46,651 nucleotides of DNA from NCBI GenBank assembly GCA_009841435.1, contig VXLW01000006.1, positions 1 through 46,651 on the forward strand, written 5' to 3'. The notes below the pieces were generated by a model. The model was not told the origin of the DNA. It saw only the letters and a list, made by a program, of their open reading frames with translations, and searched no databases. A program made the translations under genes and the position numbers. Positions 1 to 46,651 of the stretch are shown piece after piece; position 1 is the first letter of the stretch, and each line of letters opens with the position of its first letter. Source of the stretch: Dehalococcoidia bacterium. Its GTDB lineage: Bacteria; Chloroflexota; Dehalococcoidia; Tepidiformales; Tepidiformaceae.

Positions 1-2926
1 GGCGAGGCTGATGACCAACATCGTCGGCTGCGACCCCGATGACATCGGCGTCGGGGAAGAGGAGGCGGATCGAGGGGAGGTTCTCGACGGCGAACCAGAA
101 GGCGCGTTCGCCGACGGCGAGGCGCGCCGCTCGGCCGCCAGCCTCCAGCTCGGCCAGCCACTCGCGCCAGGAAACGGCGTGCTCCGCGGCGAGGACGACG
201 AAGCCGAGGAGGGCGTCGTGGGCTTCCTCGGAGTCGCGGGGCTCGGGCCAGGCCTCCTCGCGCACGCGAGCGATGGCGTCGGGACTGAGGGCGGCGAGGT
301 CGCGGGCGGAGTCGGGGAGGGTTTTGCGGAGGGTAACGGCGCGGGTGCGGCGCTCCTCGATGGGGGCGTCATCGAGGTAGGTGTAGGGGCGTCCGCTCAC
401 GATCTCGTGGGCCATGGGGGAGGGTTCGACGGTATCGACGGCGTGGAGGCGGACGGCGCCGTCCTCGATGCGCATGAGCACGTCCTCGAGACCGTTCACG
501 TCCATCGCTTCGTAGAGGCAGTCGTCGCGGGTCTGGCGCATGAGGGGGTGGTCGGGGAGGGAGAGGGGCTCGTCGAGGCGCTCCTGGCACCCAACCTGGG
601 CGGGGAAGACGGCGGCCATGAGGTCGTCGCCGCGCATGCGCTGAAGGAAGGGGGGCACGCGCTTGCCGTTGCGCTGGCGGGCGATGGCGAGCGCGCGCGA
701 GGCGGTCCAGCGCCAGCGAGTGGGGAAGAGGGGGATGTAGAAGATCGACTTCTCCACGAGCGTGGCGGCGTTGCGGGGATTCACCCAGGAGAAGGCCTCA
801 GCGAGGGGCCACGAGTGCTGCGGGCCGGCGGAAAGGAGGATGGCGTCGTCGTTGGCGGCGGCCTGGAGCTCGAAGTCGAAGGTGCTGCAGAACTGCTTGC
901 GGAGGGCGAGTCCCCAGGCGCGATTGACGCGGGCGCCGAAGGGGGCGTGGACGACCAGCTGCATGCCGCCCGCGTCGTCGAAGAAGCGTTCGAAGACGAT
1001 GTCGGTGTCGGAGGGGACGACGCCGAGGCCGTCGCGGGTGGCGCGAACGTAGTCGACCACCTGGCGGGCCCCGTTCTCGGTCAGGCTGCACTCCTCCTGG
1101 AGGCGAGCGACGAGGGCTTCAGGGTCGTCGAGATCACCGGCGACCTCGCGGCGGAGGCGGCCGGCCTCCTCGGAAAGCTCGATGGTGCGGCCGGGCGCTT
1201 CGCCCAGCCAGAAGGGGACGGTGGGCGGCGCGCCGTGGGCGTCGATGACGCGGACGGTGCTCTGCTCTACGCGGGTGATGCGCCAGGAGGTGGAGCCGAG
1301 CAGGAAGATGTCGCCGGCGGCGCTCTCCATGGCGAAGTCCTCGTTGACGGTGCCGACGGGGATGTCCTCGGGCTCAGCGACGACGCGGTAGTCACCCATC
1401 TCGGGGATGACGCCGCCGTTGTTGAGGGCGGCGAGGCGGGCTCCACGGCGACCCCGGACGATGCCGTTGATGCGGTCACGGTGGATGAGGGGCGCGGCGG
1501 AGCCGGGACCGTCGCCGATGCCGGTGGCGAGCATCGTCACGATCTCGTCGAAGGGCTCGCGTTCGAGATTCGCGAAGGGTGCCGCCTCGCGGACAAGCTC
1601 GTAGAGGGCGTCCTCGGACCAGGGCTCGCAGGCGGTCTCGGCCACGATCTGCTGGGCAAGGACGTCGAGAGGGGCGGTCAGGGGGTTGATGCGGTCGAGG
1701 CGTCCGGCGCGGACGGCGCGGATGAGGGCGGAGCACTCCAGCAGCTCGTCGCGGGTGGTGGGGAAGAGGCGGCCGTGGGGGCGGAGGCCGAGGGCATGGC
1801 CGGAGCGCCCGATGCGCTGGAGGAGGGTTGCGATACTGCGGGGCGAGCCGACCTGGCAGACAAGGTCGATGGCGCCGATATCGATGCCGAGCTCGAGGGA
1901 GGCGGTGGCGACGAGGGCGCGGAGGTCGCCCGCCTTCAGGCGCTGCTCGACCTGCCACCGGCGATCCTTGGCGATGCTGCCGTGGTGGCTGGCGACCGCT
2001 TCCTCGCCGAGGCGCTCGGCAAGCTCTTTGGCGGCCCGCTCGGAGAGGGCGCGCGTATTGACGAAGATGAGGGTGGTACGGTGCTCGCGCACGAGCTCGG
2101 CCAAGCGGTCGTAGATGTCGGCGAACTGCTCCCTGGGGGGGACGGCCTCAAGGTCGCTGGGGGGCGTCTCGACATGGAGCTCGATGTCGCGCTGGTGGCC
2201 GCAGTCGACGATGGAGGCGTCGCGGCCGGCGCCGGCGAGGAAGCTCGCGATCAGCTCGATGGGGCGCTGGGTAGCGGAGAGACCGATGCGGACGGGCGTG
2301 CTTTCGGCGAGGTGGTCGAGGCGGGCAAGGGTGAGGGCGAGGTGGCTGCCGCGGCGGTCGCGGGCGAGGGCGTGGATCTCGTCGACGATGACCGTGCGGA
2401 CGCCGCGGAGGTTCTCGCGGCTGCGCTCGGCGGTAACGAGGAGGAAGAGCGACTCGGGGGTGGTGACGAGGATATGGGGTGGGCGGCGCACCATGGTCTG
2501 GCGGGCTGAGGGGGGCGTGTCGCCGGTGCGGACCGCGCTGGTGATAGGCGGGAGGTCGTAACCCATTTCCTTCGCGAGAACGCGGATCTCGTCGAGGGGC
2601 TCCTCAAGGTTGCGCTGGATATCGTTGCTGAGCGCCTTCAGAGGGGAGACATAGACGATGCGCGTGCCGTCGTCGAGGTCACCGGCCTCGGCTTCGCGGA
2701 TGAGCTGATCGATGCCGACGAGGAAGGCGGCGAGCGTCTTGCCGGAGCCGGTAGGGGCGGCGATGAGGGTCGCCTCGCCGGCGTGGATGCGGGGCCAGCC
2801 CTCGGCCTGGGCGTCGGTGGGGTGCCGGAAGCGACGCTCGAACCAGGCGCGCACGACGGGGTGGAAGGCCGCGAGGGGGTCGCCGGCGGGTGGAGGCGGG
2901 GCGGCTGCGGGGTCACGCTCGAACAT
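1..2926 (-). CDS. lhr: Lhr-type superfamily 2 ATP-dependent helicase, partial (runs off left edge)
   Basis: Reading the minus strand from the ATG at 2926 gives about 975 uninterrupted codons to the window edge, so the C-terminus is missing. Visible motifs: Walker A APTGSGKT (residues 57-64), YVSPLKAL (motif Ia), TTPESL (motif Ib), VDEIHAL (the DEIH form of motif II typical of Lhr), GLSAT (motif III), then the second RecA domain with TLIFVNT, VATASLELGID and QRIGRSGH (motifs IV-VI). A long winged-helix/Lhr-core region follows. Lhr proteins unwind RNA:DNA or DNA duplexes 3' to 5' and are linked to DNA repair; the family is usually about 850-1,500 aa. No clear Shine-Dalgarno precedes the ATG, but TACTAT at 2938-2943 (minus) could be a -10 box giving an almost leaderless mRNA. 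The opposite strand carries a long open frame that is only a GC-rich shadow. Confidence 0.93.
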   Translation of the reverse strand, partial: MFERDPAAAPPPPAGDPLAAFHPVVRAWFERRFRHPTDAQAEGWPRIHAGEATLIAAPTGSGKTLAAFLVGIDQLIREAEAGDLDDGTRIVYVSPLKALSNDIQRNLEEPLDEIRVLAKEMGYDLPPITSAVRTGDTPPSARQTMVRRPPHILVTTPESLFLLVTAERSRENLRGVRTVIVDEIHALARDRRGSHLALTLARLDHLAESTPVRIGLSATQRPIELIASFLAGAGRDASIVDCGHQRDIELHVETPPSDLEAVPPREQFADIYDRLAELVREHRTTLIFVNTRALSERAAKELAERLGEEAVASHHGSIAKDRRWQVEQRLKAGDLRALVATASLELGIDIGAIDLVCQVGSPRSIATLLQRIGRSGHALGLRPHGRLFPTTRDELLECSALIRAVRAGRLDRINPLTAPLDVLAQQIVAETACEPWSEDALYELVREAAPFANLEREPFDEIVTMLATGIGDGPGSAAPLIHRDRINGIVRGRRGARLAALNNGGVIPEMGDYRVVAEPEDIPVGTVNEDFAMESAAGDIFLLGSTSWRITRVEQSTVRVIDAHGAPPTVPFWLGEAPGRTIELSEEAGRLRREVAGDLDDPEALVARLQEECSLTENGARQVVDYVRATRDGLGVVPSDTDIVFERFFDDAGGMQLVVHAPFGARVNRAWGLALRKQFCSTFDFELQAAANDDAILLSAGPQHSWPLAEAFSWVNPRNAATLVEKSIFYIPLFPTRWRWTASRALAIARQRNGKRVPPFLQRMRGDDLMAAVFPAQVGCQERLDEPLSLPDHPLMRQTRDDCLYEAMDVNGLEDVLMRIEDGAVRLHAVDTVEPSPMAHEIVSGRPYTYLDDAPIEERRTRAVTLRKTLPDSARDLAALSPDAIARVREEAWPEPRDSEEAHDALLGFVVLAAEHAVSWREWLAELEAGGRAARLAVGERAFWFAVENLPSIRLLFPDADVIGVAADDVGHQPR

Positions 2927-2976
2927 CCGTGCGGGTGATAGTAGCGGAACGTGGCGCTTCCCGCTCGCCAAGAGCA

Positions 2977-3003
2977 CCGGCGCCCCCACGAAGGGGGCGC
3001 CGG
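2977..3003 (-). terminator. Strong GC hairpin, likely terminator of the Pro/Glu-repeat gene
   Basis: Perfect 11-bp stem (CCGGCGCCCCC / GGGGGCGCCGG) with a 5-nt loop, lying 25 nt past the minus-strand stop at 3028 and before the start of lhr at 2926. The following bases on the minus strand are only weakly T-rich, so it may be a Rho-assisted or stem-only terminator. Confidence 0.7.
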
Positions 3004-3027
3004 GATGCGGGGCGAGAGGAGTTTCGA

Positions 3028-3612
3028 CTAGCGGCGCCTGTAGGCGACGGCCAACAGAGCTCCAATGACCAGAACGACAGCGAGGAAGAGCGAGACCGTA
3101 ATCTGCTGCTCAAGGAGGCCGGCCCCCGTGTCGGGTTCTCCGACGGGCCCGCTCGGTTCTTCCGACTCAACGGGCTCGGCCGGCTCCTCCGGCTCAGCAG
3201 GCTCTTCGGGCTCAGCGGGCTCCTCCGGCTCAGGTGGCTCTTCGGGCTCAGCCGGCTCGTCGGGCTCGCTCGGCTCGTCAGGCTCAGGGGGCTCGTCCGG
3301 CTCGGACGCATCCCCGGGCTCGGGTGGCTCTTCAGCATCTCCGGGCTCGGGTGGCTCATCGCCCTGGTCGTTAGGCCTTCGCGTGTCGCCGTCGCCCACG
3401 GTGATCCGCTCAGGGGCAGAGAACTTCTTGCCGCCGCTCCAGTCAGCGTGGTCGGCAGTTAAGGCGCCGCTCGCGCTGTTGGAGTCATCGAGGGCAGCCT
3501 CGACCTGATGGGCAGATGCGAGAGACGGGGGACGCGCCAGGATGGTGGCGAGCAGCGCCACCGTCGCAACAAGAAGGAGTGCGGTACTGGAACCAAGTCG
3601 GATCAACTGCAT
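3028..3612 (-). CDS. Secreted Pro/Glu-repeat protein with sortase-like C-terminal anchor signal
   Basis: 194 aa from the ATG at 3612, which has GAGGGGAAAG upstream; an in-frame extension to 3807 is Cys/Arg-rich, not conserved-looking, and is probably leader. Residues 7-27 are a hydrophobic signal or anchor segment. Residues 85-150 are an acidic Pro-rich repeat of six-residue units (PEPDEP, AEPEEP and similar). The C-terminus has EPDTG (159-163), a hydrophobic stretch (about 170-190) and a YRRR tail, the layout of a cell-wall sorting signal of the LPxTG class with Glu in the first position. The repeat is likely an extended spacer holding residues 30-80 away from the membrane. No enzymatic domain is recognised. 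It stands alone between the VOC gene and lhr. Function unknown; a surface stalk is an inference. Confidence 0.75.
   Translation of the reverse strand: MQLIRLGSSTALLLVATVALLATILARPPSLASAHQVEAALDDSNSASGALTADHADWSGGKKFSAPERITVGDGDTRRPNDQGDEPPEPGDAEEPPEPGDASEPDEPPEPDEPSEPDEPAEPEEPPEPEEPAEPEEPAEPEEPAEPVESEEPSGPVGEPDTGAGLLEQQITVSLFLAVVLVIGALLAVAYRRR
3163..3360 (-). repeat. 18-bp tandem repeats encoding Pro-Glu-(Glu/Asp) units
   Basis: Degenerate 18-bp units (plus-strand form close to GGCTCNNCNGGCTCNNNN) encode six-residue P/E/D units in residues 85-150 of the surface protein. Such arrays can change length by slippage. Confidence 0.8.
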
Positions 3613-3905
3613 GGAGCTTTCCCCTCGTCTCTGGAGATGTGCTGGACACTGCGTTGAGGAGCTCGGGCGCATGAGCGAGCAGCAGTCTCCAGGCGCGTAG
3701 CACCCACCGAACGGGCGCCGGGAGGCGCCGTCTCGGTCAGGGCACTGGTCGTAAGGGACAGTGGTGTCGGAGGGGGAGCAGAGAACGACCTGGGTGCTGC
3801 CGCACACGTATCAACAGACAAGGCCTCGATCAGCCTCGTGCCCGTCGCCAGGGTTGTGGACCAAGCCATTGGGCCGCTCTCCCACGCGACCCCGCCAGCC
3901 GATAT

Positions 3906-3928
3906 GTTAAGGGATACACAATCTTAAC
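3906..3928. promoter_or_regulatory. Inverted repeat GTTAAG-N11-CTTAAC in a gene-free stretch
   Basis: Perfect 6-bp arms spaced 11 bp apart in an unusually AT-rich island of the 405-bp stretch 3613-4017, about 300 bp upstream of the Pro/Glu-repeat gene and downstream of the VOC gene. It resembles a dimeric regulator site. A 10-bp palindrome GGGAATTCCC sits at 3979-3988. I see no convincing gene in the rest of the stretch. Confidence 0.4.
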
Positions 3929-4017
3929 GCTAGTGCGCCTAAGCAGGTAAACAGAAAGTCAGAGGATGACGGTTGGGCGGGAATTCCCAGCCTGTGCGAA
4001 CCAGACAGATCCCAGGG

Positions 4018-4878
4018 TTAGTCGGAGGGTTCCTCGAAGAGCTGGAAGAGGACGCCGTTGGTGTCGCGAGGGGAAAGGAAGATGTTGCGCTTCCAGCGCT
4101 CGCCTCCCACACCTCCGGGGGCCTCGATTCCCTCGGCGGCGAGGACGTCGAGTGCACGGTCGATGGACTCGACCTCGCAGGAAACGTGGTGCAGGCCCCT
4201 GCCGCGCTTCGCGAGGAAATCCTGGAGGAAGCCCTCATCGCCGAGCGGCTCGAGGATTTCGAGCTTGAGCTCGGTGTTGGGGATGCGCATGAGGCAGCCC
4301 TTGTAGCCCTGGTCCGCGACGTCCCAGCGGCTCTCGACCTCCATCCCGAAGACGCGCTCCTGCCAGGCGGCCTGCGCCTCGAGGTCGGGGGAGGCGAGGG
4401 AGACGTGGTCGAGGCGGACGAAGCCGAGGGCTCCGGCTTCACCCCTGGTGCCGTTTACGGAGTTGTCGCTCTTGGGCTGGTAGAGTTGCCAGAGGACGCC
4501 GCCGCTGTCTCGGGGATGGATGTAGGCCATCCACCACATGGTGTCCTGGCTGATACCGCCGAAGGGGGTCACGTCGAGGCGTTCGAGCTCGGCAACGGCC
4601 TCCTCGATGTCGGGAACCTGGACAGTGAGGTGGTGGAGGCCGGGGCCGCGCTGGTCGAGGAAGCGCTGAACGAAGCTCTCAGGGCCGTCGGGCTGGAGGA
4701 GCTCCCACTCGATCTGCGTATTGCGGATGCGAGTGACGCAGCCCTCGAAGGGGGTGCCGGGGTGCGGGGTGAACTGGCGCAGGAAGCGGAAGCCGAAGAG
4801 GCGCTCGAAACGCTCGCGCTGCTCGCGCCAGTCCTGGGCGGCCATGCTGATGTGGTCGAACCGGGTGAGGGTGAGCAC
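4018..4878 (-). CDS. Two-domain VOC (glyoxalase/methylmalonyl-CoA epimerase-like) protein
   Basis: 286 aa from a GTG at 4878; the long upstream in-frame extension overlaps the divergent kinase gene and is Arg/Pro/Ser-rich shadow. Two tandem VOC domains are clear: FDHISMA (His9), NTQIEWELL, GLHHLTVQV (His82/83), GGVLWQLY in the first; LDHVSLA, NTELKLEIL, GLHHVSCEV, NGVLFQLF in the second. In methylmalonyl-CoA epimerase the metal ligands are His, Gln, His and a C-terminal Glu; here the last position is Gln in both halves (Gln131 in the first). It could be an epimerase, a lyase or a dioxygenase relative; substrate not assignable. It is divergent from the lipid-kinase gene, with 62 bp between the starts. 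Confidence 0.85.
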   Translation of the reverse strand: MLTLTRFDHISMAAQDWREQRERFERLFGFRFLRQFTPHPGTPFEGCVTRIRNTQIEWELLQPDGPESFVQRFLDQRGPGLHHLTVQVPDIEEAVAELERLDVTPFGGISQDTMWWMAYIHPRDSGGVLWQLYQPKSDNSVNGTRGEAGALGFVRLDHVSLASPDLEAQAAWQERVFGMEVESRWDVADQGYKGCLMRIPNTELKLEILEPLGDEGFLQDFLAKRGRGLHHVSCEVESIDRALDVLAAEGIEAPGGVGGERWKRNIFLSPRDTNGVLFQLFEEPSD

Positions 4879-4940
4879 GGAGCCCCCGGAGGGAAGGGTG
4901 TGGGGCGGTATGGTAGGAAGACAGGAGCCGCCGGGCAACG

Positions 4941-5846
4941 ATGGGAGCGAAGAGCGCGACGATCGTGGCGAATCCCCGCGCTCGCGGGATGCGCCGCTTC
5001 GACACCGAGGAGGCCCTGCGCCGGCTCGATGAGCGCGGCTACGAGGGGCGTCTTGAGCTGCCGGACTCGCCGGAAGGGACCGCTGAGGCAGCGGGTCGCG
5101 CAGCGGAGCGCGGGGACGCCTTCGTGTTCGTGCTGGGTGGGGACGGGACGGTACGGCTGGCAGCGGGGGCGATGGCGGGATCGGAGTCGGCGCTGGCCGT
5201 TCTGCCGGGAGGCACGGCGAACGTCTGGGCCAAGGAGGCAGGGATCCCCCGGAACCTGATGCGGGCGCTCGATGCGCACCTCGACGGGCAGCAGGTGTCG
5301 ATGGACCTGGGACGGGCGAACGACGAGCCGTTTCTCCTGATGGCGGGCATCGGCTGGGACGCGGAGATCGCGGCGACCGTGACACCCGCGCTCAAACGGA
5401 AGCTGGGCGTGCTCGCCTACGTCCTGCACGGCATTCCCATGCTGCCCAGGCTGCGGACGACGGAGGTGGCGTGGTCGGCGGAGGGGGAGTCGGCAGAAGA
5501 GCGCGCAGGACTGATTGTGGTCAGCAATACGCGGCTCTACGGCGGGTTCCTCATGTTCTCGATGGGGGCGAGCGCGCGGGACGGGCAACTGGACGCGTGC
5601 ATCTTCACGCCCCGGACCGCGGCGGAGGCACTTGGCCAGGCCATCCGGGTGGTGGTGCGGCGTCACTCGGGCGTGGAGGGCGTACGCGAGCTGCGAACGC
5701 CGGGGTTTGCCGTAACGACGCCCGGGCTGCCGGTGCAACTGGATGGGGACGTTGTGGGGGAGACGCCGGTGACGCTCACGGCCGAGCGGGGAGCTATCAG
5801 GATGAGCGTTCCCGCGGGCCCGCTGACACCGGTGCTCTGGGACTAG
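4941..5846 (+). CDS. Diacylglycerol kinase-family lipid kinase (LCB5/DagK-like)
   Basis: 301 aa. The N-terminal catalytic domain has IVANPRA (8-14), the nucleotide-binding GGDGT (66-70) and LPGGTANVWA (88-97), the hallmark set of the DAGK_cat fold. The C-terminal half is the usual beta-rich domain (NTRLYGGFLMFS, then QLDGDVVGETP near the end). These enzymes phosphorylate diacylglycerol, sphingoid bases or related lipids at the membrane using ATP. A possible -10 (TATGGT, 4909-4914) lies ahead of the start. Its stop is 6 bp from the convergent recF stop. The exact lipid substrate is unknown. Confidence 0.9.
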   Translation: MGAKSATIVANPRARGMRRFDTEEALRRLDERGYEGRLELPDSPEGTAEAAGRAAERGDAFVFVLGGDGTVRLAAGAMAGSESALAVLPGGTANVWAKEAGIPRNLMRALDAHLDGQQVSMDLGRANDEPFLLMAGIGWDAEIAATVTPALKRKLGVLAYVLHGIPMLPRLRTTEVAWSAEGESAEERAGLIVVSNTRLYGGFLMFSMGASARDGQLDACIFTPRTAAEALGQAIRVVVRRHSGVEGVRELRTPGFAVTTPGLPVQLDGDVVGETPVTLTAERGAIRMSVPAGPLTPVLWD

Positions 5847-5852
5847 GGACGG

Positions 5853-7019
5853 CTACTCGCCCTCGAAGCGGCCGATGCCCCCACCGGCAACGACGAAACG
5901 GCCGGCGGCGCTGGTGAGGACATCGCGGACGCGGTCGGGGTCGGCGGTTGTGACGATGACCTGCTGGAAGATCTCGAAGGAATCGAGCACGCCGCGGCGG
6001 CGCTGCTCGTCAAGCTCGCTGAGGACATCGTCGAGGAGGACGACGGGCTCGTCGCCGAGGCAGGTCTGGAGGTAGGCGGCCTCGGCGAAGCGCAGGGAGA
6101 GGGCGGCGGTGCGGAGCTGGGCGCGCGAGGCGAAGGAGGCAGCGGAGAAGCCCTCGATCAGCACCTCGACATCGTCGCGATGGGGACCGAAGAGGGTGAC
6201 ACCGGCGCCGATCTCGCGGGGGCGGCCATCGCCCAGAGCCTGTAGCATGCGGCTGGTCCACTCGGCCTCGTCGATGGGGAGGTCGTCCTCGACGGAATCG
6301 CCGAGGGCGGGCTTGTAGGTAAGGTCGATGGTCTCGGCGTCGTCGCTGAGGCGGGCCATCTGCTCGCGGGCGTAGGGCACAAGCAGGCCGAGGGCATCGG
6401 CGCGGCCCTTCATGATGATGCCGCCGGCGTGGGCCAGCTCCTGATTCCAGAAGCCGAGCTCGGTGGGGGACGCTTCGCGGGCCTGGATGCGCTTGAGCAG
6501 CCCGTTCCGCTGCTGGAGGACGCGCTGGTAACGCTGCATGGCGCGCAGGTACCCGCGATCCACCTGGGAGGCCATCATGTCGAGGTAACGGCGGCGGAGG
6601 ATGGGCGGTCCGGCGACGACTTCAATATCGAGCGTGGTGAAAAGGACGGCAGCCAGCTCGCCGACGGCATCGGAGGTGCGCTTGGCGAGGCCGTTCACAC
6701 GGACGCGCTTCCCGGCACGCTGACCCTCGCCGCTGCGACCGACGACGGCGACTTCGAGATTGAGGCGGCCAGCTGCTCGCTGGACCTCGGTCTGGAGTCG
6801 AGCGACGGGGAACTCGGAGTCGAGCACATCTCGGCGCACGAGGTCGGAGTCGCTGCTGGCGCGGCTCGAGCGGAGGGTGGAGAGGAGGTAGATGGCCTCG
6901 AGCAGGTTGCTCTTGCCCTGGGCGTTCTCGCCAACGAAGAGGTTGAGGCCGCGATCGAGGGACAGCTCGACCTGTGCGTAGTTGCGAAAATTGGCGAGGT
7001 TGAGATCGGTGATATACAC
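5853..7019 (-). CDS. recF: DNA replication and repair protein RecF
   Basis: 388 aa. RecF loads the RecFOR machinery at single-strand gaps and acts with RecO/RecR to promote RecA loading. Walker A GENAQGKS (30-37) follows the typical N-terminus YITDLNLANFRNY; the C-terminal part has the ABC-type signature region LRTAALSLRFAEA, Walker B VVLLDDVLSELD and the D-loop. The GTG at 7019 matches the usual RecF N-terminus; an in-frame ATG at 7097 would add 26 unrelated residues and reach back into the shared promoter region. Length is normal for the family (about 360-390 aa). It is divergent from dnaN rather than downstream of it. Confidence 0.95.
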   Translation of the reverse strand: MYITDLNLANFRNYAQVELSLDRGLNLFVGENAQGKSNLLEAIYLLSTLRSSRASSDSDLVRRDVLDSEFPVARLQTEVQRAAGRLNLEVAVVGRSGEGQRAGKRVRVNGLAKRTSDAVGELAAVLFTTLDIEVVAGPPILRRRYLDMMASQVDRGYLRAMQRYQRVLQQRNGLLKRIQAREASPTELGFWNQELAHAGGIIMKGRADALGLLVPYAREQMARLSDDAETIDLTYKPALGDSVEDDLPIDEAEWTSRMLQALGDGRPREIGAGVTLFGPHRDDVEVLIEGFSAASFASRAQLRTAALSLRFAEAAYLQTCLGDEPVVLLDDVLSELDEQRRRGVLDSFEIFQQVIVTTADPDRVRDVLTSAAGRFVVAGGGIGRFEGE

Positions 7020-7060
7020 AACGTGTCCAGCGTAGCCCCCCGCAGGGCCCGAGAACGTGA

Positions 7061-7066
7061 AGTATA
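7061..7066 (-). promoter_or_regulatory. Candidate -10 box of recF (TATACT)
   Basis: On the minus strand TATACT lies about 40 nt upstream of the GTG start of recF. No good -35 is visible at 17 bp (TAACCC-like). Position fits a promoter in the 169-bp divergent recF/dnaN interval. Confidence 0.4.
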
Positions 7067-7152
7067 GAGGCCTTGACGTTATGGGGTTATGTCCCATCCG
7101 CGAGGAGCATGAGCAGAACTGCTTACGTGCCTACGCCCTCGGCGTTTGGGGG

Positions 7153-7158
7153 TATAAT
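7153..7158 (+). promoter_or_regulatory. -10 box of dnaN (perfect TATAAT)
   Basis: A consensus TATAAT in GC-rich DNA, 30 bp upstream of the dnaN ATG, giving a short leader of about 25 nt. The -35 region (near 7130-7135) does not match consensus. Confidence 0.6.
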
Positions 7159-7188
7159 CCCGGCCAACACGAACAAGCGAGTAAACGG

Positions 7189-8328
7189 ATGAAGGTTCAA
7201 GTCCTGCAGGAGAACCTCCAGCGGGGGCTCGCGATCGTCGGGCGCGCGGTTGCGGCCCGGTCGACGCTCCCCATCACCTCAAACGTCTTGATGGCGACGG
7301 ACGGGGGGCGGCTGCGCCTCTCGGCCACCGATCTCGACATCTCCATCAGCACCTGGATCGGGGCGAAGATCGAGGAGGAGGGGGCGACGACGATCCCGGC
7401 GCGGCTGATCACGGATTTCGTGGGGCAGCTGCCGCCGGCGACGGTGTCGATCGAGGTTCCGGAGCGCACGCGCCAGGCGAAGCTGGAGTGCGCGCGCACG
7501 GAGTCGACCATCAACACGATGGACGCCGAGGATTTCCCACGCATCGCAGCGATCGACGAAGGGCCCTCGATCGAGCTGGACGCGGCGACGCTGCGTCGCA
7601 CGATCGACCGGGTGGAGTTCGCGGCGGCAACGGATGACTCGCGGCCGGTGATCACGGGCGTGAGCATCAAGGGCGAGGAGAGCAAGCTGACGTTCGCGGC
7701 TTCCGACGGCTTCCGGCTGGCGGTCTCGGATATCGAGCTGGGCGCCCGGCAAGCGTTCCCGGTGACCGACCTGAACCTGATCGTTCCGTCGCGAGCGCTC
7801 CGGGAAGTCGGGCGGCTGATCGGAGACGGGGCGGCGCCGGTCGAGCTGCGGGTGAACGAGAAGCAGACGCAGGTGCAGTTCTCGATGACGGACGTTGAGC
7901 TGGTGGCGCAGCTGATCCAGGGGACGTTCCCGAACTACAACCAGCTGATCCCGGGGGAGTTCAACACGGCCACGGTGGTGGATGTCGACGACTTCATGCG
8001 TGGGGCTCGCATCGCGGCCATCTTCGCGCGGGACGGGAGCGGCATCGTACGGCTGCAGGTGCAGCCCTCGGGCGAGGGCGGCTCGGGGAAGCTGGTCATC
8101 AGCGCCCGCGCGGACGAGGTGGGCGACAACGAAGGCGAGATCGACGTGAAGGTAGACGGCGAGCCGGCGAAGATCGCGTTCAACAGCCGCTACCTGGCCG
8201 ACGTCCTGGGCGTCCTCGACGGCGAGGTGCGCCTCGAGACGACGAGCCCCTCAAGCCAGGGCGTCTTCCGCCCGGCCGAGGAAGACGGCTACGTGCACGT
8301 GGTCATGCCAATGTTTGTTCAATGGTAA
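7189..8328 (+). CDS. dnaN: DNA polymerase III beta subunit (sliding clamp)
   Basis: 379 aa, standard length. The ATG at 7189 gives the classic MKVQVLQENL start; an upstream in-frame start at 7057 would overlap the promoter. Three clamp domains can be followed: N-terminal (RSTLPITSNVLM, LSATDLDISI), central (RPVITGVSI, FAASDGFRLAV) and C-terminal (QLIQGTFPNYNQLIP, KIAFNSRYLADVL), ending in VHVVMPMFVQW, equivalent to the MPMRL tail. The ring-shaped dimer tethers polymerase and repair partners to DNA. It is divergent from recF and convergent with the small gene at 8346. No dnaA is present in the window. Confidence 0.97.
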   Translation: MKVQVLQENLQRGLAIVGRAVAARSTLPITSNVLMATDGGRLRLSATDLDISISTWIGAKIEEEGATTIPARLITDFVGQLPPATVSIEVPERTRQAKLECARTESTINTMDAEDFPRIAAIDEGPSIELDAATLRRTIDRVEFAAATDDSRPVITGVSIKGEESKLTFAASDGFRLAVSDIELGARQAFPVTDLNLIVPSRALREVGRLIGDGAAPVELRVNEKQTQVQFSMTDVELVAQLIQGTFPNYNQLIPGEFNTATVVDVDDFMRGARIAAIFARDGSGIVRLQVQPSGEGGSGKLVISARADEVGDNEGEIDVKVDGEPAKIAFNSRYLADVLGVLDGEVRLETTSPSSQGVFRPAEEDGYVHVVMPMFVQW

Positions 8329-8345
8329 GAAATTTTCTGCCCAAC

Positions 8346-8573
8346 CTATTCAAGTCGTGCGGAGTCACGCCCTTTAAGTAGACCGGAGGCGCCTTCGTCG
8401 GTGCGCTGAATCTCGACAGTCAACTGCATCCCCTGGGCCACTCCGCTGAGCCGGCCGGCGTCCGCTTCCGCCAAGACCTCCTCCCTCAGGACCTTGCAGG
8501 CGGCGGCGAAGTCGTCCACATCCAGGGGAACCTTCGCTCCGCTGTCTTGCCGGCGACCTGTGCGCAGCTCCAC
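8346..8573 (-). CDS. Small hypothetical protein downstream of the DUF3179 gene
   Basis: 75 aa from a GTG at 8573. Middle part DVDDFAAACKVLREEVLAEA looks like an amphipathic helix; the rest is featureless. It lies in the same reading frame as the upstream DUF3179 gene, separated from it by one TGA (8610-8612) and 12 codons, so it could also be a 3' readthrough extension. No clear Shine-Dalgarno. It may not be a gene. Confidence 0.4.
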   Translation of the reverse strand: MELRTGRRQDSGAKVPLDVDDFAAACKVLREEVLAEADAGRLSGVAQGMQLTVEIQRTDEGASGLLKGRDSARLE

Positions 8574-8609
8574 CCTCGGGCCGCATTTCTCCGCGAGTCT
8601 CCGGCTGCC

Positions 8610-10073
8610 TCAGGAGAGCGGCGTCCAGACGAGGGTGTCCGGGTGGAACTGGCTCCAGGCGAACCAATACGCCTGGTGACTGGGCAGCGGGCGGCCGTCG
8701 GTCCACTCGGCGCGAAGTCCGCCGCCGTCCAGGACGAGCCGGACCCCGGCCAGGACCACCGCATCGCCTTCCTGAAGCGCGGCTCGCGACTGCGCGACCG
8801 GGAAGGCCAGCGCCTCTCCTGCCGGCGTGACGACCCCAAGCACGGGTGATTGCACGGGGAGGCGCTGGTCGACCTCGCCGATGGGGAAGATGGGTCCCCC
8901 AGCGTCCCGCCCGCGCAGCGGGTCGAGGGGGTAGCTGCGGCCGATGCCGCCGTCCTCCGCCACTATCGTCGTGGCGGGGTAGGCCGCCTTCCATTCGCCC
9001 CAGGTGCTGGTAACGACGGGCAGCATCTCCAGGACGAAGCGCTCGTCCTGGAGCGGCCCCGAGAGCGCGACGCCGGTGAATGTGTCGAAGACCGAGTAGG
9101 TGTGGAAGTCGAACATCACCTTGTTGGACCGGGAGAGCAGCCCCGAAGTGCGCAGCTCGATTGTCGCGAAGCCGCGCGGAGGACGGTCGGTGAAGTAAGC
9201 CTGGGCCGAACCGCAGAGGGTGCAATAGGGCAAGCCAATGCGCCGGCCGCCCAGAGTGTCGTTGACCATCTCATGCACTTCCATGATGTGTTTGGGGTAG
9301 GCACGGGCCTCGCCGTTGACGACGACTCCGAAAACGATGCCGTTGTTCGCGTACCAGGCTCCGCCGCGGACGTCGGTAGTCCCGGGGTCATTGAGCGCGG
9401 GGATGCAGCCCTGGAGACAGGGGAGCTTGATCTGCTCGAAGGGCCGGTCGTCGATCAGGACGCCCCCCCAACTGACCAGGCGCCAGTCGATCGCCGCGTC
9501 CTCGTCCGCGAAGAAGGGCGCCCACCCGGGCTCGACTAGTTCGAATAGCTGGCGCTTCCAGGCCACGTAACCGGGCGGCGCCGGCAGATCCCAGGCGATC
9601 AGCCAGTTGGTCACGATTGGCCAGGCGAATCCCCCCGGCACATCGGTGCCGGTCAGCGCCTCGAAGGCCAGGACCACGCGAGCGGCGCGGTCCCCACCCT
9701 GCAGAAAGCGCAACAGATCCGCGAGCAGCCAGGCCACGCGCGCGTCTCCCGACGCTCCGACGCGTGCGAGCGCGGCGCGGTCGATCGCCGGGCCGACGTT
9801 GCTGAAGAGGCGGTCGAGGTCGGCGACGAGCGCCTCGTCGAGAGGGCCGCTCGGGACCGACGGCGCCGGCGGCGGCTGAGAGCCATCAGCGAGCGTAAGA
9901 GGGGGAATGGCCGCTTTCGTTGGGTCGGACGGGAGGTGGTCGGCCGCGGGCGAAGGGCTGGCGCCGGACCCGTCCTCATCGCCACCTACTCCGCTGCAGC
10001 CCCAAGCGCCCAGGCAGGCGACCAGGATGAGCACCAACACAGAAACCGTGGAGGATGGGGTCACGCACACCAC
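8610..10073 (-). CDS. DUF3179-family lipoprotein
   Basis: About 487 aa from one of three clustered GTG codons (10073, 10070, 10064). A short hydrophobic signal with lipobox LVAC predicts export and lipidation, followed by a Ser/Pro/Ala linker. The C-terminal two thirds match DUF3179: LPCLQGCIPALNDP, RAYPKHIMEVHEMVND, GLPYCTLCGSAQAY, SGLLSRSNKVMFD, WTPLSG-like WGEWKAAYP. The conserved Cys pair in YCTLCGS is intact. The family is widespread in environmental bacteria and archaea; its biochemical role is unknown to me. It follows the CaiB/BaiF pair by 28 bp and probably shares their transcript. Confidence 0.85.
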   Translation of the reverse strand: MVCVTPSSTVSVLVLILVACLGAWGCSGVGGDEDGSGASPSPAADHLPSDPTKAAIPPLTLADGSQPPPAPSVPSGPLDEALVADLDRLFSNVGPAIDRAALARVGASGDARVAWLLADLLRFLQGGDRAARVVLAFEALTGTDVPGGFAWPIVTNWLIAWDLPAPPGYVAWKRQLFELVEPGWAPFFADEDAAIDWRLVSWGGVLIDDRPFEQIKLPCLQGCIPALNDPGTTDVRGGAWYANNGIVFGVVVNGEARAYPKHIMEVHEMVNDTLGGRRIGLPYCTLCGSAQAYFTDRPPRGFATIELRTSGLLSRSNKVMFDFHTYSVFDTFTGVALSGPLQDERFVLEMLPVVTSTWGEWKAAYPATTIVAEDGGIGRSYPLDPLRGRDAGGPIFPIGEVDQRLPVQSPVLGVVTPAGEALAFPVAQSRAALQEGDAVVLAGVRLVLDGGGLRAEWTDGRPLPSHQAYWFAWSQFHPDTLVWTPLS

Positions 10074-10101
10074 CGTATCAGGGCGAGGCAGAGGCCACGC
10101 T

Positions 10102-11319
10102 CTACTCCGGTAAACACTCGTCACTGTGCTCGCCGAGCAGAGGAGCGCGACGAACCGACCACGGCGACTTCTCGAACTTGTAGGGCGCACCGGGGTAGGT
10201 GAATGAGCGGCCATGTTCGGGGTGCTCCACCTCCACGGGGAAGCCACGGGCGATGAAGTGGGGGTCGGCCATCGCCTCCTCCGGCGAGTAGATGATCCCC
10301 ACCTGGAAGCCGCGCTTCTGGGCGCCAATGAAGAACTCATAGGCGGTGAGATGCGAGGCGATGCAGGCCATGGCCTCCTGGCCGGCGCCGTAGATCGCAC
10401 GCAGGTCCTCGTCGTCCGGTAGCTTCGAAAGATCGAACTGTTCGCGTTCGGCGCCCAGCGGGAGCAGAGCGGCGGCGTGGAACTGCTCCAGCAGGCCGAG
10501 TTCCTCCAGCCACTCGTGGGTCAGCGTGAACTCGTGCGGGCGGCGCGGCGAGACACCGGTGTTGACGTAGCGGCCGTCGGCAGAGCGCACCTGCGCGGGC
10601 ATGGTCGGGTTCCCGGCGGCGTGCCGCCCGGTCTGGCGCTGCACGGTCTCGCGGGCCACGAGCCAGTTGTAGGTGCCGGCCTCGGTCGTGACGTTGGCGG
10701 CGGCGTGCATGTTCACATCAATGTGCTGGCCACGGCCTCCGTTGTCGCGGTGGAGGAGGGCAACCAGCGCAGCCATGACGGCGAAGTGGCAACCGGTGTG
10801 GTAGCCCTGGTCGCCGCCGCCACGCACGGGCGGGAGGGAGTGATCGTCGTAGCCGTTGTTCCAGGCGGGGCCCCCGCCCGCGAGGATGGTGAGGTCGCTT
10901 GCGGGCTCGTTCGCGCGGGGCGCGTTGCGGCCGAAGGGCGTGATCGAGACGTAGATGAGCCGCTCGTTCGATGGCTGCAGGTCCGGGAAGTCGAGACCGA
11001 GGGTGGCCATGACGCCGGGGTCGCGGTCCTCGAGAAGGATGTCGGCGTGGGCAGCCAGGCGCCGAAACGCATCGCGGCCGGCTTCGTTCTCAAGGTCGAG
11101 CGTGACTCCCTGCTTGCTGGTGTTGTAGTACCAGAAGTAGAGGCTGCGTTCCGGGCCGGGCTCGTCTTCGAGGAAGGGCGGATAGGTGCGGGTAATGTCG
11201 CCGCCGGGCGGCTCGACCTTCACGACGTCGGCGCCCATGTCGGCCAACAGCTTGCCGGCCCAGGCGCCGCGCTCGCTGCACAGTTCGACCACGCGCAGGT
11301 CCGCCAGGGGGCCGCTCAA
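10102..11319 (-). CDS. CaiB/BaiF (family III) CoA-transferase paralogue lacking the catalytic Asp
   Basis: 405 aa. TTG start at 11319 overlaps the stop of the upstream CaiB gene and has GAGGAGGG at good spacing. N-terminal LADLRVVELCS, GADVVKVEPPGGD, SKQGVTLDL and the C-terminal GFPVEVEHPEHG are typical family III features. Family III enzymes move CoA between carboxylic acids through an aspartyl-CoA intermediate. Aligning DQGYHTGCHFAVMAALVAL with the neighbour's MDHTGGYFMAIAILMAL places Tyr173 where the catalytic Asp belongs; an Asp (170) lies three residues earlier. It is therefore probably an inactive partner of the adjacent gene product, as in heteromeric family III enzymes, unless Asp170 substitutes. 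Confidence 0.9.
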   Translation of the reverse strand: MSGPLADLRVVELCSERGAWAGKLLADMGADVVKVEPPGGDITRTYPPFLEDEPGPERSLYFWYYNTSKQGVTLDLENEAGRDAFRRLAAHADILLEDRDPGVMATLGLDFPDLQPSNERLIYVSITPFGRNAPRANEPASDLTILAGGGPAWNNGYDDHSLPPVRGGGDQGYHTGCHFAVMAALVALLHRDNGGRGQHIDVNMHAAANVTTEAGTYNWLVARETVQRQTGRHAAGNPTMPAQVRSADGRYVNTGVSPRRPHEFTLTHEWLEELGLLEQFHAAALLPLGAEREQFDLSKLPDDEDLRAIYGAGQEAMACIASHLTAYEFFIGAQKRGFQVGIIYSPEEAMADPHFIARGFPVEVEHPEHGRSFTYPGAPYKFEKSPWSVRRAPLLGEHSDECLPE

Positions 11320-12584
11320 ATGACGCCCTCCTCGCGCAGTGACGCGATCTCGGCGGGCGCGAGACCGAGGATCTCGCCGTAGACGTAGTCGTTGTGCTCG
11401 CCGAGGCAGGGTCCGCCACGCTCGAGGCGCCAGTCCGTCTCCGACAGATGCACAGGCAGGCCATCGACGCGAACGTCGCCAATCGCGGTGTGGTTCACGC
11501 TGGGCCAGAGGCCCCAGCCCTCGGTGTTCGGGTCTTTGTCGACGCGCTCCTCGGGGCGCTGGACGGCGGTCGCCGGGAGCCCGGCATCGCGGATGCGCGC
11601 GGCGAGCTCGAAGCGCTCGTGCCGGCGAGTCCAGCGTTCCATGTTGCGGTCGAGTTCGTCCTCGAACTCGAGCCGGCCCGAGAGGCTGTCCCAGCGCGGG
11701 TCCTTCGCCCAGGGCTCACCGATGAGCTCCCGCAGGGCCTGCCACTCCTCATCGGAGCGGCAGGCGACCGCGATCCAGTTGTCTTCGCCCTCGGCAGCAT
11801 AGATGTTGTGCGGCGCCATATGCGGGAACTGGCTGCGATTGGCGTGGGGCATCCCCTCCCGGCGCAACGGCCGGCCGTTCACGGTGGCGTCGAGCAGGGC
11901 CGGACCGTTGAGGGTGCAGGCCGCTTCGGTGCAAGCCAGATCGACCCACTGACCTTCGCCGGTGACATTCCGGTGGTGCAGGGCCATGAGGATGGCGATG
12001 GCCATGAAGTAGCCGCCGGTGTGGTCCATGTAGCTGTAGCCCCAGCCTGCCGGCGGCTGGTCGGGCAACCCCGAACCAAAGGTGAGCCCGGAGAGCGCCT
12101 GCACGATCGGCCCCCAGGTCTTGTAGTCGCGATAGGGGCCCGAGTGGCCGAAGCCGCAGTTCGACACGTAGATGATGTCGGAGCGGATCGCCTTGAGCGC
12201 CTCGTAGTCGAACCCCCAGCGGTCGAGGACGCCCGCCGAGAAGTTCTCGGACACGACATCGGAGATGCCGACGAGTTGCCGGAGCAGCTCACGGGCGCGC
12301 TCGGAACGCAGGTTGAGCGTGATGCCCAGCTTCTCGACGTTGTGGTTGTTGTAGGCGCCCCCGAGGTCGATGCCACGGCGCTCGTCGATGTACGGCGGGT
12401 TGCCGCGAAGAATGTCCCAGCGCCCTTCAGGCACCGGGTCCTCGATGCGAATGACCTGCGCCCCGAAGGCGGCAAGGAACCGGGTTGCGCCGGCCCCGGC
12501 CAGCTGCCCGGTGAAGTCGCAGAAACGGAGATGGGACAGCGCGCCGTCGGCAGCGACGGGCCCGCTACCGGATTTGCGGGTCAC
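11316..12584 (-). CDS. CaiB/BaiF (family III) CoA-transferase, catalytic subunit
   Basis: 422 aa, GTG start at 12584. It shows LRFCDFTGQLAGAGATRFLAAFGAQVIRIEDP (CoA-binding half), KLGITLNLRSERA, DVVSENFSAGVLDRWG and YVSNCGFGHSGPYRDY. The active-site segment YMDHTGGYF has Asp187 at the catalytic position. The C-terminus HLSETDW, GEHNDYVYGEILGL is standard. The product likely forms a complex with the overlapping second CaiB gene, which lacks this Asp. The operon neighbours (ABC binding lipoprotein upstream, DUF3179 downstream) suggest uptake and activation of an organic acid; the acid is unknown. Confidence 0.93.
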   Translation of the reverse strand: MTRKSGSGPVAADGALSHLRFCDFTGQLAGAGATRFLAAFGAQVIRIEDPVPEGRWDILRGNPPYIDERRGIDLGGAYNNHNVEKLGITLNLRSERARELLRQLVGISDVVSENFSAGVLDRWGFDYEALKAIRSDIIYVSNCGFGHSGPYRDYKTWGPIVQALSGLTFGSGLPDQPPAGWGYSYMDHTGGYFMAIAILMALHHRNVTGEGQWVDLACTEAACTLNGPALLDATVNGRPLRREGMPHANRSQFPHMAPHNIYAAEGEDNWIAVACRSDEEWQALRELIGEPWAKDPRWDSLSGRLEFEDELDRNMERWTRRHERFELAARIRDAGLPATAVQRPEERVDKDPNTEGWGLWPSVNHTAIGDVRVDGLPVHLSETDWRLERGGPCLGEHNDYVYGEILGLAPAEIASLREEGVI

Positions 12585-12668
12585 CGGTAACGGGCCAGCG
12601 CAGCGACCCGAGCGAGAAAGCGAATCGACGCTTGCGGATACTTCCCTTCCTTGATGACACCGGCCCCG

Positions 12669-14471
12669 CTACGCCAACCACAGGTCGGCAGCGTGACGGG
12701 CTATCGTGTCCCAGTTCTCGAAGTTGCCTGCGAGCGGCTCGGTGCCGCCGGGGAGGATGGGGAAGCCCCGCACGTCGGGCGCATAAATGCCCGACTGGTG
12801 CAGGCGGTGGTCGATGAGCTGCGGCATGTCCTCCAACAGGATGCGCTGCGCCTCCAGGACGTCCTCGCTCGCCTCCGAGGGAATGTATTTGGCATCGGCT
12901 CTTGCGATCACCGCATCCAGCTCCGGGTTGGCGTAGCCAGAGAAGTTGTTCCCAGCGCCCGTCCTGTACTGGCCGAGGTCCGAGGACGCCGGCGACGAAG
13001 ACCCGATGGGAAGGTGGGAGACATCGAAGCCACCGTTGGTCAACGCCTCAATATGGGCGGTTGGATCTGCGGAGAGGCGCCCTTCGACATCGATCTTCGG
13101 GAAGGCGGTTCGCCAATCGTCCATCTGTCGAATGGAGAAGTTGTAGCCGTAGGCCTCCCAGACCGTGTTCCCCATGAACTCGAAGGACAGGCCCTCGCCC
13201 TCGGGGAAGCCGGCGGCCGCGATCAGCTCGTTCGCCGTCTTCAGGTCTTCAGTCTTGTCCACCCGCCACCCCGGCAGTGTGAGGAGCTCCTCCTGCGAGA
13301 TGCCTTCGGCGTGGGCATTGTTCAGGACGCCGCCCAGGTGGAAGAAGCCTTTGCCCCAGAAAGCCTCCTGGTTCGCCACGTAGTTCGTGGCCAGGTGCAT
13401 GGCGCGCCGCAGGCGCTTGTCCTCGAACGTGGCTCCGCTCCGGCAATTGAAGATGGTGTAGGCGCACGTGGAACCAGCCCAGTGGAACAGCTGAGAGCCT
13501 TCGCGCGCATCAAGGATGGTCTCGCGCTCCACCTTCGACGGATTGTTGAAGAACGTCCCGTTTCCTTGAATGAAGGAAGACGCCTGGCTGACGCGGTCCC
13601 CTGTCGGCCTCCAGATCATGTTGTCCATGTACGGTGCGCCGTCCCAGTAATCGGGGTGTCGATCGGCGGTGAAGCTCTCGTCTGTCTTGTACTCGGAGAG
13701 CCTCCACGGTCCGGTGCCCGATATCGTGTCCGGTTGCGCATTCTGGAGACCGCCAGACTCGAAATTCTCCACCGGCATCAGGGATGCGTAGGGAAGCGTG
13801 AGGCCCCACGGGAAGGCCAGCGGGCTGGAGAACGACACCGTGACCTTGCTGTCATCGACGGCTTCCGCGGAAACCAGTCCCTGCAGCAGGTTTGCCATCC
13901 AGTAGGCGCTGGCGTCACCGTCGGGAGCCAGCAGGCCGGCTATGCGCTCGAGGTTCACGGCGACGTCCTCGGTGTTGAACAACCGGCCGCCGGTCAGCGC
14001 TCCGTCGTGGGTCTTCACGCCCGGCCTGATAGTCACGATGTGCTCGAGGCCGTCGACGGTCTCCCAGGCGCTGAAGAGCTCCGGGGTGAGCGCGCTCCCA
14101 TCGAAGTTCCGGCGAACGGCGATATTGCCGGCGAAGAGCCACAGCCTGACACCACCTGAACCGGCAAGGTGAGGATCGACCACGGCGGGGACGAATCGAA
14201 TGCCGTCGCCCTCCCAGATGTACGAGCCACCCTGCTGGGGAGCATCCGCCGCGGGCGCCTCTGTCGGCGCCTCCGTTGGCGCTTCCGTGGCCGCTTCGGT
14301 TGCCGGCGCCGCGGGCTCTTCTACGTCGTCGTCATCGTCGTCATCGCCGCAGCCCACAAGGCCAAGAGCAGCCGCCCCTAAGCCCAGACCCGCGGAACCG
14401 CCAAGAAAGGCGCGTCGCCCCAGGCGTGTCCCCGGGTAGCGCCGGCTCCAATACGATTTGTCGTCCCTCAT
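12669..14471 (-). CDS. ABC transporter substrate-binding lipoprotein, dipeptide/oligopeptide family (SBP_bac_5)
   Basis: 600 aa, ATG at 14471 preceded by GGGGGACC. Twin-Arg-containing signal (GRRAFLGG) and lipobox LVGC indicate Tat-type export and lipidation; a run of seven Asp and a Glu/Ala/Pro/Thr repeat linker follow, as seen in Chloroflexota lipoproteins. The mature part has the family-5 landmarks: LWLFAGNIAVRRNFDGS, VDGLEHIVTIRPGVKTHDG, FNTEDVAVNLERI, ISGTGPWRLSEYK, DRHPDYWDGAPYMDN, LRRAMHLATNYVANQEAFWG. Family members bind peptides, nickel chelates, opines or other small organics. It is divergent from two matching permease genes, with 289 bp between; ATPase genes are absent nearby. Confidence 0.93.
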   Translation of the reverse strand: MRDDKSYWSRRYPGTRLGRRAFLGGSAGLGLGAAALGLVGCGDDDDDDDVEEPAAPATEAATEAPTEAPTEAPAADAPQQGGSYIWEGDGIRFVPAVVDPHLAGSGGVRLWLFAGNIAVRRNFDGSALTPELFSAWETVDGLEHIVTIRPGVKTHDGALTGGRLFNTEDVAVNLERIAGLLAPDGDASAYWMANLLQGLVSAEAVDDSKVTVSFSSPLAFPWGLTLPYASLMPVENFESGGLQNAQPDTISGTGPWRLSEYKTDESFTADRHPDYWDGAPYMDNMIWRPTGDRVSQASSFIQGNGTFFNNPSKVERETILDAREGSQLFHWAGSTCAYTIFNCRSGATFEDKRLRRAMHLATNYVANQEAFWGKGFFHLGGVLNNAHAEGISQEELLTLPGWRVDKTEDLKTANELIAAAGFPEGEGLSFEFMGNTVWEAYGYNFSIRQMDDWRTAFPKIDVEGRLSADPTAHIEALTNGGFDVSHLPIGSSSPASSDLGQYRTGAGNNFSGYANPELDAVIARADAKYIPSEASEDVLEAQRILLEDMPQLIDHRLHQSGIYAPDVRGFPILPGGTEPLAGNFENWDTIARHAADLWLA

Positions 14472-14760
14472 GTCATGGTCCCCCTCTCAAGACCCGCAAT
14501 TGCTGGCATTTCGATATTCGGATTGCCAATATTCGTTTTCCGTATTGTAGGCCTGCCGTCAAGGCCGTGGATTGCCACGTCGATCAAAGTGGAACAGTTG
14601 GGAATTCGACGAGCGGATGCCGAACACGAGCGTCCCCGCACCAACGGCAGACTGTATGCTGCTGGAGCATTGCGACGAATCTGATGTGGGATGAGCCGCC
14701 TCGTCGATCCGACGCGCGCGGCTCCTCCATCAAGGGCTGCGCGCTGTGTGTGGGGGAGGC
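14472..14760. promoter_or_regulatory. Divergent promoter region between binding protein and permeases
   Basis: 289-bp gene-free interval. An AT-rich island at 14510-14550 carries two direct copies of ATATTCG (14514-14520 and 14529-14535, 15-bp period) followed by CGTATTG, a plausible shared regulator site. No consensus -35/-10 pair was found with confidence, and I see no gene in the remainder. Confidence 0.4.
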
Positions 14761-15732
14761 ATGACGAAGTACATCCTCGCCCGCCTCGCCGGCATCATTC
14801 CCACGACGCTGCTGCTGTTGCTCACCGTTGTTGTGCTCGTTCGCTTGCTGCCCGGCAGCGCCATCGATGCGCTCGAGGCCCAGGCGGCCGTGGCCGGAAC
14901 CAGCGGTATCACGGGGGAGGCACGGGCAGCGCTCGAGCAGCGCCTCGGCCTCGATGACCCCCTGCCCCTGCAATATGTCGAGTACACGTGGAACGCGGCG
15001 CAGCTCGATTTCGGTCAATCGGTTTTGAGAGGGGAACCGGTGACGAACATGATCGAGCGCACGCTGCCGGTGACCCTGGTGCTGGGGATCATGGCGCTGG
15101 TCTGGGCCACAGTGGCGGGGATGACTATTGGGCTCATCTCCGCCGTCATCCGCGGATCGGTGATGGACTACGTCCTGCGGAGCATCTCCATCCTTGGACT
15201 CAGTGTCCCGAACTTCGCGCTCGCCACACTTGTCATCGTCATGTCCACCATCTGGTGGAAGTGGTCGCCGCCGGTCACCTATACCTCGTTCGACGCCTCA
15301 GCCCTGTGGACGTACTTCTCACAGTTCTTTGCACCGGCCCTGGTCCTGGGGCTCGCGCTGAGCGCAGTGGTCATGCGGCTGACCCGCACCCAGCTGCTCG
15401 AAGTCCTCGGCCACGATTACGTCCGGACGGCGCGAGCGAAAGGCCTGCCGGAGCGCACCGCCGTGCTCCGGCATGCGTTGCCAAACGCGCTCATCCCGGT
15501 GGTTTCCACGCTAGGTCTCGAGGTAGCCACCCTGATCTCCGGTGCGGTTCTGATTGAAGCGATTTTCGGGCTTCCCGGTATGGGCCGCCTGCTGCTGACG
15601 GCTATCAGCGAGCGTGACTATCCGGTCATTCAGGGGATCGCCGTCGTTTCGGGCATGTTCGTGATATTCGCGAACCTGTTTGTCGACATCTCGTATGGGT
15701 GGCTGAATCCGCGGGTGAGGGTAGGTGCATGA
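14761..15732 (+). CDS. ABC transporter permease, DppB/OppB type
   Basis: 323 aa. The ATG at 14761 gives the family start MTKYILARLAGIIPTTLLLL; GGGGGAGG lies just ahead. Six membrane segments are apparent, with the extracellular loop after TM1 (PGSAIDAL, QRLGLDDPLPLQY) and the EAA loop YVRTARAKGLPERTAVLRHALPNALIP that docks to the ATPase. The C-terminus VDISYGWLNPRVR is standard. Its stop overlaps the next permease start by 4 bp (ATGA), indicating translational coupling. It probably works with the divergent binding lipoprotein. Confidence 0.94.
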   Translation: MTKYILARLAGIIPTTLLLLLTVVVLVRLLPGSAIDALEAQAAVAGTSGITGEARAALEQRLGLDDPLPLQYVEYTWNAAQLDFGQSVLRGEPVTNMIERTLPVTLVLGIMALVWATVAGMTIGLISAVIRGSVMDYVLRSISILGLSVPNFALATLVIVMSTIWWKWSPPVTYTSFDASALWTYFSQFFAPALVLGLALSAVVMRLTRTQLLEVLGHDYVRTARAKGLPERTAVLRHALPNALIPVVSTLGLEVATLISGAVLIEAIFGLPGMGRLLLTAISERDYPVIQGIAVVSGMFVIFANLFVDISYGWLNPRVRVGA

Positions 15733-16637
15733 CGACGGCACCGGTCCTTGAAGCGACCAGTGGCCGTAGCGCCACAGGTGCATCCGGCCTGGGTCGGGTG
15801 CCATCGACAATCGTGCGATTCGGCCGCCGTCAGCCGCTTGGAGCCTTCTCCGCAGTGGTCCTGATCGTGCTGGTGCTGTCCGCCACGCTGGCGGACGTAG
15901 TCGTCCCCTACGATCCGATTCGAAACAACGTAGGTCCCAACCTGGAGGGGCCGGATGGCACCCACCTCTTCGGCACCGACCACTTCGGGAGGGATGTCTT
16001 CAGCCGCATCGTGTACGGGGCCCGGACATCGCTCTATGTCGGAATGGGGGCGACCCTGCTGGGAGTGCTCGCAGCCACCTTACTCGGCGCGGTCAGCGGC
16101 TACCTGGGCGGAAAGCTCGATTACTTCCTGCAGCGATTTGTCGATGTAGCACAGGCGATCCCGCCGCTCATCTTCCTCCTGGGCGTCCTGCTCGTTCTCG
16201 GTCCTCGTACGGAATACATCATCCTGGCGCTCGGCCTTCGAACGGGGCTTAGCCTGTCCCGCATCGTGCGTGGCTCAGTCATCGACATCAAGGCCGAGGA
16301 CTTCGTCGAGGCGGCACGGTCCTTCGGCGCCAGCGACGCCCGAATCCTGGCCCGCCACGTTCTCCCGAACATCTTCGCGCTGATCATCGTCCTCGTCTCG
16401 ACGACCATCGGCGGCCTGATCGTTGCCGAGGCGGCGCTGAGCTTCCTGGGATTTGGCGTGCCGCCTCCCACTCCATCCTGGGGAGGGATGCTGAGTGTGG
16501 ACGGAAGGATTTACATGCTCGCCGCCCCGTGGCTGCTCATCGCCCCGGCTTTCGCCCTCACCCTTGTTGTGTTCGCTACGAACATGTTCGGCGATGCGCT
16601 TCGCGACGAGCTGGACCCGCGATTGCGGTCCGCCTAG
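15729..16637 (+). CDS. ABC transporter permease, DppC/OppC type
   Basis: 302 aa from the ATG at 15729 that overlaps the upstream stop. Conserved DppC features: N-terminal cytoplasmic tail then TM1 (LGAFSAVVLIVLVLSATL), PYDPI, HLFGTDHFGRDVFSRIVYGARTSL, and the EAA loop DFVEAARSFGASDARILARHVLPN, followed by AEAALSFLGFGVPPPTPSWGGML. The DppB/DppC pair forms the membrane channel; DppD/DppF-type ATPases must be encoded elsewhere or shared. Confidence 0.94.
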   Translation: MTTAPVLEATSGRSATGASGLGRVPSTIVRFGRRQPLGAFSAVVLIVLVLSATLADVVVPYDPIRNNVGPNLEGPDGTHLFGTDHFGRDVFSRIVYGARTSLYVGMGATLLGVLAATLLGAVSGYLGGKLDYFLQRFVDVAQAIPPLIFLLGVLLVLGPRTEYIILALGLRTGLSLSRIVRGSVIDIKAEDFVEAARSFGASDARILARHVLPNIFALIIVLVSTTIGGLIVAEAALSFLGFGVPPPTPSWGGMLSVDGRIYMLAAPWLLIAPAFALTLVVFATNMFGDALRDELDPRLRSA

Positions 16638-16650
16638 AAGGAGGGGAGTC

Positions 16651-16743
16651 ATGCCGCCACGAACGTCCGGCCAGTCCTGTCAGGCTGACGGGGTAGTTCA
16701 GCCTTGTAGCGCACTGCCCACTTACGGACGGAGTCCTCAATGA
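16651..16743 (+). CDS. Putative 30-residue leader peptide coupled to the acetyltransferase gene
   Basis: The ATG at 16651 has one of the best ribosome-binding sites in the window (AAGGAGG, 6 nt before the ATG). The 30-codon frame starts MPPRTSGQSC and ends at a TGA that overlaps the ATG of the acetyltransferase (ATGA). A hairpin (16682-16704) lies inside it. Composition is Ser/Pro/Gln/Cys-rich with two Cys. The arrangement suits a leader controlling downstream translation or a small protein; it has no recognisable relatives by eye. Confidence 0.5.
   Translation: MPPRTSGQSCQADGVVQPCSALPTYGRSPQ
16682..16704 (+). promoter_or_regulatory. Hairpin AGGCTGA-N9-TCAGCCT inside the leader ORF
   Basis: Seven-bp perfect stem with a 9-nt loop, 45 nt downstream of the permease stop and 36 nt before the acetyltransferase ATG. 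It could end the permease transcript or act with translation of the leader ORF to control the acetyltransferase. Confidence 0.45.
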
Positions 16744-17954
16744 GCCTGTCCCTTGGCCCGCTGCGTGATGGTGACCTTGAGGCGAATCACCATCTGGTCG
16801 GCGCGGCCTTCGGTTCCTCGCGTGCGTTCGACCCTGAACGCGCTCTACCCCCGGACCAGGTTCTCGCCGGCTACGACGAGAGCGAACTCGTTGCTACCGC
16901 GACGCTCATTCCCGGGGGCCAATGGTTTGGGGGCTGCGCCGTTGATGGCGTAGCGGTGAGTGCCGTCGGTGTCGCACCCCATCGTCGCGGCGAGGGGATC
17001 TCGAAAGCGTTGATGGCGGAGGCCCTAAACCTCATGCACGAGCGTGGTGCGGCGATCTCAACACTGTTTCCGACGACCGCCTCGCTCTACCGATCGGCCG
17101 GCTACGAGATGGCCGGCGACTACGTCAAGCGAACCATCCCACTTACCGACCTCGCCACGGCGAACATTGAGGCCGACGTCGAGTCATTCGCAGCAGATGG
17201 CCTCCAGTCCCTGGCGCCGGCCTACGATGCGCTGGCCCGACTCTCATCGGGTTCCGTGGCGCGCGGGGAGGACTGGTGGGATCGGCGTCGGAGCCGGACG
17301 GAGCATGCCGACGTGCGCGTTTTCCTCGTCAAGGTGCAAGTCGCTGATGGCTTCGGGTATGTCGTGATGGGAGCTCAGCCTTCCGAACGCAGCTTCATGG
17401 ATCTGAGGATCGACGACCTCGGGGCCGAGAACGGGACGGTCCTTCGTGCTCTCGGGACCGCGATCACTCGCTTCGGCACAGTTACCGGCACGGTGACCGC
17501 CTTTCAGGCGCCGTGGGTGCTTGAAGCGCTCACCGACCATGGGCAGCGCTGGAAGGCGAGGGAGAGTATCCCCTGGATGCTGCGCCTCGTGGACCTCGCG
17601 AAGGCTATCGAGCAGCGGGGCTGGCCCCCCGTCACCGCGACGGTGGCTCTTCAGGTCAGCGACTCCACGCTGTCACACAACGACGGTAGCTTCGAGCTCC
17701 AGGTTATCGACGGTGAGGGAACCCTGGCGCCGGGCGGACCTGGCACGTGGCACGTCGACATTCGCTCACTTGCCTCCTGGTTCACGGGGTGGCGCAGCGC
17801 GTCCCAGCTTGCCTCGCTCGGGTTGCTCACTTCGGAATCGGGAACAGCGCACGAGCTGAGAGTCCTCGACACCCTCGCCGCTGGGCCCCCGCCCCTCATA
17901 CCCGAGTCGACCCTGTCGGTAGGCCCATTCGGTCGGGAGACGCCGCCCTTCTGA
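16740..17954 (+). CDS. Eis-like GNAT N-acetyltransferase with SCP2-like C-terminal domain
   Basis: 404 aa, close to the usual Eis length. The first GNAT domain has the acetyl-CoA motif VGVAPHRRGEGISKALM; a Tyr in TASLYRSAGYEMAG matches the general-acid Tyr region of Eis. A second, degenerate GNAT domain follows (about 155-290), then an SCP2-like domain (about 295-404). The protein ends in Phe, as does mycobacterial Eis, where the C-terminal carboxylate takes part in catalysis. Eis enzymes acetylate amines on aminoglycosides and other polyamines or peptides; the substrate here is unknown. Start overlaps the stop of the leader ORF. Confidence 0.88.
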   Translation: MSLSLGPLRDGDLEANHHLVGAAFGSSRAFDPERALPPDQVLAGYDESELVATATLIPGGQWFGGCAVDGVAVSAVGVAPHRRGEGISKALMAEALNLMHERGAAISTLFPTTASLYRSAGYEMAGDYVKRTIPLTDLATANIEADVESFAADGLQSLAPAYDALARLSSGSVARGEDWWDRRRSRTEHADVRVFLVKVQVADGFGYVVMGAQPSERSFMDLRIDDLGAENGTVLRALGTAITRFGTVTGTVTAFQAPWVLEALTDHGQRWKARESIPWMLRLVDLAKAIEQRGWPPVTATVALQVSDSTLSHNDGSFELQVIDGEGTLAPGGPGTWHVDIRSLASWFTGWRSASQLASLGLLTSESGTAHELRVLDTLAAGPPPLIPESTLSVGPFGRETPPF

Positions 17955-18000
17955 GTTAGCGCCCACGCCTCACGATGCAGTCGGGCCGTAGATTTACGCT

Positions 18001-18453
18001 CTACTCGACTACCCGCCACTGCACGAGCGTGTACGCCTCGTCGCCTTCGCCTTTGTCCTCGAACACGACCTCGACTTCCGCCCCGATGACCACGTCCTGC
18101 GTGCGGTCGCCGAGCAGGTTGCCGGCCATGCGCACGTTGCCCGCGTCCGGCAGCTCCACCAGCACGACGATGTAGGGCGTCGCCTCCTGCAGCGCCGGAT
18201 GCACCGGGTGCCAGACCCGCTCCCAGCTGTAGATGATCCCCCGCCCCGAGACGCGCGTGTAGGTCAGGTCGTCCGAGTGGCACTGGTAGCAGATCCACTC
18301 CGGACCCCACTGGAAGGCGTCGCAGGCGCGGCACTGCTGCACCACCAGCTCGTGGCGCTTCGCCGCTTCCCAGAACTCCGCCCCCAGACCGTCGATCGCG
18401 GGGCCGGGTCGGGGCAGACCCTCCGGCAGGTAGCTGCGTGCTTCCGCGCTCAT
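18001..18453 (-). CDS. DUF35 OB-fold protein with zinc ribbon (thiolase partner)
   Basis: 150 aa; its ATG overlaps the thiolase stop (ATGA). N-terminal helix (FWEAAKRHELVVQQC), a rubredoxin-like zinc ribbon of two CxxC pairs (CRAC...CYQC), then the acyl-CoA-binding OB fold (SGRGIIYSWERVWHPVHPALQEATPYIVVLVEL, VRMAGNLLG). DUF35 proteins bind SCP-x-type thiolases; in steroid side-chain breakdown such pairs form aldolases acting on CoA thioesters, and some channel intermediates. The overlap strongly suggests a complex with the gene product just upstream. Confidence 0.92.
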   Translation of the reverse strand: MSAEARSYLPEGLPRPGPAIDGLGAEFWEAAKRHELVVQQCRACDAFQWGPEWICYQCHSDDLTYTRVSGRGIIYSWERVWHPVHPALQEATPYIVVLVELPDAGNVRMAGNLLGDRTQDVVIGAEVEVVFEDKGEGDEAYTLVQWRVVE

Positions 18454-19622
18454 CCGTCCACCCCCCGGTCCGCCGCCAGGATCAGGTCGCTCACCGGCTG
18501 CACCATCGGCCCCGACGTCACCATCGAGACGTTCGCGTCCGGCACCTGGCAGGTCGACTCGCCCCGCACCTGCCGCACCGCCTCGTGCACGAGCTCGAGG
18601 CCGTGCATGTAGCACTCCGCGAGGTTCCCCCCGCTCGTGTTGAGCGGCAGCTTCCCGTCGGGCGCGGAGAAATTCTCCAGGGTGAAGAAGTCGTTCACCT
18701 CGTCCGGCTCGCAGAACCCGTGCTCGACGATGCTCATCAACACGCCGCCGGTGAAGTTCTCGTAGCTCTGGAGCACGTCCACGTCCTCCGGACCCACGCC
18801 CGCCATCGCGTACAGCCGTGGCGCCAGTGTCTTGAAGTTCGAGGTCGCGTAGTCGGGCGAGTTGTGCGCCGTTGCCGCCTGCCGGTAGTCCGACCCCTGC
18901 GCCGCGCTCAGCACCCACGCCGGCTTCTGCTTCATGTCCCTGGCACGCTCCGCCGTCGTCACGATGAGGGCTGCCGCTCCGTCGTTCTCCTGGCAGCAGT
19001 CGAACAGATGGAAGGGCTCCACGATCATGCGCGAGTTGTCGTACATCTCCTCGGTCAACTCGCGTCCGTACATCACCGCTCGCGGGTTCGACTGCGCGTG
19101 CCGGTAGGTGGCCATCGAGATCGCCCGCAGCGCACTCTGCTCGGCGCCGTGCTCGTGCATGAAGCGCCGGATGCGCATCGCGAATGACTGCGCCGGCGAG
19201 AGCAGCCCGTACGGCGCCGTGAACGCGGCCGGACCGGGCGCTATCGGCGTCTGCGGCCCCTGCCCGAACCGTCCGAACTGGCCCTGCGCCAGCCCCCGGT
19301 AGACGACCACGTACTTCGAGTACCCCGCGAGCACAGCCGCCACGGCGTTCGCGACCGCCGCGGACCCGCCGCCGCCACCTCCGCCCCAGACCATGTTGTT
19401 GAAGGTCATGTCCTTGCTGCCGAACGCCGTCATCAGCCGGGACGGATCGTTGCGGTCGTTCGCGTAGGCCGCGAACCCATCGATCTCGCGCACGTCGATG
19501 CCCGCGTCCTCGGCAGCAAGCTGGACGGCGTCGAGCACCAGCTTGAACTCGGGTTCGGGCGACTGCCCGTGCTTGTAGTAGGTCGTCTCGCCGATGCCCA
19601 CGATGGCGGCCTTGCCGCGCAT
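18450..19622 (-). CDS. Thiolase-fold SCP-x/lipid-transfer-like protein lacking the nucleophilic Cys
   Basis: 390 aa from the ATG at 19622, chosen because GGAGGA sits 8 nt ahead and MRGKAAIVGIGET matches the family start; an ATG at 19640 is an alternative. Thiolase-superfamily landmarks: AAIVGIGET, DAVQLAAEDAGIDVREIDGF, ENDGAAALIVTTAERARD, EDVDVLQSYENFTGGVL, NTSGGNLAECYMHGLELVHEAVRQ, VTSGPM. Where thiolases have the active Cys, this protein has a run of seven Gly (residues 80-86, then Ser). This loss is typical of Ltp2-type retro-aldolases that pair with DUF35 proteins. It likely cleaves or forms a carbon-carbon bond in a beta-hydroxyacyl-CoA; the substrate is unknown. Confidence 0.9.
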   Translation of the reverse strand: MRGKAAIVGIGETTYYKHGQSPEPEFKLVLDAVQLAAEDAGIDVREIDGFAAYANDRNDPSRLMTAFGSKDMTFNNMVWGGGGGGGSAAVANAVAAVLAGYSKYVVVYRGLAQGQFGRFGQGPQTPIAPGPAAFTAPYGLLSPAQSFAMRIRRFMHEHGAEQSALRAISMATYRHAQSNPRAVMYGRELTEEMYDNSRMIVEPFHLFDCCQENDGAAALIVTTAERARDMKQKPAWVLSAAQGSDYRQAATAHNSPDYATSNFKTLAPRLYAMAGVGPEDVDVLQSYENFTGGVLMSIVEHGFCEPDEVNDFFTLENFSAPDGKLPLNTSGGNLAECYMHGLELVHEAVRQVRGESTCQVPDANVSMVTSGPMVQPVSDLILAADRGVDG

Positions 19623-19883
19623 GGTGGCGTCCTCCGTCATGCCTGCCTACGGGCGCTGTCAGGCTATGCCCGAATCGTACACGCGCCCTCCGACGCTAGC
19701 ACCTACACCCCGCCGGCGCCGTCCAGGCGCTCTGCGATGGCGTCGCGCCAACCGCTGCTCGTCCCACCTTCGCCGTCGCGTGAGGGGCCCAAAACAGGCA
19801 AGGCGCGGTAGCTGGCCCACGACATATTTCTGCGACATTTCGTTCCTAGCCTGAGCAGCATCACAGATGAAAGGACTGATGTG

Positions 19884-21065
19884 ATGATGTTCAAGAAGTG
19901 GTTCACGAAGACATTCCTGATTGGGTCGGTCCTTGCGGCCGTACTCGGTGCGGGAGTCCTGGTTGCCTGCGGGGGCGATGGCGAGGCCGGAAACGGTCAC
20001 GACTCCGACCGCTCCGAGACAAGCGAGGTGTCCTCGGGGCGCGAAGGGCCCGGGGAGCATGGCGGCCAGGGCGAAGGCGGTTCTGAGGGCCGCAACGAGG
20101 GCGGCTCCGAAGGCCGTGGCGAAGGCGGGTCCGAGGGCGCCGGCGGCGAAGGCCACGGCCCCGAGGGCGAGGGCGGCTCCGAGAGCAACGAAGCCGCCAT
20201 GTCGAGCCCGATCACTCCGCTCGGGCAGTCATGGGAAGGCGACCTCGGCGGGCTGGCCGTTTCCGCTCGGTTCGACGAGGCAACCGGAACTGTCTACACG
20301 ACGGTCCAGAACACGACCTCGGAGAAGCTCTGCTACGTCCAGTCCGAGCCTCACATGAAGATGGGGACACGGACCGTGGGCGAGCTAGGCCCCGACAAGC
20401 TGGGCGACCTGAACCCAGGTGAGCAGGCGACTTCCGTCCTGGCAGTCGCCGATGAACCGGGAATGGCTGGAGTCGCCTACGACGGCTACGTCGTGCACAT
20501 GGAGGTGTTCGACTGCAGCGGCCCCGGCCCCGTTCCCCACTCGGGAGAGGGCGCCGAGGCCAGCGGCGAGTCCGGCGGCGAGCACGGCTCCGGAGGCGAG
20601 GGCTCCGCCGAGGGCGGCGCTGAAGGCTCCGAAGCCGGTGGCGAAGAAGGCAGCGGCTCCATGCTGGCGCTGGACGAGACCTTCGACACGGTTCGTGGCG
20701 GCGCCCGGCTGATCATGAGCTACGACGCCTCGACCAACGCCTTCACCGGCACCGTCGAGAACACGACGAACAGCGTCCTGACCCGCGTCAGGATCGAAGT
20801 GCACCTCTCCAACGGCGTGGAACTCGGTCCGACGACTCCGGTGGACATGGCTCCGGGCGAGGTGCGAACGGTCAACCTGCCGGCGACGGCAGAGCCCTTC
20901 ACCGGCTGGGTCCCCCATGCCGAGGTCGGCAGCTCCGAAGCTGGCGGCGAGCACGGCTCCAACGGCAGCGGCAACGAAGCCGGCGGCGAGCACGGCTCCG
21001 GGGGCGACGGCAACGAAGCCGGTGGCGAGCATGGCTCCGGGGGCGAGCGGCGTGGCGGCGTCTAG
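19884..21065 (+). CDS. Gly/Glu/Ser-rich lipoprotein with two FxLYD-like beta domains
   Basis: 393 aa. ATG 19884 is preceded by AAAGGA at 8 nt; GTG 19881 and ATG 19887 are alternatives. Signal peptide with lipobox LVAC, then a low-complexity G/E/S/H linker (about 30-105). Two related beta-sandwich units follow: about 115-215 (GLAVSARFDEATGTVYTTVQNTTSEKLCYVQ..., ending VHMEVFDC) and about 270-350 (ARLIMSYDASTNAFTGTVENTTNSVLTRVRIEVHLSNG), each with the VxNTT...L motif of FxLYD-type domains. A second linker separates them and a 13-residue repeat closes the protein. It is 110 bp ahead of a two-component system and may be its sensed or regulated surface component (inference). Confidence 0.8.
   Translation: MMFKKWFTKTFLIGSVLAAVLGAGVLVACGGDGEAGNGHDSDRSETSEVSSGREGPGEHGGQGEGGSEGRNEGGSEGRGEGGSEGAGGEGHGPEGEGGSESNEAAMSSPITPLGQSWEGDLGGLAVSARFDEATGTVYTTVQNTTSEKLCYVQSEPHMKMGTRTVGELGPDKLGDLNPGEQATSVLAVADEPGMAGVAYDGYVVHMEVFDCSGPGPVPHSGEGAEASGESGGEHGSGGEGSAEGGAEGSEAGGEEGSGSMLALDETFDTVRGGARLIMSYDASTNAFTGTVENTTNSVLTRVRIEVHLSNGVELGPTTPVDMAPGEVRTVNLPATAEPFTGWVPHAEVGSSEAGGEHGSNGSGNEAGGEHGSGGDGNEAGGEHGSGGERRGGV
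20937..21038 (+). repeat. 39-bp direct repeats encoding EAGGEHGS units
   Basis: Three copies of the EAGGEHGS unit at a 13-residue period at the C-terminus of the lipoprotein, highly similar at the DNA level and so likely to vary in copy number. Confidence 0.8.
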
Positions 21066-21119
21066 CGTCCGGTCGGAGCCGACCAGGGGTGTACGCTGAC
21101 CGGCGGGCATCCCGCGAAT

Positions 21120-21151
21120 GGACGCGGCGTCTCTCCGGAGGCGCCGCGTCC
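21120..21151 (+). terminator. Perfect 10-bp hairpin between lipoprotein and response regulator
   Basis: GGACGCGGCG and CGCCGCGTCC flank a 12-nt loop, 54 bp after the lipoprotein stop and 24 bp before the response-regulator ATG. No T-run follows, so it may reduce rather than stop transcription into the regulator genes, or stabilise the lipoprotein mRNA 3' end. Confidence 0.55.
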
Positions 21152-21175
21152 AGGAATGTTCTACGGGGACTGCTG

Positions 21176-21853
21176 ATGAGCGGCACGGTCTTGATAGTCG
21201 AAGACGACAGGCGAATCGCGAACTGGGTCAAGGTGTACTTCGAGCGGGCCGGATTCTCCGCCGAGATGGCTCACGACGGCGAAAGCGGGCTGGCCCTGGC
21301 CCGGGACCTCACCCCGGACCTGGTGATTCTCGACCTCATGCTTCCCCGTCTGGATGGCGTGGATCTGTGCCGAATCCTCCGCCGTGAGTCGGACGTTCCG
21401 ATCATCATGCTGACGGCCAGGGAAGCTCCGGCGGAGCGAATCACGGGACTGGACAGCGGAGCGGACGACTACATCATCAAGCCGTTCGACCCGGAGGAAG
21501 TGATCGCCCGCGCCGAGGCGGTGCTGCGTCGGGTCAAGGGCAAGGTTCAGCAGGTGCTGACGCGCGGCTCCATCACCTTGAACGAGGCCACCGGCGTCGT
21601 CACAGTCGACGAGGAACCCGTGGCGTTGAGCCAGGCCCAGATGGCCCTGCTGGGAACCTTCATGCGACATCCCAACCAGGTGCTTACCCGCGAGCAGCTC
21701 ATCTCGCTGACCTTCAACGACGAGTTCGAGGGCTTTGACCGCGCGATCGACAGCCAGATCGCCCGGCTACGCAAGCAGATCAACCGCGACGGGCGGGAGC
21801 CCATCGAGACGGTCTATGGCGCCGGCTACCGGTTCGTGGTGGAGGACGTCTGA
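21176..21853 (+). CDS. OmpR/PhoB-family response regulator
   Basis: 225 aa. Receiver domain (residues 2-115) with the acidic pair Glu9/Asp10, phospho-acceptor Asp53 (VILDLMLP), Thr80 and Lys102 (IIKPFDPEE). The C-terminal winged-helix domain ends in DSQIARLRKQINRDGREPIETVYGAGYRF, the trans_reg_C pattern. The ATG at 21176 gives a normal receiver start (MSGTVLIVEDD). Its stop overlaps the kinase ATG by one base, so the two form a cognate pair. Confidence 0.95.
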   Translation: MSGTVLIVEDDRRIANWVKVYFERAGFSAEMAHDGESGLALARDLTPDLVILDLMLPRLDGVDLCRILRRESDVPIIMLTAREAPAERITGLDSGADDYIIKPFDPEEVIARAEAVLRRVKGKVQQVLTRGSITLNEATGVVTVDEEPVALSQAQMALLGTFMRHPNQVLTREQLISLTFNDEFEGFDRAIDSQIARLRKQINRDGREPIETVYGAGYRFVVEDV

Positions 21854-23271
21854 TGTCCCTGCGCTGGCGAATCATGGGCGCGACCGTCCTCGTGGTCGTC
21901 CTGGCCGTTCTGATCAGCGTGGCGGTGGGCTACTACGCGACGCAGTCCCGCCTGGGCGAGTTCGTGGACGAGATCGGTGACGACGAGGCCGTTCAGCTGG
22001 CTCGGAATCTCAGCCGGGAGTACACCGCTTCGGGGGGTTGGGACACAGCGGACAGGGCGCTATCGGAGGCCGGGTACAGCTACGGCGAGGCGCCCGGAGG
22101 GGAGGGCTCGGACGATGGTGAGGAGGACCACCTCGAGGCCTTGCACCGGGATCCAGTTCGGGTTGTCGTCGTCGGCAGCGATGGACGCGTCCTGACGGAC
22201 AACTTCTCCGAGCTGCTGCCGGGGCAGCCGGCGCCCGACCTGGGAGGACGCCGCGAACCAGTATCAGACCTGACCACGAACCAGCCCGTCGGCTACGTCT
22301 ATGTGGATGTCAATCGAGAGTTTCTGTCGAGCGAGTCGCACGGGTTTCTCAACACGCTCCTGCTCATCACCCTCATTGGCGGCGCGGTCACGGCCGTGGT
22401 CGCGATCCTGCTGGCCGGCTGGCTGTCCCGGCGGATCACGGCGCCCGTCACGGCCCTGACGGAGGCGACCCAGGCGATCGCCCAGGGCGACACGACGCAG
22501 CTACCGGTCACGTCGTCGGATGAGCTGGGCAGGATGAGCGAGGCCTTCAATCACATGACCTCCGCCCTGGAGACCCAGCGCGAGCTCCGCAGGCGGCTCG
22601 TGAACGATGTCTCCCACGAGCTGAACACGCCGCTGAGCGTCATCCAGCTGGAGGCGAAAGGGTTGCACGATGGTCTTCAGACGCCCGAGCAGGCGTCCGA
22701 CCTCATCATCGGGGAGGTCGACCGCCTGCGCGGGCTCGTGTCCGACCTGAACTCGCTCGCGGAGACGGACTACGGGGAGCTGGGGCTTACCGTCGAGGCC
22801 TCTTCGGTCTCCTCGCTGCTCACCGCGGAGGTGGAGCGCTGGCAGCCACATTCGCGAGCTCGGGAGGTTGACCTGTCGCTGCAAATCTCCGGTGACCTGC
22901 CGGACATGGACCTCGACCGCCTGCGGATGAGCCAGGCACTGGGGAACGTCGTGAGCAACGCCATTGACTGCTCCGAGGCGGGAGGAAGCGTTGCTATCCG
23001 GGCCTGGCAGGAACGCGAGGAAGCGCTGGTCATCTCCGTTGTTGATAGCGGGATCGGCATTGACGCTGAAGACCTCCCCCATGTCTTCGACCGCTTCTAC
23101 CGCACCGACCAGTCTCGTAGTCGTGGGATACCCGGTACGGGTCTGGGGCTGGCGATCACGCGAGCCATCGTCGAGGCGCACGGGGGAACCGCGACCGTGG
23201 AGAGCGGCGGGCCGGGACAGGGTGTTACGGTTGTCATCCGCCTCCCCCTGGCAAACTCACTCGAGGGTTGA
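21853..23271 (+). CDS. Membrane sensor histidine kinase
   Basis: 472 aa. TM1 about 8-28, an extracytoplasmic sensor of about 135 residues with an acidic insert (GEGSDDGEEDH), TM2 about 167-190, HAMP (about 191-245), then the H-box VNDVSHELNTPLSVI with His255, N-box NVVSNAID, and ATP-lid motifs DSGIGI, FDRFYR and GTGLGLAI. Layout resembles BaeS/ResE-type kinases. It presumably phosphorylates the adjacent response regulator; the signal is unknown. The next gene, a cell-wall hexosaminidase-like lipoprotein, starts 3 nt after its stop, pointing to an envelope signal (inference). Confidence 0.94.
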   Translation: MSLRWRIMGATVLVVVLAVLISVAVGYYATQSRLGEFVDEIGDDEAVQLARNLSREYTASGGWDTADRALSEAGYSYGEAPGGEGSDDGEEDHLEALHRDPVRVVVVGSDGRVLTDNFSELLPGQPAPDLGGRREPVSDLTTNQPVGYVYVDVNREFLSSESHGFLNTLLLITLIGGAVTAVVAILLAGWLSRRITAPVTALTEATQAIAQGDTTQLPVTSSDELGRMSEAFNHMTSALETQRELRRRLVNDVSHELNTPLSVIQLEAKGLHDGLQTPEQASDLIIGEVDRLRGLVSDLNSLAETDYGELGLTVEASSVSSLLTAEVERWQPHSRAREVDLSLQISGDLPDMDLDRLRMSQALGNVVSNAIDCSEAGGSVAIRAWQEREEALVISVVDSGIGIDAEDLPHVFDRFYRTDQSRSRGIPGTGLGLAITRAIVEAHGGTATVESGGPGQGVTVVIRLPLANSLEG

Positions 23272-23273
23272 CG

Positions 23274-24413
23274 GTGCCTATTCCCGTGACGCGCTGGCTG
23301 ACCGGACTCATCCTTGCGGCTCTCCTGGCGACCCTGGGCGCGTGCGGCTCCGACGACGACGCCCGCTCGCTGTCACTCGAAGATGCGGTCGGGCAGATGC
23401 TCCTGATCGGGTTCCCGGGCGAGCGGCTGGACGGGGAGACCGTTGCGCTCCTGGACGACATCGCGCCCGGCGGCGTGATCCTGTTCGACTACGACCTCCC
23501 GTCCGGCGGCGCGAAACCCCGCAATATCACCTCACCCGAACAGCTACGGGCACTCATCGCGGAGCTGCAGGCGCAGGCTGAGATCGCCTATTTCATCGCG
23601 ATCGATGTCGAGGGCGGGCTGATCAACCGGCTCAAGCCCAGCTACGGGTTCAGCATCGATCTGCCCAGCCATCAGGAGTTGGGCGCCGGCACGGCGGCGG
23701 ACACAAGAGCGGCAGCGTCGGCGTCGGCGGCGGAGTTGCGCGAGGTCGGCATCAACTGGAATCTCGCCCCCGTGGTGGATGTCAACGTCTTCCCCGAGAG
23801 CCCGGCGATCGGCGCCCTGGAGCGCTCTTTCAGCGCCGACCCGGAGGTGGTGGCCGCGCACGCCGAGGCATTCGCGGAGGCGCACGGCGCGGCCGGCGTC
23901 ATCTCCGTGCTCAAGCACTTCCCCGGCCACGGCAGCGCCGCGGGGGACACCCACCTCGGGGTCACCGACGTCACGAGCAGCTTCGAGCGGGAAGACGAAC
24001 TGGCGCCCTATCAACGGCTGATCGAGGACGGTTACGAGGATGCGGTCATGACGGCGCACATCGTGAACCGGGACCTCGACCCGAGCGGCCGCCCTGCCAC
24101 CCTGTCGACCGAGATCGTGACGGGCCTCCTGCGTGAAGAGCTGGGCTTCGAGGGTGTGATCCTCTCCGACGACATGCAGATGGGCGCGATCGTCGAGCAA
24201 TACAGTCTCGAGCGTGCGGCTATCGAGGCGATCAAGGCCGGGGTGGACGTGATCCTCATCGCGAACCAGCTGTCCGATGACCGAACCGAGGTCTACCGCG
24301 TGAAGCAAGCCATTCTCGATGCCGTGGCCGCGGGAGAGATTTCGGAGGACCGAATCTACGAGTCGGTCGAGCGCATCCTGGAACTGAAGCGACGGTACGA
24401 CCTAATCGACTAG
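23274..24413 (+). CDS. nagZ: Lipoprotein beta-N-acetylhexosaminidase, GH3 (NagZ-like)
   Basis: 379 aa from the GTG at 23274 (GAGGG at about 8 nt); a TTG at 23268 overlapping the kinase stop is an alternative. Signal peptide with lipobox LGAC and an Asp-rich linker. GH3 landmarks: GQMLLIGFPG, IDVEGGLINRL, NWNLAPVVDVN, KHFPGHG (214-220), which supplies the unusual general-acid His of NagZ enzymes, and LSDDMQMGAI, whose Asp299 is the expected nucleophile. NagZ removes terminal GlcNAc from muropeptides. Enterobacterial NagZ is cytosolic; this form is predicted to be anchored outside the membrane. Confidence 0.92.
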   Translation: MPIPVTRWLTGLILAALLATLGACGSDDDARSLSLEDAVGQMLLIGFPGERLDGETVALLDDIAPGGVILFDYDLPSGGAKPRNITSPEQLRALIAELQAQAEIAYFIAIDVEGGLINRLKPSYGFSIDLPSHQELGAGTAADTRAAASASAAELREVGINWNLAPVVDVNVFPESPAIGALERSFSADPEVVAAHAEAFAEAHGAAGVISVLKHFPGHGSAAGDTHLGVTDVTSSFEREDELAPYQRLIEDGYEDAVMTAHIVNRDLDPSGRPATLSTEIVTGLLREELGFEGVILSDDMQMGAIVEQYSLERAAIEAIKAGVDVILIANQLSDDRTEVYRVKQAILDAVAAGEISEDRIYESVERILELKRRYDLID

Positions 24414-24435
24414 CGTGCCCTGCGCGCGGCCGAGG

Positions 24436-26175
24436 CTAGCGATGCCCTTCGACGGTCACGGTCACGATGTCGACGCCGTGGTACTTCTGGTGGCGGACAT
24501 CGGAGGCGTAGTGCCAGAGCAGCCGGAACGACACCTCGTGCTCGTCGGGGACCGGGGGCAGCTCGGTGAGGTAGGAGAGGCGGTCTTCCATGTTCTCGCC
24601 CTCCAAGACCGTCACGAATTCCATCTCCGCTGTATTCCTGTCCATTCGTGCGGTCAGAGCCAGCCGTCGCGATGCGCTGTCGGACGTGTTGGTCTGTTCC
24701 TGCAGGAGGATGGATAGCGTCTCCTCGCCCGCCGAGGTCAGACGCTCCGTCGAGGCGGAGTCCCACCGGGCTCTGGCCGCGAAGGCGCGCAGGAACTCTT
24801 CAAGGGCCGTCACGGCCTTGGTGTCGAGGGCCAGGTTGAGGCGCCTTCGACGGGAGCCCGTCAGTTCCAGGAACGCGACCAGGATGACCGCGACGAGGGT
24901 GCCTGCGGTCATGCCATTGCCGAGCAACACCTCGAGGAATCCCCCCTCGATCAAGTCGGGGAATATCCACTGGTTCTGAAAGCCCGTACCGATCCAAAAC
25001 GCGGCGCCCACGACAAGCGCTTTCCGGTGGTCGACGCCGTCACGGATGATGAGCTGCATTCCCTGTACGAAGAGGAGCCCTATCAGGACGGTTATGTAGG
25101 CGCCGGCCACGGGGCCGGGAATGGCGATCAGGAGCGCTGCGATCTTCGGAAAGAAGGCCACGACCACAAACGCCACGCCGATGACGACGCCAACGCGCCG
25201 GGCGGCGACGCCGGTTACCTCGGCGATGGAGATGCTGGAGGAGTAGGTCGTGTTCGGGAGGGTACCGAGAAGCCCCGAAAGGAAGTTCCCCACACCGTCG
25301 GCATTGAGGGCTCCCTGGACGACGCGGAAGTCCGTGGCCTGCGGTCGGCGGCGCGAGACTCGCTGGATGGCGATGCCATCGCCGATGGTCTCGACCGCTC
25401 CGACGATGGTCACGACCACAAAGGCCGGCAGGAGCGCCCAGAACTCGGTACCCGGTGTGACTTCGATGCCGGGCCAGGAACTGGCGGGGACGCCGATCCA
25501 GGCTGCATCGGCTACCTGCTGGACCTCGTAGAGACCGAAGGGCGCCCCAACCGCGCATCCAACGGCGATGCCGATGATGGGCGACCAGAGGCGCCAGGCG
25601 GGCGGGGCCCTGAGGACCAGGACCGCTACCGTCACGATCGTGGCCGCGGCAGCCAGCGGGGCGGCGGCCCGCGAGGTGTTCTCGGGCGCGGCAGTCATGG
25701 TGTCGAAGACGATCGGCATGACCGTGGCCGCGATCAGCATGATTACGGTTCCCGAGACGACGGGCGTAAAGATGCGGCGCAGCAGCGAGAGCCGCGCTGC
25801 CAGCGCGAACTGAAACAGCGCCGAGATGATGATGAGGGTCGCCATCAGGGCGGGTCCTCCCTCGACCATCGCGGCTACGCAGACGGCGATGAAGGCGCCC
25901 GACGTGCCCATGATGAGCACGTGCCCCGCCCCTACGCGACCGACGCGAACGGCCTGCAGGACAGTCGTAACGCCGCTCACAACCAGCGCCGCGAAGACAC
26001 CCCAGGTGATGTAGGAGTCGGGCTGTTCCGCGATGCGGGCCACGATCACGACGGTCAGGACGACGGGGGCGACGATGACCATCGCGGCCTGCAACCCCGA
26101 CCCAACGGTGACGAGCCCCGGAGGACGCTCCTCGGGCTCGTAGCGGACGTTCTCGTTCTCAGTTTCGACGGACAA
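24436..26175 (-). CDS. NCS2 (xanthine/uracil) permease with an extra C-terminal cytosolic domain
   Basis: 579 aa. The TTG at 26175 is imposed by an in-frame TAA four codons upstream and has AAGGGG ahead. Roughly 12-14 membrane segments span residues 15-445; TM8-TM10 motifs of nucleobase transporters are present (AVETIGDGIAIQ, GVGNFLSGLLGTLPNTTYSSS). Residues from about 454 form a soluble domain that looks like a degenerate GHKL/anti-sigma-type ATPase: ALEEFLRAF, TERLTSAGEETLSILL where the usual N-box Asn is absent, ending GVDIVTVTVEG. The transported base is not determinable. It is convergent with nagZ and divergent from the DUF35/thiolase pair. Confidence 0.88.
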   Translation of the reverse strand: MSVETENENVRYEPEERPPGLVTVGSGLQAAMVIVAPVVLTVVIVARIAEQPDSYITWGVFAALVVSGVTTVLQAVRVGRVGAGHVLIMGTSGAFIAVCVAAMVEGGPALMATLIIISALFQFALAARLSLLRRIFTPVVSGTVIMLIAATVMPIVFDTMTAAPENTSRAAAPLAAAATIVTVAVLVLRAPPAWRLWSPIIGIAVGCAVGAPFGLYEVQQVADAAWIGVPASSWPGIEVTPGTEFWALLPAFVVVTIVGAVETIGDGIAIQRVSRRRPQATDFRVVQGALNADGVGNFLSGLLGTLPNTTYSSSISIAEVTGVAARRVGVVIGVAFVVVAFFPKIAALLIAIPGPVAGAYITVLIGLLFVQGMQLIIRDGVDHRKALVVGAAFWIGTGFQNQWIFPDLIEGGFLEVLLGNGMTAGTLVAVILVAFLELTGSRRRRLNLALDTKAVTALEEFLRAFAARARWDSASTERLTSAGEETLSILLQEQTNTSDSASRRLALTARMDRNTAEMEFVTVLEGENMEDRLSYLTELPPVPDEHEVSFRLLWHYASDVRHQKYHGVDIVTVTVEGHR

Positions 26176-26246
26176 TGCTCTGGCCCCTTATTCTGCACCA
26201 ACGCCGTGGGCGGTCGAGCAGGGCTGCCCAGCGGCAGGGGGAACCG

Positions 26247-26660
26247 ATGAGCAAGCAAGGCGTCGTACCGGACGACTTCAGTCAACCGTTCTGGGACGCC
26301 GCGAGTGAAGAACGCCTCGTGATCCAGAACTGCCTCGAGTGCAACCGGCTGCAGCATCCACCGGCTGAGACCTGTCGCGACTGCGGCGCCAGCGACTCAT
26401 TCGAGTGGAAGCCCATGAGCGGGCGCGGCACGATTTACAACTACGGCGTGGTGCATGACTGTCCGGTGCGGCTGCTCCAGGAGGATCAGCCCTTCAACCT
26501 TGCCGTGATCATGCTGGACGACGATCCAGGCATCCAGATGTTCTCGCACCTCCCCGGCGTGCCTGTGGACGACGTGCCCGTGGGCGCGGCCGTCGAGGTG
26601 ATTTTCGAGCCCACCGCGAACGGTCAACTCGTGCCCGAGTGGCGCGTGATTGACGACTGA
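26247..26660 (+). CDS. DUF35 OB-fold zinc-ribbon protein, second pair
   Basis: 137 aa, ATG at 26247 with AGGGGGA ahead. DDFSQPFWDAASEERLVIQNC then two CxxC pairs (CLEC...CRDC) and the OB fold (SGRGTIYNYGVVHDC, PFNLAVIMLDDDPGIQMFSHL). Order here is DUF35 first, thiolase second (42 bp apart), the reverse of the 18-19.6 kb pair. It should bind the downstream thiolase and its acyl-CoA. Confidence 0.92.
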   Translation: MSKQGVVPDDFSQPFWDAASEERLVIQNCLECNRLQHPPAETCRDCGASDSFEWKPMSGRGTIYNYGVVHDCPVRLLQEDQPFNLAVIMLDDDPGIQMFSHLPGVPVDDVPVGAAVEVIFEPTANGQLVPEWRVIDD

Positions 26661-26702
26661 TTCCGACCTATCCGACGGCCCCTACGGCAAGGAGTGCGCG
26701 CA

Positions 26703-28025
26703 ATGACGACACCAACCGCACCGGATGCGATGTACCGCAACGACGAAGGGCTTGGCATCTGGGAACACCGGGGCAAGGTCGCTGCCTTCGGTATCGGCCA
26801 CGGGCCGACCTCCCGGCGCTGGGACGGCCGGCCCGAGACCTGCGTGGGCGCCATCACGATCCAGGCGCTGCGGAAGGCGATCGCCGACGCGGGCGTCGCG
26901 CCCGAACAGATCGATGGCCTGGTGGTCGTGCCGGTGACGACGACGGGCGCGTTCTGGGAGGAGGGCAAGCCGCTTCCCATGGACGTGATCGAGAGCTTCA
27001 ACCAGACGGATGACCCGCTCGACGGCGTCGCCAAGCTCAGCGCCGAGTGGCTGCTGGCGAACATGCCGGAGCTGACCAACGTTCAGTTCACCATGTACGG
27101 CCCCGGCTGCATGTCGAACGCGCTCAATGTCGCGGCGCAGGCCGTGGGCGACGGTCTGACCCACACCTGCCTGGTCGTCAAGAGCTGGCACAACTTCGAG
27201 GGGCGCTACTACCAGAGCGGGGCCAACGTCGAGGACGCGCTGCCCGGCACCGCCGCCATCACGCGACTCTGGGGCGGTCCCGCCTCGTACGGCACGGCCC
27301 TGCAGTTCGCGGAGTACTGCCGCAAGTACGGCAAGACGCACGAGATGATGGCGCCGTTCATGGAGAATTCGCGCCGCAACGGGCTGATGTTCCCCGAGGG
27401 CTACTGGGCGCAGCACCGGCCCGAGGAGCTCGGACGAGAGGACTATCTCGCGGCGCGCTGGATCGCGAAGCCCGCCAACCTGTTCGACAACGACATTCCC
27501 ATCATGATGTCCGGCGCCTACCTGTTCTCCACGGCCGAACGTGCGGCGGACATGAAACAGAAGCCGGTCTACATCCTCAATCACGCGTCCAGCAACGCCC
27601 GGCCGCGCAGCCTGACGCCCACGCTCGATGAGGTGGAAGCCGAGACTGCGCGAACCGCTCGCAAGATCTACGAAGGTGCGGGCATCACCGCCGACGATCT
27701 CTCGTTCGAGAACATGTACGACGGCTTCTCGCTCTTCCACCAGTTCCACCTGGAAGGCCTGGGCTATCGCGGGATCAAGTTCGGGGAAGCGCTGGACTTC
27801 TACCAGACAGACATCAGCATCGAAGGGCCCAACCCGGTCTCTCCCAGCGGGGGGAACGTCGGGAGTGGCCGCAGCCGGGTCTGGATGCACACGGACTGCA
27901 TCCAGCAGCTGCAGGGGCGCGCGGGCGCGCGGCAGGTCACCGGCGTCGAGCCAGAAGTGGCGGTCTCGGGCGGGCCGATGCCCCTCGGGGGGAACTTCAC
28001 CGTCTGGAGCGCCAGCCCCGACTAG
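26703..28025 (+). CDS. Thiolase-fold (SCP-x-like) protein with a candidate active Cys
   Basis: 440 aa, ATG at 26703 with AGGAG 8 nt ahead. Long N-terminus, then KVAAFGIGHGP, ALRKAIADAGVAPEQIDGLVV and YGPGCMSNALNVAAQAV, in which Cys136 sits at the thiolase nucleophile position. Later landmarks: MSGAYLFSTAERAADMKQKPVYILN, ADDLSFENMYDGFSLFHQFHLEGLGY, SPSGGNVGSGRSRVWMHTDCIQQLQG, VSGGPMPLGGNFTV. It may be a true thiolase or an aldolase-type member; the retained Cys separates it from the paralogue at 18450. Partner: the DUF35 gene just upstream. Confidence 0.9.
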   Translation: MTTPTAPDAMYRNDEGLGIWEHRGKVAAFGIGHGPTSRRWDGRPETCVGAITIQALRKAIADAGVAPEQIDGLVVVPVTTTGAFWEEGKPLPMDVIESFNQTDDPLDGVAKLSAEWLLANMPELTNVQFTMYGPGCMSNALNVAAQAVGDGLTHTCLVVKSWHNFEGRYYQSGANVEDALPGTAAITRLWGGPASYGTALQFAEYCRKYGKTHEMMAPFMENSRRNGLMFPEGYWAQHRPEELGREDYLAARWIAKPANLFDNDIPIMMSGAYLFSTAERAADMKQKPVYILNHASSNARPRSLTPTLDEVEAETARTARKIYEGAGITADDLSFENMYDGFSLFHQFHLEGLGYRGIKFGEALDFYQTDISIEGPNPVSPSGGNVGSGRSRVWMHTDCIQQLQGRAGARQVTGVEPEVAVSGGPMPLGGNFTVWSASPD

Positions 28026-28056
28026 TAACGGTCGAGGCAAGGACGAGGAGTGGCTC

Positions 28057-28410
28057 GTGGTAGTTCTGATCAGCTTCGACATCGACGGCACGCTGGAGGT
28101 CGGTGATCCGCCAGGCGTCCTGACGATGGACATGGTCCGCCTGGTACGCGACAAGGGCTTCCTGATCGGAAGCTGTTCCGATCGCACGCTGAGCGGGCAA
28201 CGGGCCATCTGGGCCGCGCACGACATCGAGGTCGACTTCGTCGTGTCGAAACACATGCTGCCGGACGTCAAGGCCCAGTTCGAGGCAGACGTGTACGTGC
28301 ACATCGGTGACCGCGAGGACCTCGACCGCCAATACGCGCTCGCCGCGGGGTTCGAGTTCCTCTGGCCCGATGAGGCTGTGGCTCACCCCCACTTCCAGCC
28401 GGAGGCCTGA
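28057..28410 (+). CDS. Small cap-less HAD-superfamily protein
   Basis: 117 aa. GTG at 28057 with GAGGAG at 6 nt. HAD motif I FDIDGTLE (Asp8, Asp10), a motif II-like CSDRT, Lys in SKHMLPDVK and motif IV GDREDLD are present; there is no room for a cap domain. It might dephosphorylate a small or macromolecular substrate. It follows the thiolase by 31 bp and ends at a strong terminator-like structure. Confidence 0.75.
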   Translation: MVVLISFDIDGTLEVGDPPGVLTMDMVRLVRDKGFLIGSCSDRTLSGQRAIWAAHDIEVDFVVSKHMLPDVKAQFEADVYVHIGDREDLDRQYALAAGFEFLWPDEAVAHPHFQPEA

Positions 28411-28447
28411 CCGGCTAGTAAGGAGCCTGGAAACCTTACGGGGCCGG
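28411..28447. terminator. Bidirectional hairpin between converging genes
   Basis: Two-part stem: CCGGC/GCCGG outside and GTAAGG/CCTTAC inside, loop of 10 nt. It fills exactly the 37-bp gap between the HAD stop (plus) and the zinc-ribbon stop (minus), as expected for a shared terminator. Confidence 0.7.
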
Positions 28448-28660
28448 CTACGATTTAGCGCGAATCGGTTCGTCCCAATCGATGCCGCACTCGGAGCACC
28501 ACCGCCTGAGCCAGACGTCTCCGCTCGCGCTTTCGTCCCCGCGCTCCGCGTGTATCTGCCCGCCGCATCGACACGGCCGGGGAAACGCGGTCCAGCAGCC
28601 AGCGCAGCGTTCATCGGGCTGATGCGTCTGCAGGAACTGGGGGTGCGTGGACAAGCTCAT
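28448..28660 (-). CDS. Small zinc-ribbon protein
   Basis: 70 aa, ATG at 28660 with GAGAGG ahead. Cysteine pattern DERCAGC, PCRCGG and WCSECG gives three knuckle-like sets separated by acidic and polar stretches, suggesting one or two zinc sites. No named family recognised. The converging terminator and good ribosome site support a real gene despite its size. Confidence 0.6.
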   Translation of the reverse strand: MSLSTHPQFLQTHQPDERCAGCWTAFPRPCRCGGQIHAERGDESASGDVWLRRWCSECGIDWDEPIRAKS

Positions 28661-28833
28661 CCCCGATCACCTCTCCGGCAACGACGGTCCGGCGCGGACA
28701 GTGTAGTGCGCGGGCTCCAGCGCCCATGTTCCCGGCACCATCTTTGGGGCCACAGGCCTCCAGCTAGACCCTACGGGGTTCGGCTGCAAGTCTGGTGGAA
28801 GCCGGGTTCATAGTCTTTTCCGCACCATTCCCA

Positions 28834-28860
28834 GCCGTCGGGGAGTCGTCCTCGGACGGC
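28834..28860 (+). promoter_or_regulatory. Strong hairpin in the leader of the ABC-2 exporter operon
   Basis: GCCGTC+GGGGA pairs with TCCTC+GACGGC around a GTCG tetraloop with one bulged G: 11 pairs including one G-U. It lies 61 nt before the exporter start, in the 261-bp gene-free stretch 28661-28921. No promoter could be assigned there; the rest shows nothing clear. Confidence 0.45.
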
Positions 28861-28921
28861 GGGATTCGTGGTTCCTCATCTAGAGGAGCTGGGCTATGCG
28901 TCTTTCGTAGAAAGGAGCGCC

Positions 28922-29701
28922 GTGGGCCACCTGTACGCACTTCAAGGCGCCTTCCTGCAGCAGTGGCGCATTACGGCGAGCCGCTACCAGATCCTGATGA
29001 TCGCGATCAGCCAGATCCCGACCGCCGCTGCAGCAGCCTGGATCGCTCGCGCCAGCGTGGAACAGGGAGTCTCCCTGTCCATAGCCATTGGCGCGGCGTT
29101 CGTCGTCGTCTGGAACGTATGCGTGTTCCGAACCGGCTTCTCCCTCCTGGACGAACGCTGGGCAGGCACGCTCGAGTTGAACCTGCTGTCCCGTTCTCCA
29201 CTCACGCTCGTGATGCTGGGGAAGTCCCTCGCCTACGTGGTCTTCTTTGCGCTGGTCGGGCTGCTGTCGTTCGCGGCAGCTCTGCTGGTCGCCCGTGAGA
29301 TCGCCGGGATCGAACACGCCACCGCGTTCGCCCTGTCGCTCACGCTGGTCGTGCTTGCGGTCGTCGCGCTCCAGTTCCTCTTCGCGCCGCTCAGCTTCCT
29401 GGTGGGCGCCCAGGGTGGCTTCTTCAACGCGATCATGCCCCTGGGTGTGGTCCTCAGCGGCTTCTTCTACCCCATCTCCCTGCTCCCCAACTGGTTCGAG
29501 TGGCTCGCCCGTCTGCTGCCGACCTCGTGGGCCATGGAAGCGCTCATCTGGTCCATCAACGGGAAGGAAGACCTCGGTCGCGTCGCCCTCAACTGGCTGC
29601 CGGCGGTTGGTCTCCTGGTCCTCCTGGCCGTCGTCGAAGTCGCACTCTTCCTTCGAGCGGAGAGGCGCGCCCGCCTCTCCGGCGGGCTGACGGAGGGCTG
29701 A
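28922..29701 (+). CDS. ABC-2 type transporter permease
   Basis: 259 aa from the GTG at 28922, preceded by AAAGGAG at 4 nt; an upstream GTG at 28868 would add 18 residues without a ribosome site. Six hydrophobic segments; GFFYPISLLPNWFEWLARLLPTSW is the typical ABC-2 membrane region near TM5. First of three genes of a drug or lipid/polysaccharide-type exporter. Next permease starts 1 nt after its stop. Confidence 0.88.
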   Translation: MGHLYALQGAFLQQWRITASRYQILMIAISQIPTAAAAAWIARASVEQGVSLSIAIGAAFVVVWNVCVFRTGFSLLDERWAGTLELNLLSRSPLTLVMLGKSLAYVVFFALVGLLSFAAALLVAREIAGIEHATAFALSLTLVVLAVVALQFLFAPLSFLVGAQGGFFNAIMPLGVVLSGFFYPISLLPNWFEWLARLLPTSWAMEALIWSINGKEDLGRVALNWLPAVGLLVLLAVVEVALFLRAERRARLSGGLTEG

Positions 29702-29702
29702 G

Positions 29703-30497
29703 ATGGTCGACAGGGTCCAGAACTTCTACCTGCAGGCGTACCTCTCCTACCGCGGTCTCTTCCACTGGCTGACGCCATTCCCCTACTTCAGCAACATCGT
29801 CCTCGCGCCGTTTCTTACCCTGTTCAATTTCATCCTCATCGGGCGATTCGCATCGATTGGCGATGTCGACCGCTTCGGCATCGGGATGGTGGTGTACGCC
29901 ATCGTCTGGATCTACGTCGGAGGCGTGACGCAGTCGTTCTCCAACGACCGTTCCGGCGGGACGCTGCACCTGCTCTTCGGTTCTCCCGCGAGCCGGGCAT
30001 CGGCCTACTTCGCCCGGGGCGTCGGCCACTTCTACAACGGCCCGCTCACCGCAGTCAGCACGACGCTCCTCGCCGTGCTACTCATCGACCTGCATGTGGG
30101 CGATCTGAACTACCTCACCTATGCGGTAGCGATCGTCGTCGTCTCCATCGGCATCCTGATGATCTCCCTGCTCCTCGGGAACTTCGCCGCGCTCTACCAG
30201 GACTGGTTCCTCTTCTCCTCGATCGGGTACGGGGGATTGCTTGGGCTGACGGGCCTGATCATTCCTGTCGACCGTCTCCCCACGGCCCTTGAGGTGGTTG
30301 CCAACGGGCTGCCGATCACACACGGGCTGAAGGCGTTGCGGGGCGCGTTCGCCGGGGACTCCGTGGCGAGCGTGGCCCCGGACTTACTGCTCGAGCTGGC
30401 AGTCGCCGGCGCCTATGCGCTGGTTGGACTTGCCGTCTTCACGCTCATCGACCGGGCCGCCCGACAGCGCGGCATCCTCGCAGGAGGTGAGGAATGA
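29703..30497 (+). CDS. ABC-2 type transporter permease
   Basis: 264 aa. Six hydrophobic segments, with SNDRSGGTLHLLFGSPASRASAYFARG and GLTGLIIPVDRLPTALEVVANGLPITHGLKALRGAF as the ABC-2 signature regions. It likely heterodimerises with the previous permease. The stop overlaps the ATPase ATG by 4 bp. Confidence 0.88.
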   Translation: MVDRVQNFYLQAYLSYRGLFHWLTPFPYFSNIVLAPFLTLFNFILIGRFASIGDVDRFGIGMVVYAIVWIYVGGVTQSFSNDRSGGTLHLLFGSPASRASAYFARGVGHFYNGPLTAVSTTLLAVLLIDLHVGDLNYLTYAVAIVVVSIGILMISLLLGNFAALYQDWFLFSSIGYGGLLGLTGLIIPVDRLPTALEVVANGLPITHGLKALRGAFAGDSVASVAPDLLLELAVAGAYALVGLAVFTLIDRAARQRGILAGGEE

Positions 30498-31468
30498 CCA
30501 GTGACGCTCCCATGATCGAGTGCCGCAACCTTCGGCGGACATTCCAGCGCGGCGGGCCCCTCCGGCGGGGCAGCGAGATCGTGGCCGTGAGCGACATTTC
30601 GTTCGATGTCCGGCCGGGGACGATCTTTGGCCTGCTGGGCCCGAACGGAGCGGGCAAGACGACCACCGTGCGCATGCTCTCGACCCTCCTCCTTCCGACG
30701 GCGGGCAGTGCGCGCGTCGCCGGGTTCGACGTGGCCTCGCAACCGCGCGAGGTTCGCCGCCGCACGGGTCTCGCGCTCGGCGGCGACCGCGGGCTCTTCG
30801 GTCGGCTGACGGGCGAGCAGAACCTGCAGTACTTCGCCGCCATCAATCACCTCTCGCCCCGCGAGGCGAATCGCCGCTCCGCCGAACTCCTCGACCTCGT
30901 GGGCCTGGGCGAACGCGGAGGCTCGAAGGTGTTCGAGTACTCGCGCGGCATGAAGCAGCGCCTCCACCTCGCTCGCGCCCTGCTGACCGAGCCCGACGTG
31001 CTCTTCCTGGACGAGCCGACGTCCGGGCTCGACCCGCTCGGCGCCTTCGAGTTCCGGCAGCTGGTGGGCGAGCTGAAGGAGCGCGGGCGGACGATCCTGC
31101 TGACGACACACTTCATGCTCGAGGCGGACGAGCTCTGCGACGAGCTCATCGTGATCGACCGCGGTGAGGTCGTCGCACAGGGCAGCCCCGCAGCGATCAA
31201 GCGCCAGTTCGGCAGCGCGACCGTCGTCGAGATATCCCTGCGCGAACCCCGGGAGGGCCTTCAGGCATCGCTTGGCGAACTGCCGCAGGTTCAGCACGTG
31301 GAGGTCGGTGTGGAGGGCATGCTCCAGACCGTCCGCGTGCACATCCCCTCCGACCAGGACGCAGGCCCGATCGTCGCCCACATCGGCGCCGAGCACGTGG
31401 ACCACATGACCACGCGAACGTCCTCGCTGGAGGAGGCCTACCTCACCCTCATCGGGAAGGAGCAGTAG
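30494..31468 (+). CDS. ABC transporter ATP-binding protein (exporter)
   Basis: 324 aa; ATG overlaps the upstream stop, with GGAGGTGAGG ahead. Walker A GPNGAGKTT, Q-loop region GDRGLFGRLTGEQN, signature YSRGMKQRL (Arg replaces the second Gly-adjacent residue of LSGGQ), Walker B VLFLDEPTSGLD and switch His in LLTTHFM. The C-terminal extension (about 225-324) is the DrrA-like regulatory part. With the two permeases it forms an ABC-2 exporter; the cargo is unknown. Confidence 0.94.
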   Translation: MTSDAPMIECRNLRRTFQRGGPLRRGSEIVAVSDISFDVRPGTIFGLLGPNGAGKTTTVRMLSTLLLPTAGSARVAGFDVASQPREVRRRTGLALGGDRGLFGRLTGEQNLQYFAAINHLSPREANRRSAELLDLVGLGERGGSKVFEYSRGMKQRLHLARALLTEPDVLFLDEPTSGLDPLGAFEFRQLVGELKERGRTILLTTHFMLEADELCDELIVIDRGEVVAQGSPAAIKRQFGSATVVEISLREPREGLQASLGELPQVQHVEVGVEGMLQTVRVHIPSDQDAGPIVAHIGAEHVDHMTTRTSSLEEAYLTLIGKEQ

Positions 31469-31505
31469 GCGAGAGTCCCGCCACCCATCACAGGTAGCCA
31501 GACGC

Positions 31506-31598
31506 GCGATTCGCTGCGGACGGCCACGTCCGAGGTCAAGAAACGATGAGTGCCTTCGCGCCTGACTGCGGAGTACCCTCGATGCCGAAGCGAATCGC
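31506..31598 (+). promoter_or_regulatory. Distant 10-bp inverted repeat in the aminotransferase leader
   Basis: GCGATTCGCT (31506-31515) and its exact complement AGCGAATCGC (31589-31598) bracket most of the 148-bp interval; the second arm ends 18 nt before the ATG. A small hairpin (CGGAC/GTCCG, 31517-31532) lies between. It could fold the leader RNA or bind a regulator. Confidence 0.35.
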
Positions 31599-31616
31599 AG
31601 CGTTCGGAGGTTGACC

Positions 31617-32789
31617 ATGGTCCTTCCAACTGCCGCCGCCCGGACTCTCGGCACGGAAACGGCGTTCGAAGTCCTGGCGCGGGCGAACAGGCTCGCCGCC
31701 GAGGGGCGCTCGATCATCAATCTCGGTATCGGCCAGCCGGACTTTGCCACGCCCGACAACATCGTCGAGGCGGGGAAACGCGCCCTGGCCGAGGGCAGGC
31801 ACGGGTACACGCCGGGCGCCGGCATCCCGGAACTGCGCGAGGCCGTGGCCCGCGACCTGAAGCGTCGCCACGGCGCCGAGGTGGACCCGGAGACGGTCCT
31901 GATCACGCCGGGGGCGAAGCCGGTCATGTTCTTCGCGGCGCTGCTCATGGGAGAGCCCGGCGCCGAGATCCTGTATCCCAACCCCGGCTTCCCCATCTAC
32001 GAGTCGGTGATCCGCTTCTCCGGCGCGACGCCCGTCCCGATCGAGCTGCACGAAGCCGACGGCTTCACGTTCGACCCGGACCAGGTGCTCAGCCAGATCA
32101 ACGAACGCACCCGCCTGATCATCCTCAACAGTCCCGCGAACCCGACGGGCGGGGTGTACACGCGGGAGCAGGTCGAGCGCCTCGTTGAGGGGCTCGAACG
32201 CTGGCCCGACGTGGTTGTTCTCAGCGACGAGATCTACTCGCGCATCCTCTACGAGGGACGCTCGCACGTCTCCTGGCTCAACTATCCGCAGCTGCGCAAC
32301 CGGCTCATCGTGCTGGACGGCTGGAGCAAGGCCTACGCGATGACCGGCTGGCGGCTGGGGTACGGCGTGTTCCCGCCCGACCTCTTCCCGTTCGCCGAGC
32401 GGCTCGCGATCAACAGCTACAGCTGTCCCAACGCAGCCACCCAATACGCGGCGGTCGAGGCGCTCGAAGGGCCGCAGGAGGCAGTCGACGTCATGACGGC
32501 GGCGTTCGACGAGCGGCGGAAGGTCATCGTCGAGGAGCTCAACAGCGTGCCGGGAGTGAGCTGCGTCGACCCGGGCGGCGCGTTCTACGCCTTCCCCAAC
32601 ATCTCAGGGACGGGCATCGACGCACGCACGCTGCAGGAACGCCTGCTGGAGGAGGCCGGTGTCGCGGTGATCGCCGGGACCAGCTTCGGGCACCTCGGTG
32701 AGGGCTACCTGCGCTTCAGCTATGCCGCCTCGCTCGAGGAGATCGTCGAAGGGGTGGACCGGATGCGCGCCCTGCTGGCAAAGGGCTAG
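31617..32789 (+). CDS. Class I/II PLP-dependent aminotransferase (aspartate aminotransferase family)
   Basis: 390 aa, ATG at 31617 with GGAGG 6 nt ahead. Family marks: INLGIGQPDFATPDNI, GYTPGAGIPELREAVA, NSPANPTGGVYTREQ, VVLSDEIYSRILYEG and the PLP lysine in DGWSKAYAMTGWRLGY (Lys238). It transfers amino groups between an amino acid and a 2-oxoacid in the cytosol; substrate specificity cannot be read from the sequence. Monocistronic-looking. Confidence 0.92.
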   Translation: MVLPTAAARTLGTETAFEVLARANRLAAEGRSIINLGIGQPDFATPDNIVEAGKRALAEGRHGYTPGAGIPELREAVARDLKRRHGAEVDPETVLITPGAKPVMFFAALLMGEPGAEILYPNPGFPIYESVIRFSGATPVPIELHEADGFTFDPDQVLSQINERTRLIILNSPANPTGGVYTREQVERLVEGLERWPDVVVLSDEIYSRILYEGRSHVSWLNYPQLRNRLIVLDGWSKAYAMTGWRLGYGVFPPDLFPFAERLAINSYSCPNAATQYAAVEALEGPQEAVDVMTAAFDERRKVIVEELNSVPGVSCVDPGGAFYAFPNISGTGIDARTLQERLLEEAGVAVIAGTSFGHLGEGYLRFSYAASLEEIVEGVDRMRALLAKG

Positions 32790-32854
32790 CGAGGCGGCGA
32801 GGCCTTTACCTCCGGGCGTGCGAGGCGGCGGCTTCCTGCCGTACCCTCGACAGC

Positions 32855-33172
32855 ATGAGCGATTCAGCGGGAGCCTCGGAGGACACGACCGTTGTGACCG
32901 TCTACCCCATGACCGGGCGGCAGCTCTTCATCAGGGTGCCGCACGCGATCTGCGAGGAGTGTGACCTCACGGTGCGGCTTGTCGAGCGCGTCGCTTCCGA
33001 CCTGCCGCATGTCGAAGTGCGGATCAAGCCGTGGTTCAACCACATTTTCGATGCGCTGCGCCGGGGAGGCTGGCACCCGCCCGTTGTGACGATAGACGGC
33101 AAGGTCTCGACGCAGGGGGTCGTCCCAGACGAGGAGTCACTGCGTCGCGCCCTCGCCCCTAGTCACCGATGA
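32855..33172 (+). CDS. Small thioredoxin-fold-like protein with CEEC motif
   Basis: 105 aa. VVTVYPMTGRQLFIRVPHAICEECDLTVRLVERVA places a Cys33-x-x-Cys36 at the start of a helix, and PPVVTIDGKVSTQGVVPDEESLRRAL resembles the cis-Pro strand and last helix of glutaredoxin-like folds. It may be a redox or metal-binding protein. Stop overlaps the acyltransferase ATG (ATGA), so the two are coupled. Confidence 0.65.
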   Translation: MSDSAGASEDTTVVTVYPMTGRQLFIRVPHAICEECDLTVRLVERVASDLPHVEVRIKPWFNHIFDALRRGGWHPPVVTIDGKVSTQGVVPDEESLRRALAPSHR

Positions 33173-34086
33173 CGGTTGAGGCCGTTGGCCGCGCCACGAC
33201 GGGCGCCGCAGCGGCTCCCCGAACGCTCCTCGGCGGTTACTTCCGTGTCGAGTCCACCCGGGAGTGGGTGCGGATGCGGTGCGCAGCGCTCATCCTCTTT
33301 GGCCCGGCGAGGCTGGTTCTCACAGTGGCGGCGCTACTGCCCGAACCGGGCCTCTGCCGGGCGGTCGAGCGCTGGTGGGCGAGACTGGCCGCGCGACTTG
33401 TCGGTCTGCGCATCGACGTTAGTGGTCTGGAACACATCGAGCCGGGCGAGCGGTACGTGGTCGCCTCGCTGCACGAAGGCTTCGCCGACGGCCTCGCGCT
33501 GCTCCACCTCCCGATGTCGCTGACGGCCGTCGCACGGGACGAGCTCGCAACTTTCCCGCTCCTAGGCGCGCAGCTAGCGCGCGGGCGACACCTGCTCGTC
33601 AGCCCAGAACGCCCCCTGCAGGGCGCACGCACGCTCCATCGCGAGGCGCGGGGAGCCATCGAGGAAGGGGACAGCATCCTCCTCTTCCCGCAGGGCTCCA
33701 TCCTCGGCATCGAGCTCGCGTTCCAGCCGGGAGCGTTCCACCTGGCGCGGCGCCTCGGCCGCCCACTCCTCCCGGTCGTGGTGACGGGCGGCCACCGGGT
33801 CTGGGAGCATCCGTTCACTCCCACGCTGCGGGCCAACCAGACGATGAGCCTAGCTGTGCTTCCTCCGGTTCCACCAGAGGAAGCCGTCGCCCGGGAGCCA
33901 GCTATCGAGCGGGAGATGAAGCGCGTTGCCCTGGCCAGCAAGACGCCACCTCGCCACTTCGACCCGGGTCGCGATGGCTACTGGGACGGCTATCGCTACG
34001 AGATCGATCCTGCCTTCCCCGACCTCGCGCGCCGAGTGGCGAGCCATCGCCGCGAGGGAGTGGACGGCCACGCCCACCAGTCCTGA
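33169..34086 (+). CDS. PlsC-family 1-acyl-glycerol-phosphate-type acyltransferase
   Basis: 305 aa. A membrane-adjacent N-terminus (40-60) precedes the HX4D box HEGFAD (His102-Asp107), SPERPLQGARTLHREA and LFPQGSILG, a variant of the FPEGTRS motif, then PLLPVVVTGGHRVWE. These enzymes move acyl chains onto lysophosphatidate or related alcohols at the membrane. It is coupled to the thioredoxin-like gene; the acceptor is unknown. Confidence 0.87.
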   Translation: MTVEAVGRATTGAAAAPRTLLGGYFRVESTREWVRMRCAALILFGPARLVLTVAALLPEPGLCRAVERWWARLAARLVGLRIDVSGLEHIEPGERYVVASLHEGFADGLALLHLPMSLTAVARDELATFPLLGAQLARGRHLLVSPERPLQGARTLHREARGAIEEGDSILLFPQGSILGIELAFQPGAFHLARRLGRPLLPVVVTGGHRVWEHPFTPTLRANQTMSLAVLPPVPPEEAVAREPAIEREMKRVALASKTPPRHFDPGRDGYWDGYRYEIDPAFPDLARRVASHRREGVDGHAHQS

Positions 34087-34106
34087 GCCGGCCCGGAGAC
34101 CCAGCC

Positions 34107-35426
34107 CTACGCGGACTGCCCTGGGTGCGTCGCGGAGCGGATAGCCCGATCGAGCATGGCCAGGCCTTCGGAGACCTCGGCGGCGGTGATCGAGAGGGGC
34201 GGTGCGATGCGGAGCACGTTGCGGTGGAGCCCACCCTTTCCGACCAGCAGGCCCTCGGCCCGGGCCGCCTGGAGGGCGCCGTCGGCTACCTGGGGAAGGG
34301 GATCGAGCGAGCCGGGAGCGGCGAACTCGACCCCAATCATCAGGCCCTTGCCACGGACCTCGGCGATCTCGGGAACATCTCCGGCAAGGCGCTGAATCCC
34401 GTCCTGAAGGGCGCGACCCTGCACGCGGGCGTTCTCCTGGAGGTCCTGCTCAAAGAGCACCTCCAGGTTCGCCAGCGCAGCCGTCGCCGCAAGCGGGTTG
34501 CCTCCGAACGTGGAGAGCGAGTTGGCCGGCAGGCAGTCGACAACGTCCGCACGACCGACGACGCCGGCGATGGCGACGCCGTTGCCGAGTCCCTTCGCGA
34601 AGGTGAGGAGGTCGGGGACGATGCCGTGCGCCTGGTGCCCCCAGAAGTGGTCTCCCGTGCGACCCCAGCCCGTCTGCACCTCGTCGGCGATGAAGAGGAT
34701 GCCGTGCTCGTCCAGCACCTGTTTGAGGGCCCGGAAGTAGCCGTCGGGGGGAACGACGAAGCCGCCAACGCCCTGGATGGGCTCGGCGATCATCGCGGCC
34801 ACGTCGCCGGCCGTGGCGACGGCGAGGAGGTCGCGGAGGTCGTCTGCGCAGACCTCCACGAACTCGTCCTCCGGGAGGCCGCCGAAGGGCGACCGCAGCC
34901 GGTAACCGCTGTGGACGTAGGTGACGTTGAACGGGCTCAGCGCGGTTGCCGACCAGGATGCGTTGCCCGTGACGGCGACGGTCGAGTGGGACTTGCCGTG
35001 GTAGCTGTTCCGCAGCGCGAGGATTTGGTCGGACGAGCGAAACTGGGTCGCCATCATGAGGGCGGCGTCGTTGGCTTCGCTGCCCGAGTTGGTGAAGAAG
35101 ACCTTCGCGTCGGGGATGCCGGAGAGCTCGGCGATGCGCTCTGCCAGCTCGATCTGCGGCTCGATGAGGTAGAGCGTGCTCGTGTGGAGCATGCGGGCCG
35201 CCTGGTCCTGGATGGCCTCGACGACCCGCGGGACCCGGTAGCCGGTCATGGTAGTGAGGATGCCGCCGAAGAAGTCCAGGTAGCGATTGCCTTCGGCATC
35301 GACGACGTGGCGCCCCTCTCCGTCGACGAGCGCGATGGGCTCGTCGTAGTAGAGGGTCATCCAGGAGGGCATCACGCCCCGATGTCGCGCCAACAAGTCA
35401 GCGTGGCGGCCCACGCGCGGCTCCAT
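34107..35426 (-). CDS. Class III PLP-dependent aminotransferase (AGXT2/GABA-transaminase-like)
   Basis: 439 aa from the ATG at 35426, which gives the usual N-terminus; an in-frame ATG at 35501 overlaps the amidase promoter and is Pro/Ser-rich. Landmarks: DAEGNRYLDFFGGILTTMTGY, FFTNSGSEANDAAL, RNSYHGKSHSTVAVTG, IAEPIQGVGGF, LFIADEVQTGWGRTGDHFWG (Asp248) and LTFAKGLGNG with PLP Lys278. Closest in look to alanine-glyoxylate aminotransferase 2-type enzymes; substrate uncertain. It converges with the acyltransferase and diverges from the amidase. Confidence 0.92.
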   Translation of the reverse strand: MEPRVGRHADLLARHRGVMPSWMTLYYDEPIALVDGEGRHVVDAEGNRYLDFFGGILTTMTGYRVPRVVEAIQDQAARMLHTSTLYLIEPQIELAERIAELSGIPDAKVFFTNSGSEANDAALMMATQFRSSDQILALRNSYHGKSHSTVAVTGNASWSATALSPFNVTYVHSGYRLRSPFGGLPEDEFVEVCADDLRDLLAVATAGDVAAMIAEPIQGVGGFVVPPDGYFRALKQVLDEHGILFIADEVQTGWGRTGDHFWGHQAHGIVPDLLTFAKGLGNGVAIAGVVGRADVVDCLPANSLSTFGGNPLAATAALANLEVLFEQDLQENARVQGRALQDGIQRLAGDVPEIAEVRGKGLMIGVEFAAPGSLDPLPQVADGALQAARAEGLLVGKGGLHRNVLRIAPPLSITAAEVSEGLAMLDRAIRSATHPGQSA

Positions 35427-35494
35427 CCCGAGGTATCGGCTCGGTGGGAAGATACCCCGCGGGCTCGGCGTGTGTCTCGCCGGGCCCGGGGAGC

Positions 35495-35523
35495 TTGGCA
35501 CCTTGTGGTGGCGGGGCTAGGGT
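35495..35523 (+). promoter_or_regulatory. Promoter of the amidase gene (TTGGCA-N17-TAGGGT)
   Basis: -35 TTGGCA (35495-35500) and -10 TAGGGT (35518-35523) with the optimal 17-bp spacer; the expected start lies close before the ribosome site GGGGAGGG and the ATG at 35545. This is the most complete sigma-70-type promoter I found in the window. Confidence 0.55.
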
Positions 35524-35544
35524 GCGGTCAGGGGAGGGTTCGTG

Positions 35545-36645
35545 ATGACGCAGGCCACAACGACGGGCTACGACCCGCGAACGTACAAGCCCCTGACGTT
35601 TCACGATGCCGTCCGCCGGTTCTCGACGGGGGACGACACGCCGCGCGACTTCCTTGAGCGCTGCCTCGCGACTATCGCCGAGCGGGAGCCGGTAGTGCAG
35701 GCGTTCGCCCACCTGAACCGGGACCTGGCACGGGCTGCCGCGGACGCGAGCAGCGCGCGCTGGGCCGCCGGCGAGCCGCTCTCCCCCATCGACGGTATGC
35801 CGGTGGGGATCAAGGACCTGCTCGAGACGAAGGACATGCCGACCGAGTACGGCTGCGAGGCGTTTCGCGGGAACTTCCTAAAGCGGGACAACGCGGCCGT
35901 CTGGGCGCTGCGCCAGGCGGGCGCCGTGATCCTCGGGAAGACGGTCACGGCCGAGCTCGGCGGCTCCCACCCCGGACCCACGACGAACCCGTTCGACGCG
36001 CGGCGCTCGCCTGGGGGTTCCTCGTCTGGTACGGCCGCAGCGGTGGCGGCGCGCATGCTCCCGGCAGGGCTGGGCACGCAGGTGGGCGGTTCGATTATCC
36101 GGCCCGCCGGGTACTGCGGGAACGTCGCACTCAAGCCGACGCAGGGCGGCATCAACCGCGGCGAGCGCCAGGTGACGAGCATGAGCACCCACGGCGTCCA
36201 TGCCGGGTGCATCGAGGATATGTGGCAGGTCGCGATCGAGATCGCGAGACGGGCGGGAGGCGACCGGGGTGCGCGGGGGCTGGAGGGGCCCTCGACGACG
36301 CCCGAGCCGGTCAAGCCCGAGCGGCTGATCGTGTTGGAGACGCAGGGCTGGGCCGAGCTGGACGACGCCAGCAAAGAGGGTTTCTCAGCCATCCTCGACC
36401 AGTTGCGGGGACTTGGCATCGAGCTCCTGTCCCGACAGGACGACCCTCTCGTCGAGTCGCTGGAGGGCGCCATCGGCAACGCGCGCGAGGTGTGCAATGC
36501 GATCACGGGCTGGGAGAACCGCTGGGCGACGCGGAACCTCGTCGACCAGCACCCGGACGGGGTCAGCGAGCGGGCGAAGGCGGTGCTTGAGGCGGCGGAG
36601 GCGATGACGGTGGACGACTACCGGGCGCTGCTGTTCGGCTTCTGA
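35545..36645 (+). CDS. Amidase-signature enzyme, C-terminally truncated
   Basis: 366 aa; ATG 35545 with GGGGAGGG at 6 nt. The Ser-cisSer-Lys triad is intact: VGIKDLLETK (Lys90), SPGGSSSGTAAAVA (Ser160) and GTQVGGSIIRPAGYCG (Ser183). Amidase-signature enzymes are usually about 450-500 aa; this one stops at DDYRALLFGF, where the normal C-terminal region (roughly 100 residues) should continue. Its 3' end overlaps by 28 bp the 3' end of an opposing epoxide hydrolase that is also truncated. Activity is doubtful though the triad is present. Confidence 0.82.
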   Translation: MTQATTTGYDPRTYKPLTFHDAVRRFSTGDDTPRDFLERCLATIAEREPVVQAFAHLNRDLARAAADASSARWAAGEPLSPIDGMPVGIKDLLETKDMPTEYGCEAFRGNFLKRDNAAVWALRQAGAVILGKTVTAELGGSHPGPTTNPFDARRSPGGSSSGTAAAVAARMLPAGLGTQVGGSIIRPAGYCGNVALKPTQGGINRGERQVTSMSTHGVHAGCIEDMWQVAIEIARRAGGDRGARGLEGPSTTPEPVKPERLIVLETQGWAELDDASKEGFSAILDQLRGLGIELLSRQDDPLVESLEGAIGNAREVCNAITGWENRWATRNLVDQHPDGVSERAKAVLEAAEAMTVDDYRALLFGF

Positions 36646-37289
36646 TTGCCGGTTCCGGAGCCTCCCGCCCCGCCCAGCATCGGGGCGATGCTGACGTGGA
36701 TGCCGATGACGCGGTCGCCGTACTTGTGGCCGAGCTGGGCGCTAATGCCAGCGCCGAAGTCGCCTCCCGCGGCGGCGAAGCGGTCGTAGCCGAGCACATC
36801 CGACATGAGCGTCGCCCAGAGGTCGGCGGTCCACTGGGTCTGGACGCCATCGACGGTGAGGGGCGTGGAGAAGCCGAATCCGGGCAGGGAGGGGGCGACC
36901 ACGTCGAAGGAGTCGGCCGGGTCCCCGCCGAAGGCGGCTGGGTCGGTGAGCCTGCGGGTCGCCTCCTTCCAGTCCCAGAAGCTCCAGGGCCAGCCGTGGG
37001 TGAGGATGATGGGGAGCGGATTCGGCCCCTTCCCACGCTCGTACATGAAGTGGATGGGAACGTCATCGAGGATGACGCGGTAGTTGCCGAAGCTGTTGAT
37101 CTCGGCCTCGGTCTCGCGCCAGTCGTACTCTTTCCACGACTCCACGAACGACTCCAGGTAGGAGCGGGGCACGCCGTAACGCCAGTCCTCGTTGTTGAAG
37201 TCGGCGGGCCAGCGGATACGCCGCAGGCGGGCCTGGAGGTCCTCCAGCGCCTCGTCCGGGATCGCAACGGTGAACGGCTCAGGCGGCAC
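36618..37289 (-). CDS. Epoxide hydrolase (EHN + alpha/beta-hydrolase), C-terminally truncated
   Basis: 223 aa, GTG at 37289 with AGAGGAG ahead. The N-terminal EHN domain (LEDLQARLRRIRWPADF, YLESFVESWKEYDWRE) and the hydrolase start (ILTHGWPWSFWDW with HGWP at 98-101; LPGFGFS; nucleophile Asp177 in GGDFGAGIS) are clear. Family members are about 370-400 aa; here homology ends near residue 205 and the tail (GGAGGSGTGNQKPN...) is antisense to the amidase end. The acid and catalytic His of the triad are missing, so it is most likely inactive. It lies 12 bp after the alcohol dehydrogenase on the same strand. Confidence 0.82.
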   Translation of the reverse strand: MPPEPFTVAIPDEALEDLQARLRRIRWPADFNNEDWRYGVPRSYLESFVESWKEYDWRETEAEINSFGNYRVILDDVPIHFMYERGKGPNPLPIILTHGWPWSFWDWKEATRRLTDPAAFGGDPADSFDVVAPSLPGFGFSTPLTVDGVQTQWTADLWATLMSDVLGYDRFAAAGGDFGAGISAQLGHKYGDRVIGIHVSIAPMLGGAGGSGTGNQKPNSSAR

Positions 37290-37301
37290 TTCGTTCTCCT
37301 C

Positions 37302-38345
37302 TCAGGCGCTACCGGTGGTGTCGACGAGCACCTTGCAGTTGAGCTGATCGCCTCCGGAAATGCGGGCAATCTCCTCGGGCAGTTCCCCGAGGTCGACGGT
37401 CCGGGTGACGAGCGGGGTGGTGTCGATGGAGCCACTGCCGAAGGCTGCGAGCGTCTCCTGAAAGTCCTCGCGGGTATAGGCCACCGAGAACTTGATGGTG
37501 AGGGCCTTATTGATGCCGACGACGGGCATGAAGAGGTCCTCTTCCATACAGACGCCGACGACGATGATCCTCCCGCGGGGCCTCACGGCGTCCATCGCTT
37601 GCCGAATGATGCCGGGGATGCCCACGCAGTCGATGACGACGTCCGGTCCCCCGTCGAGCCCGGCTTCGAGGTCGGCGTCGAATCCGACGGCGGAGGGATC
37701 GAGGACGACGTCGGCGCCGAGTGAAGCCGCGAGATCGCGCCGGAGGGCCACGGGATCGCTGACGCCGACGAGCTCCACGCCGTCGTGCTTCAGCCACATG
37801 AGGGCCATGAGCCCGATCGGGCCGGCGCCCATGATGAGGACTCGATCACTCGCTTCTGCCTCGGCCTCGTGGGTTGCGTGGCGAGCGACGGAGCAGGGTT
37901 CGGTGGTGGCCGCCACCTCGACGCTGACGTTGTCGGGGACGGGGAGGAGGGTCGGCTCCCAGAGCACCATGTAGTCGGCGAAGGCGCCGTTCAGCTCTGA
38001 GCTGTAGGCGCTTGCCATGCGCGGAGGGAGGGGGCGGTCGGTCTTGCCGGCGGGGGCCTTCACGACGCGGTCACCAGGGGACCAGCCGGACACGTCGGGA
38101 CCGGCTTCGACGACCTCGGCCACGAACTCATGCCCCATCACCATGCCCTTGTCGAGGTCGGCCAGCTCGTACCAGGAGGTGTGTCCCGTTTCCTCGATGA
38201 TGGCTTCGAGATGAGCGGCGGCGTGAACGTCGGAAGCGCAGATCCCGGCCGCCAACACGCGAACGAGCAGCTCTCCGGAGCCGGGGGTGGGCTGGGGCCA
38301 CTCCTCGACGGTCAGCGTGGTTCCCCGCAACACCATTGCCTGCAT
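37302..38345 (-). CDS. Zinc-dependent medium-chain alcohol dehydrogenase-like protein
   Basis: 347 aa from the ATG at 38345, chosen for the GGAGGAGG ahead. Catalytic-zinc residues Cys36 (GICASDVH) and His72-Glu73 (GHEFVAEVVEAG) are visible, followed by PGDRVV, a substrate-domain insert, and the Rossmann motif GAGPIG. The four-Cys structural-zinc loop of classic ADHs is not seen. It oxidises an alcohol or reduces a carbonyl with NAD(P). Divergent from the P450 gene and probably co-transcribed with the truncated epoxide hydrolase. Confidence 0.9.
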   Translation of the reverse strand: MQAMVLRGTTLTVEEWPQPTPGSGELLVRVLAAGICASDVHAAAHLEAIIEETGHTSWYELADLDKGMVMGHEFVAEVVEAGPDVSGWSPGDRVVKAPAGKTDRPLPPRMASAYSSELNGAFADYMVLWEPTLLPVPDNVSVEVAATTEPCSVARHATHEAEAEASDRVLIMGAGPIGLMALMWLKHDGVELVGVSDPVALRRDLAASLGADVVLDPSAVGFDADLEAGLDGGPDVVIDCVGIPGIIRQAMDAVRPRGRIIVVGVCMEEDLFMPVVGINKALTIKFSVAYTREDFQETLAAFGSGSIDTTPLVTRTVDLGELPEEIARISGGDQLNCKVLVDTTGSA

Positions 38346-38487
38346 GTCGGGACCTCCTCCGGTCACACTCGGTCGGGGTAGGCGGTAAGCCTAGTCCTTT
38401 GTGGGAGCCATGTGGTCGCGGAGGCGTCCTGCCAGGCCACCCGCCGGGGGCCTCAGCCAGTAGACTGCGCCCACTCCGGGAGGGCGC

Positions 38488-39720
38488 GTGACGACCGACC
38501 TGTTCAGCAACCCGAAGCGGTTTGGCGACATGACCTCGTGGCGCGAGGAGGCGCTCGCGCTTCACGCCAGTGGAGTGTTCCACCCGATCGAAGCGGAGGG
38601 CTTTGGCTCCTTCCGGGCAGTCATCGGCAGGGACGAGATCCTCGAGATCGAAGCGCAACACGAACTCTTCACGAACGGCCCGGAACCGATCCTGACGCAC
38701 GACGCGATCATCGCGATGCGGGCGCAGGGGGGACCGCGGGCGAAGACGCTCATCCACATGGACGACCCGGAGCACCGGAAGTACCGCATGCTCACGAACG
38801 ACTGGTTCAAGCCGGGCAGCGTGCGCCAGCTTCAGCCGCGGCTGGACGAGTTGAGCCGCAAGGCGCTCGCGACGCTGGAGCAAGGCGAGGGCGAGATCGA
38901 CTTCAACACGGAAGTCGCGCTCCCCTTCCCGCTTGAGGTCATCCTCGCGATTCTCGGGCTGCCGGAAGAGGACTACCCGCGGATGCTCCAGCTGACACAG
39001 GAGATGTTCGGCGCCAGCGACCCCGACTTCGTCCCCAAGGACCGCGACCCTGAGGACGTGCTGGCGGTGCTGCGGGACTTCTTCGAGTACTTCGCCACGC
39101 TGAGCGCGAACCGCCGGGCGAACCCGACCGACGATCTGGCGACTCAGATCGCCAATGGCCAGATCGACGGCGCCCCCATGCCGATTCTGGAGACGATGGG
39201 GTACTACCTGATCGTGGCCACCGCCGGGCACGACACGACCTCGGCGTCAATCGCCGAGGGGATGCGGCTGCTCGCGGAGAATCCCGACCAGCTGGCGCTC
39301 CTCAGGAGCAGGCCGGAGCTCATCCCGAACGCCATCGAGGAGCTTATCCGCATCGCCTCGCCCGTACGGCACTTCATGCGCACCGCGCAGGACGACACCG
39401 AAATAGCAGGGGAGCCGATCGCGAAGGGCGAGTGGCTGATGCTGTCGTACGCCGCCGCCAACCTGGACCCGCGAACGTTCGAGGATCCGCTGCGGTTCGA
39501 TGTCACGAGGAAGGCCGCCGAGCGGCAGATCGCCTTCGGCTACGGCGTGCATTACTGCCTCGGCGCCCATCTGGCGCGGCTGGAGATGTCGACGCTGTTC
39601 GGCCACCTGCTGCCGCGGCTGGAGTCGGTCGAGCTCGCGGGCGAGGTCACGACCTCGACCGCCACGTTCGTGAGCGGCATCAAGAGCCTGCCGATCCGCT
39701 ACACATTGACTGCTCCATAG
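38488..39720 (+). CDS. Cytochrome P450
   Basis: 410 aa, GTG start at 38488 with GGGAGGG ahead and a possible -10 TAGACT at 38461. Bacterial class I layout: I-helix ATAGHDTTS, ExxR in EELIR, PVRHFMRTA, and heme-binding FGYGVHYCLGAHLAR with Cys357. No fused reductase or ferredoxin, and none encoded nearby. It likely hydroxylates a hydrophobic substrate that the following flavoenzyme and epimerase process further. First gene of the plus-strand run to the window end. Confidence 0.95.
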   Translation: MTTDLFSNPKRFGDMTSWREEALALHASGVFHPIEAEGFGSFRAVIGRDEILEIEAQHELFTNGPEPILTHDAIIAMRAQGGPRAKTLIHMDDPEHRKYRMLTNDWFKPGSVRQLQPRLDELSRKALATLEQGEGEIDFNTEVALPFPLEVILAILGLPEEDYPRMLQLTQEMFGASDPDFVPKDRDPEDVLAVLRDFFEYFATLSANRRANPTDDLATQIANGQIDGAPMPILETMGYYLIVATAGHDTTSASIAEGMRLLAENPDQLALLRSRPELIPNAIEELIRIASPVRHFMRTAQDDTEIAGEPIAKGEWLMLSYAAANLDPRTFEDPLRFDVTRKAAERQIAFGYGVHYCLGAHLARLEMSTLFGHLLPRLESVELAGEVTTSTATFVSGIKSLPIRYTLTAP

Positions 39721-39739
39721 CGCTTCGAGGGAGGGCGAC

Positions 39740-41695
39740 ATGTACGACAAGCTGTTCGAGCCGATCGACGTCGGCGGGGTCACCATCAAGAACCGGATCG
39801 TGCGGTCCCCGCACGGCACGGGGCTCTTCGGCGACGACTTCATCGCCTACCACGTGGCGCGGGCGAAGGGCGGGGTGGGCATGTCGACGGTATCGGCGAC
39901 GAGCGTCCACCCGAACGCTCCCGGGGCGATCCCGGTGTGGTCTGACGACTGCAAACCTTACCTGTCGAAGCTGGCGAACGCCGTGCATGAACACGGCATG
40001 AAGATGTTCCACCAGATCTACCACCCCGGCGCCTCCCAGGCGGAAATGGTGGGTGGGGCGGAAGCGTGGTCGGCGAGCGAGATCCCGAACTTCCTCGGGG
40101 GGGCCGTCGTACCGGTCGCGATCAGCAAGGGGCAGATCGGCGACCTCGTCGAGCACTTCGCCGGGGCGGCGCGGCGCATCTGCGAAGCGGGGCTCGATGG
40201 CGTCGACATCCACGCGTCGAGCGGCTACCTGCTGCACGAGTTCCTCTCCCCGGCGCTCAACCAGCGCGACGACGAGTACGGCGGCTCGCCCGAGAACCGC
40301 ATGCGCATCGTGCTCGAAGTGATCGACGCGATCCGCGGCGAGGTGGGCGACAGCGACTTCGCCGTGGGGGTGCGCCTGCCGAACGAGGACTACGTGCCCG
40401 GCGGCCTCACGGCCGAGCTGAACCGCCAGATCGCGGAGGCCGTCGACCCGCTGGTCGACTACGTCTCGCTTCACATGGGTTCGTACTGGCGCTTCCACAA
40501 GCTGATCGCGCCGACCGACGACCCGCTGGGCGTGGAGATGGCCCCGAACGAGACCATCCGCCCCGTGATCACGAAGCCGACGATCGTGGTCGGCCGCATC
40601 CTGACGGTGGACCACGCGCACGCGCTCGTGGAATCGGGTCAGGCGGACATGGTCTCGATGGTGCGGGCTTTGATCGCCGATCCGGAGCTGGTGAACAAAG
40701 CTCAACACGGGAACGAGGACCTCATCAGGCCGTGCATCGGGACGAACATGGGGTGTGTCGGGCGACTCATGAGCGGGCAGGGGCTGAGCTGCGTGGTCAA
40801 CGTGGCCGCCGGCCAGGAGGCGACGGTGACGCAGGAGCCCGAGATCCCCGCGGAGGAGCCGAGGCGGGTGTTCGTGGTCGGGGGAGGCCCGGCGGGGATG
40901 GAGGCGGCGCGGACGGCCGCCATCCGGGGGCACCACGTGCAACTGCACGAAGCCACGCAGAAGCTGGGCGGCCAGGTGAACATCGCGGCGAGCGCTCCCA
41001 AGCGGGGCGACGTCGGCGCGATCACCCACTGGCTGGGGGAGGAGCTGAAGCGCCTGCAGGTCGACGTCCGCCTGAACTCGCTGGTGGACATCGAGACTGT
41101 CATGGAAGCGGACGCAGACGTCGTGGTGCTGGCGGCCGGGGCCAGTCCCCGGGCGGACGGGTTCCAGGTGGCGACGCCGGCGGTCACCCTGACCGGCCAC
41201 GACCTGCCGCATGTGTACAACGCGCAAGACCTTCTCGGCTACGGCGACCCCGTCAACATCGAGGGGCCCGCGCTCGTCTTCGACGACACGGGCTCGTTCG
41301 AGGCGATCTCGGCGGCGGACGTGCTGCTGGAGGCGGGGGTACATGTGACCCTCGTCTCGCGCCTGAAGGACCTGGGCGAGAACCTGCCCTACCCGCCGGT
41401 GACGGTGGGGGCGGCGCGCGAACGGCTGATGTCGGGCGACTTCGACCTGATCGGCGGGCACTACCTCCAGGAGATCCGTCCGGGCGAGGTCGACATCGGC
41501 GTCCTGCACACGGACCGCGTGCGGACGATCCCGGCCAACACGGTGATCCTGGTGACGCACCACGAGCCCAACCGGTACCTCGCGACCGAGCTTGAGGACG
41601 AGGGCATCGAGGTGCACCAGGTCGGTGACGCGCAGGGTCGCAACAGCATTCGCAACGCGATCCACACCGGCGCGTTCCTCGGCAGGGAGCTGTAG
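39740..41695 (+). CDS. FMN/FAD enoate-reductase-type oxidoreductase missing one Fe-S cysteine
   Basis: 651 aa. N-terminal Old Yellow Enzyme-type barrel (KNRIVRSPHGTG, HQIYHPG, GVDIHASSGYLLHEFLSPALNQRDDEYGGS), then the cluster loop and a C-terminal FAD/NAD domain (VFVVGGGPAGMEAARTAA). Relatives (2,4-dienoyl-CoA reductase, trimethylamine dehydrogenase) bind a 4Fe-4S cluster with Cys-x2-Cys-x3-Cys-x11-Cys; here Cys332, Cys339 and Cys351 remain but the second position is Thr335. It may hold a 3Fe-4S or a labile cluster, or use another ligand. It follows the P450 by 19 bp. Confidence 0.92.
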   Translation: MYDKLFEPIDVGGVTIKNRIVRSPHGTGLFGDDFIAYHVARAKGGVGMSTVSATSVHPNAPGAIPVWSDDCKPYLSKLANAVHEHGMKMFHQIYHPGASQAEMVGGAEAWSASEIPNFLGGAVVPVAISKGQIGDLVEHFAGAARRICEAGLDGVDIHASSGYLLHEFLSPALNQRDDEYGGSPENRMRIVLEVIDAIRGEVGDSDFAVGVRLPNEDYVPGGLTAELNRQIAEAVDPLVDYVSLHMGSYWRFHKLIAPTDDPLGVEMAPNETIRPVITKPTIVVGRILTVDHAHALVESGQADMVSMVRALIADPELVNKAQHGNEDLIRPCIGTNMGCVGRLMSGQGLSCVVNVAAGQEATVTQEPEIPAEEPRRVFVVGGGPAGMEAARTAAIRGHHVQLHEATQKLGGQVNIAASAPKRGDVGAITHWLGEELKRLQVDVRLNSLVDIETVMEADADVVVLAAGASPRADGFQVATPAVTLTGHDLPHVYNAQDLLGYGDPVNIEGPALVFDDTGSFEAISAADVLLEAGVHVTLVSRLKDLGENLPYPPVTVGAARERLMSGDFDLIGGHYLQEIRPGEVDIGVLHTDRVRTIPANTVILVTHHEPNRYLATELEDEGIEVHQVGDAQGRNSIRNAIHTGAFLGREL

Positions 41696-41730
41696 GTTGC
41701 GGTCGTCAGCGGCAGCGGAGGGTTAGCGGG

Positions 41731-42669
41731 ATGCGAGTAGCAGTTCTTGGCGGAAGCGGGTTCATCGGGCCGCGGGTGATGCGGCGGCTAGTGGAACACG
41801 GGCACGAGGTCCACTGCATGGACATCGCGCCGGAGGCGCCGGCGCTCGACCTGCTGCGTGACCGTGTCCAGATCACGCGTGGCGATATCACGCTCATGGA
41901 CGATGTGGTCGAAGCGCTCACGCTGAGCAAGCCCGACCGGGTCCTGAACCTCGCGTATGCGCTGGGGGCGGGCGAGAGTGACCCCCACCCGCAGGTGCGG
42001 CTGAACATTCTCGGGATGGACAACTGCTTCGAGGCAGCCCGCATCCTGGGAATCCGGCGGGTGGTGTACGCGAGCTCGCTGGCGGTCTACGGGCCGCAGC
42101 GTCTGCACGGCGAGCGCGCGGTGACCGAGGACGACCTCTGCCTCGGGACGGGCATCTACGCCGTCTCGAAGATCTTCAACGAGCACCAGGCGGAGTGGTA
42201 CAACCGCGCCTTCGACATGGCGATCACGGGCGTCCGGCCCGCGAATATCACGGGGCCGGACAAGGTTCGCGGGTCGATGAACCACGTGCAGTGCCAGGTG
42301 CTGCCGGCGCGGGGCGAGCCCGTCAGCTTCCCCTACCGGGACACGATGACGCTGCCGCTGAACGTCGAGGACATCGCCGAGGTGTTCCTGCGGGTGACGC
42401 TGGCGGAGGAGACGGCCTACCCGATCTACAACTCGGGCGGGAACTCCACGAGCCTGGGCGAGCTGGCAGGCATCGTGCGAGACTTCCTGCCGGACGCGGA
42501 GATCGCGTTCGACGAGGATGAGGGCGGACGTGATGCGTCGGGGCTCTTCCTGATGGACAACTCCCGTCTCGTGGAGGAGTTCGAGGTCGAGTACGCCCCG
42601 TTCCGGCAGCGCGTGCTGGAGACCCTGAACGAAGTGCGGCGCGTCGAGGGGCTCCCGCCGATCGGCTAG
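41731..42669 (+). CDS. NAD-dependent epimerase/dehydratase (extended SDR)
   Basis: 312 aa. Rossmann motif GGSGFIG at the N-terminus, VYASSLAVYGP and the catalytic YxxxK in YAVSK; GVRPANITGP and YNSGGNSTSLGELAGIVRDFLP are usual for sugar-epimerase-like SDRs. It acts on a hydroxyl or keto group with NAD(P). In this cluster a non-sugar substrate, shared with the P450 and enoate reductase, is equally likely. Confidence 0.9.
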   Translation: MRVAVLGGSGFIGPRVMRRLVEHGHEVHCMDIAPEAPALDLLRDRVQITRGDITLMDDVVEALTLSKPDRVLNLAYALGAGESDPHPQVRLNILGMDNCFEAARILGIRRVVYASSLAVYGPQRLHGERAVTEDDLCLGTGIYAVSKIFNEHQAEWYNRAFDMAITGVRPANITGPDKVRGSMNHVQCQVLPARGEPVSFPYRDTMTLPLNVEDIAEVFLRVTLAEETAYPIYNSGGNSTSLGELAGIVRDFLPDAEIAFDEDEGGRDASGLFLMDNSRLVEEFEVEYAPFRQRVLETLNEVRRVEGLPPIG

Positions 42670-42724
42670 AGCGTGGCCGCTCTGGTAGAAGATTCCCAGA
42701 CAGCAAGCCCAGCAGGAGCGTCCC

Positions 42725-43840
42725 ATGCTGACCGACCTCGACGACACCCTCCTTCACCAGGCCCCACTCCCGTTCGCGTTCGTGGGCACCAGCGACCACC
42801 GGTTCTACGACCGCTACTGGTTCGAGGCGGTAGCGCCGGACGGTGGGGCGGGCGCGCTCGTGAGCATGGGGCGCTACCCCAACATGAACGTCCTCGACGG
42901 ATTCGTGGCCGCACAGACGGAGGGCAAGCAATACAACGTCCGCTTCTCGCGAGAGTTGCGGCCGGCCTTCGCGGAGACGAAGGTTGGGGGTCTCAGCGTA
43001 TCGCTGGTCGAGCCGCTGAGGGTGCTTCGCCTCAGGCTAGAGGAGGGCGACCATCCCCTCTCCTGCGACCTGACGTGGACGGGCAGCCTCCCGGCGCGGC
43101 TGGAGGACCACAGCTTCTCCCGTTCGCAGGGGCGGGTCGTCTCGGACATGTACCGCTTCGCGCAGGTGGGGACGGTGGGCGGCTCGCTGAGCATCGACGG
43201 TCACGACTTCGCGGCGGCCGACTGGTTCGGGGCGCGGGACCACTCGTGGGGGGTGCGTCCCGGTGTGGGGGGCTTCGAGCCGGTGACGAGCGGTGCGGCA
43301 GGCGGGGCGGGAGGACGGCTGTTCATCTGGCTCGCGTTCCGAGTGGACGAGTTCGGAGGTTATGTGCAGCTCCATGAGGACCACATGGGGAGACGGCAGT
43401 CGCTCGACGGTGCGCTGGTCTGGCCCGCGGAGGCGGGGCGGCCGGAGCTTCGTATCGTCGATATGGAACACGACCTGACCTTCCACGAGGGAACGCGCGC
43501 CTTCAGCCATGCGCGGCTGGTCCTGACGACCGAGGACGAGAAGCGCTGGGAGGTGGAGGCGGAGCCGCTGTTCACCGCCTGGGCGTACAAGGGGACGGGG
43601 TACGGCACCGGCTACAACGACGAGAAGGGGCTCGGTGCGTATCGGAGCGAGTACGTCGAGGAGACGGACGTGTACGACGTTTCACACCCGGAGATCGTGC
43701 GGAATCTCGATGGCGCCCAGGTCCCCTCGGGCCACCGCGAGCAGCCGGTGCGACTCTCGGTGAACGGGAAGCCCGGCTTCGGGCACCTGCCCATCATGGT
43801 GATGGGACCGAACCAGCGGTACGGGCTCCAGGCGCAGTAG
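42725..43840 (+). CDS. AttH/CrtC-like lipocalin-fold protein (DUF7064/DUF7065-like)
   Basis: 371 aa, no signal peptide. Two beta-rich halves; HRFYDRYWFEAVAPDGGAG at the start, RLEDHSFSRSQG in the middle and DWFGARDHSWGVRP are typical of the AttH/CrtC/DUF7064 group, whose members include hydratases on carotenoids and proteins of lipid or terpene breakdown clusters. GKPGFGHLPIMVMG near the end. Exact reaction unknown. The APH-fold gene follows 2 bp after its stop. Confidence 0.7.
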   Translation: MLTDLDDTLLHQAPLPFAFVGTSDHRFYDRYWFEAVAPDGGAGALVSMGRYPNMNVLDGFVAAQTEGKQYNVRFSRELRPAFAETKVGGLSVSLVEPLRVLRLRLEEGDHPLSCDLTWTGSLPARLEDHSFSRSQGRVVSDMYRFAQVGTVGGSLSIDGHDFAAADWFGARDHSWGVRPGVGGFEPVTSGAAGGAGGRLFIWLAFRVDEFGGYVQLHEDHMGRRQSLDGALVWPAEAGRPELRIVDMEHDLTFHEGTRAFSHARLVLTTEDEKRWEVEAEPLFTAWAYKGTGYGTGYNDEKGLGAYRSEYVEETDVYDVSHPEIVRNLDGAQVPSGHREQPVRLSVNGKPGFGHLPIMVMGPNQRYGLQAQ

Positions 43841-43842
43841 CG

Positions 43843-44910
43843 ATGGTCGACGCAGGGGCGGTGGCGGGGTATTTCGCCGAACGGCTCGACGAGGCAGTCA
43901 CGGTCAGCTCCCTCAAGCAGACGTTCCCGGGGATGTCGCGGGAGACGTGGATCGTCGAGGCGGAGGTGGGTGAACGGGCCGCGAAGCGGCGCCGGGACCT
44001 CGTGCTGCGCATCGACCTGCCGAGCGGGGGGATCGTGCCGCTGCCGCTAAAGACGGAGTGGGAGGTCTACGTACGGCTGTGGCCGTCGCCAGTTCCCGTG
44101 GCCGAGCCCCTCTGGTACGACGAGGGGCTCGCCTTCGCCGAAGGGCGGCCGCACATGGTCCGCGAGCTTGTCGAGGGGGCCACTAACGTCCCGGACCTGA
44201 TGGCGCCCGGCGCGGAGGGGGACGCACTCCGGCGCAGCGTGGCGTTCGAGCATGCGGAGAAGCTCGCCCTGGTGCACTCGCTGGACTGGAAACAGTACGG
44301 GCTCGACGAGGTGCTGGCCGCACCCAAGTCGCCGGCGGACGCCATCCGGCAGGACTTCGAGATGTGGAAGGAAATCTGGTTCGAGTGCCGTTCCGCCCCG
44401 TACCCGGAGATCACCGACGCCCTCTACTGGCTGGAGGAGCAGATCCCGACGGATAGCCCGCGCACCTCGCTGATCAAGGGGAACAACGGCATCGGCGAGG
44501 AGATCTGGCGAGACGGGAAGATCGTGGCGATGAGCGACTGGGAGCTGGCCGCGCTCGGGGACGCCGCGCAGGACTGGGCCTTCTCACAGGGGATGCTCGG
44601 CCTCTGGGACCCCGACGAAACCCTGGCTCACTACGAGGAGGCGGCAGGCTTCAAGCTGTCGCCTCGCACGATGGCGTTCAGCCAGCTTTTCATCGCGTTC
44701 AAGTCGACGGTCTGCCTGAACAGTGCGCTGCGGGGGTTCATGGACGGCCGCGACCGCCGTCCGGGGGTTGCGGTGATGGGCATCTCGAGCCCGCGGAACG
44801 CCGCCGGGAGGCTCGCGTCCGTCGTGGGGATGGAGCTCGAAGAGGCGGCCCGCGCGCTCGCGCCGCGAGGACCGGACGGCAGCCCGTACATCAGGGGGGA
44901 ACGATCGTGA
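43843..44910 (+). CDS. APH-fold phosphotransferase-family protein with degenerate catalytic loop
   Basis: 355 aa. The aminoglycoside phosphotransferase/choline-kinase fold is recognisable: RDLVLRIDLP (Lys-strand region), FEHAEKLALVHSLDW and SDWELAALGDAAQDWAF with the metal Asp232. The catalytic loop that normally reads HGDxxxxN is KGNNGIGE here (212-219), so His, the catalytic Asp and the metal Asn are all changed. Relatives near acyl-CoA dehydrogenase and steroid genes usually keep HGD. It may be a pseudokinase that binds substrate or nucleotide, or use other chemistry. Stop overlaps the next start. Confidence 0.85.
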   Translation: MVDAGAVAGYFAERLDEAVTVSSLKQTFPGMSRETWIVEAEVGERAAKRRRDLVLRIDLPSGGIVPLPLKTEWEVYVRLWPSPVPVAEPLWYDEGLAFAEGRPHMVRELVEGATNVPDLMAPGAEGDALRRSVAFEHAEKLALVHSLDWKQYGLDEVLAAPKSPADAIRQDFEMWKEIWFECRSAPYPEITDALYWLEEQIPTDSPRTSLIKGNNGIGEEIWRDGKIVAMSDWELAALGDAAQDWAFSQGMLGLWDPDETLAHYEEAAGFKLSPRTMAFSQLFIAFKSTVCLNSALRGFMDGRDRRPGVAVMGISSPRNAAGRLASVVGMELEEAARALAPRGPDGSPYIRGERS

Positions 44911-45413
44911 GACCCAGCACGAAGGAACTGCTCGACTCAATTGCGGAGGCGCTGGACTCGCGCGTGGCCCCGACCGTGACGGACCCGTGGGCGGCGAGCT
45001 CGCTGCGGAGCATCGGCACGCTGCTCAATCATCTGTCCGTCCGCGTCGAGAGCGAGCTCACGATCCTCGCGGAGGGGAACGCCGACCTTCGCGAGGTGCT
45101 GGCGGACGCCTGCGACCGGCTGGAAGGTCGGGCGACGCCCAGCCGTCCCTCGATGCGAGCGGACATGCAGGCGTTGCTCCTGGAGATGGACTCGCGGGGC
45201 ACAGACGGCGTGGCAACGGTGGCGCTGCTGGAGGAAGCGAGCAGGGCCCTGAACGAACAGACCGAAAGGCTGGTGCGGGTCGTTCACGAAGACCGGGGAT
45301 CGCTGGGAGACGGGGTTCACGAGGAGCTGCTGGGGTCACTCCGTCGGTACTTCGAACGCCAGCGGGAGCGGGAGGCGCCGCTGTACGAGGCGCTCGCCGG
45401 CCCGATGTTCTGA
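44907..45413 (+). CDS. Helical hypothetical protein between APH-like and PEP-enzyme genes
   Basis: 168 aa; GTG overlaps the APH-like stop (GTGA). Almost wholly helical by eye (TKELLDSIAEALDS, MQALLLEMDSRG, ALLEEASRALNEQTERLVRVV, LLGSLRRYFERQREREAPLYEAL). No signal or membrane segment, no cysteines beyond one. Family not recognised. Position suggests an accessory subunit of the APH-like protein or PEP-utilizing enzyme. Confidence 0.75.
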   Translation: MRPSTKELLDSIAEALDSRVAPTVTDPWAASSLRSIGTLLNHLSVRVESELTILAEGNADLREVLADACDRLEGRATPSRPSMRADMQALLLEMDSRGTDGVATVALLEEASRALNEQTERLVRVVHEDRGSLGDGVHEELLGSLRRYFERQREREAPLYEALAGPMF

Positions 45414-45440
45414 GTTGGGCAGCCGGAGGATGATGAGCAG

Positions 45441-46651
45441 ATGACCGAGATCGAATTCGTCCTGCCCGACCCGGAGCTCGAGCAGTACACCTGGGTGTAC
45501 GAGAACGAGCACGGTCCGGCCTCCCAGCCACCACTCACGCGGGAGCCGGGCTTTGGACCCCCGCCGGAGCCGGGCGCTCCACCCTCCCGACTGATCATCA
45601 ACGGCTACAACTACTTCCGCTCGGGTCCGACGGGGGAGATGCCGAGCTCCTTCGACCTGCCCGATCTCGGGGGGGCGACCGCGCTCGAGGCCTGGAACGA
45701 CAAGTGGCTGCCGCAGGTGGACGCGCTGTTCGACGAGCTGTCCGGCTTCGACGCCACCGCAGTCGGGGAGGGGGCGTGGCAGGAGGTTCTCGACGGCCAG
45801 GCGTCCGAGTTCCGGCGAGTGTTCGCGGGGGTCCACGGCGAGTGCGTCCTGACCTCGGGGCAGCTGGCCCGGGACTTCGTCGATGCGTACTGCGAGGTCC
45901 TCGGCGAGGACCGACGGGACGACGGCCACGCCATCCTGCAAGGCTTCCCGAACCAGACCCTCGACCGTGCGATTGCGCTGTGGGAGCTCGGACGAGAGGT
46001 TCGTGCCGACGCTGAGTTGCGGGCGGTGGTCGAGGAGGGCACAGGCGTTGGGCATGCCGCGTTCAACCGGCGCCTTGAGGGTTTCCTCGAGGAGTTCGGC
46101 CACACGATCGACGCGCAGGTTCCAGATGCGCCCACGTGGCGGGAAGATCCGCGTCCGGCGCTCGACCTCGTCCTTCGCTATGCGGACGGGCCCGAAGATG
46201 CGTCCCCATTCCGGGCCGCGGAGGCGCAGGTGGCCCGGCGGCAAGAGTTGGAGGCGGAGCTGGAGGCGCTCGTGATGAGCGACCAGCGCGTGCGCGAGTT
46301 GCTGGACAGGCTCCCGGGGGCGCAGGAGCTGCTGCCAGTTCGCGAGGACCACAACACGCTCTGCGACCAGCGGCTGGGGGCGGCCTCGCGCTACCGCTGG
46401 CTGAGCATCGGCAGGCTGTTGCTGGAGCGGGGGCTCGCGGAGGAGGCCGGGGACGTCTTCTACTTCACGCTGGATGAGTTGCGCGAGGCGCTGGAGAGCG
46501 GCAGCGCTCCGGAGAGCCGCGCCCTTGAGGAGCGCCGCCGGGAGCAGGCGGCCTTCCGGGCGGTGCAGCCACCGCCGGTCCTCGGACGGCCGCTCGCCGG
46601 CGAGGCAAGCGAGGCAGGGGTGCTGCGGGGGACGGGGGCTCGGATATCTGG
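45441..46651 (+). CDS. PEP-utilizing enzyme-like protein, partial (runs off right edge)
   Basis: At least 403 aa from the ATG at 45441. The N-terminus (EQYTWVYENEHGPASQPPLT) is followed by a helical region LDGQASEFRRVFAGVHGECVLTSGQLARDFVDAY, then LEGFLEEFGHTIDAQVPDAPTWREDPRP and ASRYRWLSIGRLLLERGLAEEAGDVFYFTLDEL. This matches the central, substrate-binding helical region of rifampin-phosphotransferase/PEP-synthase-like proteins; the swivelling His domain would lie beyond the window. There is no ATP-grasp domain at the N-terminus, so a nucleotide-binding partner would have to be separate. Confidence 0.75.
   Translation, partial: MTEIEFVLPDPELEQYTWVYENEHGPASQPPLTREPGFGPPPEPGAPPSRLIINGYNYFRSGPTGEMPSSFDLPDLGGATALEAWNDKWLPQVDALFDELSGFDATAVGEGAWQEVLDGQASEFRRVFAGVHGECVLTSGQLARDFVDAYCEVLGEDRRDDGHAILQGFPNQTLDRAIALWELGREVRADAELRAVVEEGTGVGHAAFNRRLEGFLEEFGHTIDAQVPDAPTWREDPRPALDLVLRYADGPEDASPFRAAEAQVARRQELEAELEALVMSDQRVRELLDRLPGAQELLPVREDHNTLCDQRLGAASRYRWLSIGRLLLERGLAEEAGDVFYFTLDELREALESGSAPESRALEERRREQAAFRAVQPPPVLGRPLAGEASEAGVLRGTGARIS

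Follow-up and report, generated by a model that had tools for sequence, protein, structure and literature searches.

Gene organization of the locus

The window analyzed here is the entire contig C117 (46651 bases) of genome G000, which is 90% complete. Its right-hand part carries a co-directional run of genes with the following features.

38488..39720, + strand: cytochrome P450, which opens the run (PF00067, E 3.3e-23)
39740..41695, + strand: old-yellow-enzyme-like flavoprotein (PF00724, E 8e-60; Pyr_redox_2, E 3.4e-11)
41731..42669, + strand: NAD-dependent epimerase/3beta-HSD-like dehydrogenase (PF01370, E 3.6e-32; PF01073, E 1.9e-14)
42725..43840, + strand: 25-phosphosteroid-lyase-like protein, Rv3169 family (NCBIfam NF053593, 333.9 bits, cut-off 150)
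43843..44910, + strand: APH-fold protein with a KG-type catalytic loop, 355 aa (PF01636, E 1.4e-6, above the cut-off)
44476..44502, + strand: rewired loop K212-G-N-N-G-I-G-E-E220 replacing HGD....N (alignments A1 and A3)
44536..44544, + strand: retained D232-W-E234 (invariant in 34/34 rows of A3)
44907..45413, + strand: all-helical protein, 168 aa, LvaB-like in gene position (predicted model, pLDDT 94.3)
45441..46651, + strand: HpeH/PpsA-like substrate-binding part of a two-component dikinase (RPH/PRK08296/PEP-synthase models)
46640..46651, + strand: last 12 bases, putative contig-edge artefact (orthologues and the head of contig C39 diverge after GGACGGGGGC)

The flavoprotein encoded by 39740..41695 is also of the 2,4-dienoyl-CoA-reductase-like kind. 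The gene order from the P450 onward is kept in genomes G003, G006, and G001. Between the lyase-like gene, whose last base is 43840, and the start of the APH gene at 43843 lie 2 bases; the APH gene overlaps the helical gene by 4 bases, and 27 bases separate the end of the latter from the start of the PEP-type gene at 45441. The three tightly spaced or overlapping plus-strand reading frames reported by the first-pass annotation (43843–44910, 44907–45413, and 45441 to the window end) are present as claimed. That annotation proposed them as parts of a single split PEP-synthase-like enzyme, and this tight spacing, as well as the order kept in the window genus, is what speaks for such a view.

The protein encoded by 42725–43840 is placed in the Rv3169/25-PSL family by its profile match and by near full-length homology to a solved enzyme, since the PDB entries of 25-phosphosteroid lyase (9fzn/9g2i/9g4c) match it with an E of 6.9e-37 over residues 2–356. 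The putative steroid link of the locus rests on homology of this kind.

The rewired APH-fold protein and its putative helical partner

The AlphaFold model of the APH protein (pLDDT 92.6) shows an APH fold. Its nearest PDB structures are 3dxp (E 2e-16), 3ats (Rv3168), and 9fsg/9ft5 (25-HSK; TMq 0.70 for 9ft5), and its structural neighbors include 25-HSK with bound steroid, at TMq values of up to 0.70. The protein belongs with the 25-HSK/Rv3168/ACAD11 kinases. At the position of KGNNGIGEE, related kinases carry (H/W)GD....N, which is WGD....N in 25-HSK and Rv3168. The canonical catalytic Asp and metal-binding Asn of APH kinases are both absent from the window protein, which has KGN....E, as had been read from the sequence in the first place. 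The downstream D232-W-E234 is retained, and we take D232 to be the metal-binding Asp. In the new loop, a Glu would stand in for the metal-binding Asn, with the catalytic Asp lost, so that either another residue would serve as the base or the subunit would merely bind the substrate.

KG-type relatives were found with APH scan patterns derived from KG-type sequences, and the share of the KG type among all APH proteins is thus not derivable from the 39 loci obtained. These loci include contigs from an earlier genome search (L099–L102, L104, and L105 from the window genus, plus L103, L113, and L120). Flanks reached up to 9 kb and were shorter at contig ends, where gene absences are therefore weak; the genes of the relatives' loci were called with an ORF script. 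KG-type proteins from Chloroflexota, Pseudomonadota, and Actinomycetota form one clade (SH-aLRT 100) in a tree whose HG-type rows were same-locus proteins with DWE at residue 150 or beyond, plus eight paralogue rows. His is replaced by Lys in 39/39 loci, and the catalytic Asp and Asn are both replaced in 38 of the 39. Alignment A3, built from 34 KG-type main proteins out of 40 available (one for each of the 39 loci, plus the window), gives the near-invariant motif KG[N/T]NGxGEE...SDWE. This new active-site pattern of an altered kinase, recurrent in several phyla, is the unusual part of the system. A degenerate pair of the QGQ type on contig C93 of the same genome was considered as a KG-type pair and rejected, as it branches outside the KG clade. 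A P450 match also occurs in 18 of the 39 loci.

These replacements raise the alternative that the KG-type protein is a dead pseudokinase, presenting the substrate together with the helical protein, while a dikinase (swivel protein plus free ATP-grasp protein) phosphorylates it and feeds the lyase. The loss of both residues in 38 loci is what such a protein would show; the loop, however, is near-invariant across phyla and keeps a metal-capable Glu and DWE, unlike a decaying site. We consider this alternative unlikely, and the distribution of swivel proteins described below bears on it further.

The helical gene lies directly downstream of the KG-type APH gene in 37 of the 39 loci. Its 168-aa product in the window is predicted to be all-helical and has no match in Pfam or NCBIfam, in agreement with its first description as an unrecognized helical protein; a Foldseek search with the model returned 156 matches at E ≤ 10, among which no known fold reached E ≤ 0.001. 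The family alignment, A2, has 35 rows, comprising the window protein and 34 of the 42 helical proteins detected. A direct assignment to DUF6285/LvaB was considered and rejected on the profile search. In G000, no protein matched DUF6285 (PF19802) at E ≤ 10, nor did the helical protein match any Pfam family, DUF6285 included, at that threshold. By hhalign, the Pfam core of DUF6285 yielded no useful alignment, and an extended DUF6285 of only five sequences gave a probability of 54% over 43 N-terminal columns, an ambiguous profile–profile match.

Upstream sequence of 1.5 kb or more is available for the KG-type APH gene in 36 loci; the lyase family is encoded somewhere in the locus in 29 of these, and in 20 it immediately precedes the APH gene. 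In L117, L127, and L132, the same lyase–kinase–helical order is seen with a kinase whose HGD....N is intact. What recurs is the pair of APH and helical genes, in most cases accompanied by a relative of 25-phosphosteroid lyase. The kinship of the APH protein with 25-HSK/Rv3168/ACAD11 and the company that the pair keeps with this lyase relative speak against the assignment of either protein to a PEP synthase.

The PEP-type gene and a separate ATP-grasp protein

The protein encoded from 45441 aligns with models of rifampin phosphotransferase and PEP-synthase-like enzymes in their C-terminal half but not in their ATP-grasp part, and with residues 561–745 of PDB 5fbs; its description as a PEP-utilizing enzyme devoid of an ATP-grasp domain thus stands. 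The remainder of the gene opens contig C39, the first 305 bases of which encode a swivelling His domain followed by a stop and then a convergent gene. The swivelling domain suspected beyond the contig edge is therefore found there, and no ATP-grasp domain follows on the same chain. The last 12 bases of the window are probably a contig-edge artefact.

Window-type orthologues have 501–505 aa and end in a C-terminal GGALSH swivel motif. In the orthologue at L041 (9099–10604, 501 aa), RIF_Ptrans aligns at 117–501 with model positions 465–864 and PF00391 matches with an E of 9.1e-20; PF01326 has no match in this protein, the one scanned. An RPH-like substrate domain with a C-terminal His swivel and no ATP-grasp domain is the architecture of HpeH, CreH, and PpsA. 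The T/SxxGGxxxH motif of these proteins is present as TDAGGALSH in G003, G006, G001, G007, G005, G055, and the C39 head; the window-type protein of G036 has TGTGSLLAH, which deviates from GG.

The separate ATP-grasp gene predicted by the first-pass annotation exists in the genome. Among the matches listed in G000, there is one free ATP-grasp protein (contig C43, 317 aa, PF01326, E 1.4e-84), and the same genome has four free swivel proteins. No PEP gene lies around the C43 gene in the stretch read. A free-type ATP-grasp match, not adjacent to the PEP gene, occurs among the matches listed in 9/9 genomes of the genus, the proteins themselves having been read in G000 and G003; G003 has a further partial PF01326 match in a 1023-aa frame on its contig C5. 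In G036, whose PEP protein branches in the tree as sister to the rest of the window-type proteins, the free ATP-grasp gene begins 4 bases downstream of the PEP gene. G055 encodes a window-type PEP protein with 62% identity, and the one PF01326 match among those listed is in a 786-aa frame; a free ATP-grasp partner is thus not always found.

Within the window genus, 7/9 genomes have the KG-type APH gene together with the window-type PEP gene and 2/9 lack both; the set is not a chance grouping there. Across the wider sample, a PEP-type gene lies near only 8 of the 39 KG-type loci, 5 of them from the window genus. The two units can also be separated in either direction, and the three genes are not one obligate unit. 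In G005, the PEP gene accompanies the P450 and old-yellow-enzyme genes on one contig and the lyase–APH–helical genes are on another. G012, G010, and G037 (82, 78, and 54% complete) have the APH gene and no window-type PEP match; G055 and G036 (97% complete each) have the PEP gene and no APH gene. Two sphingomonad genomes (G061 and G068; Novosphingobium lentum and Sphingosinicella terrae) have the APH module, with PF00391 solely in frames of 760–937 aa. A third proteobacterium, Paraburkholderia unamae, has PF00391 in one 584-aa frame. In two Actinomadura genomes, 3/5 and 4/6 PF00391 matches share a contig with the KG-type module. That the swivel genes of the window and of Actinomadura descend from one event was considered and rejected, as a quick tree with one long-branch row places them in different subfamilies.

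For the pseudokinase alternative, the joint presence and absence in the genus and the clustering in Actinomadura count in favor; against it are the two sphingomonads, which have the module with PF00391 confined to long frames, and the finding of a PEP-type gene near only 3/33 loci outside the window genus (flanks up to 9 kb, less at contig ends). Equally improbable, in our estimate, is that the PEP-type gene is a mere neighbor, its product phosphorylating another, e.g., phenolic, substrate at a different step of this catabolic cluster, mechanistically independent of the lyase–APH–helical unit. The separations in G005, G055, G036, and the three APH-only genomes fit this, as do the different subfamily of the nearby Actinomadura swivel proteins and the phenol substrates of known two-component dikinases (PMC12167813). 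The both-or-neither pattern in 9/9 genus genomes, including the unlinked G005, argues against it, with few independent events among nine relatives. The single split enzyme is very improbable and largely refuted: the swivel gene already is a complete HpeH-like half, a free ATP-grasp protein exists, and the APH gene occurs without a PEP-type gene in 31/39 loci (stretch examined). What survives of the split phosphotransfer system is a PEP half whose ATP-grasp partner would be encoded elsewhere, without the APH and helical proteins as its parts.

Proposed function and relation to known systems

Kinase-then-lyase action on a tertiary steroid alcohol has been described (PMC8449060 and PMC11061730). 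The genes of the locus probably act in the dehydration of hindered alcohols. The explanation that we tentatively favor is a module for phosphorylation–elimination (ATP-dependent dehydration) whose kinase is rewired, joined in some lineages by a dikinase half; two functional units would adjoin within a run for lipid- or terpenoid/steroid-type catabolism. In the first unit (42725–45413), the KG-type APH protein and its helical partner would use ATP to activate a hindered alcohol, probably a tertiary one, and the lyase-like protein would then remove the phosphate and leave an alkene, as with 25-HSK plus 25-PSL. Both this substrate and the order of the reactions are inferred. Because the KG-type protein is missing the catalytic Asp of 25-HSK/Rv3168, the first step may not be its own. 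The second unit (45441 onwards) would be a substrate-plus-swivel dikinase half supplied by the C43 ATP-grasp protein, which is probably common to several swivel proteins; we infer this pairing of C117 and C43. A bolder version, which we regard as doubtful, makes the KG type a new catalytic class in which an invariant Lys, a Glu-Glu pair, and an obligate helical subunit would activate hindered alcohols without the canonical Asp and pass the product to a phosphosteroid-lyase-type enzyme, the window genus adding interchangeable swivel proteins on a single free ATP-grasp subunit.

With 25-HSK/25-PSL of Sterolibacterium denitrificans (PMC8449060; PDB 9fsg and 9fzn), the locus shares the kinase–lyase logic, a lyase homologous over nearly its whole length, and an APH-fold protein that has 25-HSK as one of its closest structural matches. 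Yet PMC8449060 gives no lyase candidate near 25-HSK in that organism, whereas here the genes are adjacent, an extra helical protein is encoded, and the kinase loop is KGN....E instead of WGD....N. An APH protein also adjoins an Rv3169-family protein in the Rv3168–Rv3169 operon of Mycobacterium tuberculosis (PMC5340868); Rv3168, however, keeps WGD....N, and the gene numbers place the APH gene first there, while the lyase family comes first here.

LvaA–LvaB and the ACAD10/11 kinase domain likewise combine an APH-type kinase with phosphorylation preceding elimination (PMC6692424, PMC11342911), and in LvaAB the kinase is joined by a small protein encoded in its own operon. According to Rand 2017, as cited in PMC6692424, a pull-down recovered LvaB together with LvaA, and 4-hydroxyvaleryl-CoA is the substrate on which the two act. 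By this analogy, the helical protein would be the partner of the KG-type kinase. The window differs from these systems in that the catalytic Asp and Asn are absent and an Rv3169-type lyase takes the place of an acyl-CoA dehydrogenase.

The split PEP-synthase/RPH-like kinases HpeHI, CreHI, and PpsAB, which act on phenols, are already published (PMC12167813), contrary to the first-pass view that such a system appears undescribed. Like them, the window-type protein joins a swivel and an RPH-type substrate domain in one chain without ATP-grasp and has the T/SxxGGxxxH motif, with a separate ATP-grasp protein in the genome. Here, however, the ATP-grasp gene is on another contig, among the matches listed a single such gene was found, against four swivel proteins, and the window-type protein has about 500 aa, compared with 71 kDa for HpeH.

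If the favored reading is correct, ATP-dependent dehydration, which the literature describes in anaerobic sterol degradation, would be an operon in the catabolic clusters of many bacteria as well as uncultured Chloroflexota, and if a single ATP-grasp protein serves several swivel proteins, two-component dikinases would work as a plug-in system. An APH-fold family conserved across phyla, in which the catalytic Asp has been exchanged for a new near-invariant loop, would be a test of re-engineered phosphoryl transfer or, alternatively, may reveal the metabolic role of a conserved pseudokinase.

Gene run at the contig end

The window covers the full length of contig C117, whose source genome (G000) is 2.7 Mb in size and 90% complete. 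Of the named loci recovered by the KG-type APH scan described below, those closest to the window come from Chloroflexi/Dehalococcoidia MAGs. At its right end, the window carries a co-directional gene run from 38488 to the edge.

Genes of the right-end run
38488 (start), + strand, P450
39740 (start), + strand, OYE-like flavoprotein
41731 (start), + strand, epimerase/3beta-HSD-like protein
42725–43840, + strand, Rv3169_fam lyase-like protein (NCBIfam profile, PDB match)
43843–44910, + strand, KG-type APH (APH fold)
44907–45413, + strand, helical protein (no family match; model)
45441 to window edge, + strand, PEP-type gene (orthologues of 501–505 aa)

The last three open reading frames are those that the first-pass annotation had grouped as one module; the genes are present with the spacing it gave, but the adjoining lyase-family gene was left out. 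The terminal 12 bases of the contig (46640–46651) disagree with the orthologues and probably arose in assembly at the contig edge. In G005, of the same genus, the OYE-like match (L046, 6518–8472) is broken across two frames at residue 95/96.

The product of 42725–43840 scores 333.9 bits against Rv3169_fam (cut-off 150), and its residues 2–356 match the solved 25-phosphosteroid lyase (25-PSL; PDB 9fzn/9g2i/9g4c) with an E-value of 6.9e-37; its sequence places it in this already known lyase family. Our literature search found no paper on the solved lyase. The tertiary C25 alcohol in Sterolibacterium is phosphorylated by 25-hydroxysteroid kinase (25-HSK), phosphate removal by a lyase has been proposed (PMC8449060, PMC11061730), and the lyase gene was still unidentified in 2021 (PMC8449060); in M. 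tuberculosis, Rv3168 (an APH protein) and Rv3169 form one operon (PMC5340868). All nine genomes of the window genus (1.9–3.1 Mb) contain 6 or 7 matches to the Rv3169/25-PSL family. A tandem pair of such genes also occurs in 9/9 (e.g., G000:C38 and G003:C3).

KG-type APH and its helical partner

The AlphaFold model of the window APH (pLDDT 92.6) has the APH fold. Among PDB structures it lies closest to 3dxp, to 3ats (Rv3168), and to 25-HSK carrying its steroid (9fsg/9ft5; TMq reaching 0.70). The catalytic loops differ: CWGDARPGN in 25-HSK and LWGDARVGN in Rv3168, as against IKGNNGIGEE in the window protein, whose KGN....E replaces HGD....N (KG-type). Generally, the HGD....N and DWE residues have canonical catalytic and metal-ligand roles. 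Genomes scanned with an alignment of KG-type rows yielded 39 loci from Chloroflexota, Alpha- and Gammaproteobacteria, Paraburkholderia, Actinomycetes, Acidimicrobiia, and one MAG labelled Kuenenia. His is replaced by Lys in all 39, and the catalytic-Asp position is occupied by Thr (20 loci), Asn (17), Gln (L111), or Asp (L120). The L120 protein keeps the Asn as well and looks like an intermediate. K212, G213, G216, E220, and SDWE do not vary in a 34-row KG-type alignment, in which N215, G218, and E219 are conserved at 90% or more. When placed in a tree together with paralogues and further APH sequences, KG-type proteins form a single clade of 37 rows (SH-aLRT 100), including two rows unlabelled in that run, the motif-bearing second copies of L113 and L115. 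The loop has been rewired and conserved rather than left to decay; Glu could replace Asn as a metal ligand. The KG-type clade is the new element of the system; narrow literature searches, mostly outside subscription journals and in part by titles and the first lines of abstracts, found no published family of pseudokinase APH proteins.

A second degenerate APH–helical pair is found in G000 (C93; L055, 9035–10500) and G003 (C3; L052, 4920 onwards). Its loop reads QGQVGPGQ, DWE is retained, its position in the tree is outside the KG clade, and an enoyl-CoA-hydratase-like gene comes next.

The helical protein (168 aa) had no family match in profile searches, and its five-helix model (five main helices, pLDDT 94.3) retrieved no similar PDB entry at E ≤ 0.001. 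An iterated HMM search located the helical gene within ~70 bases after the KG-type APH gene in 37/39 loci, the exceptions being L120, whose contig ends 77 bases later, and L129, which has none. In L117, L127, and L132, it also comes after APH copies of the HGD....N type. Sequence comparison does not establish kinship with DUF6285, the family to which LvaB of P. putida belongs. In that organism, pull-down of the kinase LvaA brought the small LvaB with it, and both were required (PMC6692424, reporting Rand 2017). An open frame in a Nocardia locus (L140, 1–1755) joins an intact HGD....N APH to a DUF6285 segment, an LvaA–LvaB-like fusion by sequence, which supports the pairing of a kinase with a small partner in general.

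The PEP-type protein and a possible ATP-grasp partner

Six PEP-type orthologues (G003, G006, G001, G007, G005, and G055) are complete at 501–505 aa and terminate in the swivel motif TDAGGALSH; the single one scanned (L041) matches the swivel domain PF00391 (E 9.1e-20), with the ATP-grasp domain PF01326 absent. Contig C39 of the window's genome starts with the same swivel end; after it come a stop codon and a DinB-like gene in convergent orientation, and G003 is arranged alike. The swivelling His domain sought beyond the window edge is present there, and the absence of an ATP-grasp domain, claimed earlier, is borne out by this continuation and by L041. These features identify the protein as an HpeH/CreH/PpsA-like half of a two-component dikinase. 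A split system had been thought undescribed; this kind is already published as HpeHI (PMC12167813), and the window protein is a fresh example, with an unlinked candidate ATP-grasp.

In G000, four free swivel proteins (C117/C39, C46, C54, and C64) were found, as against a single free ATP-grasp protein, which is 317 aa long and encoded on C43, besides one PPDK-like frame. A separate ATP-grasp gene had been anticipated. Among the matches listed, each of the nine genus genomes has one free-type ATP-grasp; swivel matches over the cut-off number 2–5 per genome, excluding the long PPDK-like frame, the proteins having been read in G000 and partly in G003. In G036, the ATP-grasp gene adjoins a PEP gene whose product clusters with the window type (SH-aLRT 99). 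Matches to the two domains also lie near each other in G019, where they are on opposite strands, and in G040, G051, and G056, with swivel subfamilies that differ from the window type. Against pairing count the stretch read around the C43 gene, where no swivel gene was found, and G055, with no free ATP-grasp among the PF01326 matches listed. An ATP-grasp partner of the window protein would be unlinked and possibly shared.

Co-occurrence and proposed activity

KG-type APH and window-type PEP genes are both present in 7/9 genus genomes (G000–G003 and G005–G007, on separate contigs in G005) and both missing from G004 and G008. Outside the genus, a PEP-type gene occurs in 3/33 KG-type loci (L116, L117, and L121). 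L116, from a gammaproteobacterial MAG, encodes a fused ATP-grasp and swivel protein (11458–14034, 858 aa) ~3.9 kb downstream of the APH gene. For the Actinomadura loci L117 and L121, 3/5 and 4/6 of the PF00391 matches genome-wide lie on the module's contig; this clustering is therefore real, with a different swivel subfamily. These contigs, G069:C21 (Actinomadura physcomitrii, 58995–110027; the 4/6 case) and G065:C34 (the 3/5 case), each carry a PpdK-like ATP-grasp and swivel frame of 511–527 aa. Of the three proteobacterial genomes looked at, those of Novosphingobium lentum and Sphingosinicella terrae carry the module, and their PF00391 matches all fall in frames of 760–937 aa; in that of Paraburkholderia unamae, one frame with PF00391 measures 584 aa.

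Among the 36 KG-type loci with at least 1.5 kb of upstream sequence, the lyase family is directly upstream in 20 and somewhere in the locus in 29. Compared with the rarity of the PEP-type gene outside the genus and its separation in G005, this indicates that the recurrent core is the APH–helical pair, usually with the lyase, and that association with the dikinase half is optional. The supposed co-occurrence of three families holds widely for the first two and, for all three, mainly in the window genus.

Since the kinase-like element common to the loci is the APH protein with its helical partner, we favour this pair as a putative activating enzyme with a rewired loop. Less likely, the KG-type APH is a pseudokinase and the chemistry falls to the dikinase. 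Most likely, an alcohol from the P450 or from an earlier reaction would be phosphorylated and would then shed its phosphate to give an alkene. The neighbouring lyase, P450, and OYE genes suggest that the substrate may be a steroid or terpenoid.
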